64,000 nt of DNA from Haloglomus halophilum. GTDB lineage: Archaea; Halobacteriota; Halobacteria; Halobacteriales; Haloarculaceae. The stretch spans positions 3,161,149 to 3,225,148 of the forward strand of contig NZ_CP101166.1 in NCBI RefSeq assembly GCF_024298885.1. The letters are read 5' to 3'. The translations under genes were made by a program, and so were the position numbers. Under the pieces are notes generated by a model. That model worked only from the letters and a program-made list of their open reading frames with translations. It searched no databases and was not told the DNA's origin. Within the stretch, counting starts at the first letter, position 1, and every line of letters begins with the position of its first letter. Positions 1 to 64,000 of this stretch are shown here, piece after piece.

Positions 1-1
1 G

Positions 2-2515
2 GCCGACCGCGACCGGCCCATCTGGGAGCTGTTCACCGCCCGTGACTGGGACGCCCTCCGCCCGACACTGCTCTGGTCGGCCCTCGCGGGCCTGTTCGTC
101 GGCCTCTACATCTGGGTGTGGCCGCCCGGCGTCTTCCTCGCCGGCATCATCGGGGTCTTCCTCGTCTGCTATCTCCTCGGGACCTACCTCCGCGGGCACA
201 GCCCCGACCACGTCGGCATCGTCGGCGCCGTGATGATGACGACGACGTTCCTCGTCACCCTCGTCCCCATCAACACGTTCTCGTTCTCCGCGACGCGGTT
301 CTCCATCGCTCAGCCGTTCGTGGCCGCCGCTGCCGCGCTCGCGTGCGTGGTCATCGTGGGCGGGAGCCGCCTCTGGGAGCGGCTCGATCAGGAACTCCCG
401 CGGGCTGCGTTCCCCGTGGCACTGGTCGGCGCGGGACTCGTCCTCCTCGGACTGGTCGCCGTCGTCCTGCCGGACGTGTTCCAGTTCTTCCAGCGCCAGC
501 TGCTCCGCGTCGTCGGCTTCGGCGCCACCGACACCGCCCGGACGGTCGCCGAGGCGACGCCCATCCAGAACCCCGGGCAGTTCCTCTACAACTCCTACGG
601 CCTGGCGTTCTACACCGCGGTCGGCGCCCTGGTCTATCTCACCTACACCTCCCTCCGCGAGGACCACATCGACCCGGTCGGCACGTTCGTCGTCATCTGG
701 TCGCTGTTCCTGCTCGCGGCGGCGTTCACGCAGCGCCGCTTCGACTACTACTTCATCCTCTCCGTCTGTACGCTGAACGCCTTCCTCGCGAAGCAGGTGT
801 TCGACCTGCTCGACGTGGGCCAGATGGCCGAGGACATCACGAGCATCAAGGGGTACCAGGTGCTCTCCATCGTGGCCGTCCTGCTCGTCATCACCGCCCC
901 GCTGGCCATCCGGCCGGGTGGCGGCACGTACTCGAACGTCGTCGACACCTCCGAGCAGCAGTCCTCGCCGGGGTCGGTCCAGAACTGGCAGTCGGGCCTC
1001 ATCTGGCTCGACGAGCAGACCCCCGAGGAGGGCAAGTTCGGCGAGAGCCCCGACTCAGCGCTCGAGGATGGGAAGTACGGGACCTACGAGAAGACGGACG
1101 ACTTCCAGTATGGATCGGGTGACTATGGCGTCCTCGCCTGGTGGGACTACGGCCACTGGATCACGGTCCTCGGCGACCGGGTTCCGAACGCCAACCCGTT
1201 CCAGCAGAACGCCGAGTACGCTGCCGAGGTTTTCCTCTCGACCAACGAGTCGTACGCCCACGAGTCGATGGTGGACACGAGCGGCGACGGCGAGCAGACC
1301 CGGTACGTCATGCTCGACTACCAGATGGGGCAGGCCGGGACCCGGAAGTTCAGCGCCCCGGCTGCGTGGCAGCGCCGCTACGCTGTCGACAACGACACCG
1401 GCGAGTTCGTCGTCGAGCCGTACCCCGGCGGGAGCGACACGCTGCCGGACGGCCTCCGGGCGCTCCGCGCCGGCGACCTCCAGCAGACGGCGTACGTCAT
1501 CCAGCAGACACAGGCCGGTAGCCGCGTCATCACCCGGTACGCCATCCACTCCCAGCGGTCGATGGAGAGCATGCGGACGCGGCTCTACCAGTACCACGGG
1601 AGCCGCGCCGAGCCGACCTTCAGCGACGGGAGCGTCGTCGTCGCCGACTGGGAGCGCGTCGACTACCGCGGGACGACCCTCCCGGGTATCACGGCTGCGA
1701 CCCAGCCCGTCCGGACGTTCCCCAACCGGACCGCGGCCGAGCAGTACGTCCGCCGTGACGGCACCGCACAGATCGGCGGCGTCCTGGGCAAGCCCAGCGA
1801 GCCGGTCCCGGCACTGGAGCATTACCGGCTGGTCTGGGCCTCCGGACAGAGCGTTCAGACGCCCATCAGCCGTGCCTTCGGCCTCTGGTCGCGCCTCAAT
1901 CAGCGGCCGCCCCGGCCCATCGAGAGGACCTCGTACCTGAAGACGTTCGAGCGCGTCGAGGGGGCGACTATCCAGGGCGAGGGGCCCGCGAACACGAACG
2001 TCACCGCCACGGTCCAGATGCGCATCCCCACCAACGGGCAGACGTTCACCTACGAACAGCAGGCCCGGACCGGCGACGACGGCCGGTTCACGATGACGGT
2101 GCCGTACTCGACGACCGGGTACGACCAGTTCGGCCCCGAGCAGGGCCGTACCAACGCCTCCGTCAGAGCGACGGGGCCGTACAGCATCACGGCACCGCCG
2201 ACGGTGGAGGGTGACGAAATCACCCGGTACCAGGCGAACGCGACCGTCTCCGAGGCCCAGGTCATCGGCCGCAGCGACGAACCCGTGACCGTGACGCTGG
2301 AGGGCGAGGTCATCTCCGTGAACGACGGAAACAGCACCAACTCGACGGACTCGGGGAGCGGGACGAACACGACCGACTCCGGCGGCTCGGACACGAACTC
2401 CACGTCGTCGACGCCCACCCCGACGCCGACGGGCACGGCGACCCCGACGGCGACGCCCTCGGGGTCGCTCGCACCGCCGGCCTGGCTGACCACACCGCTC
2501 GCGGCCGTCCTGTGA
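2..2515 (+). CDS. aglB: Dolichyl-phosphooligosaccharide-protein glycotransferase AglB, 3' part
   Basis: STT3-family oligosaccharyltransferase, which transfers lipid-linked glycans to Asn of N-X-S/T sequons on the outer face of the membrane. The frame is open from base 2, so the N-terminus lies outside the window. The visible part starts in the multi-span membrane domain. The hallmark WWDYG motif is encoded at about 1139-1153 (read as WWDYGHW), followed by an extracellular globular domain. The last roughly 45 residues are a low-complexity Ser/Thr/Asn/Pro tail holding four N-S-T or N-T-T sequons and then TPTPTPTGT-type repeats, unusual for an enzyme core. The TGA stop shares one base with the ATG of the downstream DUF368 gene, indicating translational coupling. 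Confidence 0.95.
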   Translation, partial: ADRDRPIWELFTARDWDALRPTLLWSALAGLFVGLYIWVWPPGVFLAGIIGVFLVCYLLGTYLRGHSPDHVGIVGAVMMTTTFLVTLVPINTFSFSATRFSIAQPFVAAAAALACVVIVGGSRLWERLDQELPRAAFPVALVGAGLVLLGLVAVVLPDVFQFFQRQLLRVVGFGATDTARTVAEATPIQNPGQFLYNSYGLAFYTAVGALVYLTYTSLREDHIDPVGTFVVIWSLFLLAAAFTQRRFDYYFILSVCTLNAFLAKQVFDLLDVGQMAEDITSIKGYQVLSIVAVLLVITAPLAIRPGGGTYSNVVDTSEQQSSPGSVQNWQSGLIWLDEQTPEEGKFGESPDSALEDGKYGTYEKTDDFQYGSGDYGVLAWWDYGHWITVLGDRVPNANPFQQNAEYAAEVFLSTNESYAHESMVDTSGDGEQTRYVMLDYQMGQAGTRKFSAPAAWQRRYAVDNDTGEFVVEPYPGGSDTLPDGLRALRAGDLQQTAYVIQQTQAGSRVITRYAIHSQRSMESMRTRLYQYHGSRAEPTFSDGSVVVADWERVDYRGTTLPGITAATQPVRTFPNRTAAEQYVRRDGTAQIGGVLGKPSEPVPALEHYRLVWASGQSVQTPISRAFGLWSRLNQRPPRPIERTSYLKTFERVEGATIQGEGPANTNVTATVQMRIPTNGQTFTYEQQARTGDDGRFTMTVPYSTTGYDQFGPEQGRTNASVRATGPYSITAPPTVEGDEITRYQANATVSEAQVIGRSDEPVTVTLEGEVISVNDGNSTNSTDSGSGTNTTDSGGSDTNSTSSTPTPTPTGTATPTATPSGSLAPPAWLTTPLAAVL

Positions 2516-3501
2516 TGCCGGAGCCGGAGTCTCCGAGCACCGAGACGACCGTGGAGACCGGCGAGGGTGGTTCCGTCCTCCCGTGGTGGCTGTCGGTCTA
2601 CCTGAAGGGCGCCGCGATGGGCGCCGCCGACACCGTTCCCGGGGTTTCGGGCGGGACGGTCGCACTCATCGTCGGGGTCTACGAGCGACTGGTGACGGCC
2701 ATCACCGAGCTGGATCCGCTGGCCGTGCTGTTGCTCGGTGACATCCACACCCGCGCCGGCCGGGCCGCGCTCATCGACCGACTCCGCGAGATGGAGGTCC
2801 CCTTCCTGCTCGCGCTCGGTGGCGGTATCGCGACGGCCGTCGTCACCCTCTCGCGGGTACTGGAGTTCGCGCTGGAGGAGCATCCGGGGCCGACGTTCGC
2901 GTTCTTCTTCGGCCTCATCGCCGCGAGCGCGGTCGTCCTCTACGGTGAGGTGGATGTGGGCACCCCCCGCCGGCTGGCGGTCGGTGTCGTCGGTGTGGTC
3001 GTGGCGTTCCTGCTGACCGGGCCCATCTCCGGAGCCCTTCCGTCGACGCTTCCGGTCGTCTTCATCGCTGGCTCGATCGCCGTGACCGCGATGGTCCTGC
3101 CCGGAATCAGCGGCTCGTTCCTGCTGCTCGTGCTGGGGCAGTACGAGTTCATGGTGACGACGCTCGGCGACTTCGTCGACGCCGTGCTCGCGGCCGTCAC
3201 CGGCGGCGGCACCGACCTCGCCAGCACGGGCAGCGTCGTGGTCACGTTCTGTGCGGGCGCCGTGGTCGGCCTGCTGACGGTCGCACACGTCATCCGCTGG
3301 GCCCTGGACCACTACCGCGCCGCGACGCTGACCTTCCTCGTGAGCCTGATGGTCGGCGCGCTCCGGCTCCCGGCCCGGGAGATCTTCGATGCCACCACCC
3401 GGTTCTCCGCGGAGACCGCCGCGGTGTTGCTCGGGGCCGGACTCGTCGGTGGCGCCCTCGTGCTGGGTCTCGACCACATCACGGCCGACCTCGGGCTCTG
3501 A
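2515..3501 (+). CDS. DUF368 membrane protein, probable polyprenyl-phosphate transporter (PopT-like)
   Basis: 328-residue multi-span membrane protein of the DUF368 family. Its two characteristic P-G-x-S-G repeats are visible: DTVPGVSGGT near residue 40 and LPGISGSF near residue 195. Bacterial DUF368 proteins (PopT) are reported to flip undecaprenyl phosphate back across the membrane after the glycan is used. By inference this archaeal protein recycles dolichyl phosphate released by AglB. ATG 2515 overlaps the aglB stop (TGATG); a GTG directly before it (2512) would add one residue. The next gene begins immediately after its stop, so aglB, this gene and the MFS gene look like one operon. Confidence 0.85.
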   Translation: MPEPESPSTETTVETGEGGSVLPWWLSVYLKGAAMGAADTVPGVSGGTVALIVGVYERLVTAITELDPLAVLLLGDIHTRAGRAALIDRLREMEVPFLLALGGGIATAVVTLSRVLEFALEEHPGPTFAFFFGLIAASAVVLYGEVDVGTPRRLAVGVVGVVVAFLLTGPISGALPSTLPVVFIAGSIAVTAMVLPGISGSFLLLVLGQYEFMVTTLGDFVDAVLAAVTGGGTDLASTGSVVVTFCAGAVVGLLTVAHVIRWALDHYRAATLTFLVSLMVGALRLPAREIFDATTRFSAETAAVLLGAGLVGGALVLGLDHITADLGL

Positions 3502-4839
3502 ATGCCCGCGGGCGAGTCGGACGGGACCGCGACGGGACCGCTCGCGGCCGTGCTCGCCCGTCTGTTCGGTGACGACGCCGATGTCGTCCGGGACCGGACG
3601 TTCCAGGTGCTCCTGCTCGGGAGCGTCGTCTCCCCGATGGGGTCGTCGGTCGTCTCGCCGGTGCTGGAGTCGCTGGCGACGCCGTACGGCGTCCCGGTTG
3701 CGCGCGTGGGCCTGCTGATGGCCGCATTCACCGCGCCCTCCATCGTCGCCATCCCGCTCGTGGGAGCGCTCTCGGACCGGGTCGGTCGCAAGCCGGTTCT
3801 CGCGGCTGGACTCGCGCTGTTCGCCGTCGCCGGCGGCGCGGCGTCGTTCACGGCCGACTTCCGCGTCGTCGTCGGCCTCCGGCTCGTCCAGGGCATCGGC
3901 TACTGTGGCATCGGGCCGGTCCTCATCGCCAGCGTCGGGGACCTGTACGCAGGCGAGCGCGAGGCGACCGCGCAGGGACTCCGGTTCGCCACGGTCGGGC
4001 TCTCGCTGGCCCTCTTCCCCGTCGTCGCGGGCGTGCTGGTCACCCGTGGGTTCCAGCTCCCCTTCCTGTTGTTCTTCCTGGGCCTGCCGGTCGCGCTCGT
4101 CGTCCTCCTGGTGTTCGAGGAACCGACGCGGGCGGGCGCCGGGGGAGGGGGAGGGGGAAGGGGAGGGGGGACCGACGGGTCGGAACCGGAGGCCACGGTC
4201 GGCGCCCTCGTCGAGCGCCTTCGCGACCCGCTGGTGCTCGCGGCACTCGTGGGCCGGGCGGTGCCCTCCTTCGTGTGGTTCGCCTTCCTGACGTACGCCT
4301 CGGTCGTCACGGGCCGTCTCCTCGGTGGGTCGCCGGGCGTCGCGGGGCTGGTCGTCGGGCTCGCCAGCCTCGGGTCGGCGGTCGGCGGGACGCAGGTCGG
4401 CCGACTCACGGCGACCTTCGACAGCCGTGGGCTCCCCCTCGCGGCGACGATGGCGGTCTGTGGCGCGGGACTGGCACTGTTCGGCCTCGCGACCTCGGTG
4501 CCGATGGCGGCGGCAGGGGCCGCATTCGTCGGCGCCGGCTTCGGGACCGTCCTCACGCTCTATCGCTCGACGGTGACGGGCCTGGCCGACGCCAGCGCTC
4601 GCGGGGGGCTGGTCAGCGTCGGCGAGTCCGTCGGCCGCGTCGGTTCGACGGCGGCCCCGCTCGTCCTCGGGGGACTCATCGCGGCCGGCGAACCCGTCCT
4701 CGGCTTCGAGGCCGCGGTCCGGTACGTCCTGCTCGGGACGGCCGCCCTCGGAACGGTCGCGGGACTCGGCCTCGGGCTGCTGGCCGGGCGAGCTCACACG
4801 CGAGCCACCGACGACGAGGGCGTCTTCGAGGCCGACTGA
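3502..4839 (+). CDS. MFS transporter
   Basis: 445-residue major facilitator superfamily protein with about 12 hydrophobic segments in two six-helix halves. The MFS loop 2-3 signature GALSDRVGRKPVL lies near residues 88-100. The start ATG directly follows the stop of the DUF368 gene. The central loop between the halves (about residues 211-226) is almost pure glycine, encoded by a run of G-tracts at 4141-4170. The substrate cannot be read from sequence; position after aglB and DUF368 might suggest a link with glycan or lipid traffic, but that is only inference. Confidence 0.85.
   Translation: MPAGESDGTATGPLAAVLARLFGDDADVVRDRTFQVLLLGSVVSPMGSSVVSPVLESLATPYGVPVARVGLLMAAFTAPSIVAIPLVGALSDRVGRKPVLAAGLALFAVAGGAASFTADFRVVVGLRLVQGIGYCGIGPVLIASVGDLYAGEREATAQGLRFATVGLSLALFPVVAGVLVTRGFQLPFLLFFLGLPVALVVLLVFEEPTRAGAGGGGGGRGGGTDGSEPEATVGALVERLRDPLVLAALVGRAVPSFVWFAFLTYASVVTGRLLGGSPGVAGLVVGLASLGSAVGGTQVGRLTATFDSRGLPLAATMAVCGAGLALFGLATSVPMAAAGAAFVGAGFGTVLTLYRSTVTGLADASARGGLVSVGESVGRVGSTAAPLVLGGLIAAGEPVLGFEAAVRYVLLGTAALGTVAGLGLGLLAGRAHTRATDDEGVFEAD
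4141..4170 (+). repeat. G-tract simple repeat inside the MFS gene
   Basis: Five runs of four to six G separated by single or double A on the coding strand. They encode the Gly-rich central loop of the transporter. The run pattern meets the usual G-quadruplex motif and is a plausible replication-slippage site. Confidence 0.8.
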
Positions 4840-4946
4840 CGGGCGCCCCGGCTCCCTGACGGCCGCTCCGCTCGCGGGACGACCACTTCCGCTCCGCTGC
4901 CGAACGATTGAACTGGCCAGCGGTCGGACATCGAGTCGAGACCACG

Positions 4947-6353
4947 ATGCGCCTCGACGAGTTCATGGACGGGCTGGACGACGGGACCGAGGCGCTGAAG
5001 CGCCAGCTCGCCGAGGAGAAGTCCTACGCCATCACGGACCACCTCGACGAGGTGCAGCGCCGCTTCGACGAGGTGGCCCAGGGCGACTCCCTGTTCGGGT
5101 CGACCTCGCCCTCCATCTTCGTCGGTCGGAGCCAGTACCCGGACGTGACGGCCGGCGTCCTCGCCCCCGTGGGCGACGAGGAGCGCGCCGCACAGTACGA
5201 GACGGGGAGCCACTGGTACCGCGAGGGGTTCGGTATCGAGGACGTGTTCGAGGCGCGGACGAACCTGCTCAACTCCACCCAGCGGACGAACGTCCACGTC
5301 GCCGACGAGTGGACCGGCTTCACCGGCGTCCAGCGCGAGGTGGCCATCGCCGACCGGCCCGTGGACGTGGAGGTCGGGCTGGATGGGCCGCTCGACCTCG
5401 ACCTGGACGTGGGGTTCGACGACATCGCGACGCCGACCGGACCGCGGGCGCAGGCCGAGCACGCCGAGCTAACGGAGAACCCACACGTGCCCAGAGCGGT
5501 CGAGAAGACCCTGGAGGACGACGACTGGAAGGCCGAGGGCGCGATGAGCTACCTCTACAACCGGGGCTTCGACGTGTACGACGTGAAGACCATCCTCTCG
5601 GCGGGCGCGCTGGGGCAGACCGAGGAGCGCCGGATGGTCCCGACCCGCTGGTCCATCACCGCCGTCGACGACACCATCGGCGGTTTCCTCCGGGGCGGCC
5701 TGCGGAACGCCAACACCGTCGACGAGGTGGAGGTCTGGTACAACGAGTTCCTCGGCAACCGGTTCTGGGTGCTGCTCGCGCCGGGCGACTGGGAGTTCGA
5801 GCTGGTGGAGATGAAGGCGCCCGGCTCCGTCTGGAACCCCCACGAGGACCGCGGTTACCGCGTCGCCTCGGACCGCGAGGGGTACGAGGGCCGTACCACG
5901 TACGTCGACGAGACCTCCGGCGCGTACTACGCCTCGCGGCTCGGCGTGCTCGAACACCTCCGCGAGCGCGACCGGCAGGCGAAGGTGCTCGTCCTCCGGC
6001 ACGTCACCGAGGACTACTGGGGTCCCGCCGGCGTGTGGCAGGTCCGCGAGACCGTGCGCAACGCCTTCCGCGACGGGCAACCGGGCGTCGCCGAGACCTT
6101 CCACGACGCCGTGCGTGAGGTGAGCCAGCGGCTCCCCATCTCGATGGACGGCCTCCGGCGGAAGTCCGAGATGGTCGCCGGGTTGCAGTCGACGCTCGGC
6201 GAGTTCGGTAGCGCTGGCGGCGTGGACCCGAGTGGAACGGTCGGGGATGGCGAGATGGCCGAGGATGGCAGGACAGCCGGGGACGGCGGGACGGTCGGCG
6301 GTGGTGCCGGGGACCACGACGGCGGCGAACCGACGCTCTCCGACTTCGAGTGA
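4947..6353 (+). CDS. nreA: DNA repair protein NreA
   Basis: 468-residue member of the archaeal Nre family (DUF650/DUF651), implicated in DNA repair through PCNA. The family signature SPSIFVGRSQYPDV lies near residues 52-65, and the C-terminal half contains the conserved RRMVPTRWSITAVDD block. The chain ends in a low-complexity Gly/Asp linker and EPTLSDFE, resembling a C-terminal PCNA-interacting peptide of the L-x-x-F type, although the usual leading Gln is Glu or absent here. Start chosen at ATG 4947 (MRLDEFMDGL), because the 13 codons upstream of it look non-coding. A T-tract at 6382 follows the gene. Confidence 0.85.
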   Translation: MRLDEFMDGLDDGTEALKRQLAEEKSYAITDHLDEVQRRFDEVAQGDSLFGSTSPSIFVGRSQYPDVTAGVLAPVGDEERAAQYETGSHWYREGFGIEDVFEARTNLLNSTQRTNVHVADEWTGFTGVQREVAIADRPVDVEVGLDGPLDLDLDVGFDDIATPTGPRAQAEHAELTENPHVPRAVEKTLEDDDWKAEGAMSYLYNRGFDVYDVKTILSAGALGQTEERRMVPTRWSITAVDDTIGGFLRGGLRNANTVDEVEVWYNEFLGNRFWVLLAPGDWEFELVEMKAPGSVWNPHEDRGYRVASDREGYEGRTTYVDETSGAYYASRLGVLEHLRERDRQAKVLVLRHVTEDYWGPAGVWQVRETVRNAFRDGQPGVAETFHDAVREVSQRLPISMDGLRRKSEMVAGLQSTLGEFGSAGGVDPSGTVGDGEMAEDGRTAGDGGTVGGGAGDHDGGEPTLSDFE

Positions 6354-6381
6354 GTGGCCGCGCGTCCCGAGCGACCCCCCG

Positions 6382-6387
6382 TTTTTT
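6382..6387 (+). terminator. T-tract terminator after nreA
   Basis: TTTTTT about 30 bp past the nreA stop, in otherwise GC-rich sequence. Haloarchaeal transcripts commonly end in such U-tracts. Confidence 0.5.
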
Positions 6388-6413
6388 GCCCCTTCCGGGT
6401 GCGTGTTCGGCCG

Positions 6414-6707
6414 ATGCTGGTACCCCTCCAGTCGATTCCCGGCGCCCCGGAACTGCTCATCATCGTGCTGAACCTCGTCCTCGGTGTCGCCATCCTGCTG
6501 GCCATCCTCGGCGGGTTCTACTACTTCGTCGACCGTACCAAAAGTGGGGGCAGCATGGACGAACGCTTCGACCGCGTCGAGCGCGAGGTCGGCGGGGTTC
6601 AGGCGCGCGTCGAGGACCTCGACGACCGGGTCACCGAACTGGAGGAGCTCCGGACCCGTGTCGAGGAACTCGAACGCATCGTCGGAACGGACGGTGGGGA
6701 GGAGTAG
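6414..6707 (+). CDS. Small membrane-anchored coiled-coil protein
   Basis: 97-residue protein starting at ATG 6414. An N-terminal hydrophobic helix (about residues 13-38, reminiscent of the GxPELLxI start of TatA proteins) is followed by a short basic turn and a charged heptad-rich stretch (about 46-91) that should form a coiled coil. It lacks the TatA amphipathic helix, so it is more likely a single-span protein with a cytoplasmic coiled coil. No function is recognised. It follows nreA in the same direction after a T-tract. Confidence 0.7.
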   Translation: MLVPLQSIPGAPELLIIVLNLVLGVAILLAILGGFYYFVDRTKSGGSMDERFDRVEREVGGVQARVEDLDDRVTELEELRTRVEELERIVGTDGGEE

Positions 6708-6797
6708 TCGGGAAGCGTCACGCCCCAGGCTGGGTCGTGGTTCCGTTCCGAGTCGGTTCGGTGGCGTATCGGCGACGCTTCCCGGGCCGATGGCCGA

Positions 6798-7247
6798 TCA
6801 CTCGGCGGTGTTCAGGTTCGCCCACGCGGCCTCGACCAGGTCGCCCGTGTCCGCGATGATGTCGGCCATCGTCTCGTCGTCGGGAGCCATCCCGGTCAGA
6901 CGGGCGAGCTTCATGATGGAGACGTGATAGACGGTCTGGACGCCGGGCTCCTCCTCCCAGACGACGACGTTGCAGGGGAACAGGCCGCCGGCCCGCTTGT
7001 CGCTCGCATCCAGCACGCGGTCGGCCATGTTCGGGTTGCACGCACCGAGCACGTAGTACGGGTCCCGACCCGCATCGACCTTCTCGTTGAGCATCTCCGA
7101 GGGGGAGAACTCCGTGGCGACGCCGAAGCCCTCCTGCGTGAACGCCTCCCGGACGTGCTCGATGGCCTCCTCGTGGTCCATGTGGAGCGTCGCGCGCTTC
7201 TCGCCGATGTCGTCGCCGTCCAGCTGTGTCGGGTCGATGGGGAGCAT
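6798..7247 (-). CDS. DUF302 domain protein
   Basis: 149-residue soluble protein of the DUF302 family. Family features visible are AIEHVREAFTQEGFGVATEF near residues 25-44 and the core YYVLGACNPNMADRVLD near 63-79, followed by LFPCNVVVWEE. DUF302 proteins are small alpha/beta proteins of unknown biochemical role. Start chosen at the ATG at 7247 (MLPIDPTQLDGDD); the longer frame upstream has an uncharacteristic basic extension. Its own promoter would lie in 7250-7320, an A+T-richer patch. Confidence 0.8.
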   Translation of the reverse strand: MLPIDPTQLDGDDIGEKRATLHMDHEEAIEHVREAFTQEGFGVATEFSPSEMLNEKVDAGRDPYYVLGACNPNMADRVLDASDKRAGGLFPCNVVVWEEEPGVQTVYHVSIMKLARLTGMAPDDETMADIIADTGDLVEAAWANLNTAE

Positions 7248-7505
7248 CGTACCGTCCGGACGCCCGTCAGCCACAAAACGGTTCCGACAGATATTCACTG
7301 ATTGCACAATATTGGGCCGTTCGCGCGACGTGCCTGCCTTGCAGTCGCTGATCGTGTGCGTGTATCGCGCCCGTCGGCTTCCGGCGGCAGTCTACGGCCA
7401 CGCGCCTGGATGGGTGACCGTTCGATGCGCCGGCCGGGGCGGGCGGCAAGGAGAAGCCGTCTCCGCAGGCTACCGGGACACCCGTACGGGTCGGATGGCT
7501 CGTTT

Positions 7506-7796
7506 TCAGTCCTCGGCTGTCGGGACGGGGCCGGTGCCGACGACCGCCTCGACGGCCTCTTCGAGCGCGTTGCGGGTCTCGAAGTAGGTCTCGTCGGTTT
7601 CCTCCAGCACGTCACCGAGTTCGCGCGGGCCGTCGGGCGTCCGGATGACGGTGTCGCCCTCGCGGCGCACGACCTCGCTGTGCTCGATGCCGTAGTGGAG
7701 CCGGTGGCTCACTCGCGCGAGGGGCGCCCCCTCGACGTCGGTACCCTCGCCGAGTTCGACGGCGGGCTCGTCAGCCTCCTCGTCCTCGTCGCTCAT
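7506..7796 (-). CDS. DUF5789 family protein
   Basis: 96-residue acidic protein typical of haloarchaea, with an N-terminal Glu/Asp-rich stretch and the conserved LGEGTDVEGAPLARVSHRLHYGI core (residues 16-38). Its function is unknown; the size and sequence match the DUF5789 group. The frame stays open far upstream only because of high GC. The start at 7796 (MSDEDEEADE) fits codon use and family length. Confidence 0.7.
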   Translation of the reverse strand: MSDEDEEADEPAVELGEGTDVEGAPLARVSHRLHYGIEHSEVVRREGDTVIRTPDGPRELGDVLEETDETYFETRNALEEAVEAVVGTGPVPTAED

Positions 7797-8426
7797 ACCC
7801 AACCCTTCGGGGGTTCGCTCATACCGTTTTCGAAGCCGGAGCGCCCGCCGGTCGTGTGCAGATACGCACCCGGGCCGGTAGCTGTAGGGAGTGTAGTTGG
7901 AGGGAGATGCAGAGCGAGGAACCGCGAATAGAACCGGTTTGGAAGCCCCTGGCCGCTCGACCGTCCGCGGCTCGCTGCGGTCCTCGGCGGCCTTCGGCCG
8001 CCTGCGGTCCTTGCTTCGCCGGGGCCGGGTCGAGCGGCCAGCCCCTTCCATTCCACCCGAGAGTGTCCGGTCCACGGAGCGTCCGCACCGAGCCAGCACG
8101 GTGCGAAGCGACCCTGGAACGCCGACCCGGGCGGGACTGAAAGGGGCCGAGCACTCCGCGGCTCCCGGGCGACGTAAGGACCGCAGGCCGCCTCCGGCGG
8201 CCGAGGACCGCAGCGAGCCCCGGAGCCCGGAGCGCTCGGGGGCTTTCAACAGGGTTCGGTCGGCGCTGTCACCAGAGAGCCCTTCTGTATCTTCGCACCA
8301 CCAAGCCACCATCGAGTCCGACCTGAATGCGCCCGCCGGGACCACAAACGACACGTCGCGCCCGGCCGCGGAGTCGCGCATGAACAAGACTGGCGCGCGG
8401 CGACGGACCGGTGCGGGGGTCGAGCC
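7797..8426. other. Non-coding region upstream of the YcaO gene
   Basis: About 630 bp without a convincing gene, between two divergently oriented genes. Apparent long open frames here are low-complexity Arg/Ser/Pro products of high GC. It holds a large inverted repeat (7965-8223) and a 16-codon open frame that overlaps the YcaO start (8380-8430). Confidence 0.7.
7965..8223. repeat. Long inverted repeat with internally palindromic arms
   Basis: The arm at 7965-8013 is almost the exact reverse complement of the arm at 8174-8223, with about 160 bp between. Each arm is itself palindromic around GGCCGCC-x3-GGCGGCC and is flanked by GGACCGCAG-type motifs. The structure could extrude as a cruciform or fold in RNA. 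Similar GC palindromes occur between haloarchaeal genes; a role is not known to me. Confidence 0.8.
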
Positions 8427-10226
8427 GTGACCGAGGTCCGGCTCGCGGGCGAGGGGCCGGCCGTCGAGGCCGTCGAGGCGGCGCTCGCGGACACCGACGC
8501 GACGGTCGACCGGACCGATTCGGACGCACTGAACGGTGCCGACCTCGGCGTCGTCGTCGCGCCCGTCGGCGCCGACGCGTTCGAGACGGCGGCCGGGACC
8601 GCACGCGAGGCCGGCACCCCGTGGCTGGCGGTCGAACTCGGCGGTATCGGCGGCCACGCGCTCCCGAGCGTCGACGCCGCGGTCGCCGGCTTCGGCCCCG
8701 GAACGGCCTGTTTCGACTGTCTCCGGACGCGGGTGGCCGCGGGACTGGGCGGCGAGGCCCCCTCCGTCGACGGGACCGCGTCGGTCGACCCGGCGACGGC
8801 TCGCTTCGCGGGCGCGCTCGCCGGGCGTGCGGCGGCCGACCTCGTGGCCGGCCGCAAGACGGCCACGCTGGGCAGTGTCGTCGAGGTTCCGCACGCCCAG
8901 CGCCGGGTGCTCCCGGTGCCGAACTGTGCCTGCGAGAGCGAGGCGCCCGGGCCCGCCCTCGACCGTTCCGTCGTGGACCGCTCGCTCGACGAATCCGTCG
9001 ACCGGCTGGAGCGCGCGGTCGACCGGCGACTCGGGCCCGTCCGTGAGATCAGCGAAGCCGAGTCGTTCCCGGCGCCGTACTACCTCGCCGAACTCGCCGA
9101 CACGCGCGGGTTCAGCGACGGTGCGACCGGTGGGCTCGCGGCGGGCGTCGCGACCGACTGGAACGCCGCGCTCGGGAAGGCACTGGGCGAGGGACTCGAA
9201 CGCTACGCCGCCGCCGTCTACCGCACGGAGGCGTTCGAGCGCGCGCCGGCTGCCGGGGTCGACGATACGGTCCCACCGTCGGCGTTCGTGCGGCCGGAGA
9301 CGGACGGTACCGACGCGGGCGAGTGGCACGCCCCCGACCCGAGCGAGACTATCCCGTGGGTCGCGGGTGAGGCCCTCGCGACCGGCGAGCGGGCCTGGCT
9401 CCCGGTCGAGTTCGTCGTCTTCCCGCCGCCGGGGGGTGCGCGCCACCGCCCGGCCATCACGACCGGACTGGGCTTCGGGAGTGGTGTCGACGCCCTGCTG
9501 TCCGGGCTCTCGGAGGTCATCGAGCGCGACGCCGCGATGCTGGCGTGGTACTCGACGTTCGAACCGATGGGACTCTCGGTGGGGCCCGACACCCTCGCGG
9601 ACGCGCCCGAGGACGGCCCGCTCGCCACCTTCGAGACGCTCCGGCGCCGTGCCCGCTCGGAGGGGCTGGAGACGACCGCACTCCTGCTGACCCAGGATAT
9701 CGACGTGCCGGTCGTCGCCTGCGCGGTCCACCACGAGGAGGCGGACCGCTGGCCCCGGTTCGCCGCCGGGATGTCGGCGGCGCTCGACCCGGCGGCGGCC
9801 GCCCGGGACGCCCTCTCCGAGGCGCTCCAGAACTGGATGGAACTGCGCGGGATGGGCCGGCAGGGGGCCAGCCAGCAGCAACCGAACGTGGCACGTGCGG
9901 CGGACCTCCCGCGCGGTGTCCGAGCACTCTGCGACCCGGAGACGACCGTCCCACTGGGGTCGGTCGGGTCATCGACTCCGCCGACCGGTGCCGAGGCACT
10001 GGAGGCGCTCGTCGAAGCGCTCGCGAGCGCCGACCTCGACGCCTACGCCGCGCGGCTGACGACCCGCGACGTCGAGGCGCTCGGGTTCGAGGCGGTCCGG
10101 GTTCTGGTCCCCGGCGCGCAGCCACTGTTCAGCGGAACGCCGTATTTCGGGGAGCGTGCCCGTAAAGTCCCGGAGACGTTCGGGTGCGAACCGCGCCTGG
10201 ACCGTGCGCATCATCCGTTCCCCTGA
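8427..10226 (+). CDS. YcaO-type cyclodehydratase (SagD-like, fused to a Cys-motif docking domain)
   Basis: 599-residue ATP-dependent YcaO protein. Family members install azolines or thioamides in peptides by activating backbone amides. Residues 1-180 resemble the E1-like partner region of fused TOMM cyclodehydratases, with a CxxC at 95-98 and a CxC at 167-169 as likely zinc ligands. The YcaO domain starts near 205; its ATP/Mg signature (ATDWNAALGKALGEGLERY, 242-260) supplies E255 and E258, with SGLSEVIERD further on. The C-terminus is HHPFP, a partial form of the Pro-rich PxPxP tail of azoline-forming enzymes. Start is GTG 8427. No precursor peptide, dehydrogenase or TfuA gene is adjacent. 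Confidence 0.85.
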   Translation: MTEVRLAGEGPAVEAVEAALADTDATVDRTDSDALNGADLGVVVAPVGADAFETAAGTAREAGTPWLAVELGGIGGHALPSVDAAVAGFGPGTACFDCLRTRVAAGLGGEAPSVDGTASVDPATARFAGALAGRAAADLVAGRKTATLGSVVEVPHAQRRVLPVPNCACESEAPGPALDRSVVDRSLDESVDRLERAVDRRLGPVREISEAESFPAPYYLAELADTRGFSDGATGGLAAGVATDWNAALGKALGEGLERYAAAVYRTEAFERAPAAGVDDTVPPSAFVRPETDGTDAGEWHAPDPSETIPWVAGEALATGERAWLPVEFVVFPPPGGARHRPAITTGLGFGSGVDALLSGLSEVIERDAAMLAWYSTFEPMGLSVGPDTLADAPEDGPLATFETLRRRARSEGLETTALLLTQDIDVPVVACAVHHEEADRWPRFAAGMSAALDPAAAARDALSEALQNWMELRGMGRQGASQQQPNVARAADLPRGVRALCDPETTVPLGSVGSSTPPTGAEALEALVEALASADLDAYAARLTTRDVEALGFEAVRVLVPGAQPLFSGTPYFGERARKVPETFGCEPRLDRAHHPFP

Positions 10227-10286
10227 TGCCGCTGACGCCTGCCCGGGCCACTGCAGCGCCGACTCGGGCATCGAGGTGACCCGTAG

Positions 10287-10292
10287 TTTAAG
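10287..10292 (+). promoter_or_regulatory. TATA box of the histidine kinase gene
   Basis: TTTAAG places transcription start near 10315. This favours ATG 10322 over the upstream GTG 10304 as the kinase start. Confidence 0.55.
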
Positions 10293-10321
10293 GGCAACTG
10301 GTTGTGGACATCTCACTACCA

Positions 10322-11791
10322 ATGGGTGTGGGTGACCGGGAGCCGAGCGCTACCCCGGGTCGACAGCGGGCGTCCGCCAGACGCGACGGCGCGAGTGGCA
10401 TCGAGGTCGACGCCATCGCCGACCTGGGTGTCGACTTCGCTTTCCGACTCGACACCGGCGGCACGGTCACCGCCGTTTCCGGTGACATCGAGTGGCTCCT
10501 GGGAGCCACCGCCGAGGAGGTCATCGACCACAAGTTCGAGCAGTACATCGCCGCTGGGTCCCTCGAGACCGCGTACGACGCGCTGGACGCGGTGCTGTCG
10601 GGAGAGACCGTCCGCGGGATGGCACTCCGGATTGCCGGTGACGAGCGCCCCTGGATCGAGGTGAACGCTGAGCCGGTCCGGAACGCGGAGGGCGAAGTGG
10701 TCGCCGTGCGCGGAGCTGCTCGCGAGGCGACCGAGCGCCGCCGGGCCATCGAGCGCCACTCGGAGGCGATGAAGGGTGCCATGGACGGGATGGCGCTGCT
10801 CGACGACGACGGCTGCTATCTCTTCGTCAACGACGCCCACGCCGACCTGTACGGGTACGACCGCGAGGAACTCCTCGGGAACCACTGGTCCCAGCTCTAC
10901 GACCCGGCCGAGCAACGACGGCTCGAACGGGAGGCGCTGCCGGAGATGGTCGAGACGGGCGGCTGGCGCGGCCCGGCCGTCGGCCGGCGCGCCGACGGCT
11001 CCACCTTCCAGCAGGAACTCTCGCTGAGCGACCTCGAGGATGGCTTCGTCTGTGTCGTTCGGGACGTGACCGAGCGGACACGACGCGAGCAGATAATCGA
11101 CGTGCTCGACCGGGTGCTCCGGCACAACCTGCGCAACGAGATGAACGTGGTGCTGGGCGAGGCCGGGGACATCGCCCGGAACGCCGAGGGGGAGCAGGCG
11201 GCTGCCGCCGAGCGAATTCGTGACCGCGCCCGGAGCCTGCTGGCCGTGAGCGACACCGCGCGGACCGTCCGCGAGGTGGTCTCGGGCGACCACGAGACCG
11301 ACCATCTGGACCTCCGCTCGGCCGTCCGGCAGGCCACCGACCAGGTCGAGGCCGGGGGACACGACATCGCCACCAGCCTCCCGGAGCGCCCGCTCCACGT
11401 GGCGTCTCCCGGGTGCCGACACGCAGTGCGAGAACTCATCGAGAACGCCGTCGAACACGGCTCGACGAGCGGTCCGTCGGAGGCCGGGTCGGATGGCCCT
11501 GACGGCACCGCCCCGGCGGTCAGCGTCGACCTCTTCAGCTCCGAGGACCCGGGGGGTGCGCCCGTGGCCGTGCTTCGCGTGGCCGACAGTGGTCCGGGTA
11601 TCCCCCGGATGGAACGCCGCACGCTGGAGGAGGGCTCGGAGACACCGCTGCGCCACGGCCAGGGGCTCGGTCTCTGGCTGGTCAACTGGGTGACGACGGA
11701 GGCCGGTGGCGACCTCTCGGTCGACGAGTCCGACGACGGCGGGACCGTCGTCGAGATGCGGCTACCCCTGGCCGACAGTGCGGACGGGTGA
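10322..11791 (+). CDS. PAS-domain sensor histidine kinase
   Basis: 489-residue soluble kinase. Two PAS domains (about residues 25-145 and 150-260) precede a haloarchaeal-type H-box, VLDRVLRHNLRNEM (near 268-281), whose His is the predicted autophosphorylation site. The HATPase domain shows the N-box ELIENAVEHG, the G1 motif ADSGPGIP and the G2 motif GQGLGLWLV. There is no membrane segment and no receiver domain, so it probably senses a cytoplasmic cue through PAS and signals to an unlinked regulator. Start is ATG 10322, supported by a TATA box 30 bp upstream. Confidence 0.9.
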   Translation: MGVGDREPSATPGRQRASARRDGASGIEVDAIADLGVDFAFRLDTGGTVTAVSGDIEWLLGATAEEVIDHKFEQYIAAGSLETAYDALDAVLSGETVRGMALRIAGDERPWIEVNAEPVRNAEGEVVAVRGAAREATERRRAIERHSEAMKGAMDGMALLDDDGCYLFVNDAHADLYGYDREELLGNHWSQLYDPAEQRRLEREALPEMVETGGWRGPAVGRRADGSTFQQELSLSDLEDGFVCVVRDVTERTRREQIIDVLDRVLRHNLRNEMNVVLGEAGDIARNAEGEQAAAAERIRDRARSLLAVSDTARTVREVVSGDHETDHLDLRSAVRQATDQVEAGGHDIATSLPERPLHVASPGCRHAVRELIENAVEHGSTSGPSEAGSDGPDGTAPAVSVDLFSSEDPGGAPVAVLRVADSGPGIPRMERRTLEEGSETPLRHGQGLGLWLVNWVTTEAGGDLSVDESDDGGTVVEMRLPLADSADG

Positions 11792-11806
11792 GGCGGGCGG
11801 CCCGCC

Positions 11807-12976
11807 TCAGATGCCGAACGTCGCGCGGAGCATGTCCCGGCTCCCCGGGCCGAGGCCGACCGCGAGGATGGCGATGAGCAGCAGGACCGCGTACCGTGGG
11901 CTCTCCTCGAAGATACGCCGGTCGAAGACGTAGATGACGGCGGTCGCGGCGACGAGCTTCACCGCGAGGAACGGCCACGAGGTGCCGATGGCGGTCGAGA
12001 GCCACTCCGGCTGGACCGACTGTGTGATATCGACGATGATGCGGTTGATCGGGTGCTTCGAGCCGTACTCGACGGGGACGCCGATGTAGTCGAGCCAGTC
12101 GGCCGACAGCACGTTCGCCACGCCGTCGACCGCGTGGCCGAACAGGACGACGAGCCCTGCACGCCCGGTCCCCTCGTTGATCACGGGCGCGTAGCGTTCG
12201 GCGCCCGCGTAGATGATGACCGCGAGGACCGCCGCGAGCACCAGCGTGACGATGGTCATCAGCGGGTAGAACCCGACGCCTGGAATCTCCGGGGCGATCT
12301 GCGTCGGGACGAACCAGAACAGGAAGCCGGTCGTGGCCAGCAGCGCGACGGCGCCCACGCCGAAGACGAAGCGGTGGTAGCTCTCGACGACCTCGCGCCG
12401 GTCCAGTGCGACCCCGACGACGAGCGCAGCCAGCGTCACCGCGAAGACGGTGAAGTAGATGACCGGGCTGATGATGAGCGTGTTCGCCGGGTACGAGAGC
12501 AGGTTCTCGACGCCCGCTTCGAGCGCGGCGTTGTTGGCGTCCTCGACGACCCGCAGCGCGCCGCCGAAGAACATGAACGGGGTCAGCGCGAAGAACAGAT
12601 CCAGCGACTCGCCGACCTCCAGGTAGCGGAGCAGGTAGAGGACCCCGATGAGGAAGAAGACGAGCGTGATGGCGTAGCCGGCCTCCGAGACGAGCGTGTA
12701 GCCCGGCTCGGCGACGATACTGCCGGCGTTGCGGGCGGCGCTACAGCGGGTCTCCCGGAACAGCAGCTCCGGGCCGCTGTCGGTCATCACGGCACAGCGG
12801 GCGCCCTGTGCGTCCGCGAAGACGGGGCCCCAGAAGTAGTGCCAGAGGAAACGGTCCCAGACGAGGCGGGGGAGGGCGGCGGCCCCGGCGGTCAGCGCGA
12901 CGACGGCGGCCGCCAGCGTCGCGAGCCACGCCCGTTCCGGGCTGATATCGAGGTCGAACCGCTCTGTCGCGGCCAT
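11807..12976 (-). CDS. DUF63 family multi-span membrane protein
   Basis: 389-residue membrane protein with roughly eight hydrophobic segments. The DUF63 pattern of a Trp/Phe-rich first periplasmic loop ([14 protein letters not shown] near residue 43) and the later block [18 protein letters not shown] are visible. Two Cys (near 60 and 78) lie in the first exterior loop. DUF63 is an archaeal family of unknown function. It converges on the histidine kinase gene with 15 bp between stops. Confidence 0.8.
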
Positions 12977-13104
12977 GTCCGGAGACCGGCGCGCCCGATG
13001 TTTCAGCGTTCCGGACCTGTGCCCGGGCGACGCACCGGCCCGTCCGGTCGCTGTGGTCCGGAACTGCCCCGGTGTTTTAGCCGGCTGCGGCCCTGCGCCC
13101 GCGT

Positions 13105-14040
13105 ATGGATATCCTCGTCGCGGGCGGTACCGGCTTCCTCGGCCGGTCGGTCTGCGCTGCCCTCGTCGACCGGGGGCACCGGGTGACCGCCGCGTCGCGC
13201 TCGCCCGACGGCGTGGCGCTCCCCGAGGCGGTCGTGCGGGCCCCCGCGGACGTGACCGAGGACGACCTCCGGGGGCTCGTCGCGGGCCACGACGCGGTCG
13301 TCAACCTCGTCGCGCTGCCCTCGCACGTCCAGCCGCGGGCCAGCCACGAGGCGGTCCACCTCGGGGGGACCCGCCACCTGCTCCGGGCGAGCGAGGCCGC
13401 CGGCGTCGACCGGCTCGTCCAGCTCTCCGGACTCGGCGTCGAGGACGATGTCGAGACCGGGTACTTCCGGGCGAAGCGCGCCGCCGAGGCCGCCGTCCGG
13501 GCATCCGGACTCGACTGGGTCATCTACCGTCCGTCCGTGGTGTTCGGCGACGGCTGCGCGTTCCTCCCCTTCCTCGAACGGCTGGGCCGCTTCGGCGTGG
13601 TTCCGCTCCCCGGGGGCGGGCGGACGCGGCTGCAACCGATGTGGGTCGACGACCTCGCACCGATGGTCGCCGCGGGGGTCACCGATTCCCGACACGTCGG
13701 CGCGACGTATCGGCTCGGCGGGCCCGAGCGGCTCACGCTCGCGGCGGTTCTCCGGCTGGTCGCCGACGACCCGGTCGTACTGCCCGTCCCGATGCCGGTC
13801 GCGAGAGCCGGCGCCGCGCTCCTCGATCGGGTGCCCGGCGCTCCGGTCGGGCTGGACCAGTACCGCGCCACGACGCTCGACAACACCGTGGCCGACAACG
13901 ACGTGACCGCGTTCGACACCCCCGAGTCGTCGCTCCGGCGGCTCGGTGACTACCTCCGGGAGCGCGAGGACGGGGCGACGCCGACCGCCCCTGCGGATGC
14001 GACGGACACGACGGGCACGACGGGGGTGACCGACCCGTGA
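13105..14040 (+). CDS. NAD(P)-binding epimerase/NDUFA9-like protein
   Basis: 311-residue atypical short-chain dehydrogenase. The N-terminal dinucleotide motif GGTGFLG (residues 7-13) is clear and no classical YxxxK pair is obvious, as in NDUFA9/NmrA-like members. The blocks [12 protein letters not shown] (about 107) and [10 protein letters not shown] (about 142) match this group. The C-terminal 25 residues are low-complexity Thr/Asp/Ala. The stop overlaps the GTG start of the YndJ-like gene (GTGA), so the two are probably co-translated. Confidence 0.8.
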
Positions 14041-15041
14041 GTGCGACCGGGTACGGCCACCGCGACGGGTCGCGGCCGACCCGTCGGCTCCGACTCCGCG
14101 GCTACCGGGTGACGGACCTGACCGCGGCCGCCGGAGCCTTCGTCTGGGCGGGCGTCGTCGCCGCTGGCCTCGGCGATATCGCCCCGCTCTCGGCCGTCGA
14201 CCGTTTCGTCGCGCTGGCCGTGCTGGTGCTGGTCCCCCTCGGACTCGGCCAGGTGCCGTCGCCGGACTCCCGACTCGGGGTGCTGGCTGCCCGTGGTGCC
14301 ATCGTCGCCTCGTTCCCGGCGGCGCTGGCGGTCGTCGGGGCCCTGTCGCTCCCCGTCGGGTCGCTGCCATCCGTCCTGCTGACGCTCCCGTGGCTCGCTG
14401 TCACCGGTGCTATCGCCGTGGCCGGACTCTCGCGGCTCCGCGAACGGGGACTCGACTCGCTTCCGGAACTGTCTGTGACCGCGGCGCTGCTCTACGTCCC
14501 GGTCGGCGCGGTGGCGCTGGTCCTGCACCGGGCCGGCGTCTTCCTGCGCTTCGAACCCATCATCGTCCTGCTGACGGCCGTCCACTACCACTACGCCGGG
14601 TTCGTCCTCCCGCTCACGGCCGGCCTGACCGCGCGCGTCGTCGACGCGGACGGGGGGTTCGAGGGGCCCGTCGGTCGGCTGGCCGCCGCCGCGCTCCTGG
14701 TGCTCGTGGGGAACGTTGCGCTCATCGCGGTCGGAATCACGTTCTCGCCGCTGCTGGAGGTCGTCGCCGTGGCACTGTTCACCGTGGCGGTGGCCGTGTT
14801 CGCCGCCGTCGCGCTCCGCCGGGCCGTGCCCCGGCTTCCGCGGGTACCGGCGACGCTGCTGGCGGTCGCGTGCTGTACGCTGTTCGCCTCGATGGCGCTC
14901 GCGCTGGCCTACGGCTACTCTGCGTTCCGTCCGAGCGACGCGCTGGTCGGCATCGGGACGATGGTCCGCTGGCACGGCGCACTCAACGCGTTCGGCTTCG
15001 CGGTTCCGGCACTGCTCGCCTTCCGGCTGCTGGATGATTGA
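14037..15041 (+). CDS. YndJ-like membrane protein
   Basis: 334-residue protein with about nine or ten hydrophobic segments. The hallmark LTAVHYHYAGFVLPL near residue 180 identifies the YndJ family, which has no established function. A second conserved block, MVRWHGALNAFGFA, lies near the C-terminus. Starts at GTG 14037 within the stop of the preceding dehydrogenase gene, implying translational coupling. The conserved His residues in both blocks could bind metal or haem, which is only inference. Confidence 0.8.
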   Translation: MSATGYGHRDGSRPTRRLRLRGYRVTDLTAAAGAFVWAGVVAAGLGDIAPLSAVDRFVALAVLVLVPLGLGQVPSPDSRLGVLAARGAIVASFPAALAVVGALSLPVGSLPSVLLTLPWLAVTGAIAVAGLSRLRERGLDSLPELSVTAALLYVPVGAVALVLHRAGVFLRFEPIIVLLTAVHYHYAGFVLPLTAGLTARVVDADGGFEGPVGRLAAAALLVLVGNVALIAVGITFSPLLEVVAVALFTVAVAVFAAVALRRAVPRLPRVPATLLAVACCTLFASMALALAYGYSAFRPSDALVGIGTMVRWHGALNAFGFAVPALLAFRLLDD

Positions 15042-15069
15042 TGGCCCTCTGACGCGGGGATTCCCGATG

Positions 15070-16878
15070 CTACTCCCGTCGTCGCGCCCGCGCCAGCTGC
15101 CACACCAACAGGACGGTCCCCGCGGCGAGCGCGCTCGTGACGCCGAACCCAGGGCCGTCCCGGACCGCGGGACCGCCGCCCGTCCCGTTCCCGTCGTTCC
15201 CGTCACCATCCAGCAGGCCGGGCTCGGGGGTCGCCGTCGAACTGCTCGCGTCGTAGGGGTCGCTCCCCTGTCCGAGCTCGGCGGCGTTCGTGACGCCGTC
15301 GCCGTCCACGTCGTCGCTGGTGGCGACGGTGAGGCGAGTCGACTGCTGGCCGTAGAACGTCTCGACGCGCAGCGTCGCCTCGCCGGCCGCGAACCGGACC
15401 GTCGACGGGTCGCCACCGGAGACGTTCACGGCCGTCGTCCCGTTCCCGGCCCGGACCACGACACCGACTTCCGGGTGGCGAACACGGACCGGTATCCCAG
15501 CGGGGAGCGGGGTGTCGGAGACGGAGACCCACTCGTCGCCGCGGCGCCACTCCGCCCCTGCGGGGTCGACGGTCACGTCGGGGGCGGGATAGGCATCCGC
15601 GACGGGCGAGGGAACCGGCTCCGACCCGTCGACGTGGCGGTCGAGCCAGTCGGCCTGTGACTCGCCGGCCGTCGCGTCCACCATCGACTGGAAGTCGGCG
15701 TACGTGACGTTCCCCTCGTGGGCGTTCAGCCGGCGGAACACGTCCTGCAGGGTCCGCGACCCGTTCGTGGATACCCGGATACGGCGGTCGAGCGCCGCCA
15801 GCGTCCGGGCTCCCCGGGTCGCCCACGCCCGGTACTGCGCGCCGGTTGTCCCCGTCAGCACGGTGTCGCCGAAGCGGTCCGGGACCCGGAGCTGGCGGTC
15901 GAACCGGGCCTCGGTGATACTGCCGCGCTGGTAGGGGGTCAGCGCCATGTAGTAGAACGCGCTGGCCTCCGTGAACCACTGCATCTCGGGCGTCGACGTG
16001 TAGTTCTGCCGCGTGTGGACGTACTCGTGGACGAAGATGGGTTCGTGGACGCTGGTCCCGTTCGGCCCGGTCGTGGTGGCGGCGTCCGCGGCGATCCACA
16101 TGTCCGCGCTGGTCGCCAGGCCGCCCACGCCGCCCTCGCCCCCCTCGACGCCGATGGGTCGCGGCGCGATGAACGCCGTCACGGCGGGGTCGCGCGCCCC
16201 GATCCGGATGGTGCCGGCGAGACTCGCGAGCGTCTCGGCGTACGCGCTGGCGGTCGCGTTCGTCTCCACGACGGTCGGGTGGACGACGGTGAACCGCTGG
16301 TCCGCCCCGGAGGCGTTCGCCACGCGGTAGGGGCCGAGATAGGCCATCGCCCGCCCGGCATAGCCGTTCGGTACCGAGAACCGGCGTTCGTAACTCGTCT
16401 CGCCGAAACTCCGCCACGAGTACGCGGCGTCGAAGTCGGTCATGTCGACCAGTGCCCAGTCGTCGGTCGCGGCGAACCTGACACTCTCCCCGACCGTCCG
16501 GTTGACCGGTGCCCGGTAGGTCAGCGTCGGGTCCTCGGTCCGACCGTCCCACTCGTACGTCCCCCCGTCGGTCCGGCTGAACCCGTCGGTTCCGGTCACC
16601 TCGGCGGTGCCGGGGAGCGTGACCCGGAACTCGGCGGTCGGCTCCGTGATGCCCACACCGAGTTCGACGCGGACCGTCCCGGGGTCGGCCAGCCGGACGG
16701 TGTGGCGGACGGTCCCGGTGGGGACCGGACTCGCCACCGCGGAACCATCCGTGTCGGCTGCGGCCGACGGACCGTCGGCCCCAGCTCGGGACGGCTCCGG
16801 GACGACCGCCGCGGCCGGGGCGCCGGCCGTCGCCACGAGAAGCACGGACACCACGACAACGGCCGCACGGGTTCGCAT
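15070..16878 (-). CDS. Secreted metallopeptidase-like protein with a C-terminal anchor
   Basis: 602-residue exported protein. The signal peptide is MRTRAAVVVVSVLLVATAGAPAAA. A zinc-peptidase motif HEYVH (His, Glu, His; about residue 287) is followed by WFTEASAFYYM, in which the Glu could be the third ligand as in gluzincins. Near 545 a DVDGDGVTN-type calcium-binding repeat precedes a GPGFG-plus-hydrophobic-plus-RARRRE tail that looks like a PGF-CTERM sorting signal. It is therefore probably cell-surface bound. The start is ATG 16878; a GTG two codons earlier (16884) is possible. It converges on the YndJ gene. Confidence 0.8.
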   Translation of the reverse strand: MRTRAAVVVVSVLLVATAGAPAAAVVPEPSRAGADGPSAAADTDGSAVASPVPTGTVRHTVRLADPGTVRVELGVGITEPTAEFRVTLPGTAEVTGTDGFSRTDGGTYEWDGRTEDPTLTYRAPVNRTVGESVRFAATDDWALVDMTDFDAAYSWRSFGETSYERRFSVPNGYAGRAMAYLGPYRVANASGADQRFTVVHPTVVETNATASAYAETLASLAGTIRIGARDPAVTAFIAPRPIGVEGGEGGVGGLATSADMWIAADAATTTGPNGTSVHEPIFVHEYVHTRQNYTSTPEMQWFTEASAFYYMALTPYQRGSITEARFDRQLRVPDRFGDTVLTGTTGAQYRAWATRGARTLAALDRRIRVSTNGSRTLQDVFRRLNAHEGNVTYADFQSMVDATAGESQADWLDRHVDGSEPVPSPVADAYPAPDVTVDPAGAEWRRGDEWVSVSDTPLPAGIPVRVRHPEVGVVVRAGNGTTAVNVSGGDPSTVRFAAGEATLRVETFYGQQSTRLTVATSDDVDGDGVTNAAELGQGSDPYDASSSTATPEPGLLDGDGNDGNGTGGGPAVRDGPGFGVTSALAAGTVLLVWQLARARRRE

Positions 16879-17028
16879 GCCCACCCGTCGAACACCACGC
16901 CGTATAGCGCTTCTGGCCGTTCCCGGTCGCCCTCGAACTGGGGCCGTTCCCAGGACTCGTCAGGTGGCTTCCAGTAGGATGATGCGGGGGAAGACCGCTC
17001 CGAGGCGGCCTTCCGCACGAGTTGCACG

Positions 17029-17112
17029 TGCGGGGGATGGGATTCGAACCCATGGACCTCTACAGGAGCGGATCTTGAGTCCGCCGCCGTTTCCAGGCTT
17101 GGCTACCCCCGC
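17029..17112 (-). tRNA. tRNA-Leu(CAA)
   Basis: Class II tRNA read on the minus strand. The 7-bp acceptor stem GCGGGGG/CCCCCGC is perfect, with discriminator A. The anticodon loop CTCAAGA on a GCGGA/TCCGC stem gives anticodon CAA. A long variable arm and a T-loop TTCGAAT follow. No intron is present and CCA is not encoded. Confidence 0.95.
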
Positions 17113-17226
17113 GCGCACCGGAGAATCCGGCGTTGTCGGGCAAAACCGTTGCGGAGGCCGGTCACACCCGTGAACCGGGTCGCGGGAACCGGGCCGCTGA
17201 AATCACGGGCGCGCGTACGGCGGGGT

Positions 17227-17691
17227 ATGACCAAGCCCCCGCATCTCTATCGCGACCCCGACCTGGAGTCACGCGACGACCTCCTGCTCGAGATCGCGGT
17301 CGGGAGCAGTCGCCGGCGGCTCGAACTCTCGGACCGGGTGGTCTCGCTGCTCGTGGACGACCTCGAATACGAACGGCCGGACGTGGTGCCGTTCGTGATG
17401 GCGAAGGCGTTCGTGCTCGCGGGCGGGGCGACGCTCCCGGAGCGCGGGGGCGACGACGAACGCGACCTCGCCTGGCGACTGGGTGGCGCCGACGGCGGCC
17501 GGAAGGCGTCGACGGCCGACCTCGAACGAACCGCCGAGTACCTCGAATCCGTGGAGGTGCCCGACCGGTCGCTGGAGCCCCTGCAGGAACTGGTCCGGTC
17601 GAGCCGGCTCGGGGAGTTCTGTGACCCCGACGCCATCAGCGACCGCTCCGAGCGGGTCAACCGGCTACGCGACATCGCGCGGGACCTCTGA
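17227..17691 (+). CDS. Hypothetical protein
   Basis: 154-residue acidic soluble protein, predicted largely helical, starting at ATG 17227 (MTKPPHLYRDPD). No known domain is recognised. Conserved-looking blocks are RDDLLLEIAVGSSRRRLEL and RPDVVPFVMAKAFVLAGG; the C-terminus is rich in Arg and Asp. The longer upstream frame extends into basic, tRNA-flanking sequence and is not credible. Codon use is host-like. Confidence 0.6.
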   Translation: MTKPPHLYRDPDLESRDDLLLEIAVGSSRRRLELSDRVVSLLVDDLEYERPDVVPFVMAKAFVLAGGATLPERGGDDERDLAWRLGGADGGRKASTADLERTAEYLESVEVPDRSLEPLQELVRSSRLGEFCDPDAISDRSERVNRLRDIARDL

Positions 17692-17720
17692 GGCGATTGG
17701 GGCCGAGTGGTGCCCCCGCC

Positions 17721-17915
17721 TCAGGCCACGAGCCGGATCTCACACGCCGGGCACTCGGGCTCGTCGAGCAACTGCTGGCTCGCGAGGTCGTCGACGCAGA
17801 TGTGACAGTAGTAGGCACCGCAGTCCGCGCACCGCTCACCGCCGGGGACGCCGACCTCGACGGCGTCACCGCATCGCTCGCACTCGACCGTATCGGTCGC
17901 CGCGTCAACGTCCAT
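17721..17915 (-). CDS. Small double-zinc-finger protein
   Basis: 64-residue protein with four CxxC pairs: CERC (12-15), CADC (29-32), CHIC (37-40) and CPAC (55-58). They suit two zinc sites of a rubredoxin/RING-like knuckle type. Haloarchaea encode many such small zinc micro-proteins and a few affect regulation, but the role of this one is unknown. Convergent with the preceding gene. Confidence 0.75.
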
Positions 17916-18024
17916 GCACCACGGTTACGTGCCCCACGGCAAGAAGCTTCGGCTCGTTACGACCGCCGAACGGCGAGGGCATACTGACCGACGCCGTTAC
18001 GGCCCTCGCGGCGGAAGTCGAGGT

Positions 18025-18237
18025 ATGGACGACCACACCCGTGACCCGAGCGTGGGCCCGCCGGCCCGCGGCGACCCGGCGGGGTGGCGAGCCGACGGCC
18101 GGTGGGAGCATGGGACCCTGCGGCGGGCGACCGTCCACGGCGTACGCCTCTACAACAGCGGCGAGTTCCACGAGTCACACGACTGCTTCGAGAACGTTTG
18201 TGCCAGTGTAAACAATCCGTACCAGCGGAATCCTTGA
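18025..18237 (+). pseudogene. Displaced 5' fragment of a DUF309 gene
   Basis: Encodes the first about 56 residues of a DUF309 protein (ending ESHDCFE), then 14 unrelated residues and a stop. The next gene at 18240 begins with a homologous but nucleotide-divergent copy of the same N-terminus. Deleting 18192-18418 joins this fragment in frame to the 3' two-thirds of the next gene at an 8-bp TGCTTCGA repeat, restoring a normal gene. The codons here are GC-rich like the neighbours. It may still be translated but should lack most of the fold. Confidence 0.8.
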
Positions 18238-18418
18238 TAATGGACGACCACACTATTGACCCGGATATTGCTCCACCAGCTTCGAGCAACCCAACCGGTT
18301 GGTCCGCCGACCGGAGGGAATCAAACGGTTGGGAGCATGGCACGCTCCGACGCGCTGTGATTCACGGCGTCTGTCTGTACAATAGTGGCGAGTTTCATGA
18401 ATCACATGATTGCTTCGA
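18192..18418 (+). repeat. 227-bp insertion flanked by an 8-bp direct repeat
   Basis: TGCTTCGA occurs at 18184-18191 and again at 18411-18418. The DNA between is visibly richer in A+T than the flanks and carries a divergent 5' end of a DUF309 gene plus an upstream tail. This looks like capture of homologous foreign DNA rather than a transposon; no terminal inverted repeats are seen. Confidence 0.65.
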
Positions 18419-18737
18419 AGCGGAGTGGTACAACTACGGCCGCGGCTCCACCGAGAGCAAGTTCCTCCACGGGATGGTGCAGGTCGCCGCGGGCGCGTAC
18501 AAGCACTTCGACTTCGAGGATGATGATGGGATGCGCTCGCTGTTCCGGACGGCGCTCCAGTACTTCCAGGGTATCCCCCGGGACTACTACGGCGTCGACG
18601 TACTCGACGTGCGGACGGTCCTGACGAACGCACTCTCTGACCCGACGGCGCTCCACGGTTGGGCCATCACGCTCGACGGGGAGGTCCGGGAGGCCGGCAC
18701 GGAGGATTTCGCCTACGCGGAGTCCCTGGAACACTGA
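18240..18737 (+). CDS. DUF309 family protein (chimeric 5' end)
   Basis: 165-residue DUF309 protein, a helical family with conserved His/Glu/Trp residues in [17 protein letters not shown] (about residues 44-60) and [14 protein letters not shown] (about 74-87). Function is unknown, though a metal site is often suspected. The first about 60 codons are A+T-richer than the rest, which is host-like; the junction falls at the TGCTTCGA repeat. It starts 2 bp after the stop of the displaced fragment. Probably the functional copy. Confidence 0.8.
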
Positions 18738-18879
18738 CCGACTGGGTCGGGGCCTCGTTGCTTCCCCTCGGGTTCGGTCGCTATCTGCGCAGATGAGTAT
18801 AGCTGGCAGAAATATCAAATAAGTCCCATATATGCATATTATTCCAGATATTGGCTAGGGTGCTGAGAAATACGGTGCT

Positions 18880-18896
18880 CCTCCACGCTGTGGAGG
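18880..18896 (-). terminator. Hairpin terminator of the geranylgeranyl reductase gene
   Basis: CCTCCAC-GCT-GTGGAGG is a perfect 7-bp hairpin just past the stop of the minus-strand reductase gene. It is followed in the transcript by a U-containing stretch. Confidence 0.5.
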
Positions 18897-18907
18897 GGCC
18901 GGCCGGC

Positions 18908-20278
18908 TCAGTATTTGGGGTCGGCGCCGGTGACCTCGTACAGCTCGTCCATGACGGCGTCCCGGCGGTCGCGCCAGGCCTCGAAGCCGTCCGGCGAGGT
19001 CGGATAATCGTCGTAGATATCCCGGAGGTCGGCGGCGAGGCCGTTGACCTTCCGGAGCTCCAGCAGGGTGCCCCAGTGCCCGAACGTCCTGACGAGTGTC
19101 TTCAGCTTGAGGCCCAGGCTCATCGAGGCGGTCCCGTCGCGGGCCATCACGTCGGCAATCTGCTGGCCCGGCAGCGCCGAGATGACCGAGACGAGGTCGT
19201 CCACGTCGTAGGTGCCACCCCAGATGTTGTACAGGTCCATCGCGGCGAACCGCTTGCCGAAGTCGGTCTGGACCTTGCGGTTGTAGTCCCAGAACGCGGC
19301 CTCGTCGTCCGTGGTGCCCTCGGAGATGGCCTCGACGGCCTCGAGCGCGGCCCAGTAGCCGGCCTTCGCGGCGCCGGGGATGCCGCCGCCCGTCGTGGGG
19401 TTGACGTGGGCCGCCGCGTCGCCGACGGCGATGAAGCCCGGCGCCGTCGCGGAGTCGTACGGCCGGCGGGTCGGGAGCGCGGCGCCGAGCTTGTCCTTGA
19501 CGGTGGCGTTCTCGAACTCCGGGCGCGTGCGCACGTCGTCCCGGAGGACACTCACGAGCTTCATCGGGTCCTTGTTCATCTGGAAGCCCAGGCCGACGTT
19601 GATCTCCGTCTTCGTCCGGGGGAAGTACCAGAGGTAGCCCAGCTCCGCGGTCGGCTTGAACACGAGCGCGTCGTGGTAGTCGACCGGCTCCTGGACCTCG
19701 ATGACCTCGCGGTAGGCCGAACAGAACTGCGAGTAGCTGACGTTCGTGTCGAAGGTGGGGTCACTCAGGTCGGTGCGGTCCTGGAGGATGGAGAGCGCGC
19801 CCGCGGCGTCGATGGTGACGTCGGCCTCGTAAGTCGTCACCGAGCCCTTCGAGGCGGTCTTGACGCCCTCGACCTTGCCGTTCTGGATGACGTCCTGGAC
19901 GACGGTGTCGTAATGGATGTCCGCGCCGGCCTTGGCGGCCTCGTCGAGGAGGATCTCGCCGTAGCGCTTGCGGTCGACGACGGCGCCGCCGTCACCCTGC
20001 ATCTGGATGTCGAGCGTGCCGCCCTGGGGGTTCTCGAACACCGCGCGCCGGATGCCGTCGTTCGTGAACGATTCCCGGCGGAGTCGCTCACGGTCGATCA
20101 CGTCGGGGAACGTCGACGTTCCCTTGACGGCGTCGCCGCAGGCGATGTGCCCCGCCTCCTCCTCGGACTTGCGTTCGAGGATGGCGACGTCCACACCCTC
20201 GCGGGCAGCCGTGGCTGCGGCGAACGCGCCGGCCGTCCCGCCACCGACCACGAGGACGTCGTACGTCTCGGCTGGCAT
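18908..20278 (-). CDS. Geranylgeranyl reductase family flavoprotein
   Basis: 456-residue FAD-dependent oxidoreductase. The dinucleotide motif GGGTAGAFAA is at residues 11-20 and the second FAD motif FIAVGDAAAHVNPTTGGGI, typical of this family, lies near 280-298. The N-terminal block IACGDAVKGT matches archaeal digeranylgeranylglycerophospholipid reductases, which saturate isoprenoid chains of membrane lipids. A role in lipid or quinone side-chain saturation is therefore likely. The ATG at 20278 has a TATA box 28 bp upstream, consistent with a leaderless mRNA. Confidence 0.85.
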   Translation of the reverse strand: MPAETYDVLVVGGGTAGAFAAATAAREGVDVAILERKSEEEAGHIACGDAVKGTSTFPDVIDRERLRRESFTNDGIRRAVFENPQGGTLDIQMQGDGGAVVDRKRYGEILLDEAAKAGADIHYDTVVQDVIQNGKVEGVKTASKGSVTTYEADVTIDAAGALSILQDRTDLSDPTFDTNVSYSQFCSAYREVIEVQEPVDYHDALVFKPTAELGYLWYFPRTKTEINVGLGFQMNKDPMKLVSVLRDDVRTRPEFENATVKDKLGAALPTRRPYDSATAPGFIAVGDAAAHVNPTTGGGIPGAAKAGYWAALEAVEAISEGTTDDEAAFWDYNRKVQTDFGKRFAAMDLYNIWGGTYDVDDLVSVISALPGQQIADVMARDGTASMSLGLKLKTLVRTFGHWGTLLELRKVNGLAADLRDIYDDYPTSPDGFEAWRDRRDAVMDELYEVTGADPKY

Positions 20279-20301
20279 GTTCGGAGGTTATCCGACCCGA
20301 A

Positions 20302-20310
20302 CTTAAAATA
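20302..20310 (-). promoter_or_regulatory. TATA box of the geranylgeranyl reductase gene
   Basis: TATTTTAAG on the minus strand, centred about 28 bp before ATG 20278. Leaderless geometry. Confidence 0.6.
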
Positions 20311-20343
20311 CACTCCTTTCGGGTCGGCTCGCGGCCGCCGGCG

Positions 20344-21321
20344 TCAGTCGAGTCCGAATCGGCCGAGCAGCCCGTCGTCTCCCTCGTCGCTCTCGTCGTC
20401 CGCTCCGTGCTCGTCACCCTCGCCGGGAGCCTTCGCATCCGTCTCCGGGTCGGTCCCTGCCCCCGACGCCCCGGGGCCGCCGCCGTCGGCTGCGCTGTCG
20501 GCCTCGGCCTCGACGGCCCGGCTCCACTCCTCGAGACCGTCGGCGAGCCGGTCGTAGGCCTTCGCGGCAGGCGCATCGGGCACGCTGTAGCGGACCGGTT
20601 CGAGGTCGGCTGTCCGGCTGTCCTCCGGGATGACGCCGACCGCCTCGACGCCGACCTCGTCGGTCACGGCCGTGACGGTCGTCTGCTCGTCGGCCCGGTT
20701 CACGACGGTCCCGACGAGCGAGGCGCCGTTGCGCTGGCACTCGATGGCCGTCGCGTTCGAGGTCTGGATGTGGGACTCGTCGGTCGAGGTCACGACCGCG
20801 ACGCCGTCGGCGACCGTCACCGGTGCCGTCGCCGCTACCGACTCCCCGCCCGTGTCGATGATGACGGCGTCGTAGGCCATCACCAGCTCCTGGAGGACGT
20901 CCTCCAGCTCGTCCGGGTCGGTCGCCGCGACGCGCCGGTCGGAGGGCCAGCCCGCGATGACGGGGACGGTGTCGATGTCGGGGAACTCCGTCTCGTCCAC
21001 CCCGGCGAACTCCTCGTCCCCGGCGCGGAACGCGGTCCGGTCGTCGGCGAGCGCCTCCCGGTAAGCCAGGAGGTCCGCCTCGGGAACCGTCTCGGCCGAG
21101 AGCTCGTACTCGGTGGTCGCCTCGCGGATTGTCGCGTCGCCGTCGAACACGTCGTCGAGGGTGTGTTCGGGCTCGATACCGAGGCGCGAGGCGACGTTGC
21201 CGCGGAGGTCCGCGTCGAGCACGGCGGCGTACTGGCCGCCGGCACGGAAGGCGACGGCGACGTTCAACGCTGTCGCCGTCTTGCCGGCCCCGTCCGCACC
21301 GGCGACGGCGTAGATATCCAT
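20344..21321 (-). CDS. MinD/ParA-like ATPase with altered Walker A
   Basis: 325-residue SIMIBI-class ATPase, related to proteins that position cell machinery. The P-loop reads AGADGAGKTATALN (residues 7-20); the signature first Lys of the deviant Walker A (KGGxGKT) is Ala here, while the nucleotide Lys is kept. A DADLRGNVASRLG block follows at 38-50, and YDAVIIDTGGES near 145 is the Walker B region. After residue 260 the chain is a Gly/Asp/Glu linker ending in a short conserved DGLLGRFGLD tail that may be a docking peptide. A TATA box 26 bp upstream supports ATG 21321. Confidence 0.8.
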   Translation of the reverse strand: MDIYAVAGADGAGKTATALNVAVAFRAGGQYAAVLDADLRGNVASRLGIEPEHTLDDVFDGDATIREATTEYELSAETVPEADLLAYREALADDRTAFRAGDEEFAGVDETEFPDIDTVPVIAGWPSDRRVAATDPDELEDVLQELVMAYDAVIIDTGGESVAATAPVTVADGVAVVTSTDESHIQTSNATAIECQRNGASLVGTVVNRADEQTTVTAVTDEVGVEAVGVIPEDSRTADLEPVRYSVPDAPAAKAYDRLADGLEEWSRAVEAEADSAADGGGPGASGAGTDPETDAKAPGEGDEHGADDESDEGDDGLLGRFGLD

Positions 21322-21343
21322 GGGTACGGGTACGTCGTCGTTC

Positions 21344-21352
21344 CTTTAATAA
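21344..21352 (-). promoter_or_regulatory. TATA box of the MinD-like gene
   Basis: Minus-strand TTATTAAAG centred 26-27 bp upstream of ATG 21321. Leaderless geometry. Confidence 0.6.
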
Positions 21353-21464
21353 ACTGTCCCACTATTGCCCGGTTCTAACGTTCCCGGGGGAACCGTGACG
21401 CTCGGTCGTTGTGCTCGCACCGTCCCTCGGTGGGCCTCCAGCCGCCGCCTCGGACTGTCAACAG

Positions 21465-21470
21465 TTACTT
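21465..21470 (+). promoter_or_regulatory. TATA box of prf1
   Basis: TTACTT centred about 28 bp before ATG 21496, consistent with a leaderless transcript. Confidence 0.5.
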
Positions 21471-21495
21471 ACACCCCATTGGCCTAGAACCGGCA

Positions 21496-22737
21496 ATGAG
21501 TCAGCAGGACGCCGAACAGTCGGACAAACAGAAGTACGAGTTCAAGAAGGTCATCGAGGAGCTGAAGGATTTCGAGGGGTCGGGCACGCAGCTAGTGAGC
21601 ATCTACATCCCCGAGGACCGTCAGATCAGCGACGTCGCCCAGCACGTCACCCAGGAGCACTCGGAGGCCTCGAACATCAAGTCCAAGCAGACCCGGACCG
21701 CGGTGCAGGACGCGCTGACCAGCATCAAGGACCGGCTGAAGTACTACGACACCTTCCCGCCGGAGAACGGGATGGTCATCTTCTCGGGCGCCATCGACAG
21801 CGGCGGCGGCCGAACGGAGATGATAACGCGGACGCTGGAATCACCGCCCCAGCCCATCGAGTCGTTCCGCTATCACTGCGACTCGGACTTCCTCACGGGG
21901 CCGCTGGAGCATATGCTCGAGGACCAGGGCCTGTTCGGCCTCGTCGTCCTCGACCGGCGCGAGGCCAACGTCGGCTGGCTCCGGGGCAAGCGCGTCGAGG
22001 CGGTCAAGTCCGCCTCCTCGCTGGTCCCCGGCAAGCAGCGGAAAGGTGGCCAGTCCGCCCAGCGATTCGCCCGGCTCCGACTCGAGGCCATCGACAACTT
22101 CTACCAGGAGGTCGCGGGGATGGCCGACGACCTGTTCGTCCCGAAGCGCCACGAGATGGACGGCATCCTCGTCGGTGGCCCCTCGCCGACGAAGGACGAG
22201 TTCCTCGACGGTGACTACCTCCACCACGAACTCCAGGACCTCGTCCTCGGGAAGTTCGACGTCTCCTACACGGACGAATCCGGGCTCAAGGACCTCGTGG
22301 ACGCCGCCAGCGACGTACTGGCCGACCACGAGGTGATGAAGGACAAGCGGCAGATGGAGGAGTTCTTCGAGGAGCTCCACGACGGCGAGCGGGCCACCTA
22401 CGGCTTCTCCCAGACCCGGCAGAACCTCATGATGGGGTCGGTCGACCGCCTGCTCATCTCCGAGGACCTCCGACAGGACGTCGTCGTCTACGACTGCGGC
22501 GGGAAGGAGGAGTTCGAGACGGTCAGCCGCCGTGCCGAGACGCCCGAGCACGAGTGCGAGAACGGCACCGAGGCCGAGGTGAAAGAACGCGAGGACGCCA
22601 TCGACCACCTCATCGAGATCGCCGAGCAGCGCGGTACGGAGACGAAGTTCATCTCCACCGACTTCGAGAAGGGCGAGCAGCTGATGACCGCGTTCGGCGG
22701 CGTCGCCGGCATCCTCCGCTACTCGACCGGCGTGTAA
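21496..22737 (+). CDS. prf1: Peptide chain release factor aRF1
   Basis: 413-residue class-1 release factor that reads all three stop codons and releases the nascent chain. The stop-decoding motifs NIKS (60-63) and YxCxxxF (Y126, C128, F132) and the peptidyl-hydrolysis GGQ (184-186) are all present. Length is normal for archaeal aRF1. ATG 21496 (MSQQDAEQ) is supported by a TATA box 28 bp upstream; an in-frame upstream ATG would give a non-conserved extension. Confidence 0.97.
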   Translation: MSQQDAEQSDKQKYEFKKVIEELKDFEGSGTQLVSIYIPEDRQISDVAQHVTQEHSEASNIKSKQTRTAVQDALTSIKDRLKYYDTFPPENGMVIFSGAIDSGGGRTEMITRTLESPPQPIESFRYHCDSDFLTGPLEHMLEDQGLFGLVVLDRREANVGWLRGKRVEAVKSASSLVPGKQRKGGQSAQRFARLRLEAIDNFYQEVAGMADDLFVPKRHEMDGILVGGPSPTKDEFLDGDYLHHELQDLVLGKFDVSYTDESGLKDLVDAASDVLADHEVMKDKRQMEEFFEELHDGERATYGFSQTRQNLMMGSVDRLLISEDLRQDVVVYDCGGKEEFETVSRRAETPEHECENGTEAEVKEREDAIDHLIEIAEQRGTETKFISTDFEKGEQLMTAFGGVAGILRYSTGV

Positions 22738-22839
22738 GCGGGCGGAGCTGCTATCGCGTCAGGGCTTCTCGCGCTGCCCGAGGTCGATGCGTCCGGTTCC
22801 CCAACGGCTATTCGGCTCGGCGTCGGAGTTCGAACCGAC

Positions 22840-23682
22840 ATGAGTGACCAGCAACAGCAGCGCGTCGGTGGTCCGGAGTCGCGTGGCATGCCGATGCTCG
22901 GCCTCGGAACGTGGCAGAACGACGACCCGGACCAGTGCGCGGAGACGGTCGCGACGGCACTCGAGACCGGCTATCGACACATCGACACGGCCCAGGCCTA
23001 CCGGAACGAGGATGCCGTCGGCGAGGGAATCGAGCGGGCGGACGTCGACCGCGAGGACGTCTTCCTCGCGACGAAGGTCTGGATCGACAACCTGAGCCAC
23101 GACGATGTCATCGCGACGACCGAGGACAGCCTCGACCGCCTCGGGGTCGACTACGTGGACCTCCTGTACGTCCACTGGCCCGCCCGCGAGTACGAGGCCG
23201 AGGAGACGCTCGGCGCGTTCGAACAGCTCCGGAACGAGGGGCTGGTGGAGCGCATCGGCGTCTCGAACTTCGAGCCCGACCACCTCGACCGGGCGACGGA
23301 GGTGCTGGGGGAACAGCCGTTCGCCAACCAGGTCGAGATGCACCCACTCCTCCAGCAGCGCGAACTGCAGCGCTACACCGAGGACAACGGCGTCGAGCTG
23401 GTCGCGTACTCCCCGCTCGCCCGCGGCCAGGTGTTCGAGGTCGACGAGCTGACGACCATCGCCGAGCGCCACGGCGTGAGCGAGGCGCAGGTGTCGCTGG
23501 CGTGGCTCCGCGAGAAGGGCGTCACCGCCATCCCGAAGGCGACGGGCGAGGACCACATCGTCGACAACTGGCGGTCGCTGGCCCTCGAACTGAGCGAGGA
23601 GGAGGTCGCCACCATCGACGCCATCGAGGAGACCGACCGCCGGGTCCACCCCGACTTCGCCCCCGAGGCCTGGAGCGCGTAG
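22840..23682 (+). CDS. Aldo/keto reductase
   Basis: 280-residue NADPH-dependent aldo/keto reductase with a TIM-barrel fold. The catalytic tetrad can be read: Asp in YRHIDTAQAYRNE (D48, with the Tyr five residues later), Lys in VFLATKVW and His in LLYVHWP. The C-terminal cofactor motif AIPKATGEDHI is also present. The substrate is not predictable. Starts at ATG 22840; single-gene unit downstream of prf1. Confidence 0.92.
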   Translation: MSDQQQQRVGGPESRGMPMLGLGTWQNDDPDQCAETVATALETGYRHIDTAQAYRNEDAVGEGIERADVDREDVFLATKVWIDNLSHDDVIATTEDSLDRLGVDYVDLLYVHWPAREYEAEETLGAFEQLRNEGLVERIGVSNFEPDHLDRATEVLGEQPFANQVEMHPLLQQRELQRYTEDNGVELVAYSPLARGQVFEVDELTTIAERHGVSEAQVSLAWLREKGVTAIPKATGEDHIVDNWRSLALELSEEEVATIDAIEETDRRVHPDFAPEAWSA

Positions 23683-23761
23683 CGCCCCCGAAGCCGACGG
23701 CTGTACCAGCCCGAAACGGACGGGCGGAAGGTTGACGTATGGCGGCCGCAACCCCATCGAC

Positions 23762-24550
23762 ATGGCGACCGAGCAGCGCGACGGCGTCGTCGACGGCGTC
23801 CGTCTCGACGTGCAGCGGTTGCACGAGACGTGGATGGAACTGTTGTTCCCTCGCCAGCGTGGCGCCCAGCACTCGGTGCTCGGCAAGTGGAAACCCTCCA
23901 CCACCGGTGACAAGGCGAAGTATCGCATCTGGGGCGCCCTCGGTGTCCCCGTCGTCCTCGTGTTGTACCCCCTGATGTTGCTCGGCGTGGCCGTCCGGTT
24001 CTACTCGCGCCGGTTCGACAGTCTGGCTACCCGCATCGGCCTGGGTGGCACGGTCCTCGTGATGACGGTCATCTGGGGAGCGCTGACGGCCATCGTGAGA
24101 ACGTACGGCGGCTTCGGGCAGGTCGGATTCATGGCCGTCCTCGTCGCGAGCGTCACGGCCGTCGTCTCCTCGGCGCTCGCCTTCATCTTCTGGGCGAAGG
24201 GCGGCCGGGCGACGACGGTCCTGCTGGCGTACCCGTTCGGGGTGACGGCGCTGTTGCTCCCACCGGTCGTGGCCGCCTTCTACTCCGATACGGTCGGCGC
24301 CGTCGTGTTCACGCAGAGCCGGCAGATCGCCATCGTCCTGCTGAACCAGGTGTTCCAGCCCATCGGGCTCAAGGACCTGCTGGAGTCGCAGTTCGAACTC
24401 CAGGGCTTCGCCTTCGTCCTGATGTGGTTCGGCATCGCGGTGCCGCTGGGCTGGCTCCTCGGTCTGGTGGTGACGCTGGCGAACCTCACCCGCCCGCAGG
24501 AGGACGAGGACGAGAACAAATCCGGCGGTGCTGAGGCATCCGACGACTGA
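23762..24550 (+). CDS. Hypothetical multi-span membrane protein
   Basis: 262-residue protein starting at ATG 23762 (MATEQRDGV). A soluble N-terminus of about 55 residues containing WMELLFPRQRGAQHSVLGKW precedes five or six hydrophobic segments between about 60 and 235; the C-terminus is acidic. No family is recognised. The Trp/Arg-rich N-terminus may sit at the membrane interface. Confidence 0.7.
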   Translation: MATEQRDGVVDGVRLDVQRLHETWMELLFPRQRGAQHSVLGKWKPSTTGDKAKYRIWGALGVPVVLVLYPLMLLGVAVRFYSRRFDSLATRIGLGGTVLVMTVIWGALTAIVRTYGGFGQVGFMAVLVASVTAVVSSALAFIFWAKGGRATTVLLAYPFGVTALLLPPVVAAFYSDTVGAVVFTQSRQIAIVLLNQVFQPIGLKDLLESQFELQGFAFVLMWFGIAVPLGWLLGLVVTLANLTRPQEDEDENKSGGAEASDD

Positions 24551-24617
24551 CCGCCACGGAATCGGCAGGCCTCCCCGCTGGACCAATCCTCATTAGCGAG
24601 TCCCGCCTACGCCCGGT

Positions 24618-24824
24618 ATGGAGTTCGACCTGACCGTCACGGCCGGAATCTTCGCCGCCATTATCGCGGTCGGCATCGGTGGCCTCGTCGCCGCACCCAT
24701 CCCGATGGAGACCAGCACCATCCTCATGATGGTCCTCCCATCGACCGTCGTGTTCGGTGTCATCTGCCTCGCGCTGGGTGTGAAACACGGTGAGTTCCGG
24801 GCGGGGGCGTCCGGCGGGCTATAA
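24618..24824 (+). CDS. Small two-helix membrane protein (DUF7333-like)
   Basis: 68-residue protein with two hydrophobic segments (about 7-27 and 33-53) separated by a short Pro/Met/Glu turn, and a Lys/His/Arg C-terminal end. Size and sequence suit a haloarchaeal small-membrane-protein group annotated as DUF7333, with unknown function. Its 3' side carries a strong terminator complex. Confidence 0.7.
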   Translation: MEFDLTVTAGIFAAIIAVGIGGLVAAPIPMETSTILMMVLPSTVVFGVICLALGVKHGEFRAGASGGL

Positions 24825-25006
24825 GCTGAAAGCAGAAACTCATCCCGAAATCCAGATGCTTTTGACATATTTGTAGCATAATATCTTTTTCGCGGCATAT
24901 GTCGCGAAAATGGCTGTAAAGAATCCGGGCATCTGCACGACGTGTCGCCCGGTGGAACGGGCAATCGGGGCCACGCCCGTGAATCAGGTGAATCAATCGC
25001 CTGCAT

Positions 25007-25072
25007 ACGCGCGCCGGAGGCGCGCGTTTCTCCGCTCCGAGCGACCGCAGGGAGCGAGGAGCGGCCTTTTTT
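25007..25072 (+). terminator. Double hairpin plus T-tract terminator
   Basis: ACGCGCGCC-GGA-GGCGCGCGT (25007-25027) is a perfect 9-bp hairpin. CCGCTCC (25032-25038) pairs with GGAGCGG (25058-25064), followed by TTTTTT at 25067-25072. Confidence 0.65.
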
Positions 25073-25079
25073 CTGAACG

Positions 25080-25189
25080 TTTTTTGCGGTGAGCGGTTCC
25101 GCGTTCGGGAGAGCGAAGCCCTCCCGCAGCCCATCAGAAATCGAAGATTTCTGAGGACGCCGCAGGCGCGGAACCCGAACCGCAAAAAA
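25080..25189. terminator. Multi-branched bidirectional terminator element
   Basis: TTTTTTGCGGT (25080-25090) pairs perfectly with ACCGCAAAAAA (25179-25189). Nested inside are GGTTCCGCG (25095-25103) with CGCGGAACC (25167-25175), a GGGAG/CTCCC hairpin, and CAGAAATC-GAA-GATTTCTG (25135-25153). It yields a U-tract on either strand, fitting its place between convergent genes. Confidence 0.75.
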
Positions 25190-25191
25190 GC

Positions 25192-26160
25192 TCACATGTA
25201 ACCGAGGTCGCGCAGCCGCTCCATCAGGTCCTCCTTGTCCTGGGCGCGGTTGCCGCGCTCGGAGGTGTTCTCCATGTCCTGGAGCCAGGCCGGTTCGTCG
25301 GCGGACTTGCCCGTCGAGACCTCGGAGCCGAGCGAGCGGAAGCCCTCGAAGTACTTCGGGGAGACCGGGATGTCCTCGGGGGTCAGGTCGTTCGGCAGGT
25401 CGTCGAGCGACTGGGGCACGTAGCCGTCGTCGGGGTACTCGGCGACCGTCTCCGGGACGACGAAGTACCAGAAGGCGTCCCACACGTCGGCCTCCATGAA
25501 CTGGAGGATGGGCTGGATGCGGTCGTGGGGCGGGTAGATGTCCGGGTCGTGACGCGGCGAGAAGAACGTCTCGTCCGCGCGGGCCTCCTGCTCGTCCCAG
25601 CGGATGCCGGAGATGATGCCGTCGATGTCGTACTCCTCGAGCGCGTCGTTCAGCGCGACCGTCTTGAGGAGGTGATTGCCGACGTACGTGTCCAGCAGGA
25701 ACGGGAAGGTGTCCTCCTCGTACTCGAGGATGTTGCGGACGTGGTGCTGGTTGTGCTCGGAGAGGGCGTCGATGGGGATGTCGTCGCCGGGTTCGAGCCC
25801 GTTCTCGTCGACGTAGTCACCGACGTCCGTGTTGCGGGCGTAGGCGACCTCGAGGTCCCACTCGTCGGCCCAGCGCTCGACGAAGTCCATGAGTTCGTCG
25901 AAGTGCTGGTAGTGGTCGATGAACACCGTCGGCGGCATCTCGAGGTCGAACTGGTCGACGACCTCCTTCACGAAGTACAGCGTGAGCGTCGAGTCCTTCC
26001 CACCGGTCCACATGATGGCCGGGTTCTCGTACTCGCGCAGCCCCGTCTCTACGACCTCGAGGGCCTTCTCGATCTTGTCCTCGATGGTCGGGTAGTCCTC
26101 GGGGTCCTCGTCCTCGCCGTCCGTGTAGTCGACGTCCAGGTAGTCGGGGAAGTCGGTCAT
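25192..26160 (-). CDS. CysD/PAPS-reductase-like protein (PP-loop ATP pyrophosphatase fold)
   Basis: 322-residue protein with the PP-loop WTGGKDSTLTLYF (residues 51-63). Further blocks GIRWDEQEARADETFFSPR and FRSLGSEVSTG, and the tail SERGNRAQDKEDLMERLRDLGYM, align by eye with CysD (sulfate adenylyltransferase small subunit) rather than with PAPS reductase, whose C-terminal Cys motif is missing. CysD normally works with the GTPase CysN, which is not adjacent here. The protein may activate sulfate or another oxyanion, or be a specialised PP-loop enzyme. The start ATG at 26160 lies just after an A+T-rich promoter. Confidence 0.75.
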   Translation of the reverse strand: MTDFPDYLDVDYTDGEDEDPEDYPTIEDKIEKALEVVETGLREYENPAIMWTGGKDSTLTLYFVKEVVDQFDLEMPPTVFIDHYQHFDELMDFVERWADEWDLEVAYARNTDVGDYVDENGLEPGDDIPIDALSEHNQHHVRNILEYEEDTFPFLLDTYVGNHLLKTVALNDALEEYDIDGIISGIRWDEQEARADETFFSPRHDPDIYPPHDRIQPILQFMEADVWDAFWYFVVPETVAEYPDDGYVPQSLDDLPNDLTPEDIPVSPKYFEGFRSLGSEVSTGKSADEPAWLQDMENTSERGNRAQDKEDLMERLRDLGYM

Positions 26161-26288
26161 CTCGTAATGAGATATAATTAGCGAGTTGTAAGTGCTTTTC
26201 GGCAGGATTCGTGGGTGTTAACGGGTAACACACCGGGTTAGGCGGGTCATACTGAGGGTGCCCGCCAGCGAAGGCCGCTGGGTCGGAA

Positions 26289-27461
26289 TCAGTAGCCGGG
26301 GATGTCCGTCAGCTCGTAGCCGACGATGAGCTTCTGGATCTCCGTGGTGCCGTCCGGGATGGTCATCGTGCGGGCGTCGCGGTAGTAGCGCTCCAGCGGG
26401 TAGTCCTTCGAGAGGCCGTTGGCGCCGAAGACCTGCATCGCGTTCGAGGCGCCCTCGACGGACTGCTCGCAGGCGTAGCCCTTCGCGAGCGAGGACATCA
26501 GGCGGGCCTCGTCGTCGCCACGCTCGACCAGGTCCGCCGCGTGGTAGGTGAGTAGCCGCGAGGTCTCCAGCGAGCACTTGATCTGGTACAGCAGGTCCTG
26601 GACGAGCTGCTTGCCGGCGATGGGACCGCCGCCGACCTCGCGCTCCTTCGCGTAGTCCAGCGCCTCCTCCATGCAGGCCTGCAGGATACCGACCGACATC
26701 GCCGCCATCCCCGTCCGCATGTACGAGAAGATGGCGTTGAGCGGTTTCGCGCTCTGGAACATCGGGGCGTCCATGATGGCGCCCTCGCCCTCGGCGACCA
26801 TGTTGCCGACCGCGGTCATCAGCTTGTTCTCCTCGGGGACGCGGATGTCGTCGAAGAACATCTGGCCCGTCGGAGAGCCCTTCCAGCCGAGCTTGTCGAG
26901 TTCGCGCGTCTCGAACCCGGTGGTCTCCTTGTCGACGATGAAGAAGTCACGCGTGTCCGTCTCCTGGTCCTGCGCGACGACCAGCGCCATGTCCGCGATG
27001 GTGGCGTTCGAGACCCACGTCTTCTCGCCGTTGATGACGTACTCGTCGCCGTCCTTCCGGGCGGTCGTGTTGGGGTTGGCCGTGTCGCTGCCGCCCTCCG
27101 GCTCGGTGACGGCCATGCAGGCGATGCAGGAGCCGTCCTCGACCTTGTCGGTGAGCGCCTCGCGGGTCCGCTCGCCGGCGTACTTCCCGAACTGTGCGGG
27201 GAACGACATCATCAGCGCCACGTTCAGCGACGGCCACACCCGCGAGAGCTCCTCGGAGGTGATGGTGTAGGTCATCGGGTCGGCGAAGCCCTCGCCGGAG
27301 GCGGGGCCGACGCCGAGTTCGCCGAGTTCCTGCTGGTACGCGACGACCTCGTCCTTGCTGAGTGCCTCCTTGTCCGCCTCCGGCAGGTCCGGGGCGATCT
27401 CGTTCTCGAGGAAGTCACGCAGCGAGTCCTTGAACATCCGGTCCTCGTCTGAGAGCTGCAT
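26289..27461 (-). CDS. Acyl-CoA dehydrogenase
   Basis: 390-residue flavoprotein of the acyl-CoA dehydrogenase superfamily, catalysing alpha,beta-dehydrogenation of acyl-CoA. The FAD/substrate block ACMAVTEPEGGSDTA (about residues 113-127) and the C-terminal block YYRDARTMTIPDGTTEIQ are diagnostic. At the position of the catalytic Glu of medium-chain enzymes (YEGT), this protein has Asp (about residue 370). Two closely spaced ATGs (27467, 27461) are possible starts; 27461 gives MQLSDEDR, the usual family beginning. Confidence 0.88.
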   Translation of the reverse strand: MQLSDEDRMFKDSLRDFLENEIAPDLPEADKEALSKDEVVAYQQELGELGVGPASGEGFADPMTYTITSEELSRVWPSLNVALMMSFPAQFGKYAGERTREALTDKVEDGSCIACMAVTEPEGGSDTANPNTTARKDGDEYVINGEKTWVSNATIADMALVVAQDQETDTRDFFIVDKETTGFETRELDKLGWKGSPTGQMFFDDIRVPEENKLMTAVGNMVAEGEGAIMDAPMFQSAKPLNAIFSYMRTGMAAMSVGILQACMEEALDYAKEREVGGGPIAGKQLVQDLLYQIKCSLETSRLLTYHAADLVERGDDEARLMSSLAKGYACEQSVEGASNAMQVFGANGLSKDYPLERYYRDARTMTIPDGTTEIQKLIVGYELTDIPGY

Positions 27462-27628
27462 ACACATCTCCTCGTGAGGCTACTGCCTCGTCGTTGTCCA
27501 TCACATATGCGGCCCTTCTTTACTCACCGGGCGGGGCCGCGTTCCCACTGCTGTCTGGTACCGAGTGTCGTGGTGTGGCCCGCACAGGGTCGGCCGAACG
27601 GGGACACGGTGTCGAAGAAGCCGCGGGG

Positions 27629-28261
27629 TCAGTTGATGAACTTGTTGTCGCGCCAGTCGACGCCCCCGTTCTCCGTCTCGCGGGGGTCCTCGACGACCTT
27701 CACGCGGGCCGCGCGGTCCTCGCCGTCCACGATACGGACCGCTTCGAGATCCTCGCCGACCGCGGTGATGGCCTCGAGCGAGCCCTTGTCGGCCGTCCGT
27801 GCGAGGTTGCACAGCACCTCGAACATTGGGTACTGGAGCTCGGTGTTCTGGAGCACCGTCTCGCGGTCGCCCTTGAAGCAGGCGTACTCGATGAGCTTCG
27901 AGCGGATCTCCTGCTCGGCCTCCTGCTCGCCACCGAGGCTGGACCAGGAGGGTCCGCCGCCGCCGTCGCCGCCCGAGGAGACCGACCCGCCGGGCCCGTC
28001 GTCCGGCGGCGTCTCCTGCCACTCACCGTCCTCGTTCTCGTAGACACGGTTCTCCGTCACGCTGGCCTTCAGCTGGGCGGTCGGAGTGTACTTCGAGAGG
28101 TTCTCCTCGGCGGCGACCGAGGAGATGATGAGCGTGTTGTTCCGGCGGGTAATCTCGATGTCCTTGATCTCCACTGGGAGGTCCGGGTCCTCGAAGAAGG
28201 AGTGGACGTCGTCTAGCGGCAGTTCGAGTGTCGAATGGAGTCTGAATACCCTGCTGTTCAT
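27629..28261 (-). CDS. Hypothetical acidic protein (DUF7110-like)
   Basis: 210-residue haloarchaeal protein. The N-terminal part (about 1-75) has alternating hydrophobic residues, consistent with a beta-sheet domain (HSFFEDPDLPVEIKDIEITRRNN). A Gly/Ser/Pro-rich linker (about 85-115) leads to a helical C-terminal domain containing IRSKLIEYACFKGDRETVLQN. It resembles proteins annotated DUF7110, of unknown function. Start at ATG 28261. Confidence 0.65.
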   Translation of the reverse strand: MNSRVFRLHSTLELPLDDVHSFFEDPDLPVEIKDIEITRRNNTLIISSVAAEENLSKYTPTAQLKASVTENRVYENEDGEWQETPPDDGPGGSVSSGGDGGGGPSWSSLGGEQEAEQEIRSKLIEYACFKGDRETVLQNTELQYPMFEVLCNLARTADKGSLEAITAVGEDLEAVRIVDGEDRAARVKVVEDPRETENGGVDWRDNKFIN

Positions 28262-28396
28262 AGTATCCCTGTCCCTTGGGAGCGGCCGACCCCCAACAGT
28301 TGGGTGGTCATGTGAGTATAAGGATTTCTCACTTATAGTTGTGTCTCTCGGGGCCGATGCCACGAGAACGGGGCGCTCGTGAGCGTAACGGGCGAC

Positions 28397-28738
28397 TCAG
28401 GCCTGTAGCGTCTCCCCGAGGTCGCCACGCTCCTCCAGTTCGACCAGCACGTCGCTGCCGCCCACGAACTCGCCGTCGACGAACGTCTGTGGGATCGTCT
28501 CCCACCCGCTGTGGTCCTCCAGTGCCGCCCGGTACTCGTCGAGCGACTCCAGCACGTCGACGGTCTCGAACTCCTCGCGATACTGCCCGATGAGCGTCAG
28601 CGCCCGGTCGGAGTAACCACACTGAGGCATCATCGGTGTCCCCTTCATGAACAGCACCACGTCGTTCTCGGAGATGGCCTCCGCGACCTGTTCGTCGACC
28701 TCCTCCTGGGGGAGGCTGCTCTCGGGGTCGAACGTCAT
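28397..28738 (-). CDS. Monothiol glutaredoxin
   Basis: 113-residue glutaredoxin of the monothiol CGFS class, here CGYS (about residues 40-43) in FMKGTPMMPQCGYSDRA. The cis-Pro TIPQTF and the GGSDVL glutathione-binding motif are present. Family members carry or transfer Fe-S clusters and reduce glutathione mixed disulfides; haloarchaea use gamma-glutamylcysteine instead. Start chosen at ATG 28738. It is divergent from the thioredoxin-reductase-like gene, suggesting a shared thiol-redox role. Confidence 0.9.
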   Translation of the reverse strand: MTFDPESSLPQEEVDEQVAEAISENDVVLFMKGTPMMPQCGYSDRALTLIGQYREEFETVDVLESLDEYRAALEDHSGWETIPQTFVDGEFVGGSDVLVELEERGDLGETLQA

Positions 28739-28906
28739 GTCCGAACCTGTGGCTCGACGGCTCATATCCCTTGCGGGCAGGGGTCACGGACCGACAGCCC
28801 GGCGGTCGGGCGCTCCCATCTGCCGTGTGGGTGGATGACCGGGCCGTCAGCCGGTTACCTCGTGCTTACCGACCAGTTAACTGTAACCCGGCTCTATCCA
28901 TGTCCG

Positions 28907-29974
28907 ATGACCGATAGCGAGAGCCAGGACGAGGAGTACGAGGTCGCGGTGGTCGGCGGCGGGCCAGCCGGACTGACGACGGCGGTCTACACGACTCGAC
29001 TGGGGCACGACACCGTCGTCATCAACCGCGGCGGCGGCCGGGCGGCGATGATGCTGGATACCCACAACGTCATCGGCGTCACCGAGGACGTGAGCGGTAA
29101 CGAGTTCCTCCAGACCGCCCAGGAGCAGGTCCGGGAGTACGGCGCCGACTACCACCGCGACTTCGTGAGCGAGGCCGAACGTACGGACGAGGGGCGCTTC
29201 CGCCTCACCGCCAACGACGTGGAGGTGGTCGTCGACCACGTCGTTCTCGCGACGGGCTTCTCCGACGTGCGGCCGGACCCCCCGCTCCCGCGCACGGGTC
29301 GTGGCCTCCACTGGTGTCTCCACTGCGACGCCTACATGTTCGTCGACCAGCCGGTCTGGGTGATGGGGACCGGCGAGGCCGCCGCGAAGGTCGCGATGAT
29401 AATGCTCAACTTCACCGACGAGGTCGACCTCCTCACCCGCGGCGACGAGCCCGAGTGGTCCGAGGAGACCGACCGCCAGCTCGCGGCCCACCCCGTCGAT
29501 GTCATCCACGACGACATCGAGAGCATCGAGAAGGGCGAGGACGGCTGGCTGGAGGCGTTCGTCTTCGAGGACGGCACCCGCCGCGCGTACCGCGGGGGCT
29601 TCCCGATGTACGGCAGCGACTACAACACCGACCTCGCCGACCAGCTCGGCGTCGACCTGAACGACGACGGCACCATCGCCGTCGACGACCACGGCCACAC
29701 CAGCGTCGAGGGCGTCTCCGCAGTCGGCGACATCGTCCCCGGTCACAACCAGATTCCCGTCGCGATGGGCCAGGGCGCCAAGGCCGGTATCGGCATCCAC
29801 TACCGGCTCCGCGAGTTCCCCCGCTCGCTCGATAGCATCGAGTCCGAGGGCGAGGTCACCGCGGAGCAGGTGCCCGGGATGAGCCAGGAGCTGCGCCGCC
29901 GGGCCCGCGAGCACAACGCGAACGCGGCCGCTCCACCGGTCGAGGAACCGGAGCCCGAGACGGCGGACGACTGA
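28907..29974 (+). CDS. Thioredoxin reductase-like flavoprotein
   Basis: 355-residue pyridine nucleotide-disulfide oxidoreductase. The FAD motif GGGPAG is at residues 17-22, the redox pair C137-L-H-C140 sits where CATC occurs in thioredoxin reductases, and the second dinucleotide motif (GTGEAA) follows at about 154. The closing FAD motif SAVGDIVPGHNQIPVAMGQG is also present. The C-terminal about 40 residues are an acidic Pro/Glu tail. Start at ATG 28907, divergent from the glutaredoxin gene. Confidence 0.88.
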   Translation: MTDSESQDEEYEVAVVGGGPAGLTTAVYTTRLGHDTVVINRGGGRAAMMLDTHNVIGVTEDVSGNEFLQTAQEQVREYGADYHRDFVSEAERTDEGRFRLTANDVEVVVDHVVLATGFSDVRPDPPLPRTGRGLHWCLHCDAYMFVDQPVWVMGTGEAAAKVAMIMLNFTDEVDLLTRGDEPEWSEETDRQLAAHPVDVIHDDIESIEKGEDGWLEAFVFEDGTRRAYRGGFPMYGSDYNTDLADQLGVDLNDDGTIAVDDHGHTSVEGVSAVGDIVPGHNQIPVAMGQGAKAGIGIHYRLREFPRSLDSIESEGEVTAEQVPGMSQELRRRAREHNANAAAPPVEEPEPETADD

Positions 29975-30086
29975 TCTACCGCTGAACCGGGATCTCCCGG
30001 AGGATAGCTCGCGCTCGAAGCGAACGGCGACTGCGTAGCTATCGTTGCTGGAATAAACAGGAAATCGGCGCCGCGAGCGCCAGCCG

Positions 30087-31787
30087 TTAGCTACTCGCGG
30101 TTTCGGTCGGCGTGGCGGTCGCAGTCGCCGTCTCGGTCTCGGTGTCCGTACTCTGGTTGCCCGAGTCGTCCCCGGAGCCGCCGTCGGAGCCGGCGGCGTC
30201 ACCGGAACCGGACTGCTGTTCGCTCTCGGTGCTCGTCTCGGTCGCCTCCTCGTCCGGTTCGAGTGTCTCCTTCAGCGAGACCGTCTCGTCCTCGTAGGTC
30301 ACCTCGACCTCGACCTCCTCGGCGTCGCTCGGCACCGCGAACGTCGCGTTGCCGTCCGCGCCGGTCAGGTACTCCGTGTCGTTGTACGCGACCGTGGCGT
30401 TCTCCACGGCGGTCCCGTTCTGGGAGACGTACACCGTCGCGTTCTCGCCGGCCGTGACGTTGCCGACGAACGTCGCGTTGAACGCGGCTGCCTCGGTTGC
30501 CTCATCACCCTGCTGGGCTCCGCCGCGCTCGTCCTGCTCGGACTCGTCGTCCTCGGCCTCGTCCTCACCGCCAACCTTCTCGATGGGGACGTCCGTGCCG
30601 GACTCGCTGGCGACCGGCTTGATGTTGTAGGAGCCGGAGTTACCGCGCTTGACGACGGTGATGTCGTAGACGAAGTCGAGCTCCTCGCCGCCGCCGACCT
30701 CGAAGTTCTCGTTGAGCTGGAGCTTCGAGGAGGGCAGCTTCACGTCGGTCTGGTTCCCGTCCGTGAGCGTCCCGTTGACGTCGTCGACGTGGATGAATAC
30801 CTTCGTGTAGTTGCCCGACTGCAGGTCGAACGTCTGCAGGAGGGTGGCGTTGTCACCCTTGAGCTCGGTCAGGTCGACCGTGCGGTTGTCGACATCGTAC
30901 TCCGTCCAGTTACCGGACTCGCCGCCGCGCTGGAAGCCGACCTTCGAGATGGTGACGTTCAGGTGCTCGAAGTCGTCGATGGCGTTCTTCTCGTCACTGA
31001 TGTAGAAGTTCATCCGACCCTGGTCGGCCTGGGTGTCGGTCTCGTTGCCGTCGTCGGTGGCCGTCGGCGTCGGCGTGTCCTCATCGTCGTCGGCATCGTC
31101 ACCCTCGTCGTCAGCGTCCTCGTCCTCGGCGTCCTCGCCGACCTTGTTGATAGGCACGTCCGTGCCGGACTGGCCCGCGACCGGCTTGATGTTGTAGGAG
31201 CCGGAGTTACCGCGCTTGACGACGTTGATGTCGTAGACGAAGTCCACGGACTCGTTGTTGCCGACCGTGAACTGCTGGTTGATGCGGAGCTTCTCCGAGG
31301 GCAGCTTCACGTCGGCGCTGCTGCCGTCGGTGAGCGTCCCGTTGATGTCGCTCACGCTGATGCGGACCTGCGTGTAGGTCCCGTTCTCGACCTCGAACTC
31401 CTGCAGGAGCGTGGCGTTCGCGCCCTTGAGCTCGGTCAGGTCGACGGTACGGCTGTCGACGTCGAACGTCTGCCAGCCGCTCTCCTCGGCATCATCGTCG
31501 TCGGCCTCCGCATCGTCCTCCCCGGTGGAGGTGTTGGTGGCGGTGGCTTCGGAGTCGTCGTCACCCTCGGCCTTCTGGAAGGCCACCTCGTCGATGGTGA
31601 CGTTCAGGTGCTCGAAGTCCTCGATGGCACCCGGCTGGTCGCTGATGTAGAAGTTGATCGTCCCGACCGCATCGCCCGAAGTCCCGTCACTGGGCTCGCC
31701 GCTCTCGCCCGGCCCGGACCCGCCGAAGGAACACCCGGCGGTCACGAGCATGAGCGCGACGAGCACTGTTGCGAACTGCTGTCTCAT
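30087..31787 (-). CDS. DUF4382 lipoprotein with two DUF4382 domains
   Basis: 566-residue exported protein. The signal peptide ends in a lipobox VTAG-C. Two tandem DUF4382 domains (about 48-220 and 265-410) share FYISD, FEHLNVTI, VDLTELKG, LPS-KL and GNSGSYNIKP blocks. A carboxypeptidase-regulatory-like beta domain follows (about 435-510), and the chain closes with a Thr/Ser/Glu-rich tail (TATATPTETASS). Many N-x-T/S sequons suggest N-glycosylation. DUF4382 proteins are surface proteins of unknown function. It lies directly downstream of a one-domain paralogue on the same strand. Confidence 0.85.
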   Translation of the reverse strand: MRQQFATVLVALMLVTAGCSFGGSGPGESGEPSDGTSGDAVGTINFYISDQPGAIEDFEHLNVTIDEVAFQKAEGDDDSEATATNTSTGEDDAEADDDDAEESGWQTFDVDSRTVDLTELKGANATLLQEFEVENGTYTQVRISVSDINGTLTDGSSADVKLPSEKLRINQQFTVGNNESVDFVYDINVVKRGNSGSYNIKPVAGQSGTDVPINKVGEDAEDEDADDEGDDADDDEDTPTPTATDDGNETDTQADQGRMNFYISDEKNAIDDFEHLNVTISKVGFQRGGESGNWTEYDVDNRTVDLTELKGDNATLLQTFDLQSGNYTKVFIHVDDVNGTLTDGNQTDVKLPSSKLQLNENFEVGGGEELDFVYDITVVKRGNSGSYNIKPVASESGTDVPIEKVGGEDEAEDDESEQDERGGAQQGDEATEAAAFNATFVGNVTAGENATVYVSQNGTAVENATVAYNDTEYLTGADGNATFAVPSDAEEVEVEVTYEDETVSLKETLEPDEEATETSTESEQQSGSGDAAGSDGGSGDDSGNQSTDTETETATATATPTETASS

Positions 31788-31952
31788 TATGTATCCGTGC
31801 GTCAATGAACCGCGTCGGACTTAGAAGTGTTATGGCCGAATCGCCCGATATCGCCGCCGAGGCTGCCGCTACCGACACTATTTGCCGAAGGTGGAGTTCC
31901 ATGTCAGCGTCCCACGCGACCGGTGTGGCCGGTCCGGAACCGAGCGTGGCGG

Positions 31953-33119
31953 TCAGCTCTCGGTCGCCGTGGCCTGCTCGCCGGCGTCGCTTCCAGCATC
32001 GTCCGTGGCGTCGTCGTCCTCGCGCTCCTCGGCCTCATCTTCGTCCTCGTCCTCCTCACGTTCCTCGGGCTCTTCCTCTTCCTCCTCCGCATCGCGTTCC
32101 GTGTCGTCAGCATCGCGCTCCGCCTCTGCCTCGTCCTCGTCCGCATCGCGCTCGGCGAACTTCCGCTTCAGTTCGACCTCGCCGTCCTCGTACTCGACCT
32201 CGACCTCGACCTCCTCGGCGTCGGCGGGCACGTCGAACATCACCGTCCCGTCGCCGGCGGTCGTGTACTCGCGGTCGCCGATCTCGACGGTCGCGCCGGA
32301 GACCGGCTCGCCGCGCTGGGTCACCGTCACCGTCGCGGCCTCGCCGCGCTCGACGCTGCCGGCGAAGCGCGCGCTGAGACCGGACTCCTCGTCACGGCCG
32401 ACCTCCTTGATGGGCACGTCCGTCCCGGACTCGCTCACGACCGGCGTCAGGATGTACTTGCCCGACTTGCCGGCCTTCACCACCGTCGCGTCGAAGACGA
32501 AGTCCATGGACTCGTTGTTGCCGACCGTGAACCGCTTCTCGAGCTGGAGCTTGCCCGAGGGGAGCTTCACCTTCGTCGAGCTGCCGTCGTCGAGCGTCCC
32601 GTCGACCTCGCTCACGTACAGGAACACCTTGTCGTAGGTGCCGTTGGGGAGGCGCTGCTGCCCGACGACCGTGGCGTTCTCGCCCTGCAGCTCGGTCAGG
32701 TCGACCGTCGTGTCGTTGATGTCGTAGGTCTCCCAGCCCTCGCGCTGGTCGTCCTCGCGGTCGGGGTCGTTCTCACCCTCTGCCTCGGCTTCCGCTTCGT
32801 CCTCGGGGTCGGCCTCGGCGTCCGTCTCGTTCGCCTCGGTCTCGGTCGTGTTGGCGTCCGTCTCGGCCTCCACGTCCCCGTCGTCGGACGCGTTCACGCG
32901 GTGGTAGGCGACGCGGTCGATGGTGACGTTCAGGTGTTCGAAGTCGCCCATAGCACCGGGTTGGTCACTCACGTACAGCGTGACCGTGCCCGCACCGTCG
33001 TCGGTCGTGGCGGTCCCGTCGGTGCCGCCGTCGGCACCACCGGGAACGCCTCCGATACAGCCGGCCAGCAACAGCATCGCCGCCGCGGCGAGCGCGACGA
33101 CCGTGTTTGTACTCGACAT
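31953..33119 (-). CDS. DUF4382 lipoprotein, single-domain paralogue
   Basis: 388-residue lipoprotein with lipobox LLAG-C near residue 21. One DUF4382 domain (about 45-255) is interrupted by an extra acidic insert (about 80-125). It ends with the KSGKYILTPVVSESGTDVPI block and is followed by a small regulatory-like beta domain. The last about 60 residues are an extreme Glu/Asp/Arg run that could form a charged helix or stalk. It is upstream of, and about 165 bp from, its two-domain paralogue, so the pair looks like a tandem duplication followed by domain gain. Confidence 0.85.
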   Translation of the reverse strand: MSSTNTVVALAAAAMLLLAGCIGGVPGGADGGTDGTATTDDGAGTVTLYVSDQPGAMGDFEHLNVTIDRVAYHRVNASDDGDVEAETDANTTETEANETDAEADPEDEAEAEAEGENDPDREDDQREGWETYDINDTTVDLTELQGENATVVGQQRLPNGTYDKVFLYVSEVDGTLDDGSSTKVKLPSGKLQLEKRFTVGNNESMDFVFDATVVKAGKSGKYILTPVVSESGTDVPIKEVGRDEESGLSARFAGSVERGEAATVTVTQRGEPVSGATVEIGDREYTTAGDGTVMFDVPADAEEVEVEVEYEDGEVELKRKFAERDADEDEAEAERDADDTERDAEEEEEEPEEREEDEDEDEAEEREDDDATDDAGSDAGEQATATES

Positions 33120-33292
33120 CGTACCCCGGGATAGTGCCCGGACCCAGATAAGGGGGTCACGCCGTTCGGACCGTTCCTACCCCGATGCCGTGTGGCGATT
33201 AAACGGGGTGAACGAAGTGAACGGCTCGGCGGCCGCCGCCGGGTGCCGGCCATCCGACACGGGTTTCACGCGGCGCCCCCGACCCAGATGGT

Positions 33293-34219
33293 ATGTCCCT
33301 TCACGTGACGTTCCTCGGCACCGGCGGGGCGGTCCCGTCGGTCCGGCGGAACACCTCGGCGCTGCTGGTCCGCCGCGAGGGCGAGCGACTCCTGTTCGAC
33401 TGCGGCGAGGGCACCCAGCGGCAGATGATGCGCTTCGGGACCGGCTTCGACATCTCGCATCTCTTCGTCACCCACATGCACGGGGACCACACGCTCGGCA
33501 TCCCCGGGCTCCTCCAGACGTGGGACTTCAACGACCGCGAGGACGGCCTCGCCATCCACGTCCCGAACGGCGAGCGCCGGACGATGCGGAACCTGCTGGA
33601 CGGCACCGGCACGAATCCGGGGTTCCCGGTCCGCATCAACGAGGTCGATCCGGGCGACGCCGCGCTCGCCCGCGACGAGTACGAGGTCCGCGCGTTCGCG
33701 ACCGAGCACCGGACCCGGTCGGTCGGCTACGCTATCGTCGAGGACGACCGGAAGGGCCGGTTCGACCGCGAGCGGGCCGAGGAACTCGGCGTCCCGGTCG
33801 GCCCGAAGTTCTCGGCGCTCCACGACGGTGAGTCCGTCGAACTCGACGACGGGACCGTTGTCACGCCGGAGCAGGTCGTCGGCGAGCCCCGCCCCGGCCG
33901 CACCGTCGTCTACACGGGAGACACCCGGCCGACCGACGCGACCGAACGCATCGCCGCGGACGCCGACCTCCTGGTCCACGACGCCACGTTCGCCGAGGCC
34001 GACGCCGACCGCGCCCCGCAGACGGGCCACTCGACGGCGACCGAAGCAGCCGAACTCGCCGGCCACGCCGACGCGAAGCGACTCGCGCTCGTCCACATCT
34101 CCTCGCGCTACGCGGGCCGGTCGGAACTGCTGGCCGAGGAGGCCCGCGCGGGCTTCGACGGCGAGGTCCTGCTCCCCGACGACGGCGACGAACTCGAGGT
34201 CCCGTACCCAGACGGCTGA
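33293..34219 (+). CDS. rnz: Ribonuclease Z
   Basis: 308-residue metallo-beta-lactamase-fold endonuclease that removes 3' trailers from tRNA precursors. The metal motif HMHGDH is at 61-66, and the remaining ligands lie in ATEHRTRSVGY, YTGDTRP and LVHDATF; GHSTATEAAELA with a downstream HISSRY is typical of RNase Z. Length matches the short form. Start ATG 33293. Confidence 0.93.
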   Translation: MSLHVTFLGTGGAVPSVRRNTSALLVRREGERLLFDCGEGTQRQMMRFGTGFDISHLFVTHMHGDHTLGIPGLLQTWDFNDREDGLAIHVPNGERRTMRNLLDGTGTNPGFPVRINEVDPGDAALARDEYEVRAFATEHRTRSVGYAIVEDDRKGRFDRERAEELGVPVGPKFSALHDGESVELDDGTVVTPEQVVGEPRPGRTVVYTGDTRPTDATERIAADADLLVHDATFAEADADRAPQTGHSTATEAAELAGHADAKRLALVHISSRYAGRSELLAEEARAGFDGEVLLPDDGDELEVPYPDG

Positions 34220-34293
34220 GCCACGGAACCGGCGGTTGTCGCACCGAGGCTGTCGCCCCGAAGCTCTTGTATGCGCGCGCGGAACGCCCGTTC

Positions 34294-34713
34294 ATGTCCG
34301 AGGACTACGAGTGCCCCTTCTGCAGTATCGTCGGGGGCGAGGCCCGGGCGAGCGTCGTCGCCGAGACCGACGAGACGCTGGCGTTCGCGGACCTGAACCC
34401 GGCGACCGAGGGCCATACGCTCGTGATTCCGAAGCGACACGCCGCCGGGCTCGCGGACCTCGACCCGGCGGTCGGCGGGCGGCTGTTCGAGGAGGGGATG
34501 GCGGTCGCGGCCGCCGCGCGCGAGGCCCTCGACCCCGACGGGATCAACTTCGTCCTCGCAGACGGCGAGGCCGCCGGGCAGGAGGTGTTCCACGTCCACC
34601 TCCACGTCGTCCCGCGCTACGAGGGCGACGACGTGCGGTTCGTAGCCGAGCAGTCGCGGGCAGATCGCGAGGCGCTGGACGCCGTGACCGAGCAACTGCG
34701 AGAGCGGCTGTAG
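34294..34713 (+). CDS. HIT family protein
   Basis: 139-residue nucleotide hydrolase/transferase of the histidine triad family. The triad H100-V-H102-L-H104 in FHVHLHVVPRY carries the catalytic His. The zinc pair CPFC (7-10) is present. Family members hydrolyse adenosine 5'-phosphoramidates or dinucleoside polyphosphates. Start ATG 34294 (MSEDYECPFC) rather than an upstream in-frame ATG, since the Cys pair normally lies close to the N-terminus. It converges on the HTH gene. Confidence 0.92.
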   Translation: MSEDYECPFCSIVGGEARASVVAETDETLAFADLNPATEGHTLVIPKRHAAGLADLDPAVGGRLFEEGMAVAAAAREALDPDGINFVLADGEAAGQEVFHVHLHVVPRYEGDDVRFVAEQSRADREALDAVTEQLRERL

Positions 34714-34714
34714 G

Positions 34715-34921
34715 TCAGCCCTCGCCGTCGTCCTCGAGCTGGAACAGGTCCTCGACGGCGCAGTCGAAGTGTGCCGCCAGTTTCAGTGCCAGCTCCAGTG
34801 AGGGGTCGTACCGGCCGCGTTCGACCGCGTTGATGGTCTGCCGGGTGACGCCGACGGCCTCGCCGAGGGCGCCCTGGCTCAGCCCCTCGCGTTCGCGGTA
34901 CTCCCGGAGGTTCGACTCCAT
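34715..34921 (-). CDS. XRE-type helix-turn-helix regulator
   Basis: 68-residue single-domain DNA-binding protein of the Cro/C1 family. The HTH is SQGALGEAVGVTRQTINAVERG (about residues 15-36) followed by YDPSLELALKLAAHF. This compact form typically pairs with a DUF2178 membrane protein, as here. Its ATG shares one base with the TAA of the upstream DUF2178 gene. Two 8-bp direct repeats in the shared promoter are a candidate autoregulatory operator. Confidence 0.9.
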   Translation of the reverse strand: MESNLREYREREGLSQGALGEAVGVTRQTINAVERGRYDPSLELALKLAAHFDCAVEDLFQLEDDGEG

Positions 34922-35325
34922 TATCGGCGGCGGGAGCGGGCCAGGAGCACGAAGACGCCCCAGACGGCGAACAGGCCGGCCACGAAGTAGCCCGCGTAGT
35001 AGAACCACTCCGGCCAGGTCACGTAGCCCAGCGCCCGGGCGGCGACCATCGTCGGGAAGACGACGGCCGAGGCCATCCCGACGGCGGCCATCGTGTGGCG
35101 GCCGGCCTCGTCGAAGACGGCGCGGTCGCGCTCGTCGAAGGTGGGCTGGTCGCTCTCGTGACCCAGCGCGACCGCGACGACTGCGCCGGCGACGAAGGCA
35201 CCGACGCCGACCAGCGGGTAGCCGGCGACGATGAGGGCGGCGTACAGCGCGCTGCCGACGGCCCAGGAGGCCGCGTACAGCGAGCGAGTCGATACGGTGG
35301 GGCTCGGGAGGGCGGTATCCGTCAT
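34921..35325 (-). CDS. DUF2178-like membrane protein
   Basis: 134-residue membrane protein with four hydrophobic segments (about 18-37, 40-58, 82-102, 108-127) and a cytoplasmic loop DQPTFDERDRAVFDEAGRHT, the conserved region of DUF2178-type proteins. It is first in a two-gene operon with the XRE regulator. Such pairs are widespread; the membrane protein may modulate the regulator, which is inference. Start ATG 35325, four codons after an alternative ATG at 35337. Confidence 0.8.
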   Translation of the reverse strand: MTDTALPSPTVSTRSLYAASWAVGSALYAALIVAGYPLVGVGAFVAGAVVAVALGHESDQPTFDERDRAVFDEAGRHTMAAVGMASAVVFPTMVAARALGYVTWPEWFYYAGYFVAGLFAVWGVFVLLARSRRR

Positions 35326-35338
35326 GGTGTCAAGCACC

Positions 35339-35365
35339 CTTTACACTGTAACGTATACTTTACAC
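35339..35365 (-). promoter_or_regulatory. Promoter/operator of the DUF2178-HTH operon
   Basis: CTTTACAC occurs twice (35339-35346 and 35358-35365), 19 bp apart start to start. On the minus strand the distal copy runs into AAAGTATA, about 27 bp upstream of ATG 35325, so a repressor bound here would cover the TATA box. Confidence 0.6.
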
Positions 35366-35416
35366 CCACTTCAACATTTCGCCACCCGCCGCTCGCTCCT
35401 GCCCCCGGGCACGGGA

Positions 35417-35422
35417 TTTATT
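35417..35422 (+). promoter_or_regulatory. TATA box of the DUF460 gene
   Basis: TTTATT centred about 27 bp before GTG 35447, which supports that start as leaderless. Confidence 0.55.
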
Positions 35423-35446
35423 CCCACTCGTCGCCGATAGCCAGGT

Positions 35447-37429
35447 GTGAGTACCCGAACGAGTGCCCTCGACGCGGTGGTGTTCGGGGTGGACATCCAG
35501 AGCGGCGACGTGCGCGGCGATTCGCCCTCCTATGCCGTCGTCGCGTTCGACGGCGAGAACGTCGACCGGGACGTGGTCTCCTACCGGAAGCTGACCCGGC
35601 TCATCCAGCGCGAGGAACCCGCCATCGTTGCGACCGACAACACGTACGAACTCGCGACGGACAAGGACGATCTCGTGCGGTTCCTGCGCGAGCTCCCGTC
35701 CGGAACGACGCTCGTGCAGGTGACGGGCGCCGAAGAGCCCGAGCCGCTCTCCCGCGTCGCCCGCCGCCACGGCGTCCCGTACGGCAAGCAGCCGATGAAG
35801 GAAGCCGAGGCCGCCGCCCGGCTCGCCGCCCGGAACGTGGGCCAGGAGGTGTCGGCGTTCGCCGACCGGACGACCGTGAAGGTCGCGCGGGGCCGCTCGA
35901 CCGGCGGGGGTGGGGGATGGTCCGAGGACCGCTTCACCCGCCGCATCCACGGGAGCGTGAAGACGAAGACCCGCGACGTGGAGCGGAAACTCGACGAGGC
36001 CGGACTGGAGTACGAGCAGGAGGTCACGGAGAAGTACGGCGGCTACTCGCAGGCGCTGTTCCACGTCGAGGCGACGCCCGCCGAGTTGCCGGTTTCACGC
36101 GAGCGCGCCGGCGACACCCGCATCGAGATTGACCGCGAGCGCAAGGACGGCATCGAGTACGCGCCGCTGGTGCAGCGCCGCGACCACGTCCTCGTGGGCA
36201 TCGACCCCGGGACGACGACGGCCGTCGCCATCGTCGGGCTGGACGGCGAGGTCCTGGAGACGCTCTCGACCCGCACCGCGGACACCGCCGCGGTCATCGA
36301 GTGGATCATCGAGCGCGGCCGGCCCATCCTCGTGGCGGCCGATGTCGAGCCGATGCCCGAGACGGTCGAGAAGATCCGCCGCTCGTTCGACGCCGCCGGC
36401 TGGGTCCCCGAGACGGACCTCCCGGTCGACACCAAACAACACCGCACGCGGGAGGAAGCGTACGACAACGACCACGAGCGCGACGCGATGGCCGCCGCGC
36501 TGCACGCCTTCGACGCCCACGAGGACCAGTTCCAGCGCATCGCACGAAAGGTGCCCGCGGGCTTCGACCGCGGCGAGGTCACGAAGCGGGTCGTGGCCGA
36601 CGAGGAGTCCGTCGAGGCGGTCATCGACGACCTGACCGACGACCCCGGCGAGGACGAGGAGGAGTCGACCCACGAGCCCCGGGAGCTCACGGCCGAGGAG
36701 AAGGAGATAAAACGGCTGGAGGCCCGCGTCCAGCGGCTGGAGGACCACGTCGAGGAGCTGCGCGAGACGGTCCAGCAGAAGGACGAACGTATCGCGGAGT
36801 ACGAGGACGAGCTGAGCGAGGCGCGTCGCGAGGAGCGCCAGGAGGCCCGCGAGCGCCGCGAGGTCGCGCGCCTCGAACGTGAGAACGACCGCCTCGAACG
36901 CGAACTCGCCGAGGAGCGCGAGGCTTCCGAGGAACTGGCCGACAAACTGGAGCGACTGAAGGCGCTCTGGCGGCTCGACCACTCGGACTTCGCGGACGTG
37001 GCCGACGAACAGTCAGGGCTGGTCCCGGTCAAACCCGTCGCGCAGTTCACCAAGACGGCCATCGAGGAGGCTCAGGAGTCATACGGCCTCGCCCCGGACG
37101 ACGTGGTCCTCCTGCGGGACGCCTCGGGAGCGGGCCGGACGACGGCCGAACGACTGGCCGAGACCGACCCCCGGGTCGTCCTCCGGCACGGCAACCTCTC
37201 GGAACAGGCCGACCGGGTCCTGTTCGAGCACGACATCCCCGAGGGCCCCGCCGACGACGTGACCGTCCAGGAGGTCGACGAGCTGGCCGTGGCGCGCGAG
37301 CGCGAGGTCGAGGCCGTCATCGAGGACTGGGCGGACCGGGCCGAGGACCGGCGGCGCGACCAGAACGCCGAGATGGTCGACCAGATCATCAGCGAGCACC
37401 GCGCCGACCGGCCATCCGAGAGCGACTGA
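35447..37429 (+). CDS. DUF460 protein, RNase H-like/RuvC-fold with coiled coil
   Basis: 660-residue archaeal protein. An N-terminal RNase H-like region (VVFGVDIQSGD, about residues 11-21) and a second one (VLVGIDPGTTTAVAIVGLDG, about 248-267) carry the first acidic residue of a nuclease fold; DNDHERDAMAAALHAF near 343-358 supplies likely C-terminal acidic ligands. Residues about 415-510 are a long charged coiled coil. A C-terminal alpha/beta domain follows. DUF460 is annotated in archaea without experimental function; a nucleic-acid-processing role is inferred from the fold. Start is GTG 35447, supported by a TATA box. Confidence 0.82.
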   Translation: MSTRTSALDAVVFGVDIQSGDVRGDSPSYAVVAFDGENVDRDVVSYRKLTRLIQREEPAIVATDNTYELATDKDDLVRFLRELPSGTTLVQVTGAEEPEPLSRVARRHGVPYGKQPMKEAEAAARLAARNVGQEVSAFADRTTVKVARGRSTGGGGGWSEDRFTRRIHGSVKTKTRDVERKLDEAGLEYEQEVTEKYGGYSQALFHVEATPAELPVSRERAGDTRIEIDRERKDGIEYAPLVQRRDHVLVGIDPGTTTAVAIVGLDGEVLETLSTRTADTAAVIEWIIERGRPILVAADVEPMPETVEKIRRSFDAAGWVPETDLPVDTKQHRTREEAYDNDHERDAMAAALHAFDAHEDQFQRIARKVPAGFDRGEVTKRVVADEESVEAVIDDLTDDPGEDEEESTHEPRELTAEEKEIKRLEARVQRLEDHVEELRETVQQKDERIAEYEDELSEARREERQEARERREVARLERENDRLERELAEEREASEELADKLERLKALWRLDHSDFADVADEQSGLVPVKPVAQFTKTAIEEAQESYGLAPDDVVLLRDASGAGRTTAERLAETDPRVVLRHGNLSEQADRVLFEHDIPEGPADDVTVQEVDELAVAREREVEAVIEDWADRAEDRRRDQNAEMVDQIISEHRADRPSESD

Positions 37430-37500
37430 CCCGGGCCGCGGCCCGGCGTGGTCACTCTCGGGTGAACGAGTGTCGAAGGGAGAAGTACGGTCGCGCCGCC

Positions 37501-37704
37501 TCAGAGCATCCCGCCCATGCCCATCTCCTCCATCGCGGACTCGACGAGCCCGCGGGCGACCATCCCCATCCCGGCCACGACGAGCGCGACGCCCAGCGCG
37601 GCGACCTTGTTCTCGCGAGCGACCACGAGCAGGCCCAGCACGAGCGCCACGACACCCTTCTGTCCGACATCACCGAGCGACTCCTTGGTTTCCTCGACGT
37701 CCAT
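37501..37704 (-). CDS. Small membrane protein (DUF7470-like)
   Basis: 67-residue protein with a charged N-terminus (MDVEETKESLGDVGQKG) and two adjacent hydrophobic segments (about 18-30 and 34-52), ending in a Met/Gly-rich tail EEMGMGGML. It resembles short haloarchaeal proteins annotated as DUF7470, of unknown function. The ATG at 37704 is preceded by GGGT, a common haloarchaeal context. Confidence 0.65.
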   Translation of the reverse strand: MDVEETKESLGDVGQKGVVALVLGLLVVARENKVAALGVALVVAGMGMVARGLVESAMEEMGMGGML

Positions 37705-37819
37705 ACCCGTCGGGATTCACCCGTGTGTGATAAAGTCACGGAAACGCTGCTGGTGACCGGCGCGACCGGAGCCGCTTACTGCCGGTGGTTTCACAGTGCC
37801 GGCGCGCGCCGGCTCATCC

Positions 37820-38686
37820 ATGCGCGACATCGACCCGATGGACCACGAGCAGTGGAGCGCCGAACAGGCGGAGACGACCGTTACCGTCGACGGCCACTCG
37901 GTCAGGATGGCCTACCGCGACGCGGGCCCGACCGACCGGGACGAGCCCCGGGACACGCTCGTGTTCGTCCACGGCGTGCCGACGTGGAGCTACCTGTGGC
38001 GCCGTGTCGCCCCGGCCTTCGAGGACGAGTACCGCGTCATCGTCCCGGACATGGTCGGCTACGGCAACTCCTCGTTCCGCGAGGGGTTCGATCGTTCCAT
38101 CCGTGCCCAGGAGCAGGCGCTGGACGGCCTGCTGGACCACCTCGGCATCGAGCTGTTCAGCTTCGTCGCGCACGATATCGGGGGTGGGGCGGCGCTGCGG
38201 TTCGCCGCCCACCAGCCCGAACGGGTCGACCGCTTCGTCGCCTCCAACCTCGTCTGCTACGACTCCTGGCCCGTCGAGTTCATCGTGAACCTCGGGCTCC
38301 CGCGGACCGAGGAGATGGACCGCGAGGAGTTCGTCGGGCAACTGGACTTCGCGTTCGCAGAGGGGGCGGCCGCGGACGAACCGGACGAGGCGTTCGTCGA
38401 GGGGATGAAGGCGCCCTGGCTCGGCGAGAGCGGCCAGCGTGCCATCGCCCGGGCGGCGGTTGCGACGAACACGAACCACACCACCGAGATCGACTACGGC
38501 GACATCGAGGCCCAGTTGCTCTGCCTCTGGGCCGAGGACGACGTGATGCAGCCCATCGAGTACGGCGAGCGACTCGCCGACGACGTTGGTGGTGAGGTCG
38601 TCCGGCTGTCCGGCGCGTACCACTGGGTGCCCGAGGACGTGGGGGCCGAGTACCGCGAGGAACTGGGCGAGTTCCTCAGCGCCTGA
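37820..38686 (+). CDS. Alpha/beta hydrolase (haloalkane dehalogenase/epoxide hydrolase type)
   Basis: 288-residue alpha/beta hydrolase. The oxyanion motif HGVPTWSYLWR matches haloalkane dehalogenases. The nucleophile elbow is FVAHDIGGGAA, an Asp rather than Ser, as in dehalogenases and epoxide hydrolases; the acid residue lies in LWAEDDVMQPIEY and the His in GAYHWVPED. The Trp that normally follows the nucleophile in dehalogenases (DWGG) is Ile, so halide binding is doubtful. Start taken as ATG 37820; an ATG at 37838 is possible. Confidence 0.82.
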   Translation: MRDIDPMDHEQWSAEQAETTVTVDGHSVRMAYRDAGPTDRDEPRDTLVFVHGVPTWSYLWRRVAPAFEDEYRVIVPDMVGYGNSSFREGFDRSIRAQEQALDGLLDHLGIELFSFVAHDIGGGAALRFAAHQPERVDRFVASNLVCYDSWPVEFIVNLGLPRTEEMDREEFVGQLDFAFAEGAAADEPDEAFVEGMKAPWLGESGQRAIARAAVATNTNHTTEIDYGDIEAQLLCLWAEDDVMQPIEYGERLADDVGGEVVRLSGAYHWVPEDVGAEYREELGEFLSA

Positions 38687-38756
38687 GCGCGGCCGGAAGC
38701 CGGCGAGGTGGTGGGTGTCCGAAAAAGGCACGTACCCACCCCGTGACGACCGGGGT

Positions 38757-39281
38757 ATGAGCAACGACGCGCCCGACTGGGAGTTCAAGCCGCGGGATGT
38801 CTACGTCCTCCGCGAGCTGTCACGGGACCCGCAGCTCTCCTCGCGGGACCTGGCCCGCATCCTCGAGGAGAAGTACGACATCGATGTCTCGCACGTCACC
38901 GTCAGCGAGTCCATCCGCGGGATGCGCGAGCACGGGGTCTTCCGCGAGGCCGTCATCCCCAACGAGGAGTACTTCATCTTCGGCCTGTTCGAGTTCAAGC
39001 TCAACCCCGAGAACTTCGCCGAGGGCTGGCGCGACGCGATGGAGTACATCCGGGACTCCCCGAACACGCTCTTCTACTTCCTCTCGGACGGGGAGTACCA
39101 GTGGAAGTCCGTGATGATGTTCTCCTCGCGACAGCACGAGTCACAGTGGATCCACGAGTTCTACAAGGAGCACGGCCCCGTCGTCGAGAACATCCGCAAC
39201 TCCGTCATCCACAACGTCCTCAAGTTCCGGACGGATCCGGAGATCCTGGCGAGCATCGACGAGAAGAACCCGCGGGAGTAG
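38757..39281 (+). CDS. Winged helix-turn-helix transcriptional regulator
   Basis: 174-residue protein. The N-terminal winged helix (about 13-65) contains SSRDLARILEEKYDIDVSHVTVSESIRGMREHGV, resembling an AsnC/Lrp-type HTH. The C-terminal part (about 75-165), rich in aromatic residues, has FYFLSDGEYQWKSVMMFSSR and IRNSVIHNVLKF and may be a ligand or dimerisation domain. Homologous haloarchaeal regulators are common but uncharacterised. It is monocistronic, starting at ATG 38757. Confidence 0.8.
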   Translation: MSNDAPDWEFKPRDVYVLRELSRDPQLSSRDLARILEEKYDIDVSHVTVSESIRGMREHGVFREAVIPNEEYFIFGLFEFKLNPENFAEGWRDAMEYIRDSPNTLFYFLSDGEYQWKSVMMFSSRQHESQWIHEFYKEHGPVVENIRNSVIHNVLKFRTDPEILASIDEKNPRE

Positions 39282-39305
39282 CCCCGAGCGCCCTGGCGCG
39301 CCGGC

Positions 39306-39845
39306 TCACCCCGACAGCGGCTTCTCGAACTCGTACTCCGAGACGGTCTCGCCGCCGACCTCCGCCTCGACCTCGCGCACCCGCTCGAACCCCCGCGATT
39401 CGAGGAACGCCACGGCGACGGTGTTGCCGGCGAGCGCCGAGCAGACGAGCCGTTCGGCACCGCGGTTGGCGGCCCACGCCTCCAGTGCCTCCAGCAGCGC
39501 CGTCCCGGTGCCCTCGCCCCAGTGGTCCGGGTCGACGTACAGGGTGAACAGCTCGGCCTCGTCGGCCCACTCGCGGGCCGCGCTGGCGAACCCGATGACC
39601 GTTCCCTCGTCTCCCCCCTCGTCTCCCTCGCCCTCCTCGTCCGTGACCACGACGAGGAACCGGAACTCCTCCTCCTGGGCGGCCTCGGCGGCGACCTCCC
39701 GGAGGAACGCCTCGTCGTAGAGGTCGGCGAGTGCGGTCCGGACGGCATCGGCCGACAGCGCCGAGGCGCAGGCCGCCCACCAGGCGTCCGCGGCGACCGC
39801 CGCGATGGCCTCGGCGTCCTCGGGTGTGGCCTCGCGGAGTCTCAC
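39306..39845 (-). CDS. GNAT family N-acetyltransferase
   Basis: 179-residue acetyltransferase. The motif A region LFTLYVDPDHWGEGTGTALLEAL (about 112-134) supplies the acetyl-CoA pyrophosphate-binding turn, and ERLVCSALAGNTVAVAFLESRGF matches motif B. An acidic Glu/Gly insert lies near 70-85. It starts at GTG 39845, overlapping the rio1 stop by four bases (GTGA), so it is the third gene of the eif1A-rio1 operon. The substrate is unknown; ribosomal or translation-related proteins are possible given the context. Confidence 0.85.
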   Translation of the reverse strand: MRLREATPEDAEAIAAVAADAWWAACASALSADAVRTALADLYDEAFLREVAAEAAQEEEFRFLVVVTDEEGEGDEGGDEGTVIGFASAAREWADEAELFTLYVDPDHWGEGTGTALLEALEAWAANRGAERLVCSALAGNTVAVAFLESRGFERVREVEAEVGGETVSEYEFEKPLSG

Positions 39846-40780
39846 GGGTGGTTCTCCCCCTCGGCACCGTCGCCCGCGTCCCGGCCCGGGACATCGGGGG
39901 CGTCCTCGGGGGCCGCCGCGTCGCTGTCGCGGGCGCGGGTGACGTACGCCAGCAGCTCGTCGGCGTCCGCGTCGGCGCCCGCACGGGCGAAGAAGTCCGC
40001 GACGTTCCGGCAGTCCCGTTCGAGGAACTCCTGGTGGTTGGGGTGGTGGACCGTCACCGCCTGTCCCAGGTCCAGCAGCGCGAGTTCCCCCTCGTGGACC
40101 ACGATGTTGTACTCCGAGAGGTCGCCGTGGACGAGGCCGGCGTCGTACAGCCGGCGGGTGTACTCGCGGACCACCTCGTACGCGGTCTCGGGGTTCTCGA
40201 CGTTCACCTCGTTGAGCCGGTGGGCGCGCTGGCCGTCGGTGCCGAGGAACTCCATCACCAGGACGTTGCGCTGGACCGCGATGGGTTCGGGCACCCGGAC
40301 GCCGGCGGCGATGGCGCGCCGGAGGTTGGCGTACTCCTTCTTCGTCCACGCCGTGACGACCTTCTTCTTGTCCGAGCCGATTCCCTCGAAGCGCGGGTCG
40401 CCCTCGAGGTAGGCCCGCATCGAGCGGAAGTCAGAGGCGTTGATGCGGTAGATCTTCACCGCGACCTCGCTGTCGGGCCCGGCCGCGAGGTAGACGTTGG
40501 CCTCCTTCCCGGTCGAGAGCGGCCCGCCGAACGCGTCGATGTGGCCGTCCTGGACCAGTTTGTACAGCGCGCCCAGCGTGGCGTCGTCGAACACCGACGC
40601 CTCGACCTTGAACTGGTCGGCGTCCTTGATGCGCTTGCGGAACTCCAGGAACTCGCGGTCCCGTTTGCGCGCGATGCGGTCGGCCTCCGTGTCTGCGACG
40701 TCGATCTCCTCCCACTCGTCACCGAAGCCCTCGGCCTCGTCCGCTTCGAGCAGGTCGACCTCGACGTCCTGGTCGGCCAT
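39842..40780 (-). CDS. rio1: RIO-type serine/threonine kinase Rio1
   Basis: 312-residue atypical kinase of the Rio1 family, acting in small-subunit ribosome maturation. The flexible P-loop STGKEANVYLA (89-99), the ATP Lys in VAVKIYR (K109), the catalytic HGDLSEYN (D220) and the metal-binding LLDLGQAV (D237) are present. The N-terminal acidic stretch and the acidic Ala/Asp/Pro tail are haloarchaeal features. Its ATG overlaps the eif1A stop by one base, giving tight coupling between an initiation factor and a ribosome-maturation kinase. Confidence 0.95.
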   Translation of the reverse strand: MADQDVEVDLLEADEAEGFGDEWEEIDVADTEADRIARKRDREFLEFRKRIKDADQFKVEASVFDDATLGALYKLVQDGHIDAFGGPLSTGKEANVYLAAGPDSEVAVKIYRINASDFRSMRAYLEGDPRFEGIGSDKKKVVTAWTKKEYANLRRAIAAGVRVPEPIAVQRNVLVMEFLGTDGQRAHRLNEVNVENPETAYEVVREYTRRLYDAGLVHGDLSEYNIVVHEGELALLDLGQAVTVHHPNHQEFLERDCRNVADFFARAGADADADELLAYVTRARDSDAAAPEDAPDVPGRDAGDGAEGENHP

Positions 40781-41070
40781 CAGGCGGAGATATGGCCCTC
40801 TTCACGGAGCTGGTCGGCGTCCTGCTTGTCGTAGCGCCACGTGATGTCGCCCTTCTCGTCCTGCCAGTCCCACGGCTCGACCAGCACCACGTCGTCCTCG
40901 CGGATCCAGATGCGCTTCTGCATCCGTCCCGGGATGCGTGCGGTTCGCTCCTGGCCGTCCATACACCGGACCTTCACCCGGTTCGCACCGAGCATCTCCG
41001 TGACGACCGCGAACACCTCGTCATCGTCCGGCATGCGGAGGTTCTTCCGGCCGCCGTCGTCCTCGCTCAT
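40780..41070 (-). CDS. eif1A: Translation initiation factor aIF-1A
   Basis: 96-residue OB-fold factor that binds the small-subunit A site with aIF1 and aids start-codon selection. The core [55 protein letters not shown]-type region is intact and of normal length. Start ATG 41070; a TTTAAG-like box about 20 bp upstream is its likely promoter. It heads the operon with rio1 and a GNAT gene. Confidence 0.96.
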
Positions 41071-41257
41071 ACCCGCCGATTCGTCGGCCCGCAGTTTAAG
41101 TGCAATGCATGATTTCGCGGTATCGGCCGACGGGGTATCCCCGTCGTGGCCATCGTGGCTGTCGTGGCCGCGCGTGTGTCTCGTATGGCGAACGCCGGCC
41201 CCACGACGGCTCCTCGCAGCCCCTGGTTTAACGGTGCCTGCGAACAATTGCCAATCC

Positions 41258-41263
41258 TTTATT
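41258..41263 (+). promoter_or_regulatory. TATA box of the alcohol dehydrogenase gene
   Basis: TTTATT about 31 bp upstream of ATG 41292, placing the start of transcription a few bases before the codon. Confidence 0.5.
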
Positions 41264-41291
41264 GTGACGTACGCACTCTCCGCAGGACGCA

Positions 41292-42359
41292 ATGAGAGCC
41301 GTAGTTTTCCAGGGACCGGAGGAGCCGATGCAGGTCGAGGAGGTCGACCGCCCGGACTGCCCTCCGGACGGGGTCGTCATCGAGACCGAAGCCTGCGGGG
41401 TGTGCCGCTCGGACTGGCACGCCTGGCAGGGCGACTGGTCGTGGATCGGGATGATGATGACGGAGGGCCTCATCTTCGGCCACGAGCCCGTCGGCGTGGT
41501 CGCCGAGGTCGGTGACGACGTCGAGAACTTCCGCGAGGGCGACCGCGTCACCAACCCGTTCAACCTCTCCGACGGTACCTGCGTCCACTGCAAGAAGGGT
41601 CACCAGAACCGCTGTGAGCGCTCCATCCCGATGGGGTTCGTCAACTTCTCGACCGGCGCCTTCGCCGAGGAGTATCCGGTACGGGCGGCGGACACCAACC
41701 TCATCAAGCTCCCCGAGGGCGTCGATTCGGTCGATGTCGCGGGGCTGGGCTGTCGCTTCGCGACCGCCTTCCACGGCATCGCGCACCGCGTCGACGTCGA
41801 CCCCGGCGACTGGGTCGCCGTCCACGGCTGCGGTGGCGTCGGCCTCTCCGCGGTCCACACGGCCAACGCGCTCGGCGCGAACGTCATCGGTGTCGACCTG
41901 AACGAGGCCGCACTCGAGAAGGCAGAGGAACTCGGCGCGGACGAGACCATCAAGGTGGACGACGTACAGGACGTGCCGCAGGCGGTCAAGAAGAAGACGC
42001 CCAAATCGCGGGGCTGTGAGGTCTCCGTCGACGCCCTGGGTATCGCCCAGACCTGCCGAAACTCCGTCAACTCGCTCGGCAAGGGCGGCCAGCACCTCCA
42101 GATCGGCCTGACGACCAGTGAGGAGGGTGGCGAGGTCTCCCTGCCGGTCGACAACATCGTCACGGACGAGCGCGAGTTCATCGGCTCCTACGGGATGCCG
42201 CCCCACGAGTACGACGAGATATTCCGGATGATGGACAACGGCAAGATCGACCCCGGCGCCATCGTCTCCGAGACCATCTCGCTGTCCGAGGTCCCCGAGA
42301 CCATCGCCTCCATGGGCGACTACGACACGGTCGGGATTCCGGTCTGCAACAAGTTCTGA
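41292..42359 (+). CDS. Zinc-dependent alcohol dehydrogenase
   Basis: 355-residue medium-chain dehydrogenase/reductase. Catalytic zinc ligands are in [10 protein letters not shown] (Cys) and FGHEPVG (His-Glu); the NAD-binding turn is [10 protein letters not shown] (about 179-188). The structural-zinc loop reads [16 protein letters not shown], so three of the usual four Cys are present and the first is Asp. Length is normal. The substrate is not predictable. Start ATG 41292 has a TATA box 31 bp upstream. Confidence 0.92.
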
Positions 42360-42474
42360 TCGAGGCTTCGGGCCTCCCGTTCGGCCCGCAGTGTCTCGCT
42401 GTTCCTCTCGCTCCCGTGACAGCCGTCGTATGAGCCACGGCCCGGATAGCGCCTCGCGAGCGACCGAGTATTAA

Positions 42475-42507
42475 TGAATATGCATTCAATAACCGGTTGA
42501 TTTAAAA
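42475..42507 (+). promoter_or_regulatory. Palindrome and TATA box upstream of the PGF-CTERM gene
   Basis: TGAAT-ATGC-ATTCA (42475-42488) is a short palindrome in an A+T-rich patch. TTTAAAA (42501-42507) is a strong TATA box, placing transcription start near 42530, about 30 bp before ATG 42560. The palindrome sits just upstream of the TATA box, where an activator or TFB-proximal regulator could bind. Confidence 0.5.
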
Positions 42508-42559
42508 TACGGAGCGTTTCCGGCAGAGAACACTTCCGGGGTCATCTGAAGGCCTTCGC

Positions 42560-43801
42560 ATGGACCGGACGCATGGAATCGCGCTCGTGTTCGTCGGCGT
42601 GGTCGTGTTCGGGGTCGTGCCCGCGGCGGCAGGGATACATCCCTCCGACGGGGGGCACGCGGAGGAGCGGACGATGCGGTCCTCGCTCCAGGACGAGGGG
42701 ACCCCGTGGCTCGCGCCGGGTACCGGCGGCAAGGCGGTTCAGGGCCAGGAGGACGACGAGTCCCAGCAGTTCCCCGGGAACACGTCGTTCCGCATCGATA
42801 ACCACGCGCCCGGCGGGTCGGGGAACTCGTTCAACATCTTCGCCGTCGGGTTCAGCGAGAACATCCGGATGCACTGGAACGTGGTCCGGCAGGAGGACTT
42901 CCGCTGGGACACCTGCACCTCCACGGACGCCACGGCGTTCGGCATCGACCGCGGGAACGACGACCCGGGGACGGAGACCGACCAGAGCCTCCTCAACGCC
43001 TACCGGTCGGTGACCTACACGCAGGACGGTATCTACGTCCAGTTCTTCAAGGAGGACAGCCTCGGCGGGTCACCGGTCAACATCACGGTGAACGACCAGA
43101 TCGTCTCCCGGGTGACCAACTGCCTGCAGAACCCCGACGACCCCGGATGGTACCGGCTGACCGGCTACATCAACGGCTCCACGCAGATGGACGCGAACAC
43201 CGACTACACCATCTACGGGGCCGCGAAGTACGTCTACATCTGCGAGAACTGCGACAGCCGGCAGGACGCGGTCGAGAAACTCGGCCCGCCGCCGACGACC
43301 TGCCCGCCGACCGACGAGTTCGCCCGGGACTCGAAGGAGTGGACCTGCCGGACCCAGGACGGCGAGTACTACACGCGCTCGAACCCCCCGTCCGGCGGGG
43401 ATCAGACGGCGACCGCGATGCCGACCACGACCTCACCCCCCGGCTCGACGCCGGCCGACACGCCCACCCCGACGCCCGGGGCCACTGCGGCGGCGACGCC
43501 CACGCCGACCCCGACATCGGCGATGGGCCCCGACACGCCCACGGTGACCGACAGCTCGACTCCCACCGATCCCCCGACGGACGCGGAGACGGTCGGTGAC
43601 GACGAGGACGACCCTGGTGGCACACCGACGGCGACCCCCGCGCCGGGTACGACCGCCGGCCCCTCTGGACCTGACGGGACCAGCACCCCCGGAACCGGGG
43701 TCCGGACCCCGACCGCCGGCTCGGGGCCGGGCTTCGGCGCCGTGGTGGCACTGGTCGTGCTGGTCGGCGCCGCCCTGCTGGTCCGGCGTGCCGACGGCTG
43801 A
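42560..43801 (+). CDS. Secreted PGF-CTERM surface protein
   Basis: 413-residue exported protein. A signal peptide (MDRTHGIALVFVGVVVFGVVPAAAG) leads to a Cys-containing ectodomain (about 40-270) with Cys pairs including CTSTD, CENC, CPP and WTCRT that may form disulfides. A Thr/Pro/Asp-rich spacer (about 285-385) precedes GSGPGFGAVVALVVLVGAALLVRRADG, a textbook PGF-CTERM signal for archaeosortase A, which would cleave it and lipid-anchor the protein. The spacer is probably O-glycosylated. No catalytic motif is seen. Confidence 0.8.
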   Translation: MDRTHGIALVFVGVVVFGVVPAAAGIHPSDGGHAEERTMRSSLQDEGTPWLAPGTGGKAVQGQEDDESQQFPGNTSFRIDNHAPGGSGNSFNIFAVGFSENIRMHWNVVRQEDFRWDTCTSTDATAFGIDRGNDDPGTETDQSLLNAYRSVTYTQDGIYVQFFKEDSLGGSPVNITVNDQIVSRVTNCLQNPDDPGWYRLTGYINGSTQMDANTDYTIYGAAKYVYICENCDSRQDAVEKLGPPPTTCPPTDEFARDSKEWTCRTQDGEYYTRSNPPSGGDQTATAMPTTTSPPGSTPADTPTPTPGATAAATPTPTPTSAMGPDTPTVTDSSTPTDPPTDAETVGDDEDDPGGTPTATPAPGTTAGPSGPDGTSTPGTGVRTPTAGSGPGFGAVVALVVLVGAALLVRRADG

Positions 43802-43858
43802 CGACGACCCGTCGTCTGCCGGCGCGTGCGGCGAACGGGCCGCGCGTCGCGGCACTAC

Positions 43859-43946
43859 CGCCGGACGACCTCGACCTCGTGGCCGTCGTCGGTCCTCGTG
43901 AAGGCGTACATCTGGTTGCAGGATTCGGGGTCGCGATAGTCCGCAG
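43859..43946 (-). repeat. 88-bp direct repeat, copy of the VOC gene 3' end
   Basis: Identical to 46304-46391, the last 29 or so codons of the VOC gene at 46300-47076. Read on the minus strand it encodes the same C-terminal peptide, ending VEVVRR, and reaches its own TAG stop at 43855-43857. The gene body is absent, so this is a fragment. Confidence 0.9.
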
Positions 43947-44005
43947 GTGGTGGTCTCCGAGCGTGTTCTCGGGGCCCCGAAGTCGTAGCGGCGCCGGAGC
44001 GGTGG

Positions 44006-45979
44006 TCAGCCGGGGCCTTCCGTCTTCGACCCGGCGAACTGCGGGTTCTCCTGATAGAAGTTCCCGCCGGCCCTCACACCGGACACGTACCTGTCGTGGG
44101 CCACCGCGTACTCGTGGGCCTCGTGCCAGCTGATCTCGCCGTCGTTGTCCGTATCGACCTGGGCACTCGGAACGCTGGTGCCGTTGGGGTAGGTGCCGGC
44201 GAGCGCGGCCACGAAGTGATACCCGAACGGTTCGACGCCGTTCTGACCGGTGGTCCCGTAGGACACCTCGTCGTTCGGGCTGGCCGTCGAGATAGCGGTC
44301 ACGACCGGGTCGCTCGTCCCACCCTGCTGCATGAGGTCGACGTTCGGCTGGTCGCTCCGGGCGTTCAGGAACTGCCCAGCGTAGCACTGCATCATGTTCA
44401 CGTACGCCTCGTCGAGTCCTGCACGTTCGAGGCGCTCGAACTTGCTCCGGAGCTCCCTCGGGGTCAGCCTGGCGTCGTCACCATACCAGCCGACCAGATT
44501 CAGCCCCTCGGGGTCGCTGTCGGTCCCGTGATTGGTGGTGAACAGCATCACCTGGGATTCCACGCCACAGTCCTCGATCCGTGATTCGAGCCGGTCGAAC
44601 GAGGTGTTGATGGCAGACTCCGTGGCGTTGCCGTCCACTATCGAACGACCGTTGACCGTGGTCGCGTGCCCAGTTCCGGTTCCTCGGTAGTAATGGACGA
44701 ATATCTGGTCGTCCGGGAGTCCGAACGAGCCGTTCATGGCCTTGTAGGTGTAGCTGACGTCGTTCCAGTATCGCTGGTAATTGGACCCGGAGTTGACACC
44801 TCCCGTGACGATGACCGCGAACCGGCACTCCCCCCGGTCGTACACGAGGTCGGGGAAGTACGTGGGGTCGATACGTTCGCGGACCTCGACGAACTCGATG
44901 TAGTCGCTCGGACCGAGAATCTCGTACTCCTCGATCTGTAGTTCGACCTCGGGTGTCTCCTCGCCGTCGTCCTCACTGGACGCGACCTGCCCGACCAGCT
45001 CGAAGCGGTAGCTCTCCGACCACTCCGCGCGCTCCGACGATGGGACCTCCGCCGTGTCGAGCAGCAGGGTGCTCTCGGCCGGAAGCACCCGGTTCTGGGC
45101 GACCCGGCTGTAGTTCTCGACGAGCACGCTGTTGTCGACCTCGCCCTGCGCGACGAGGTTGTTGTGCAGCGCCCCCCGGACGCGGACCCGCTCGCCGGTC
45201 CACCGCTCGGGGTCCTCGTTCAGCTCCTCGATGGACACGGTCGGGATCTCCTCCTGGTCGTCGGGCGTGGGCGACGACTCGGTCGTGGGTGTCGGGTACG
45301 CCGTTCCCGTCACCGTCGGATTCGTTCCCTCGTGCTGGATGCAGCGGTAGAGACGGTCCAGCCGGGACCGTTCGGCCGTGTTGGCCTGCTCGTAGATGCT
45401 CCCCAGCACGACGTGATCGCCGCCGTGCTCGACGCGCACGACCTCGACGAAGACGTCGACCGGATCACCGTCCTGGGTCCCGGTCGCGGTGAAGCGCGTT
45501 CGGGTCGCCGTCGTCCCCAGCGTGGTCACCTCGTCGGTCCCTTCCTGCTGGAGGTCCTGCAGTGACCCGTACTCGTCGAGTCCCGAGTCGAGGTTCTCGA
45601 CCATCTCCCGGGGCGACCAGGTCCGGACCGGGTTCAGCGACTGGCCCGCCGCCTCCGCCTGTGGCGTCGTGAACACCGCGAACCCGCCCTTCGACTCGGT
45701 CCCTCCCTCGCCGTCCGGACCCTCCCGGGCGTAGCTGTTCACGTAGTTCGAGAAGGAGACGTTCCGGGACTGCCCACCGACCTCCAGCGTCCGGGAGACG
45801 TTCTCCCAGCGCGACAGTTCGTTCGTGTACCCCGTCGTCGAGAGTGCCTCGTCGCAGGCGCTGGCTGGCGAGGCGGTGAACGCGAGCGGCCCCGACAGCA
45901 TCGAACACCCGCTCGACAGAACGACGAGTGCGAGCAGTATCGTGGCAGTGCGGCGGCGGACGGCTGGGCTCGCAGCCAT
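44006..45979 (-). CDS. Caspase-like (C13/clan CD) lipoprotein with EF-hand
   Basis: 657-residue exported protein. An RRR-containing n-region and a lipobox LSSG-C25 give a membrane anchor. Residues 26-225 form an uncharacterised domain; 245-355 resembles an OB-like fold (LNEDPERWTGERVRVRG). A caspase/legumain-like fold follows: ECRFAVIVTGG (384-394), catalytic-type His in LFTTNHG (H484) and Cys in MMQCYAG (C532). An EF-hand-like calcium loop DTDNDGEISWHE is at 609-620. A TATA box at 46077-46085 lies 26 bp before an in-frame ATG at 46054, which would extend the N-terminus by 25 residues; 45979 was chosen for signal-peptide geometry. The gene fills the island between the 88-bp repeats. Confidence 0.75.
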   Translation of the reverse strand: MAASPAVRRRTATILLALVVLSSGCSMLSGPLAFTASPASACDEALSTTGYTNELSRWENVSRTLEVGGQSRNVSFSNYVNSYAREGPDGEGGTESKGGFAVFTTPQAEAAGQSLNPVRTWSPREMVENLDSGLDEYGSLQDLQQEGTDEVTTLGTTATRTRFTATGTQDGDPVDVFVEVVRVEHGGDHVVLGSIYEQANTAERSRLDRLYRCIQHEGTNPTVTGTAYPTPTTESSPTPDDQEEIPTVSIEELNEDPERWTGERVRVRGALHNNLVAQGEVDNSVLVENYSRVAQNRVLPAESTLLLDTAEVPSSERAEWSESYRFELVGQVASSEDDGEETPEVELQIEEYEILGPSDYIEFVEVRERIDPTYFPDLVYDRGECRFAVIVTGGVNSGSNYQRYWNDVSYTYKAMNGSFGLPDDQIFVHYYRGTGTGHATTVNGRSIVDGNATESAINTSFDRLESRIEDCGVESQVMLFTTNHGTDSDPEGLNLVGWYGDDARLTPRELRSKFERLERAGLDEAYVNMMQCYAGQFLNARSDQPNVDLMQQGGTSDPVVTAISTASPNDEVSYGTTGQNGVEPFGYHFVAALAGTYPNGTSVPSAQVDTDNDGEISWHEAHEYAVAHDRYVSGVRAGGNFYQENPQFAGSKTEGPG

Positions 45980-46299
45980 ACCCAGCCAGCCGTAAATCCG
46001 GCGGCAGTTCCCCAGCACTCCGCTCCCCCGTACCCGCTCGGCGATCCGGACCATATTGCGTGTGATATATGCACACGAAATAAAGCATTCTCCTGTTGTC
46101 GGCAATCTGATACATGGGCAGGTGAGGCCCCGCAGCGTATATCGAGGGGTGAACGGTGCCGACGAGAATCCGATGGTCGGAACCTTTCCGGACCCGCACG
46201 AGAGAGGGTGAACCCCAGGCTCCGGAGACGGACGTTGCGTGTTCGCGAGCGGAAACGGATTCTATAGCGCCGGACGGCGGTGCGCAACGCGCTCGAACG
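45980..46299. other. Intergenic region upstream of the caspase-like gene
   Basis: About 320 bp without a convincing gene. It contains the minus-strand promoter (CTTTATTTC at 46077-46085 and a second ATATAT box at 46064-46072). No transposase or integrase remnant is visible. Confidence 0.65.
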
Positions 46300-47076
46300 T
46301 CAGCGCCGGACGACCTCGACCTCGTGGCCGTCGTCGGTCCTCGTGAAGGCGTACATCTGGTTGCAGGATTCGGGGTCGCGATAGTCCGCAGCGTCCCGGA
46401 GCATCAGCGTCTCCCAGGCGTCGTTCAGGTCGTCGGCCCGCACGGCGAGGTGGCCCCACGCGTCACCCATCTCGTAGGAGCGGCCGTCGTAGTTGTAGGT
46501 GAGCTCGACGCTCATCGCCTCCTCCGGGGCGCCCTCCGGCCGCATGAAGTAGAGCGCGAAGTCGTCCAGTTCGACGCGACGGTGCATCTCGTAGCCGAGT
46601 TTCCGGGCGTACCAGCCGATGGCGGCGTCGGCGTCCTCGACGCGGAGCATCGTGTGGTCGAGGGACCAGCGCGCGCCGTGGTCGCGCTCGACGATCTCGA
46701 TCTCGTGGCCGTCCGGGTCCGTCACGAAGGCGTAGTGCCCCCCGCAGGACTCCGGGTCCCGGTAGTCCTCGACGCCCCCGTCCATCAGTTCCTCGTAAGC
46801 CTGGTGGACGTCCTCGACGCGGACGGCGATGTGGCCCCAGGCGTCGCCGAAGTCGTAGGTACGGTCGTCGTGGTTGTAGGTGAGTTCGAGGACGGCGCCC
46901 TCGTCGTGGCGGTCCTCGGGGGCGAGGAAGACGTTGGTGAACGTGTCGGCCTCCATCCGGCCCTCCTCCACGTAGTCGAGATGGGTCGTGTACCAGTCGA
47001 CCGACTCTTCGAGGTCCTCGACCCGCATCATGGTGTGGTCGAGCGTCGCGTCGAGCGAGGTGTCGGAGTCCAACAT
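46300..47076 (-). CDS. Two-domain VOC (glyoxalase-type) protein
   Basis: 258-residue protein made of two vicinal-oxygen-chelate modules (about 10-128 and 137-257). Each begins LDHTM-R-VEDxxxxxxWY and each contains a VELTYNxDxRxYxxGDAWGHxAV block, typical of lactoylglutathione lyases and dioxygenases of this fold. The His and Glu ligands of two betaalphabetabetabeta units can supply one or two metal sites. Its substrate is not predictable. Its last 88 bp are duplicated at 43859-43946. Confidence 0.9.
   Translation of the reverse strand: MLDSDTSLDATLDHTMMRVEDLEESVDWYTTHLDYVEEGRMEADTFTNVFLAPEDRHDEGAVLELTYNHDDRTYDFGDAWGHIAVRVEDVHQAYEELMDGGVEDYRDPESCGGHYAFVTDPDGHEIEIVERDHGARWSLDHTMLRVEDADAAIGWYARKLGYEMHRRVELDDFALYFMRPEGAPEEAMSVELTYNYDGRSYEMGDAWGHLAVRADDLNDAWETLMLRDAADYRDPESCNQMYAFTRTDDGHEVEVVRR
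46304..46391 (-). repeat. 88-bp direct repeat, VOC gene 3' end (intact copy)
   Basis: Perfect match to 43859-43946 at a spacing of 2445 bp. Together the copies bracket the caspase-like gene and its promoter. Confidence 0.9.
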
Positions 47077-47275
47077 TGGCTGCGACTACTCGCGCGCGAG
47101 CGAAAAAGGTGGTGACAGCGATGGGTTCCCGGGTGCGACCCGGCGGCCGGGGTCGAGATGGACAGCTGCCGTATCTGGTGGCTTTCTTACGGAATCCTCG
47201 ACTATGCTATTTCAGAAGCGATTTAGCAGTTAATATGGCTGTCTGGTCAGCAATACACTCCGCGACGGTTGGGGG
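47077..47275. other. Intergenic, low-GC patch
   Basis: About 200 bp. The stretch 47180-47255 is clearly A+T-richer than its surroundings and can be read as SYGILDYAISEAI-stop on the plus strand, possibly a degenerate coding remnant. Not assignable by eye. Confidence 0.35.
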
Positions 47276-47527
47276 CTATCCGTCCAGTTCCGGGTCGTAC
47301 CCGCCCTCGTTCTCGCCGCCCGCGCGTGGCTCGACGCCGACCTGACGGAGCGCCTCGTAGTAGGTCGACGCGTCGGCTTCGCCGACGAACGTCGCGAGCG
47401 CGTCGTGGTCGAGTTCCCAGGCCGCGTACTGGACGGCACCACGATTGAGTGGGTGGTCCACCTCCTCGGACGCCAGCGCCTCGGCGAGCTGTTCGCGCAC
47501 CTCGTCGGTGATGGGGACGCGGGTCAC
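47276..47527 (-). CDS. Hypothetical protein, partner of the J-domain gene
   Basis: 83-residue acidic helical protein starting at GTG 47527 (MTRVPITDEVREQLAEAL). No family is recognised. It begins 25 bp after the stop of the membrane J-protein gene on the same strand, so the two probably form an operon. The conserved-looking segment is NRGAVQYAAWELDHDALATFVG. Confidence 0.65.
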   Translation of the reverse strand: MTRVPITDEVREQLAEALASEEVDHPLNRGAVQYAAWELDHDALATFVGEADASTYYEALRQVGVEPRAGGENEGGYDPELDG

Positions 47528-47552
47528 GGTGTGGCCCCTCCGACCTGGGAGT

Positions 47553-48182
47553 TCACGACGCGGCCTCCCCGGTGGCTGCGGCCTCGCGGGCCGCCGTGTA
47601 CGCTTCGCGCACGCGCTTGAACTCGTCCTCGTCGCCGCCGTGGTCCGGGTGGACCTGCTTGACCTTCCGGCGGTAGGCCGCCCGGACCTCGGACTCGCTC
47701 GCGCCCTCCGGCAGCCCGAGGACGGCGAACGCCTCGTCGTAGGGCTTCAGGTCCCGCTCTGCGGGGTCGCGGCCGAGGTCGACCTCGGGCGTCTCGAACG
47801 GGAGTCGCGAGCCCAGATGGATGCCCGGCAGCTCGTGCTCGACGAGCACCGGGTGGGTCGCGGTGCGCTCCAGGCGGTAGAACGTCCGCGGGTCGAACGT
47901 GATGGCCACGTCGCGGCCGGGAAGGTAGAACTCGACGCTGGTCCCGGCGACGGGGTGGTTCTCGGCGTAGGGCTCGTCGATGGCGTCGAGGTACTCGCGG
48001 ATCTCGACCGTCCGGCGTTCGCTGTCCGTGTTCGACCCAGACCCACCACCGGTGCCCCGGCCGGGGAACCAGCGTGTTCCGACGTAGAACAGCCCGGCGG
48101 CGCAACAGCTCGCGGCGAACCCGAGCAGCAGTCCCACGACGATCCATCGCGGGACCCCGAACCACAGACCCTCGCTCGGCAC
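47553..48182 (-). CDS. Membrane-anchored J-domain protein
   Basis: 209-residue protein. One N-terminal transmembrane helix (about 12-34) is followed by a soluble middle domain (about 50-135) and a C-terminal J domain (about 142-195, YDEAFAVLGLPEGASESEVRAAYRR...HPDHGG). The HPD tripeptide that stimulates Hsp70 (DnaK) ATPase is intact. It would recruit DnaK to the membrane. The start is GTG 48182, with a TATA-like ATACTTA 28 bp upstream. Confidence 0.82.
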   Translation of the reverse strand: MPSEGLWFGVPRWIVVGLLLGFAASCCAAGLFYVGTRWFPGRGTGGGSGSNTDSERRTVEIREYLDAIDEPYAENHPVAGTSVEFYLPGRDVAITFDPRTFYRLERTATHPVLVEHELPGIHLGSRLPFETPEVDLGRDPAERDLKPYDEAFAVLGLPEGASESEVRAAYRRKVKQVHPDHGGDEDEFKRVREAYTAAREAAATGEAAS

Positions 48183-48206
48183 GACGCCCCGTAGGGGTGG
48201 TGGGAG

Positions 48207-48213
48207 TAAGTAT
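48207..48213 (-). promoter_or_regulatory. TATA box of the J-domain gene
   Basis: Minus-strand ATACTTA centred 28 bp before GTG 48182, supporting that start as leaderless. Confidence 0.5.
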
Positions 48214-48361
48214 CTCTCGGGACCGGGCCGGGTGTCCGGGGACGAACGAAGGCCGGCGACCCTCGCGCCGTCGGCCGTTTGGACGGTTCTGTCAGAACCG
48301 TTTACCCGTCGGGAACGCCCTCTCGGACAACCGCGGAGTACGTGGTGTCCACACATCCACA

Positions 48362-51300
48362 ATGGTACGAGACGACACATCCGAGGACGGGAGCGATGGA
48401 CGGTTCGACGACGCTGGTATCGACCGGCGGACGTTCGTGAAGCTGTCGGCGGCGACGGGCGCGGCGCTCGCGCTGCCCGGCAACGCCACCGCGAGTGTGT
48501 CCGCCCCCGCGTTCGATGCGGAGTACGAGTACATCCAGAACCACACGCCGGCGGACCACGCGGTGCCGACGCTGGTCCGGTTCGAGTCCGGCACCGACCC
48601 GACGGTGCTGGAGTCGTTCGACACGAACGCCGTCACGACGACCGAGCCCGAGCCGGCCGCCTACGGGCGGCTGACGGCCACGGAGGCGGCGGTGGCGGCG
48701 GCCGAACTCCCGCAGGCCGACTCCTTCCAGTTCGCGCCGGGGTCGAACCCGTTCTGGCGCATCGGCTACTATCCGTTCGGGGTCTTCCCCGAGGCGCGGC
48801 GGGCCGTCGACTGGATCGGCTTCGAGCAGCTCAAGGACGGCCTCCACGAGCTGGAGGACCGCTACTCCGATACGGTCCGCATCAAGCGCTTCGGGCAGTC
48901 ACCCGGCCACCTGAACAACGCGACCAACCGCGTCGACCCGAAGGGGATGTACCTCGCCGAGGTGACCGACTTCACCTCCGAGGCGTCCTTCGCGGAGAAG
49001 GAGAAGGTGTTCTTCTCCTGTTCGCTACACGGGCTGGAGCGGGCCGGTGCCGAGGCCGGCGCGCGCATCATCGAGAACATCGCCCGCGGCGACCAGTACG
49101 CGGGCGACCTCCCGGACCTGCTCGAGGACGCCGTCCTCATCTTCGGCTTCACCAACCCGGACGGCTGGGCGGTCCGGAACCCGCAGTACGACTCGGGCTG
49201 GCAGCTCGGCGGTCCCGGGACGGGGCTCCCCCGCGCTCCGGCCGCGCCGCTGTTCGAGCGCGGCAACGCCGAGGTGTTCGACACCAACCGCCAGTACCCG
49301 ACGGTCGGCTACATCACGACCGCGCACAACCCCGCCGAGCCGCGTGATGCACCCGACTACATCCACGACAAGGTTCCCGACGCGGTGTCCATCGTCCAGC
49401 AGTTCCGCTCGTACGAGAACCTCAACTACGGCGCGGACCTCCACGGCGGGCCGCTGTTCGAGGACTTCGTGCTCGGGCTCATCTCGCAGGACCAGTACAC
49501 CCTCGAGGAGTCCCACGAGGTGTACGCGATGTGCGAGGTCATCAAGAAGAACCTCGACGAGGCGCTGGTCGAGTGGCAGACCGCCGGTGACCTGAGCGAA
49601 CCACTTCGGAACGCGCTCGGCAACCCCTCGATTCCGCTGGCCGGCGGCACGCCCCCGGACGACGCCTTCGACTACGCGACCATCTACGACACCATCGGCT
49701 ACACAGTCTCCGGCGCCATGCTGGACTGGATGGCCCACCCCGAGGACCTCGGTGGGCTGGGCATGACGACGCTGGACTTCGAGATGTCGTTCTCGCACAT
49801 GGCGGGCGGGAACGTCTACAACCCCGAACTGCTGCGGATGGAGGTGCTGGGCTATCGTGAGGCCATCCGGACCATCTCGAACTTCGCCGTCCAGAACTCC
49901 GACACGCCCACGACGGACGACGAGTTCGACACCACCGTCGATACGAAGGTGGAGACGGACACCGACGAGGACGGCGAGTCGGTCGCGTTCGTCACGCCGA
50001 CGGACCTCTTCGACAGCGAGGGCGAGTTCGACCCCGCGGGCGACCCCCTCACGCGCTCGGACGACGATCTGGACTTCGCGTCCTCGACGGGCGAGGTGGA
50101 CACGTTCTCGGCCTCGGGTACCATCGGGCCGGGCGTCGGCGAGGGCGTCGCGCCCACAACCGTCGAGGAGCCGTTCGACACGTCGAACCTCGACGGCGAC
50201 CCGTTCGCGCTCGACGCCGAGCTGAGCTGGACGCCGCCGGGCGAGGACCTCGAGTTCTTCCTCGAGGACCCTGACGGCAAGCAGGTCGGGAGCGCCGTCA
50301 CCGCGAGCAACCCGGAGACGATGAGCAACGTCCCGCTGGAGAAGTCCGGGGAGTACACGTTCATCGTCGAGACGTACGCGAACGTCGCGGCGCAGTACGA
50401 CATCTCCGCGTCGTTCACCGGCAGCACCAGCGGGGGCGGCACGACCAGCGACCGGACCAGCCAGTCGACGACGGTCGCTGGGACGGATATCGCTACCGTC
50501 TCCCAGGAGATCCCCGCCGACCTGCACAGCATGCAGGTCCACATGCACTCACACAGCGCCATCATGGACCTCGAACTCGTCTCGCCGTCGGGCGAGGTCG
50601 TCCGGGAGTTCGAGGGCATCACGGAGAAGCGCGTGGGTGGGAAGTGCTGTGGCTTCCCCGAGTGGGACGTCGTCGACCCCGAACCCGGGGAGTGGACGGT
50701 CCGCATGTCGAACCTCCTGGTCGACGCCAAGCAGGTCGACGTGCAGTTCGCCACGCTGTCGTCGAACTCGACCAACCCCGACCCGAAGGACGCGCTCGGC
50801 TACGAGCAGCGCGAGTACGAGGTCACGCCGTTCCGGTTCGCCGCCGACTACGACGCCGCCGTCGAGGACGCCGGCTCGGTCGAGCTCGTCTCCGTCGACG
50901 CGGTTGCGACCGAGGACGCGCTCTCGGACCACGACCACGCGGTCGTCATCCACGACTACATCGACGCGGCCAACCGCGTCGGTACCGGGGCGGCCGATCC
51001 GGACTACTTCGACGCGCTCGACGCGTTCGTCGATGCCGGCAACAACCTCGTCCTGACGGACACGGGTGTCAACCTGCTCGGCGAGCTCGAGAACGACCTC
51101 GTCGGGGCCGAGCAGTTCGGCTCGGACCCGTTCACCAGCACCACGCAGGACGTGGCCCGCTACACGAGCAAGAACCTCGACCACCCGCTGATGACGGACG
51201 TGCGTCCCATCCAGAACCAGCTCTGGAAGGTCGCGCCGCTGGGCTACAACGTCGCGGGGCAGGCGCCGAGCCATCTCGTCTCCGAGAGTGCCTTCACGAG

Positions 51301-52054
51301 CGGGCCGGCCACCGCGTCGGTCGCCGGCAACATCGACGGGGCTGTCGCGACGGGCTCGCTCACCCGTGGCCCGCAGGACGGGACGGGCATCCATGTCATC
51401 GGGTCACTGCTGCCGCCGGCGAGCCAGGCCAACCTCCACCCGTTCGGCCTGCTCGACTACACCGTCTCGTTCCTCGGCTACCTCGTGTTCACCTCCGCGC
51501 TGGGCTTCCAGCAGGTGCGCACCGTCGGGGACGAGGAGACCCGCGAGGAGATCCGCTTCGGCCGTGGCGACTCGTGGGACACCGGGTCCGGCTCCGGCGG
51601 CTCGGGTGGCTCCGGTGGGTCGGACGGTCCGACCGTCTCCGGCTCCCGTGGCAGTGCGAACAACCCCTACACGCCGGGCGACACGCATCAGGTCGAACTC
51701 ACCATCACCGAGCTCTCCGAGGAGGTGACGGTGACCGACTCGCTGCCGTCGGCCGACTGGGAGAAGGCGGGCGGTGCCGGCACGAAGAACGGCGCCACTG
51801 TCGACCTCGGCACGGTCGGTCCGGTCGACCCCGAGACGGACGACCCGGTGACGCTCCGCTACTTCGTCGAGGTGCCCGACACCAACGGACAGGCCACCTT
51901 CGGTCCGGCCGCGGCCGGCGGCACGGAGTTCGGTGGGCAGAACACGCTCTACGTTGTCGGTGGCGACCCGAGTGGCAGCGCGCCCGCCGAGTCGAGCGAT
52001 GGGTCGGACGCCGGGTCCACGCTGACCGGAACCCGGGGCTTCACGGACGACTGA
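48362..52054 (+). CDS. Tat-exported M14 zinc carboxypeptidase, multidomain
   Basis: 1230-residue exported protein. A Tat signal DRRTFVKLSAATGAALALPG (21-40) opens the chain. The M14 domain (about 130-560) has zinc ligands H223 and E226 in SLHGLERAG, H361 in GADLHGG, FTNPDGW (263-269), DTNRQYP (307-313), and a likely catalytic Glu in TTLDFEMSFSH. Downstream are a PPC-like beta domain (about 575-690), a second beta domain with His-rich MQVHMHSHSAIMD (about 720-800), a Rossmann-like region (about 805-1060) and a Gly/Ser linker leading to a final beta domain (about 1095-1200). No C-terminal anchor is seen. Probably degrades extracellular protein. Confidence 0.85.
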   Translation: MVRDDTSEDGSDGRFDDAGIDRRTFVKLSAATGAALALPGNATASVSAPAFDAEYEYIQNHTPADHAVPTLVRFESGTDPTVLESFDTNAVTTTEPEPAAYGRLTATEAAVAAAELPQADSFQFAPGSNPFWRIGYYPFGVFPEARRAVDWIGFEQLKDGLHELEDRYSDTVRIKRFGQSPGHLNNATNRVDPKGMYLAEVTDFTSEASFAEKEKVFFSCSLHGLERAGAEAGARIIENIARGDQYAGDLPDLLEDAVLIFGFTNPDGWAVRNPQYDSGWQLGGPGTGLPRAPAAPLFERGNAEVFDTNRQYPTVGYITTAHNPAEPRDAPDYIHDKVPDAVSIVQQFRSYENLNYGADLHGGPLFEDFVLGLISQDQYTLEESHEVYAMCEVIKKNLDEALVEWQTAGDLSEPLRNALGNPSIPLAGGTPPDDAFDYATIYDTIGYTVSGAMLDWMAHPEDLGGLGMTTLDFEMSFSHMAGGNVYNPELLRMEVLGYREAIRTISNFAVQNSDTPTTDDEFDTTVDTKVETDTDEDGESVAFVTPTDLFDSEGEFDPAGDPLTRSDDDLDFASSTGEVDTFSASGTIGPGVGEGVAPTTVEEPFDTSNLDGDPFALDAELSWTPPGEDLEFFLEDPDGKQVGSAVTASNPETMSNVPLEKSGEYTFIVETYANVAAQYDISASFTGSTSGGGTTSDRTSQSTTVAGTDIATVSQEIPADLHSMQVHMHSHSAIMDLELVSPSGEVVREFEGITEKRVGGKCCGFPEWDVVDPEPGEWTVRMSNLLVDAKQVDVQFATLSSNSTNPDPKDALGYEQREYEVTPFRFAADYDAAVEDAGSVELVSVDAVATEDALSDHDHAVVIHDYIDAANRVGTGAADPDYFDALDAFVDAGNNLVLTDTGVNLLGELENDLVGAEQFGSDPFTSTTQDVARYTSKNLDHPLMTDVRPIQNQLWKVAPLGYNVAGQAPSHLVSESAFTSGPATASVAGNIDGAVATGSLTRGPQDGTGIHVIGSLLPPASQANLHPFGLLDYTVSFLGYLVFTSALGFQQVRTVGDEETREEIRFGRGDSWDTGSGSGGSGGSGGSDGPTVSGSRGSANNPYTPGDTHQVELTITELSEEVTVTDSLPSADWEKAGGAGTKNGATVDLGTVGPVDPETDDPVTLRYFVEVPDTNGQATFGPAAAGGTEFGGQNTLYVVGGDPSGSAPAESSDGSDAGSTLTGTRGFTDD

Positions 52055-52117
52055 ACCACGGGCGACACCGCGCCCCGGACGACACCGCGGGACGGGGACC
52101 GAGCGGCTCCGTCCGCC

Positions 52118-52876
52118 TCAACCGATGTAGCGCAGGTCCTCGTCGCTGGGGGTCTGGGGGCCCTGCTCCATCTCCTGGATCTTCTTGATGACCTCCTCCA
52201 TCTCCTCGGCGCGGTCCTCCAGCGACGCGTAGCCCACCTCGAAGCCGACGACCTCCTGTAGCACCTCCAGCACCGCGCGGGAGCTCTTGGGGTCGACCAG
52301 ATAGCCCGATGTCTCGCCCATCAGACAGGCTGTGGGAATGTCGCGGCGCTCCCCGAGACCGAGCAACAGCCCCGAGACACCGACGATGCCGCCGGCGGGT
52401 TCGTCCTCGCGGAACTCCACACCCGCGGCTTCGAGCTCCTCGACCTGCTCGTCGTCCGTGGCCGCGCCGACGACGGCGTACTCCTCGATGAGTTCGCCCG
52501 TCGGCACCCCACCCAGCGCGAAGGCGCGCTCGACGCCGAACGCCTCGGCCACGTCGAGGAAGCAGTCGGTCAGGCGGTAGTGACCGGGAGCATCGGTGGC
52601 CTGGTGGTCGCCCGACAGGAGGAGGATGTCCGCGCCGTCGGTCCGGACAGCGTGGAACTCCGCGGAGGCCATCGTCGTGGTCCCGTCGTCGTCGACGGCG
52701 ACCTGCGGCGGGAAGTGCTCCGAGTAGACCCGCCGGACCAGCTCCGCGTCCTCGAACTCCTCGAGCAGGTGTTCGGCCACGAGCTTGCCCACGTGCCCGA
52801 CTCCGGGCAGCCCCTCGACCAGTACGGGGTCCTCGAGCTCCGGGTCCGCGTGTTCCTCGACGTCGAACTCGTCCAT
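52118..52876 (-). CDS. PAC2 family proteasome assembly chaperone homologue
   Basis: 252-residue soluble protein of the archaeal PAC2/PbaB-type group. Blocks LVEGLPGVGHVGKLVAEHL (about 19-37), ILLLSGDHQATDAPGHYRL (about 84-102), ALGGVPTGEL and LMGETSGYLVDPKSSRAVLEVL are typical. Homologues bind proteasome alpha subunits or ATPase partners. The C-terminus, after a coiled segment, ends DEDLRYIG; a penultimate aromatic-containing tail could dock on the proteasome like an HbYX motif, which is inference. Start ATG 52876. Confidence 0.85.
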   Translation of the reverse strand: MDEFDVEEHADPELEDPVLVEGLPGVGHVGKLVAEHLLEEFEDAELVRRVYSEHFPPQVAVDDDGTTTMASAEFHAVRTDGADILLLSGDHQATDAPGHYRLTDCFLDVAEAFGVERAFALGGVPTGELIEEYAVVGAATDDEQVEELEAAGVEFREDEPAGGIVGVSGLLLGLGERRDIPTACLMGETSGYLVDPKSSRAVLEVLQEVVGFEVGYASLEDRAEEMEEVIKKIQEMEQGPQTPSDEDLRYIG

Positions 52877-53036
52877 ACCGCGGGGTTGGGGTCCCGACAC
52901 TTGAACCCCCGCGGGTCGGTGCGACCGCCCCCACCGGTGGCGTGCGCTGGGCCGAGGGACGGCACCGATGGCCCGCTGTCCGGCAGCGACCGCCCCGACG
53001 GTCAGGTTCTTCCGGCGGGCACCCGTACGCGCGGCT

Positions 53037-53183
53037 ATGCGTGACGAAGACGAGATCCGCGAGCAGTACGAGTTCCTGAAGGCCGAGCTCGACGACGAGG
53101 AGATGAACCACGAGGGGGTCCGACAGATGTTCACCTACTACAAGCGAGCCCTGGGCTGGGTGCTCGAGGAGGAGTACATCTGA
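53037..53183 (+). CDS. Small acidic hypothetical protein
   Basis: 48-residue helical protein, MRDEDEIREQYEFLKAELDD..., with a Tyr/Trp-rich second half (FTYYKRALGWVLEEEYI). Likely a haloarchaeal small conserved protein; no function known. Start ATG 53037, divergent from the PAC2 gene. Confidence 0.6.
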   Translation: MRDEDEIREQYEFLKAELDDEEMNHEGVRQMFTYYKRALGWVLEEEYI

Positions 53184-53585
53184 ACGGACGGTGAGGCGTC
53201 TCCCTCGGTCGGTAGGCTTAAGTAGAAACGGCGACTCGTATCGGGTGACGCTTCGCTTGGAGGGCCGAAGCGTCAGCGGGGACCAATTCAGGGCGGCAAC
53301 GGCCGACCGGCCTTTTCATCCGGTCGGCCCTTGCTTTCCTTTCCGAGAACCACTCGACGAGCGACAGTACCGCCGCTCTCTGGTATCCACGACAGGTCAA
53401 ACTTCGGAGGCGTACCGCTACCTTCTGGTGGAATCGGGGTTCGTGGCGATCGGAGATGTCACCGTACGCCCTGTACGACGCCTACGTCGGCGCGGGTACC
53501 CCGTCCGCACAGATTGGGGGAGTGACATGATGAAAGCGATATACTTATTCGATACCGACAGTAAGTCCCCAGCAGGTATCTGTCC
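53184..53585. other. Structured intergenic region before the PadR gene
   Basis: About 400 bp without a credible gene. A TATA-like CTTAAGTA lies near 53217. Two perfect hairpins follow: GACGCTTCG (53247-53255)/CGAAGCGTC (53266-53274) and GGCCGACCGG (53301-53310)/CCGGTCGGCC (53320-53329). This could be an unannotated small RNA. The PadR promoter (GATATACTTA, 53538-53547) is at the right end. Confidence 0.55.
53538..53547 (+). promoter_or_regulatory. TATA box of the PadR gene
   Basis: GATATACTTA places transcription start near 53570, about 15 bp before ATG 53586. Confidence 0.5.
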
Positions 53586-53858
53586 ATGTACGACCTGACC
53601 GGCTTCCAGCGGGACCTGTTGTACGTCATCGCGGGGCGCGACGAACCACACGGCCTCGCCATCAAGGAGGAGCTGGAGGACTACTACGAGAAGGAGATCC
53701 ACCACGGCCGGCTGTATCCGAACCTCGACACGCTGGTCGAGAAGGGCCTCGTCGAGAAGGGCCAGCACGACCGGCGAACGAACTACTACACGCTGACACG
53801 TCGCGGTCGCAGGGAGATCGACGCCCGGCGTGACTGGGAAGAGCAGTATCTCGATTGA
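53586..53858 (+). CDS. PadR family transcriptional regulator
   Basis: 90-residue winged-helix regulator. The PadR pattern FQRDLLYVIAGRDEPHGLAIKEELEDYY (7-34) and GRLYPNLDTLVEKGLVEKG (41-59), with the wing DRRTNYYTLTRRGR, is clear. The short form lacks the C-terminal dimer helix extension of larger PadR proteins, as usual for haloarchaea. It may autoregulate or control the divergent or convergent neighbours; no operator is obvious. Confidence 0.9.
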   Translation: MYDLTGFQRDLLYVIAGRDEPHGLAIKEELEDYYEKEIHHGRLYPNLDTLVEKGLVEKGQHDRRTNYYTLTRRGRREIDARRDWEEQYLD

Positions 53859-53876
53859 GCGAACGTCCCGGTCGGG

Positions 53877-54602
53877 CTACATGTACGCGGCGTCCCAGCG
53901 CGTGGGCTTGCGCTGGTTCCCGCACTCGTCGCACTCCATCCGGCCCATCGTGTCCATCGACGTGATGAACGTCTCGCAGTTCCCGCAGTAGTAGCCCCAC
54001 TTGTTCTCGCGGTCCTCGTCCGTGTAGACGGTGTGGAACGCGCCCTTCGAGCCCCGGTCCGTGTCGAGGTGGTCGATGTAGACCTCGTCACCGGTGGAGG
54101 CCGTCGTGGCCTCGAGGTCCTCGGTTTCGGCGTCCGTGTAGACGTTCTCGACGAACGTGGGGCCGTCGAGTTCGACCCGGCCCTCGCCGCTCTTGACCAG
54201 GCCCTGGCGCTCGTAGAACTTGTTGCCCTCCGTGTTGTCCGAGAGGACCCGTCCGCGGATGGTCTCCGCGCCACGCTCGCGGAGCGCGCGCCGCGTCTCG
54301 CGGAACAGCTCCCCGCCGATGCTCTCGCCGCGGTGCATCGGGTCGACGTGGAGCCAGTTGATGTCCCCGTGTTCGTCGACCAGCTCGCTCTCGGAGAACG
54401 CGACCAGCTCGACGCCGTCGTCGACCACGAGGAACAGCACGTCGTCGTCCTGGAGTTTCTCGGTGAACGTCTCGCTGGAGTACCAGCGTTCGATGGCCTC
54501 CTCGATCGCTCCGGGGGAGAGGGAGTAGGACGCCTCCATCGACCGCTTCGCGATAGAGCGAATCGCCGACTCGTCCGCCGGTGTCGCTTCTCGAACCTGC
54601 AT
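53877..54602 (-). CDS. GNAT acetyltransferase with C-terminal zinc ribbon
   Basis: 241-residue protein. The GNAT domain (1-150) shows motif A as INWLHVDPMHRGESIGGELFRETRRAL and motif B as LSDNTEGNKFYERQGLV. A linker of about 45 residues leads to a zinc ribbon, CGNC...CDEC (about 210-232). GNAT fused to a zinc ribbon suggests protein or nucleic acid targeting. The ATG at 54602 gives MQVREATPAD, the standard GNAT start. Confidence 0.85.
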   Translation of the reverse strand: MQVREATPADESAIRSIAKRSMEASYSLSPGAIEEAIERWYSSETFTEKLQDDDVLFLVVDDGVELVAFSESELVDEHGDINWLHVDPMHRGESIGGELFRETRRALRERGAETIRGRVLSDNTEGNKFYERQGLVKSGEGRVELDGPTFVENVYTDAETEDLEATTASTGDEVYIDHLDTDRGSKGAFHTVYTDEDRENKWGYYCGNCETFITSMDTMGRMECDECGNQRKPTRWDAAYM

Positions 54603-55053
54603 ACGTGGCGATGACGGTGGGCCCCGGCATAAAACCACCTCGCTGGCGCGGTGAACTCGAAGTTCGTCCACCTGGCGCCCGCCGCCCGCCACCCCGGGCC
54701 AGGACCTTGTCGCTCCTGCCCTGTCGCCACCGTGCCGCCATCGCGCCACCGCACGGCCACCGTACCACGGAACTGTCCCCGCGTTACCGTACCGCCACCG
54801 CACGACAGAACCCTCACCGTACCGCCGCCCCGTCGCCGGTGTCGCCCCGCTGGATGGTGTCAACCGCCAGTAAAAGCCGACCGGTGGCTACCGACCTTCC
54901 GTGAGCGCCGAACCGGCTGATATCGGGCTGTAGATGCAGCCAGTGGTTGATTTCCTGCTGCGGTCGGTACCATAATCCCTAAGACTGGAAACCACCTTTA
55001 GTTACGTAACATGACTGACGTTCGTGCGGCAACGCCGTCCCGGAGGTGGGTCG
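54603..55053. other. Intergenic region with degenerate repeats
   Basis: About 450 bp. Four degenerate ACCGTACCGCC units start at 54729, 54759, 54786 and 54816, spaced 30, 27 and 30 bp. Further right lie a TATA-like CCATAATCCC (about 54970-54979), the palindrome GTTACGTAAC (55001-55010) and a 17-codon open frame (55011-55064) overlapping the HD gene start. Confidence 0.6.
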
Positions 55054-55749
55054 ATGGGCGTTGAGATAAAGGAGTCGCCCGTCACCGACGCGGAGTTCGA
55101 GGCGATGAAGGGGTTCGTCCACGACTACCTCGCGGCCTCGGTCGAGAACGAGGAGGAGGGCGGGCGGATGCGCTGGTACCCGTGGCACAGCGCGGAGTAC
55201 CGGTTCAACCACATCCTCAACGTGACCGAGCTGGCGGCCGACATCGCCCGGGAGGAGGGTGCCAACGTTGACGTGACGCGGGTGGCCGCCCTGTTCCACG
55301 ACATCTCGAAGCTGGAGGCCGACCAGGACGTCCACGCCGAGGAGGGCGCCCGCGTCGCCCGGGAGTACCTCGATACGCACGGCGACTACCCGGAGTCGTT
55401 CGTCGATGCGGTCTGCCGCGCGGTGCGCGAGCACTCCTACCAGGGCGACCTCGACGACGTGACCCTGGAGTCACGCTGCCTGATGGAGGCCGACCTGCTC
55501 GACAAGGTGGGCGCGAACGGTACCGCCCTGATGCTGCTCCGGATGGGCTACGAGTCTCGCACCCACATGGACGCCAACGAGATGGTGGGTCGGGTGCTGG
55601 AGCGCGGCGAGGACGCCGCCCAGCGCGTCCGCTCGGACACCGCCGAGAGCATCGCCCACCAGCGGCTCAAACGCGTCCGCTGGTTCAAGGAGTGGCTGGA
55701 GGGCGAGATCGCCGACATGGACTCGCCCACCACGGACGAGTCTGGATAA
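55054..55749 (+). CDS. HD domain hydrolase
   Basis: 231-residue metal-dependent phosphohydrolase. The H...HD...D signature is read as the His in YRFNHILNV (about 53), HD in ALFHDISKLE (about 83) and the Asp in EADLLDKVG. HD proteins cleave phosphomonoesters of nucleotides or signalling molecules. Start at ATG 55054, which has a strong Shine-Dalgarno GGAGGT at 55042-55047 (6 bp spacing), unusual in this window, so this mRNA is leadered and starts after a short upstream open frame. Confidence 0.85.
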   Translation: MGVEIKESPVTDAEFEAMKGFVHDYLAASVENEEEGGRMRWYPWHSAEYRFNHILNVTELAADIAREEGANVDVTRVAALFHDISKLEADQDVHAEEGARVAREYLDTHGDYPESFVDAVCRAVREHSYQGDLDDVTLESRCLMEADLLDKVGANGTALMLLRMGYESRTHMDANEMVGRVLERGEDAAQRVRSDTAESIAHQRLKRVRWFKEWLEGEIADMDSPTTDESG

Positions 55750-55775
55750 CCGGAATCGATTCCGCGGCGCGGGAC

Positions 55776-56453
55776 TCAGACCGCAGACAGCGTCTCGACC
55801 GCCCGGACGAGATAGAAGACGCCGAAGCCGGTCAGCACCAGCGCACTCAGTCCAGCCACGGCCGGGGCGAGTCGGTCGACCCGGCGCTGGGCGCCCACGA
55901 GCGCGGCCGGGAAGCCCGTTACCCAGACCCCGATACCGACGAACAGGCCGACGAGCAGCGCGGGCGACCCCGTCTCGACGACCAGGAGCCCGGACAGGGC
56001 CTCCGAGAGCGGCGCGAGTGCGTCCAGGGTGCCGGGTTCGAGAAGCCCGACGCCGACCGTGAGCCAGAAGACGATCTGGTAGGGGTTGGTGAGCGCCAGC
56101 ACGAACGCCTTCCGGAACCCCCGACTCGACTCGTCGAGCGCGGCGTCGGCGTCGGTGAACGTCTCGCGGACATCCGCGACGGCCCCGTAGGCGAAGTAGA
56201 GCATCAGGATACCGCCGAGACCGACCATCACCCCCGTCACGAGCGCGGACTGGCGCACGAAGGTCACGACGCCGGCGACCGCGAGCAGGAAGAAGATGAA
56301 GTCGGCCGTGGCGGCCCCGAGCCCGGCCAGGAATCCGGAGAGCCAGCCCCGGAGAACGGACTCCTCGGCGATGACGGCGTTCATCGGTCCCGGTGGGGCC
56401 GCCAGCGCCAGCCCGAAGGCGACACCGGCGACGAGCGAGACGAGTGTCGACAT
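55776..56453 (-). CDS. LysE/RhtB family exporter
   Basis: 225-residue membrane protein with six hydrophobic segments. The family signature GLALAAPPGPMNAVIAEESVLRGW (about 14-37) and LALTNPYQIVFWL (about 116-128) identify the LysE/ArgO/RhtB amino-acid exporters. The exported metabolite is not predictable. Start ATG 56453; it converges on the HD gene with 26 bp between stops. Confidence 0.85.
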   Translation of the reverse strand: MSTLVSLVAGVAFGLALAAPPGPMNAVIAEESVLRGWLSGFLAGLGAATADFIFFLLAVAGVVTFVRQSALVTGVMVGLGGILMLYFAYGAVADVRETFTDADAALDESSRGFRKAFVLALTNPYQIVFWLTVGVGLLEPGTLDALAPLSEALSGLLVVETGSPALLVGLFVGIGVWVTGFPAALVGAQRRVDRLAPAVAGLSALVLTGFGVFYLVRAVETLSAV

Positions 56454-56594
56454 CGACCGGTGCTACCGGAGGCGGCTGTATAATCGTTGTGTGGTGGGAA
56501 ATCGTGACATGGTGGGTGTCTCGGATCCGTTTCTCAATTGTGGTTCGATTTCACTATCGGAGAGGGGTATTGGGCGATAATCGCTGTGTTCCGA

Positions 56595-57392
56595 TCACGC
56601 AGGCGTCGCTTCGGCCCCGTCCCAGCAGACCTGTCCCTCGACGGCGAGTTTCTCCAGGTGGGCGATGACGGTCGCCTCGGCCATGTCGCGCACCCCGGAG
56701 AGGTCCTTCTCGTAGGCGGCGTCCGTGATGTCGCCGACGGTCCGGGCGCCGCCGTGGACGGCGTCGCGGACGCGGTCCTCGCGGTCGCGCCGATGGGCGA
56801 TGAGGCGGGCACAGGTCTCGCGGGGGTCCGCGATGACCGGACCGTGAGCCGGATAGAGCGTCTCCGGGTTCCGGGCCCAGAGCCGGCGGAGTGAGGCCAC
56901 GTAGGCACGCATATCCCCCTGTGGTGCCCCGACGACGACACTCCCCGCGGCGACCGCGAGGTCACCGACGAGATACGCGGGGGTGCCACCGGCGTCGTCG
57001 TCCGTGAACCGGAAGCCGACGTGCTCGGGCGCGTGGCCCGGCGTGTCGACGACGGTCACGTCGCCGTCGGCGGTGGGGATGGTCGTCCCGTCGACGAACG
57101 TCCGGTCCGGTTCCACGCCGGTCGCGGTCTCGAAGTCGGCCGCGCGGCCGTACCGGCACCAGACCGTCGCGTCGTGGGCGGCCGCGTACCGCTCGACCGC
57201 GCCCACGTGGTCCGGGTGGTGGTGTGTCACGGCGATGTGGTCGACGGTCCGCTCGGCGAGGGTCTCGTCCAGTGTGTCGGTCACGGCGGCCGGGTCGACC
57301 AGGAGGGCGCCGTCGCTCCCGAGGACGTAGGCGGCGGTCTGCCCCGTGGGCGCGCGGGTGGCGACCGAGAGGGAGACGCGGGTACAGTCCAT
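56595..57392 (-). CDS. Metallo-beta-lactamase-fold hydrolase
   Basis: 265-residue hydrolase with the metal motif THHHPDHVG (about 69-77), plus further ligand His and Asp residues in DTPGHAPEHVG and LVGDLAV and a YPAHGPV block, as in the LACTB2/glyoxalase II-like group. A C-terminal winged-helix-like extension (about 205-262) follows, as in LACTB2. The substrate may be an RNA, thioester or other ester and is not determined. Start ATG 57392, since the upstream frame is low-complexity. Confidence 0.85.
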   Translation of the reverse strand: MDCTRVSLSVATRAPTGQTAAYVLGSDGALLVDPAAVTDTLDETLAERTVDHIAVTHHHPDHVGAVERYAAAHDATVWCRYGRAADFETATGVEPDRTFVDGTTIPTADGDVTVVDTPGHAPEHVGFRFTDDDAGGTPAYLVGDLAVAAGSVVVGAPQGDMRAYVASLRRLWARNPETLYPAHGPVIADPRETCARLIAHRRDREDRVRDAVHGGARTVGDITDAAYEKDLSGVRDMAEATVIAHLEKLAVEGQVCWDGAEATPA

Positions 57393-57442
57393 ACCCACAG
57401 GTCGGGTGCGGGGCGGAAAAGCGTGGGCGGTGGACGCCGGCG

Positions 57443-57715
57443 TTACTCGGTGAGGAAGTAGACCTGCTTGCGGGCGTCGTGGAAGGAGTAGCGCGACCCG
57501 ACGAGGTCCTCCTCCTCCAGCCGGTTCAGCGCGTAGCGCACGGTGCGGTCGGGGAGGAGCGACTCCTCGGCGAGCTGCCCCTGCGAGAGCGGCGAGGCAT
57601 CCTCCAGCACCTTCGCGACCAGTTTGGCGCTCGGCGGGAGTTCGCGCAGCCGCTCGCGGAACTCGGGGTCTGTCAGCGGCGACTCGGCTGTCTGCTCCTC
57701 CGGCGTCGTGCTCAT
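57443..57715 (-). CDS. Winged-helix (MarR-like) transcriptional regulator
   Basis: 90-residue regulator. The winged helix (about 24-88) contains PLSQGQLAEESLLPDRTVRYALNRLEEEDLVGSRYSFHDARKQVYFL. Tail residues before it are acidic. Its promoter region holds palindromes that are candidate operators (57791-57803 and 57817-57878). Start ATG 57715. Confidence 0.85.
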   Translation of the reverse strand: MSTTPEEQTAESPLTDPEFRERLRELPPSAKLVAKVLEDASPLSQGQLAEESLLPDRTVRYALNRLEEEDLVGSRYSFHDARKQVYFLTE

Positions 57716-58096
57716 ACCTGTACTGGCCCGTACCTTTCCGTAAAGCCTCGCTATATGTGTGACAAAACAATACGTACACTGCTATGTGACTAAGGGCCCC
57801 TTATACAAACTCGGGTGACATAAGTTGCCGGAACCGATAACCGACGTATCCCCCCGTGATTGGAGGGCCACTTATGTCTCTGGCCGGCGCGGGCCGGGTC
57901 GGTTCCAGTCTAGTGTATTCGATATGGCAGGTCTGCGATCGGATCACCGGGTTTCTCCCATCACGACCGCCGTCCGCCCGCCGGCCGCGTACCGGTGTCG
58001 GCGCCGAACCGGCGCGCGGGCGGTCCGGACGCGGGCACGACTGTCGCGGACCGATGTCGGGGGAACGGTTTTGCGGGCCCGTTCCGACCTACCGGT
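57716..58096. other. Regulatory intergenic region
   Basis: About 380 bp between divergent genes. It contains the palindrome TAAGGG-C-CCCTTA (57791-57803), the inverted repeat GACATAAGT (57817-57825)/ACTTATGTC (57870-57878), and direct-repeat-like TATGTGTGAC and CTATGTGAC. No convincing gene. Confidence 0.6.
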
Positions 58097-58888
58097 ATGC
58101 TCGAACTGGAGCACGGGTTCAGGGTCGTCGACGTCGGGGCGACGCTGCCCGGCGAGCGGGGCGGGTCCCGGGGGCGTGCGGTCGTCCCCGACCGGCTGGA
58201 GCGCGAACTCCGGCAGGCGGGCGTGGTGCGGGCCGTCGTCACGCCCCCCGCCCGGCCGAGCGAGGGTGGCTACCTCGCGGCCAACAATGCCGTCGCCCGC
58301 CGCTCGGTCGACCGCCCGTTCGTCCCCTTCGCCCGACTCTCCGGCCCGCGCGTGCCGGGCGCCCCGGCCGGCGAGCGCTCCCACCCCGGCGATCATCCGG
58401 ATGCCGAATCCGTCGCCCAGTACGGGTACGACGACCGGTTCCACGGCTTCGCTCTGGACCCGGCCCTGGACGGCCTGCCGACCCGCGAGACGCTCGACGC
58501 GCTCGGTGACGTGGGTCTCCCCGTGCTGGTGACGGCGGGGCACGGGTTCCCGCCCTCGCGGGTGGCTGACCTCTGTGGCCGCGGGTTCCCCGTCGTTCTC
58601 GGCGGGGTCGGTGGCGACCCGGGGACCCACGAACTGTTCGCGACCGCCGTCGACCTGCTGGACCGTCACGACGACCTCCACCTCGATACGGGAACCGTCC
58701 GGACACGGGCGCTGCTCGAGCGTGCCCTCCGCGAGCATCCCGACCGCGTGCTGTTCGCCAGCCGCGCCGGCGAGGCACACCCCAACGTGGCTGTGATGAC
58801 ACTCCTGACCTGTTCGGTTCCCGAGGATACGATGCGCCGGGCGTTCGACGCCAACCCCTCGCGGGTGGTGCCGTCGCTGGCGCCCTGA
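58097..58888 (+). CDS. Amidohydrolase-like protein, lacking obvious metal ligands
   Basis: 263-residue protein whose overall pattern (VVDVGATLPG at the N-terminus, FHGFALDPALDG, VLVTAGHGFPPSRVADL and a C-terminal TCSVPEDTMRRAFDANPSRVVPSL) resembles TatD/amidohydrolase-2 TIM-barrel proteins. The N-terminal HxH metal pair is absent, so catalysis is doubtful or different. The start codon ATG 58097 follows a GGT. Possible alternative: a structural paralogue. Confidence 0.6.
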   Translation: MLELEHGFRVVDVGATLPGERGGSRGRAVVPDRLERELRQAGVVRAVVTPPARPSEGGYLAANNAVARRSVDRPFVPFARLSGPRVPGAPAGERSHPGDHPDAESVAQYGYDDRFHGFALDPALDGLPTRETLDALGDVGLPVLVTAGHGFPPSRVADLCGRGFPVVLGGVGGDPGTHELFATAVDLLDRHDDLHLDTGTVRTRALLERALREHPDRVLFASRAGEAHPNVAVMTLLTCSVPEDTMRRAFDANPSRVVPSLAP

Positions 58889-58899
58889 CACCCTGGCGT

Positions 58900-59943
58900 C
58901 TACCCGCGCCGGTCGAAGACGGTGACCGCCCGGTTGGTCCGCGAGGAGAGCCCGTTGGGGTTCCGCCGGGGGTCGCGGTCGCGGTAGCGCGCCCGGATGC
59001 CGTCGGCCAGCCCGCGCCCCGTGCCCAGGGCGACATCACGGCCGTTCCCGAGCCAGACGGAGGGGCGTCCCTCGCCGCGGCCGACCTCGCGGAGCCCGGT
59101 CCACGCGTCGCCGAGCGCGTGCCGGCAGACCCGGTACGCGACGGTCGGTCGCGGGCCGTAGTTCTTCGCGAGCCGGTAGGCCAGCGACCGGTAGCGCCAG
59201 CGCCACTCGGCCTCCTCGCCGCCGTCGGCCCGGGTCGACGGGCCGTGCTCGGGGTCGAACCGGACCGCCATCTCCGACCGCCAGTCGACCTCGTACCCCG
59301 TCGCGGCCAGCCGATGGGCCGCGTCCCGTGCGCCCCCGACCTCGAGGTACTCGTCGAACCCGTCGATCTCGTTCAGCGCCGCCTGGGTGAACGCGACGTT
59401 GCGCGGGTTGACGTAGGTGACCGACCGACCCTTTATGCGGCGTGTCTCGACCTCCTCCGTGGCGAGTCCCGCCCGGAGCTGCCGGTTCGTCGGGCCGGAG
59501 AAGGCCCCGACCGGGCGTTCGTCCGCTCCGGCCTCGCTCTTCTCGTCACCGTCGCTTTCGCTGTGCTCGTCGATCTCGGCGCCGCCGTCGGTCGCCACCT
59601 GCTTTCCCGCCCCCGTCTCGGGGTCGGCGTCGCCGCCGGGCATCCGGTCGCGGAGCGCATCCAGCCAGCCCTCCGCGACCACGAGCTCGTCGCCGAGGAA
59701 GGCGATGATGTCGCCGCTCGCACGCGCCGCGCCGGCGTTGCGCGCGACGTTCACGTTCCGCTCGTCCAGTTCGACGAGCACGTCCACGTCGTCCCGGTCG
59801 CGGACCATCCCGCTGGTCCCGTCCGCCGAAGGACCGTTGGCGACCACCGTCTCGACATCCGGCGCTCGCTCGACGAGCGAGTCGAGACAGGCCGCCAACC
59901 GCTCCCGCCCGTTCAGGGTGGGTATCACGACCGAGATATCCAT
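58900..59943 (-). CDS. Family 2 glycosyltransferase
   Basis: 347-residue GT-A fold protein. The donor-binding N-terminus DISVVIPTLNGRERLAACLDSL (2-23), NVARNAGAARASGDIIAFLGDEL (about 64-86) and the later NPRNVAFTQAALNEIDGFDEYLEVGGARDAAHRLAATGYEV match GT2 enzymes. The usual DxD is GDE here. An acidic low-complexity insert (about 105-145) may be a haloarchaeal expansion. It may add sugars to lipid-linked glycans; no partners are adjacent, although aglB is in the window 57 kb away. Start ATG 59943. Confidence 0.87.
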   Translation of the reverse strand: MDISVVIPTLNGRERLAACLDSLVERAPDVETVVANGPSADGTSGMVRDRDDVDVLVELDERNVNVARNAGAARASGDIIAFLGDELVVAEGWLDALRDRMPGGDADPETGAGKQVATDGGAEIDEHSESDGDEKSEAGADERPVGAFSGPTNRQLRAGLATEEVETRRIKGRSVTYVNPRNVAFTQAALNEIDGFDEYLEVGGARDAAHRLAATGYEVDWRSEMAVRFDPEHGPSTRADGGEEAEWRWRYRSLAYRLAKNYGPRPTVAYRVCRHALGDAWTGLREVGRGEGRPSVWLGNGRDVALGTGRGLADGIRARYRDRDPRRNPNGLSSRTNRAVTVFDRRG

Positions 59944-60093
59944 ACGGTTCCGTTCGGCTACCCAGGGGCAAAAAGCCCGCGGGTCGGGGAGCGTACGGCG
60001 TGGTCTGCCCTGTCACAGCGCGTGTGGCGAAGGAACAGGCCCTCACCTGATCGCCTGGGCCGGCCTCGGTACGCGGCTGACCGTCCGTGGCGC

Positions 60094-60456
60094 TCAGCGG
60101 CCGATGACGACGGCCTCCCGGATGTCGAGTGCCGCCTCGAACTCGTCGCGCCGGTCGGTGTCGGTCCCGATGCGGCGGAGCTGCGCGCCGTGGACCCGGC
60201 GGAGCGCGTCCGCCTCCTGCTCGGTGAAGCCGAGTCGCCCGCCGAGCTCGTCCCAGTGGTCGGCCTCGACGAAGAAGCCGACGCGGTCCCCCTCGTCGAA
60301 GGCCACCTCGTACGCGCGCTGGTACTCGGCGAGCCGGTCGGTGAGGTGGGCCTGCGCGAGGTCGACGAGGTCCGGGAGTCGCTGTGGGCTCACGCTCGCC
60401 TTCGCCGCCGCCAGCAGCAGGACCTGCCCGTCCATCGGGTCGCCGTCGCCGGCCAT
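60094..60456 (-). CDS. Hypothetical protein downstream of the SAMP-like gene
   Basis: 120-residue predicted alpha-helical protein. No domain is recognised with confidence; blocks include LPDLVDLAQAHLTDRLAEYQRAYEVAFDEGDRVGFFVEADHWDELG. Its start lies 2 bp after the stop of the MoaD/SAMP-like gene, so they are almost certainly co-transcribed and may act together. Confidence 0.7.
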   Translation of the reverse strand: MAGDGDPMDGQVLLLAAAKASVSPQRLPDLVDLAQAHLTDRLAEYQRAYEVAFDEGDRVGFFVEADHWDELGGRLGFTEQEADALRRVHGAQLRRIGTDTDRRDEFEAALDIREAVVIGR

Positions 60457-60458
60457 GG

Positions 60459-61025
60459 TCAGCCGCCGGCGCGCATGGCCTTCCGGCCGAACTTCTCCAT
60501 CAGCGGGTCCAGCGTCTCCGGCGGCCCCTCGAACGTGACCGTCACCTCCGTCAGCGTCATCGACCCCGCGACGTTGACCTTCTCGGCGCTGGTCTCGACC
60601 CGCCAGTCCGGTCCCGTGACGACGTGCTCGTCGACCTCCTCGCCGCCGAGGTTGACGAGATAGTGACGCACGAGCCGCTCGGAGACACCACGGAACGCCT
60701 TCTCCCGGGTGACGCGCTCGCGCTCGCCCTCGGTGGACCCCTCGGCCCCCCCGGCGACCGGCGGGAAGACCGAGACCGCGTCCCCGTCCTCGAGTGGCGT
60801 CGCCAGCCCGTCCATGTGGACGACCTCGCGGCCGTTCTTCAGGACGGAGAGCTGTGGCCGTAACTCGCCCGCGTCGTCCAGTATCTCACCCTCGAGTCCG
60901 TCGAACTCGGCCTCGAGCGCCCGGAGCACCGTCCCGACGTCGGCACCGTCGTCGAACTCGCGTTCGATGGTCTTCGACCCGACGGCCTGCCGGAACGTCG
61001 CGAAGAACCGGAGCTCGATCTCCAT
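60459..61025 (-). CDS. SAMP3/MoaD-like ubiquitin-fold protein with an extra C-terminal domain
   Basis: 188-residue protein. Residues 1-93 form a beta-grasp MoaD/SAMP domain that ends in VSVFPPVAGG at 92-93, exactly where haloarchaeal modifiers such as SAMP3 end to conjugate via a C-terminal Gly-Gly. The chain continues through EGSTEGERERVTREKAF into a second domain (about 103-188), which ends in a second Gly-Gly, KAMRAGG. The domain resembles the additional C-terminal domain of MoaD-related proteins such as one from Thermus. Start ATG 61025 (MEIELRFFATFR). Confidence 0.85.
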   Translation of the reverse strand: MEIELRFFATFRQAVGSKTIEREFDDGADVGTVLRALEAEFDGLEGEILDDAGELRPQLSVLKNGREVVHMDGLATPLEDGDAVSVFPPVAGGAEGSTEGERERVTREKAFRGVSERLVRHYLVNLGGEEVDEHVVTGPDWRVETSAEKVNVAGSMTLTEVTVTFEGPPETLDPLMEKFGRKAMRAGG

Positions 61026-61149
61026 GCCCACCGAAAGGGCCGGACGGGACATGAGTGTTGGCGTGGCGCGCGCGACCGGTGGCCGACCGTCGGAGCCCAT
61101 CGGTTCGACACGACAAGAGCGAAGCGCCCCCCGCCCGTTCGCCGACACG

Positions 61150-62064
61150 ATGACGGATACGGGCGGGAACGGCGAGCGCATCTACCACGTGAACGGGCGG
61201 CTGGTCCCCCGCGGGTCGGCCCGGGTCTCGGTCGAGGACAGAGGGTTCCGCTACGGCGACGCGGCGTTCGAGACGATGCGGGCCTACGGCGGCGAGATCC
61301 TCGACTGGGACCGCCACCTGGCGCGGCTGGAACGGACCTGCGAGACGCTCGGGATGGCCGCGGCCGTCCCCGACGACCTCGCGGTCCGGGTGGCCGACAC
61401 CATCGACGAGAACGCGTTCGACGACGCGTACGTCCGCGTCTCGGTCACCCGCGGCCCGACACAGGGCAAACTCACCCCGCCGCCCGAATCGGAACTCGAA
61501 CCGACGGTCGTCGTGGTCGCCCAGCCGCTCCCGCGCGGCGGTCTGCCCGACCACGGTGGGGAACCGGTCTGGGACGACCCCGCGGTCGTGCAGACGGTGC
61601 GGACCCGCCGCATCCCCGACGCCGCGCTGCCGGCGGACGCGAAGACGCACAACTACCTCAACGGCACGCTCGCCCGGCTGGAACTCCGCCGCGCGACCAG
61701 CGACACGTACGCCCCGGACGAGGCGCTCATGCGCGACTTCAACGGGAACGTCGCGGAGGGCGCCACGAGCAACCTCTTCTTCGTCGACGACGGCACCCTG
61801 AAGACGCCCGAACCCGGCGACCTGCTGCCCGGTATCACCCGCCAGGTGGTTCTCGAACTGGCCGACCCGGAGGCGTTCCCCGTTGAACGGGGCCACTACG
61901 ACCTCGACACGGTGCGCGGCGCCGACGAGGCGTTCCTCACCAACCGTACGTGGGAACTCCGCCCGGTCGCCACCATCGACGGCATCGATGTCGGTGGTGG
62001 GCCGATTACGTCACTTCTCCAGCGGCTCTACGATGAGCGCGTCGAAGAGCGCTGCTATTCGTGA
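61150..62064 (+). CDS. Class IV aminotransferase (PabC-like)
   Basis: 304-residue PLP enzyme of fold type IV, comprising 4-amino-4-deoxychorismate lyase and branched-chain aminotransferases. Signatures are DRGFRYGDAAFETMRAY (about 31-47), the PLP Lys in DAKTHNYLNG (about 165-174) and EGATSNLFFVDDGTLKTP (about 201-218). The start region YHVNGRLVPRG is typical of the PabC group, so a folate or pterin-related function is likely. Start ATG 61150; no pabA/pabB neighbours. Confidence 0.85.
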   Translation: MTDTGGNGERIYHVNGRLVPRGSARVSVEDRGFRYGDAAFETMRAYGGEILDWDRHLARLERTCETLGMAAAVPDDLAVRVADTIDENAFDDAYVRVSVTRGPTQGKLTPPPESELEPTVVVVAQPLPRGGLPDHGGEPVWDDPAVVQTVRTRRIPDAALPADAKTHNYLNGTLARLELRRATSDTYAPDEALMRDFNGNVAEGATSNLFFVDDGTLKTPEPGDLLPGITRQVVLELADPEAFPVERGHYDLDTVRGADEAFLTNRTWELRPVATIDGIDVGGGPITSLLQRLYDERVEERCYS

Positions 62065-62165
62065 TTCAGTTCGAAAGCGGTCGCTGTTCGAACTGAATAC
62101 GGCCGGCCGCGCCGGCTCCTGCCATCGCAAGCGTTGAATCGCCTGCCCGCCAAGGCCGGGGCAGG

Positions 62166-62654
62166 ATGGAGGTCAGCGACGACCAGCGGATCTGCGACGT
62201 GGAGGACGTTCCCGAGGCAGGGACCTTCCTCTTCACCTACCGTGACGGGTTCGACACCGGGGAGGCGCTGCTCGTCCGGTTCGGTGGCGACGCGCCGTCG
62301 AGCGACGCCGAGGTGGGGGGCACGGCCCCGGTGGACGAGGACACCGGCATCGCCTGCTGGAAGAACTACTGCCAGCACTGGACCGACGTGCGTCTGGACA
62401 AGGGCAGTGGCGCCCGGGTCCGCGACGGCGAGCTGTGGTGCAACAAGCACGCCGCGACCTTCCGGCTGGACGACGGCGTCTGCACGCACGGTCCCTGCGA
62501 GGGTGCCGTCCTCGACGAGGTGGACGTGACGGTCCACGACGGCGGCGTCTACCTGACCGACGACCGCTACGAGTTCGACTCGACGGGGCCGGACGGGGAC
62601 CGTGACCTCTCATCCGGCGCCCCGGGCGGCCGCATCGACTTCACTGGTTCCTGA
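62166..62654 (+). CDS. Rieske 2Fe-2S domain protein
   Basis: 162-residue protein with a Rieske motif. The first ligand pair is C-Q-H in NYCQHWTDV (about 69-71) and the second is C-x2-H in LWCNKHAATF (about 92-95). A ferredoxin-like subunit of a dioxygenase or a nitrite-reductase-type protein is possible. There is no oxygenase partner nearby. The usual C-x-H-x15-17-C-x2-H spacing is met approximately. Start ATG 62166. Confidence 0.85.
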   Translation: MEVSDDQRICDVEDVPEAGTFLFTYRDGFDTGEALLVRFGGDAPSSDAEVGGTAPVDEDTGIACWKNYCQHWTDVRLDKGSGARVRDGELWCNKHAATFRLDDGVCTHGPCEGAVLDEVDVTVHDGGVYLTDDRYEFDSTGPDGDRDLSSGAPGGRIDFTGS

Positions 62655-62718
62655 GGGCTCTCCTCGCCGCGCCCGGCGCGCGGAAACGCTCATGCATCAC
62701 CGCCCTGAATACCCGGCT

Positions 62719-63471
62719 ATGGGGTTGCTCTCGCGACTCGGGATCGGGAACGCGACCGTCGACACCGTGTTCCCGACGACCCGCGTGACGGCCGGGGATT
62801 CGGTGACCGTCCGTGTCGAGATCGAGGGAGGGCGCGACCGCCAACACGCCCAGGAACTGGTGGTCGGCCTTCTCACGCGGGCCGAGACCGGAAACGGGGA
62901 ACGCGTGGTCGAGGTGTCACGTACGACGCTGGCCGAGGACCTCGAGGTCACACCGGAGACCGACCGCCTGCTCGAGACGTCGGTCGACATCCCCCCGTGG
63001 ACGCCCATCACCCGGCACGGGACGGAGGTATGGGTCGATACGGACCTCGCCATCGACTGGGGCGTCGACTCGCACGCGGAGGACGCCCTCCACGTCGAAC
63101 CGGGCGAGCGCCTCCGGCTGGCACTGCAGGAACTCGCAGAACTGGGGTTCGTCCCTCACCGTGCCGTCCCACTGGCCGGCGAGGGCGAGCGGGTCGCCGC
63201 CCCGGGTGTCGACGGGGACCACCCGGTCGTCCAGCAGTTCGACTGCCATCCCCGGTCCGGCAGCTTCGTCGGGAGCGTCCGGCGACTGACCGTCGTCGCC
63301 GTCCCGACGGTGGCCGACCTGCGACTCCACCTCCGCGTGGATATGGACACGGACGTGGTGTACGAGGCGACGGGCGCCTACGAACTCTCCATCGGCATCA
63401 CGGTGACCGACGAGGGGCCGGCCGAGCTTCGACACCGGCTGGAGCGGGCCATCGGCGGCCGGGGGAGCTAG
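62719..63471 (+). CDS. Spo0M/SpoOM family protein
   Basis: 250-residue arrestin-fold-like protein of the Spo0M family. The N-terminus MGLLSRLGIGNATVDTVFPTTRVTAGDSVTVRVEIEGG (1-38), WTPITRHGTEVWVDTDLAIDWGVD (about 94-117) and FDCHPRSGSF near 174 match. In Bacillus it affects sporulation, but in archaea its role is unknown and probably cytoskeletal or membrane-related. Its last bases overlap the convergent gene stop by 4 bp. Start ATG 62719. Confidence 0.88.
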   Translation: MGLLSRLGIGNATVDTVFPTTRVTAGDSVTVRVEIEGGRDRQHAQELVVGLLTRAETGNGERVVEVSRTTLAEDLEVTPETDRLLETSVDIPPWTPITRHGTEVWVDTDLAIDWGVDSHAEDALHVEPGERLRLALQELAELGFVPHRAVPLAGEGERVAAPGVDGDHPVVQQFDCHPRSGSFVGSVRRLTVVAVPTVADLRLHLRVDMDTDVVYEATGAYELSIGITVTDEGPAELRHRLERAIGGRGS

Positions 63472-63761
63472 TCGACGCGGAACGCCGGCTCCTCGACGGC
63501 CTCGGACTTGCAGTCCGGACACCGCGAGGGACGGTTCACGGGGTCGTCGAAGGCGGAGAACCCGCAATCGAGACACTCCGGCGGGGCGACCAGCAACTGC
63601 TCGTCGGCTGCGTCGAGCGACCTGGCGATGTGCCGGACGTGCGAGAGGGCCTGGTCTGTGGTGATGTCGAACTCGCTGGCGATGGCGCTGGCCCGGAGTG
63701 CCTCCGACCGGAGGTGGTCCGCGATCCGCTCCCGAGTGGTTGGTTCGTCGACGCCCTGCAT
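63468..63761 (-). CDS. HTH plus zinc-ribbon transcriptional regulator
   Basis: 97-residue protein. A helix-turn-helix (about 7-45, ERIADHLRSEALRASAIASEFDITTDQALSHVRH) is followed by a zinc ribbon with CLDC (about 63-66) and CPDC (about 80-83). Proteins of this build are haloarchaeal transcription regulators. Start ATG 63761 (MQGVDEPTTRE). It overlaps the 3' end of the Spo0M gene by 4 bp in convergent orientation. Confidence 0.8.
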   Translation of the reverse strand: MQGVDEPTTRERIADHLRSEALRASAIASEFDITTDQALSHVRHIARSLDAADEQLLVAPPECLDCGFSAFDDPVNRPSRCPDCKSEAVEEPAFRVD

Positions 63762-63867
63762 GCCGGGAGGTCGTCGGCCGGGTGGCAAATCCCTTCCCCC
63801 TGGCGCGTTCCACGCTGCGGGTCGGGAAGGGAAACTGACTTGCACGGGGCTACCGACGCCACGCGGT

Positions 63868-64000
63868 ATGCACGCTGTCGTCCTGGCTGGTGGGTACGCG
63901 ACGCGCCTGTGGCCCATCACGAAACACCGACCCAAGATGTTCCTCCCGGTCGGCGAGACCACCGTCGTCGACCGTATCTTCCGCGAGCTCGAGTCCGACG
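63868..64000 (+). CDS. Sugar-1-phosphate nucleotidyltransferase, 5' part
   Basis: The first 44 codons of a nucleotidyl transferase. MHAVVLAGGYATRLWPITKHRPKMFLPVG carries the nucleotide-binding signature (GGYATRL) and the substrate Lys of glucose-1-phosphate uridylyl/thymidylyltransferases. It would activate sugar phosphates for glycan synthesis, feeding pathways such as AglB-dependent N-glycosylation. Truncated by the window edge. Confidence 0.9.
   Translation, partial: MHAVVLAGGYATRLWPITKHRPKMFLPVGETTVVDRIFRELESD

Follow-up and report, generated by a model that had tools for sequence, protein, structure and literature searches.

Inspection of a 64,000-nucleotide stretch of the Haloglomus halophilum genome (hereafter the window) revealed a caspase/legumain-like lipoprotein gene flanked by two identical copies of the 3′ end of a VOC/glyoxalase gene. 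Together with a neighboring surface-protein-like gene, it occupies a slot bordered by VOC and an alcohol-dehydrogenase-like gene (ADH). The features of the locus are as follows:

41292–42359, plus strand: alcohol-dehydrogenase-like gene (ADH; PF00107/PF08240), the other border of the variable slot
42560–43801, plus strand: PGF-CTERM surface-protein-like gene (TIGR04126 above cut-off)
43855–43857, minus strand: in-frame stop TAG of the left repeat copy, read from the sequence
43859–43946, minus strand: left repeat copy, orphan 3′ end of VOC (88/88 identity to the right copy; the frame runs on to its own stop)
43947–44005: junction between left copy and caspase-like gene, assigned by position, without an S element (see below)
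44006–45979, minus strand: caspase/legumain-like lipoprotein gene (DUF6517 + Peptidase_C13; ORF and Pfam)
45980–46299: spacer between VOC and caspase-like gene, of which the first 63 bases from the VOC stop resemble the relative G002 (0 of 1,000 shuffles score as well)
46304–46391, minus strand: right repeat copy, live 3′ end of VOC (88/88 identity to the left copy)
46300–47076, minus strand: two-domain VOC/glyoxalase gene, 258 aa, stop TGA (ORF; PF00903, E 1.8e-27)

The repeat copies lie on the same strand at an offset of 2,445 bp and agree at 88 of 88 bases, confirming an earlier sequence-only reading of this DNA that had them matching at every base. ORF analysis and frame reading likewise bore out its claim that the right copy is the genuine VOC 3′ end and the left a fragment without gene body: the latter comprises the last 29 VOC codons and its own in-frame TAG, the live gene ends in TGA, and the identity stops one base short of the stop codon. 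As the left copy holds only these 29 codons, a full tandem VOC copy is ruled out, and so is a tRNA attachment site, the only tRNA found in the window being located at 17028–17112. No recombinase gene was detected between the repeats by ORF and Pfam analysis, the sole gene there being of another kind, in line with the previous statement that no integrase lies inside. Searching the window's own genome with the 88 bases (best 40 of 258 candidates scored) returned six matches at E ≤ 0.001, namely the two full copies, the first domain of VOC (75%), and three pieces of 25–38 bp.

The caspase-like protein comprises 657 aa from its ATG, with a lipobox-like LSSGC motif identified by eye, a DUF6517 domain (PF20127, E 1.4e-43), and a Peptidase_C13 domain that exceeds its cut-off by a narrow margin (PF01650, 23.8 vs. 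22.8 bits). It resembles peptidase family C13 (legumain-like) in this above-cut-off match and in the sequence context of its histidine (NHG) and cysteine (QCY), but differs from that family in that the C13 part is fused to a DUF6517 lipoprotein part. Of the previous description as a single caspase/legumain-type lipoprotein gene with H484, C532, and an EF-hand, the gene and both residues stand, whereas the EF-hand-like loop scores below cut-off. H484 and C532, which we take to be the catalytic histidine and cysteine, are both retained in G002, the only full-length relative found. Among 77 genomes, full-length matches were confined to the window's genome and G002, all others reaching only to about residue 270. 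Over 392 genomes of the order, a sample that does not include G002, the C13-like part was found in the window's genome and, as a weak match (E 1e-3), in G376. A Peptidase_C13 search of 391 genomes of the class returned none; it missed the window's own gene as well and therefore says nothing on absence. PADLOC and NCBIfam contained no family for the protein at E ≤ 0.1, PDB sequences no match at E ≤ 1, and a literature search joining caspase-like, archaea, and peptidase C13 yielded no paper. A viral or plasmid origin of the cargo was considered and rejected: no relatives of the protein were present in viral contigs or phages, and the two matching plasmid records cover the DUF6517 part only. VOC was not found in viral contigs; VOC-like ends occur in four plasmid records, one of them at an unannotated place. 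The dN/dS of the whole gene against G002 is 0.33 and thus indicates purifying selection; the cargo, judged by these motifs, is a probable cysteine protease, exported and anchored in the membrane, that is maintained under such selection.

Comparison with Haloglomus relatives revealed the content of the slot to vary. ADH is colinear in G001, G002, and G003. In the nearest relative, G002 (16 of 22 bins of 200 bp at ≥95% identity on the ADH side), ADH is followed by a ~0.24-kb spacer, the caspase-like gene, and VOC; the left copy and the surface-protein gene seen at 42560–43801 of the window are both missing from its slot. In G001, the slot holds a RimK-like ATP-grasp gene with a protease-like tail, and a 70% relative of the surface-protein gene is encoded elsewhere in that genome. 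The protease-like part of the window's cargo is absent genome-wide from G001 and G003. H. irregulare has a TAG-ended VOC gene, in a 20.8-kb locus without match to ADH or the caspase-like gene. The ADH–VOC stretch is, consequently, a slot whose cargo differs from one Haloglomus genome to the next. The sequence-only reading had suggested looking among relatives for an empty site with one copy, which G003 provides: its ADH–VOC gap of ~0.1 kb is empty and there is a single VOC end. The repeat as a mark of the caspase-like gene's entry is not supported, since G002 carries that gene beside VOC without a left copy, an observation that the sequence-only reading had itself named as refuting; the gene can occupy the slot without the repeat. 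From the earlier picture of an element with a duplicated attachment block, the layout, the empty relative, and the missing recombinase are supported and the repeat as entry mark is not. Local duplication with insertion, offered at the time as the alternative, fits better than entry via an attachment block.

Divergence between the window's genome and G002 speaks to the relative ages of cargo and repeat. Synonymous divergence (dS) is 0.197 for ADH, 0.20 for codons 1–384 of the caspase-like gene, 0.67 for its remaining codons, and 0.36 for VOC; judged by these values, the region is a mosaic. The 5′ part of the caspase-like gene has diverged like the backbone and is therefore older than the split between the two genomes. 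In a neutral 88-bp copy of that age, ~8.7 changes would be expected on one branch, and none is seen (probability of none ~2 in 10,000), so the repeat is either younger than the cargo or was kept identical by gene conversion. A decidedly unlikely version of the latter has the caspase-like gene and the repeat entering together in a common ancestor, with G002 losing the left copy later and conversion preserving the window's pair, which would restore the repeat as an entry mark. It draws on the observation that VOC fragments in another genus, g14 (see below), are by eye nearer to their own gene than to each other, as conversion would cause, but needs both a loss and a conversion bounded at 88 bases to reconcile some nine expected changes with the absence of any. 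As to the flanks, that of the right copy is shared with G002 (0 of 1,000 shuffles as good). The left-copy flank has no clear likeness to any of the four relatives: 47 of 1,000 shuffles scored as well for G002, 127 for G001, 181 for G003, and 591 for H. irregulare. The claim of a second source version therefore rests on the stop codon and gene order.

Starting from the window, we compared VOC ends with their own downstream DNA (up to 18.5 kb) at 183 loci, 80 of them named, a survey that covers loci around VOC. Anchoring on the stop codon succeeded for 182 of the 183 and left 161 distinct VOC ends. The longest exact match in a reverse-complement control of these 161 was 17 nt, and a chance origin of the repeat is thereby excluded. 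BLAST identified matches at 15 loci, 11 of which represent a same-strand downstream fragment reaching the gene end; weak matches of 24–37 nt at L114, L154, L218, and L240, two of them on the other strand, were discarded. Fragment lengths vary from 31 to 165 nt. Besides the window (88 nt, located 2.35 kb past the stop), fragments occur in G022 (165 nt at 91%, ~1 kb past it), in Halorientalis regularis (L087; an exact 33-nt match that takes in the stop, at 0.8 kb), in G114 (51 nt), in G039 (31 nt), and in six species of genus g14 (40–62 nt, 105–386 bp off; two copies in one species). In a seventh species of g14 (L182), an exact match of 19 nt was recorded, and the species of this genus may share one event. 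When matches were left free to end anywhere, exact ones ended within 4 nt of the end of the stop codon at eight loci (L087, L162, L172, L182, L192, L195, L242, and L256). Of the exact matches reaching at least 17 nt, those at L222 (17 nt), L218, and L227 (18 nt each) were set aside as lying near the control maximum, and L228 as a tandem repeat behind the stop.

Other genes at the same loci, called by GC frame plot, served for comparison (ORF length alone had flagged only three VOC hits). A fragment within 3 kb was recorded for 11 of 141 called VOC genes, in six genera, vs. one of 2,202 other genes (Fisher p = 3e-13, or 3e-7 with each genus counted once); without the window, the figure is 10 of 140. 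These counts derive from 19 hits, comprising the 11 at VOC, seven between neighboring paralogous genes, which were dropped, and one other (L121). This sole non-VOC hit looks like an acidic tail common to two successive genes, presumably ribosomal-stalk genes. Because the count was restricted to matches whose end fell no more than 8 nt from the stop, the free-ended matches were used to place the edge.

Where inserts accompany the fragments, their gene content differs. For instance, the H. regularis insert encodes a PIN-domain protein (PF01850, E 6e-14) together with a small ORF that matched no family above cut-off, and that of G022 contains an ORF resembling DUF7387, just below cut-off, with a VapB-like/PIN pair beyond the fragment. 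The gene end copied beside other inserts in several genera makes this spot look like a repeated landing place for DNA; the sequence comparisons identify the VOC 3′ end as a hotspot whose pattern resembles insertion with long target duplication. This wider result is stronger than the attachment-block reading of the caspase insert. A rival possibility is a non-autonomous integrative element whose recombinase is encoded elsewhere and whose attachment core lies in the last ~30 bases of VOC, so that each arrival would bring a new gene end and displace the old one, as do elements targeting tRNA genes. The use of one gene end in six genera with an edge at the stop codon, and the exact 33-nt repeat including the stop in H. 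regularis, which looks like an attachment core, favor such an element; we nevertheless regard it as unlikely, for there is no recombinase between the window's repeats, the length of the shared block ranges between 31 and 165 nt, and the left copy is missing beside the cargo of G002.

At VOC in g14 and in genus g4, covariance-model matches identified the insert as a dispersed, hairpin-rich repeat, which we term S; the G114 insert is weakly S-like (E 0.18). Out of 142 family members searched, 91 genomes contain matches to S at E ≤ 1e-6, and Rfam returned no match over S at ten loci. A core alignment of 47 copies contains covarying pairs, one of which appears as A-U in 19, G-C in 18, and U-A in 7 copies. 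Among 48 S copies drawn from the best matches, 29 have on their right a 25–136-nt duplicate of the left-hand DNA, vs. 0 of 104 shifted controls. All 29 duplicates start within 8 nt of the right end of S and 25 include a gene's stop; at L274, L277, L280, and L302, the left-hand original is flush with S, as target duplication would give. The window's genome has at least 30 S-like elements by covariance model (E ≤ 0.01; 150 of 5,943 candidates scored), and in G002 one S sits directly behind the ADH stop, in the same slot as the window's insert. Within 41000–48000 of the window itself, no S match better than E 0.95 was obtained, and S as a direct cause of the arrangement was therefore dismissed. 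Nor do S duplications form a rule for all genomes: none was detected beside the 49 S-like copies examined in Haloglomus and in four genomes besides. By an uncontrolled heuristic, 39 of these 49 terminate at a convergent gene's stop. We regard S as a parallel case rather than a demonstrated cause of the window's arrangement.

The window could conceivably owe its repeat to an insertion process shared with S, with a long target duplication of variable length, in which the insert is placed behind a stop and the preceding 25–165 bases are copied to its far side. The duplications at 29 of 48 S copies against none in the shifted controls, the S inserts with such copies at VOC in g14 and g4, and the S behind ADH in the G002 slot speak in favor of this proposal. 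The window's insert contains no S, all 49 S-like copies in Haloglomus and the four further genomes lack a duplication, and cargo-type and S-type inserts may be unrelated, leaving the proposal improbable for the window. More broadly, haloarchaea might possess a hitherto unrecognized insertion process, involving no known recombinase, by which DNA is joined directly behind a stop and the 25–165 bases before it are copied to the far side; it would spread the multi-hairpin element and carry whole genes at hotspots, among them toxin-antitoxin-like pairs and the caspase-like protease; we put this forward as a speculative idea, doubtful though worth considering.

Our preferred, if tentative, reading of the window, to which we assign a probability of roughly 40%, is an in-series join of two slot contents, made through homology at one side and by an illegitimate junction at the other. 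The VOC 3′ end would constitute the edge where cargo gets joined. One content would end in the surface-protein gene, with a TAG-ended VOC next to it, the other would consist of the caspase-like gene followed by the TGA-ended VOC, and the two halves would stem from two versions of one locus. With the illegitimate side falling 88 bases inside the VOC coding end, the product would be a full VOC gene, the cargo, and an orphan VOC end, and the join could be made by recombination without a dedicated enzyme. Such a join would explain why the copy is truncated, why there are two stops and no recombinase, and why fragment lengths vary, and the edge would be fixed at the stop codon because coding DNA is alike between versions and the flanks are unlike.

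In favor of the in-series join are the exact repeat with separate stops, the G002-like right flank, the mosaic dS values with a caspase-like gene too old for an unhomogenized repeat, and the empty or differently filled slots of relatives. The excess of VOC-end fragments over those of other genes, their edge near the stop codon at eight loci despite lengths of 31–165 nt, and the non-recombinase nature of the one enclosed gene also count in its favor. Against it, the left flank is not clearly similar to that of any relative, and the least common shuffle outcome (47 of 1,000, G002) does not help the join; none of the four Haloglomus genomes compared has the presumed partner version, with the surface-protein gene directly beside VOC and no caspase-like gene. 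For the 88 bases to agree throughout, both sources must have been identical over that stretch, or conversion must have followed. Frequent hits on a single gene are, moreover, not expected from undirected illegitimate joining, and may reflect a trans-acting enzyme or a process in common with S.

Searches of the literature on long target duplication, haloarchaeal attachment sites, homology-facilitated illegitimate recombination, and small repeats retrieved no title or abstract opening describing a VOC hotspot. Three known systems offer comparisons. Integrative elements with archaeal tyrosine recombinases insert at gene 3′ ends, leaving the gene end intact and displacing the old one (PMC8371274). 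The window shares the intact gene end and the displaced old end with the elements described there, but its insert encodes no recombinase and adjoins a protein-coding gene instead of one for a tRNA, the block varies, and a sister genome is without one side. The eight free-ended matches stopping within 4 nt of the stop codon could reflect a shared attachment core, yet block length varies. In homology-facilitated illegitimate recombination, linear DNA joins by homology at one end and illegitimately at the other (PMC3240628). By analogy, a second join inside the shared gene would give gene, cargo, and gene fragment; the process was described in bacteria (PMC3240628).

Insertion with long target duplication was reported for restriction-modification genes with duplications of ~100 bp (Nobusato et al. 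2000; Furuta et al. 2010, as cited; PMC3874152, PMC3031569, PMC1643837). Common to both settings are a gene-bearing insert without its own transposase and a long direct repeat of variable length, recognized by genome comparison. The window presents a single-copy empty relative (G003) and a variable long repeat (88 bp here, 31–165 nt elsewhere). It differs in cargo, with DUF6517 + Peptidase_C13 in place of the restriction-modification genes that are reported and perhaps not required. Further differences are that the inserts of other genera carry toxin-antitoxin-like genes or a hairpin element, that the hosts are haloarchaea, and that the pattern recurs at one gene's 3′ end. We do not claim membership of this class, because repeat and insert may differ in event: G002 has the insert without the repeat, and the dating conflicts with one event for both, barring conversion of the copies. 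The long target duplications around restriction-modification genes raise the question of how small accessory genes lacking their own transposase enter chromosomes; the recurrently duplicated VOC 3′ end provides a defined target for testing such entry, among organisms that include transformable species, and the S element adds many further cases of the same pattern.

Silent-site divergence from the nearest Haloglomus relative (G002) was threefold greater in the protease-like part of the caspase-like lipoprotein gene (window 44009–44827; dS 0.67) than in its lipoprotein part (dS 0.20), a difference that points to replacement of one half of the gene. Both the window's own genome (G000 C1:240165–240869) and G002 (C1:284552–285256) encode a second protein, part of which is 54% identical to residues 8–244 of the caspase-like lipoprotein; these second proteins sit in a long open frame.

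In another relative, G001, the same slot between the alcohol-dehydrogenase-like (ADH) and two-domain glyoxalase (VOC) genes is occupied by a different protein:

L069 7902–9251, in G001: an ATP-grasp protein of RimK-like type whose tail resembles a zinc or aspartic protease; ADH–VOC slot.

In a further haloarchaeal MAG (locus L153), a 72-bp repeat (10841–10912 and 12943–13014; 91.7% identity) encloses two genes that lie shortly downstream of VOC. The repeat is no fragment of VOC.

Element S, found at VOC in some genera, is a dispersed, hairpin-rich sequence of about 100–195 bp (loci L260–L318, e.g. L263, L274, L277, L280 and L302), for which an Rfam search over ten loci returned no match. Its matches recur at an even 160–170 bp spacing, as in a tandem array, at G089 C1:1319197–1319792 (L310) and G006 C1:701639–701876, and its covariance model weakly matches window 25060–25195 (E 0.002). 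The stems of S show covariation. Beside 29 of the 48 S copies examined, the 3′ end of a gene is repeated as a long direct copy.
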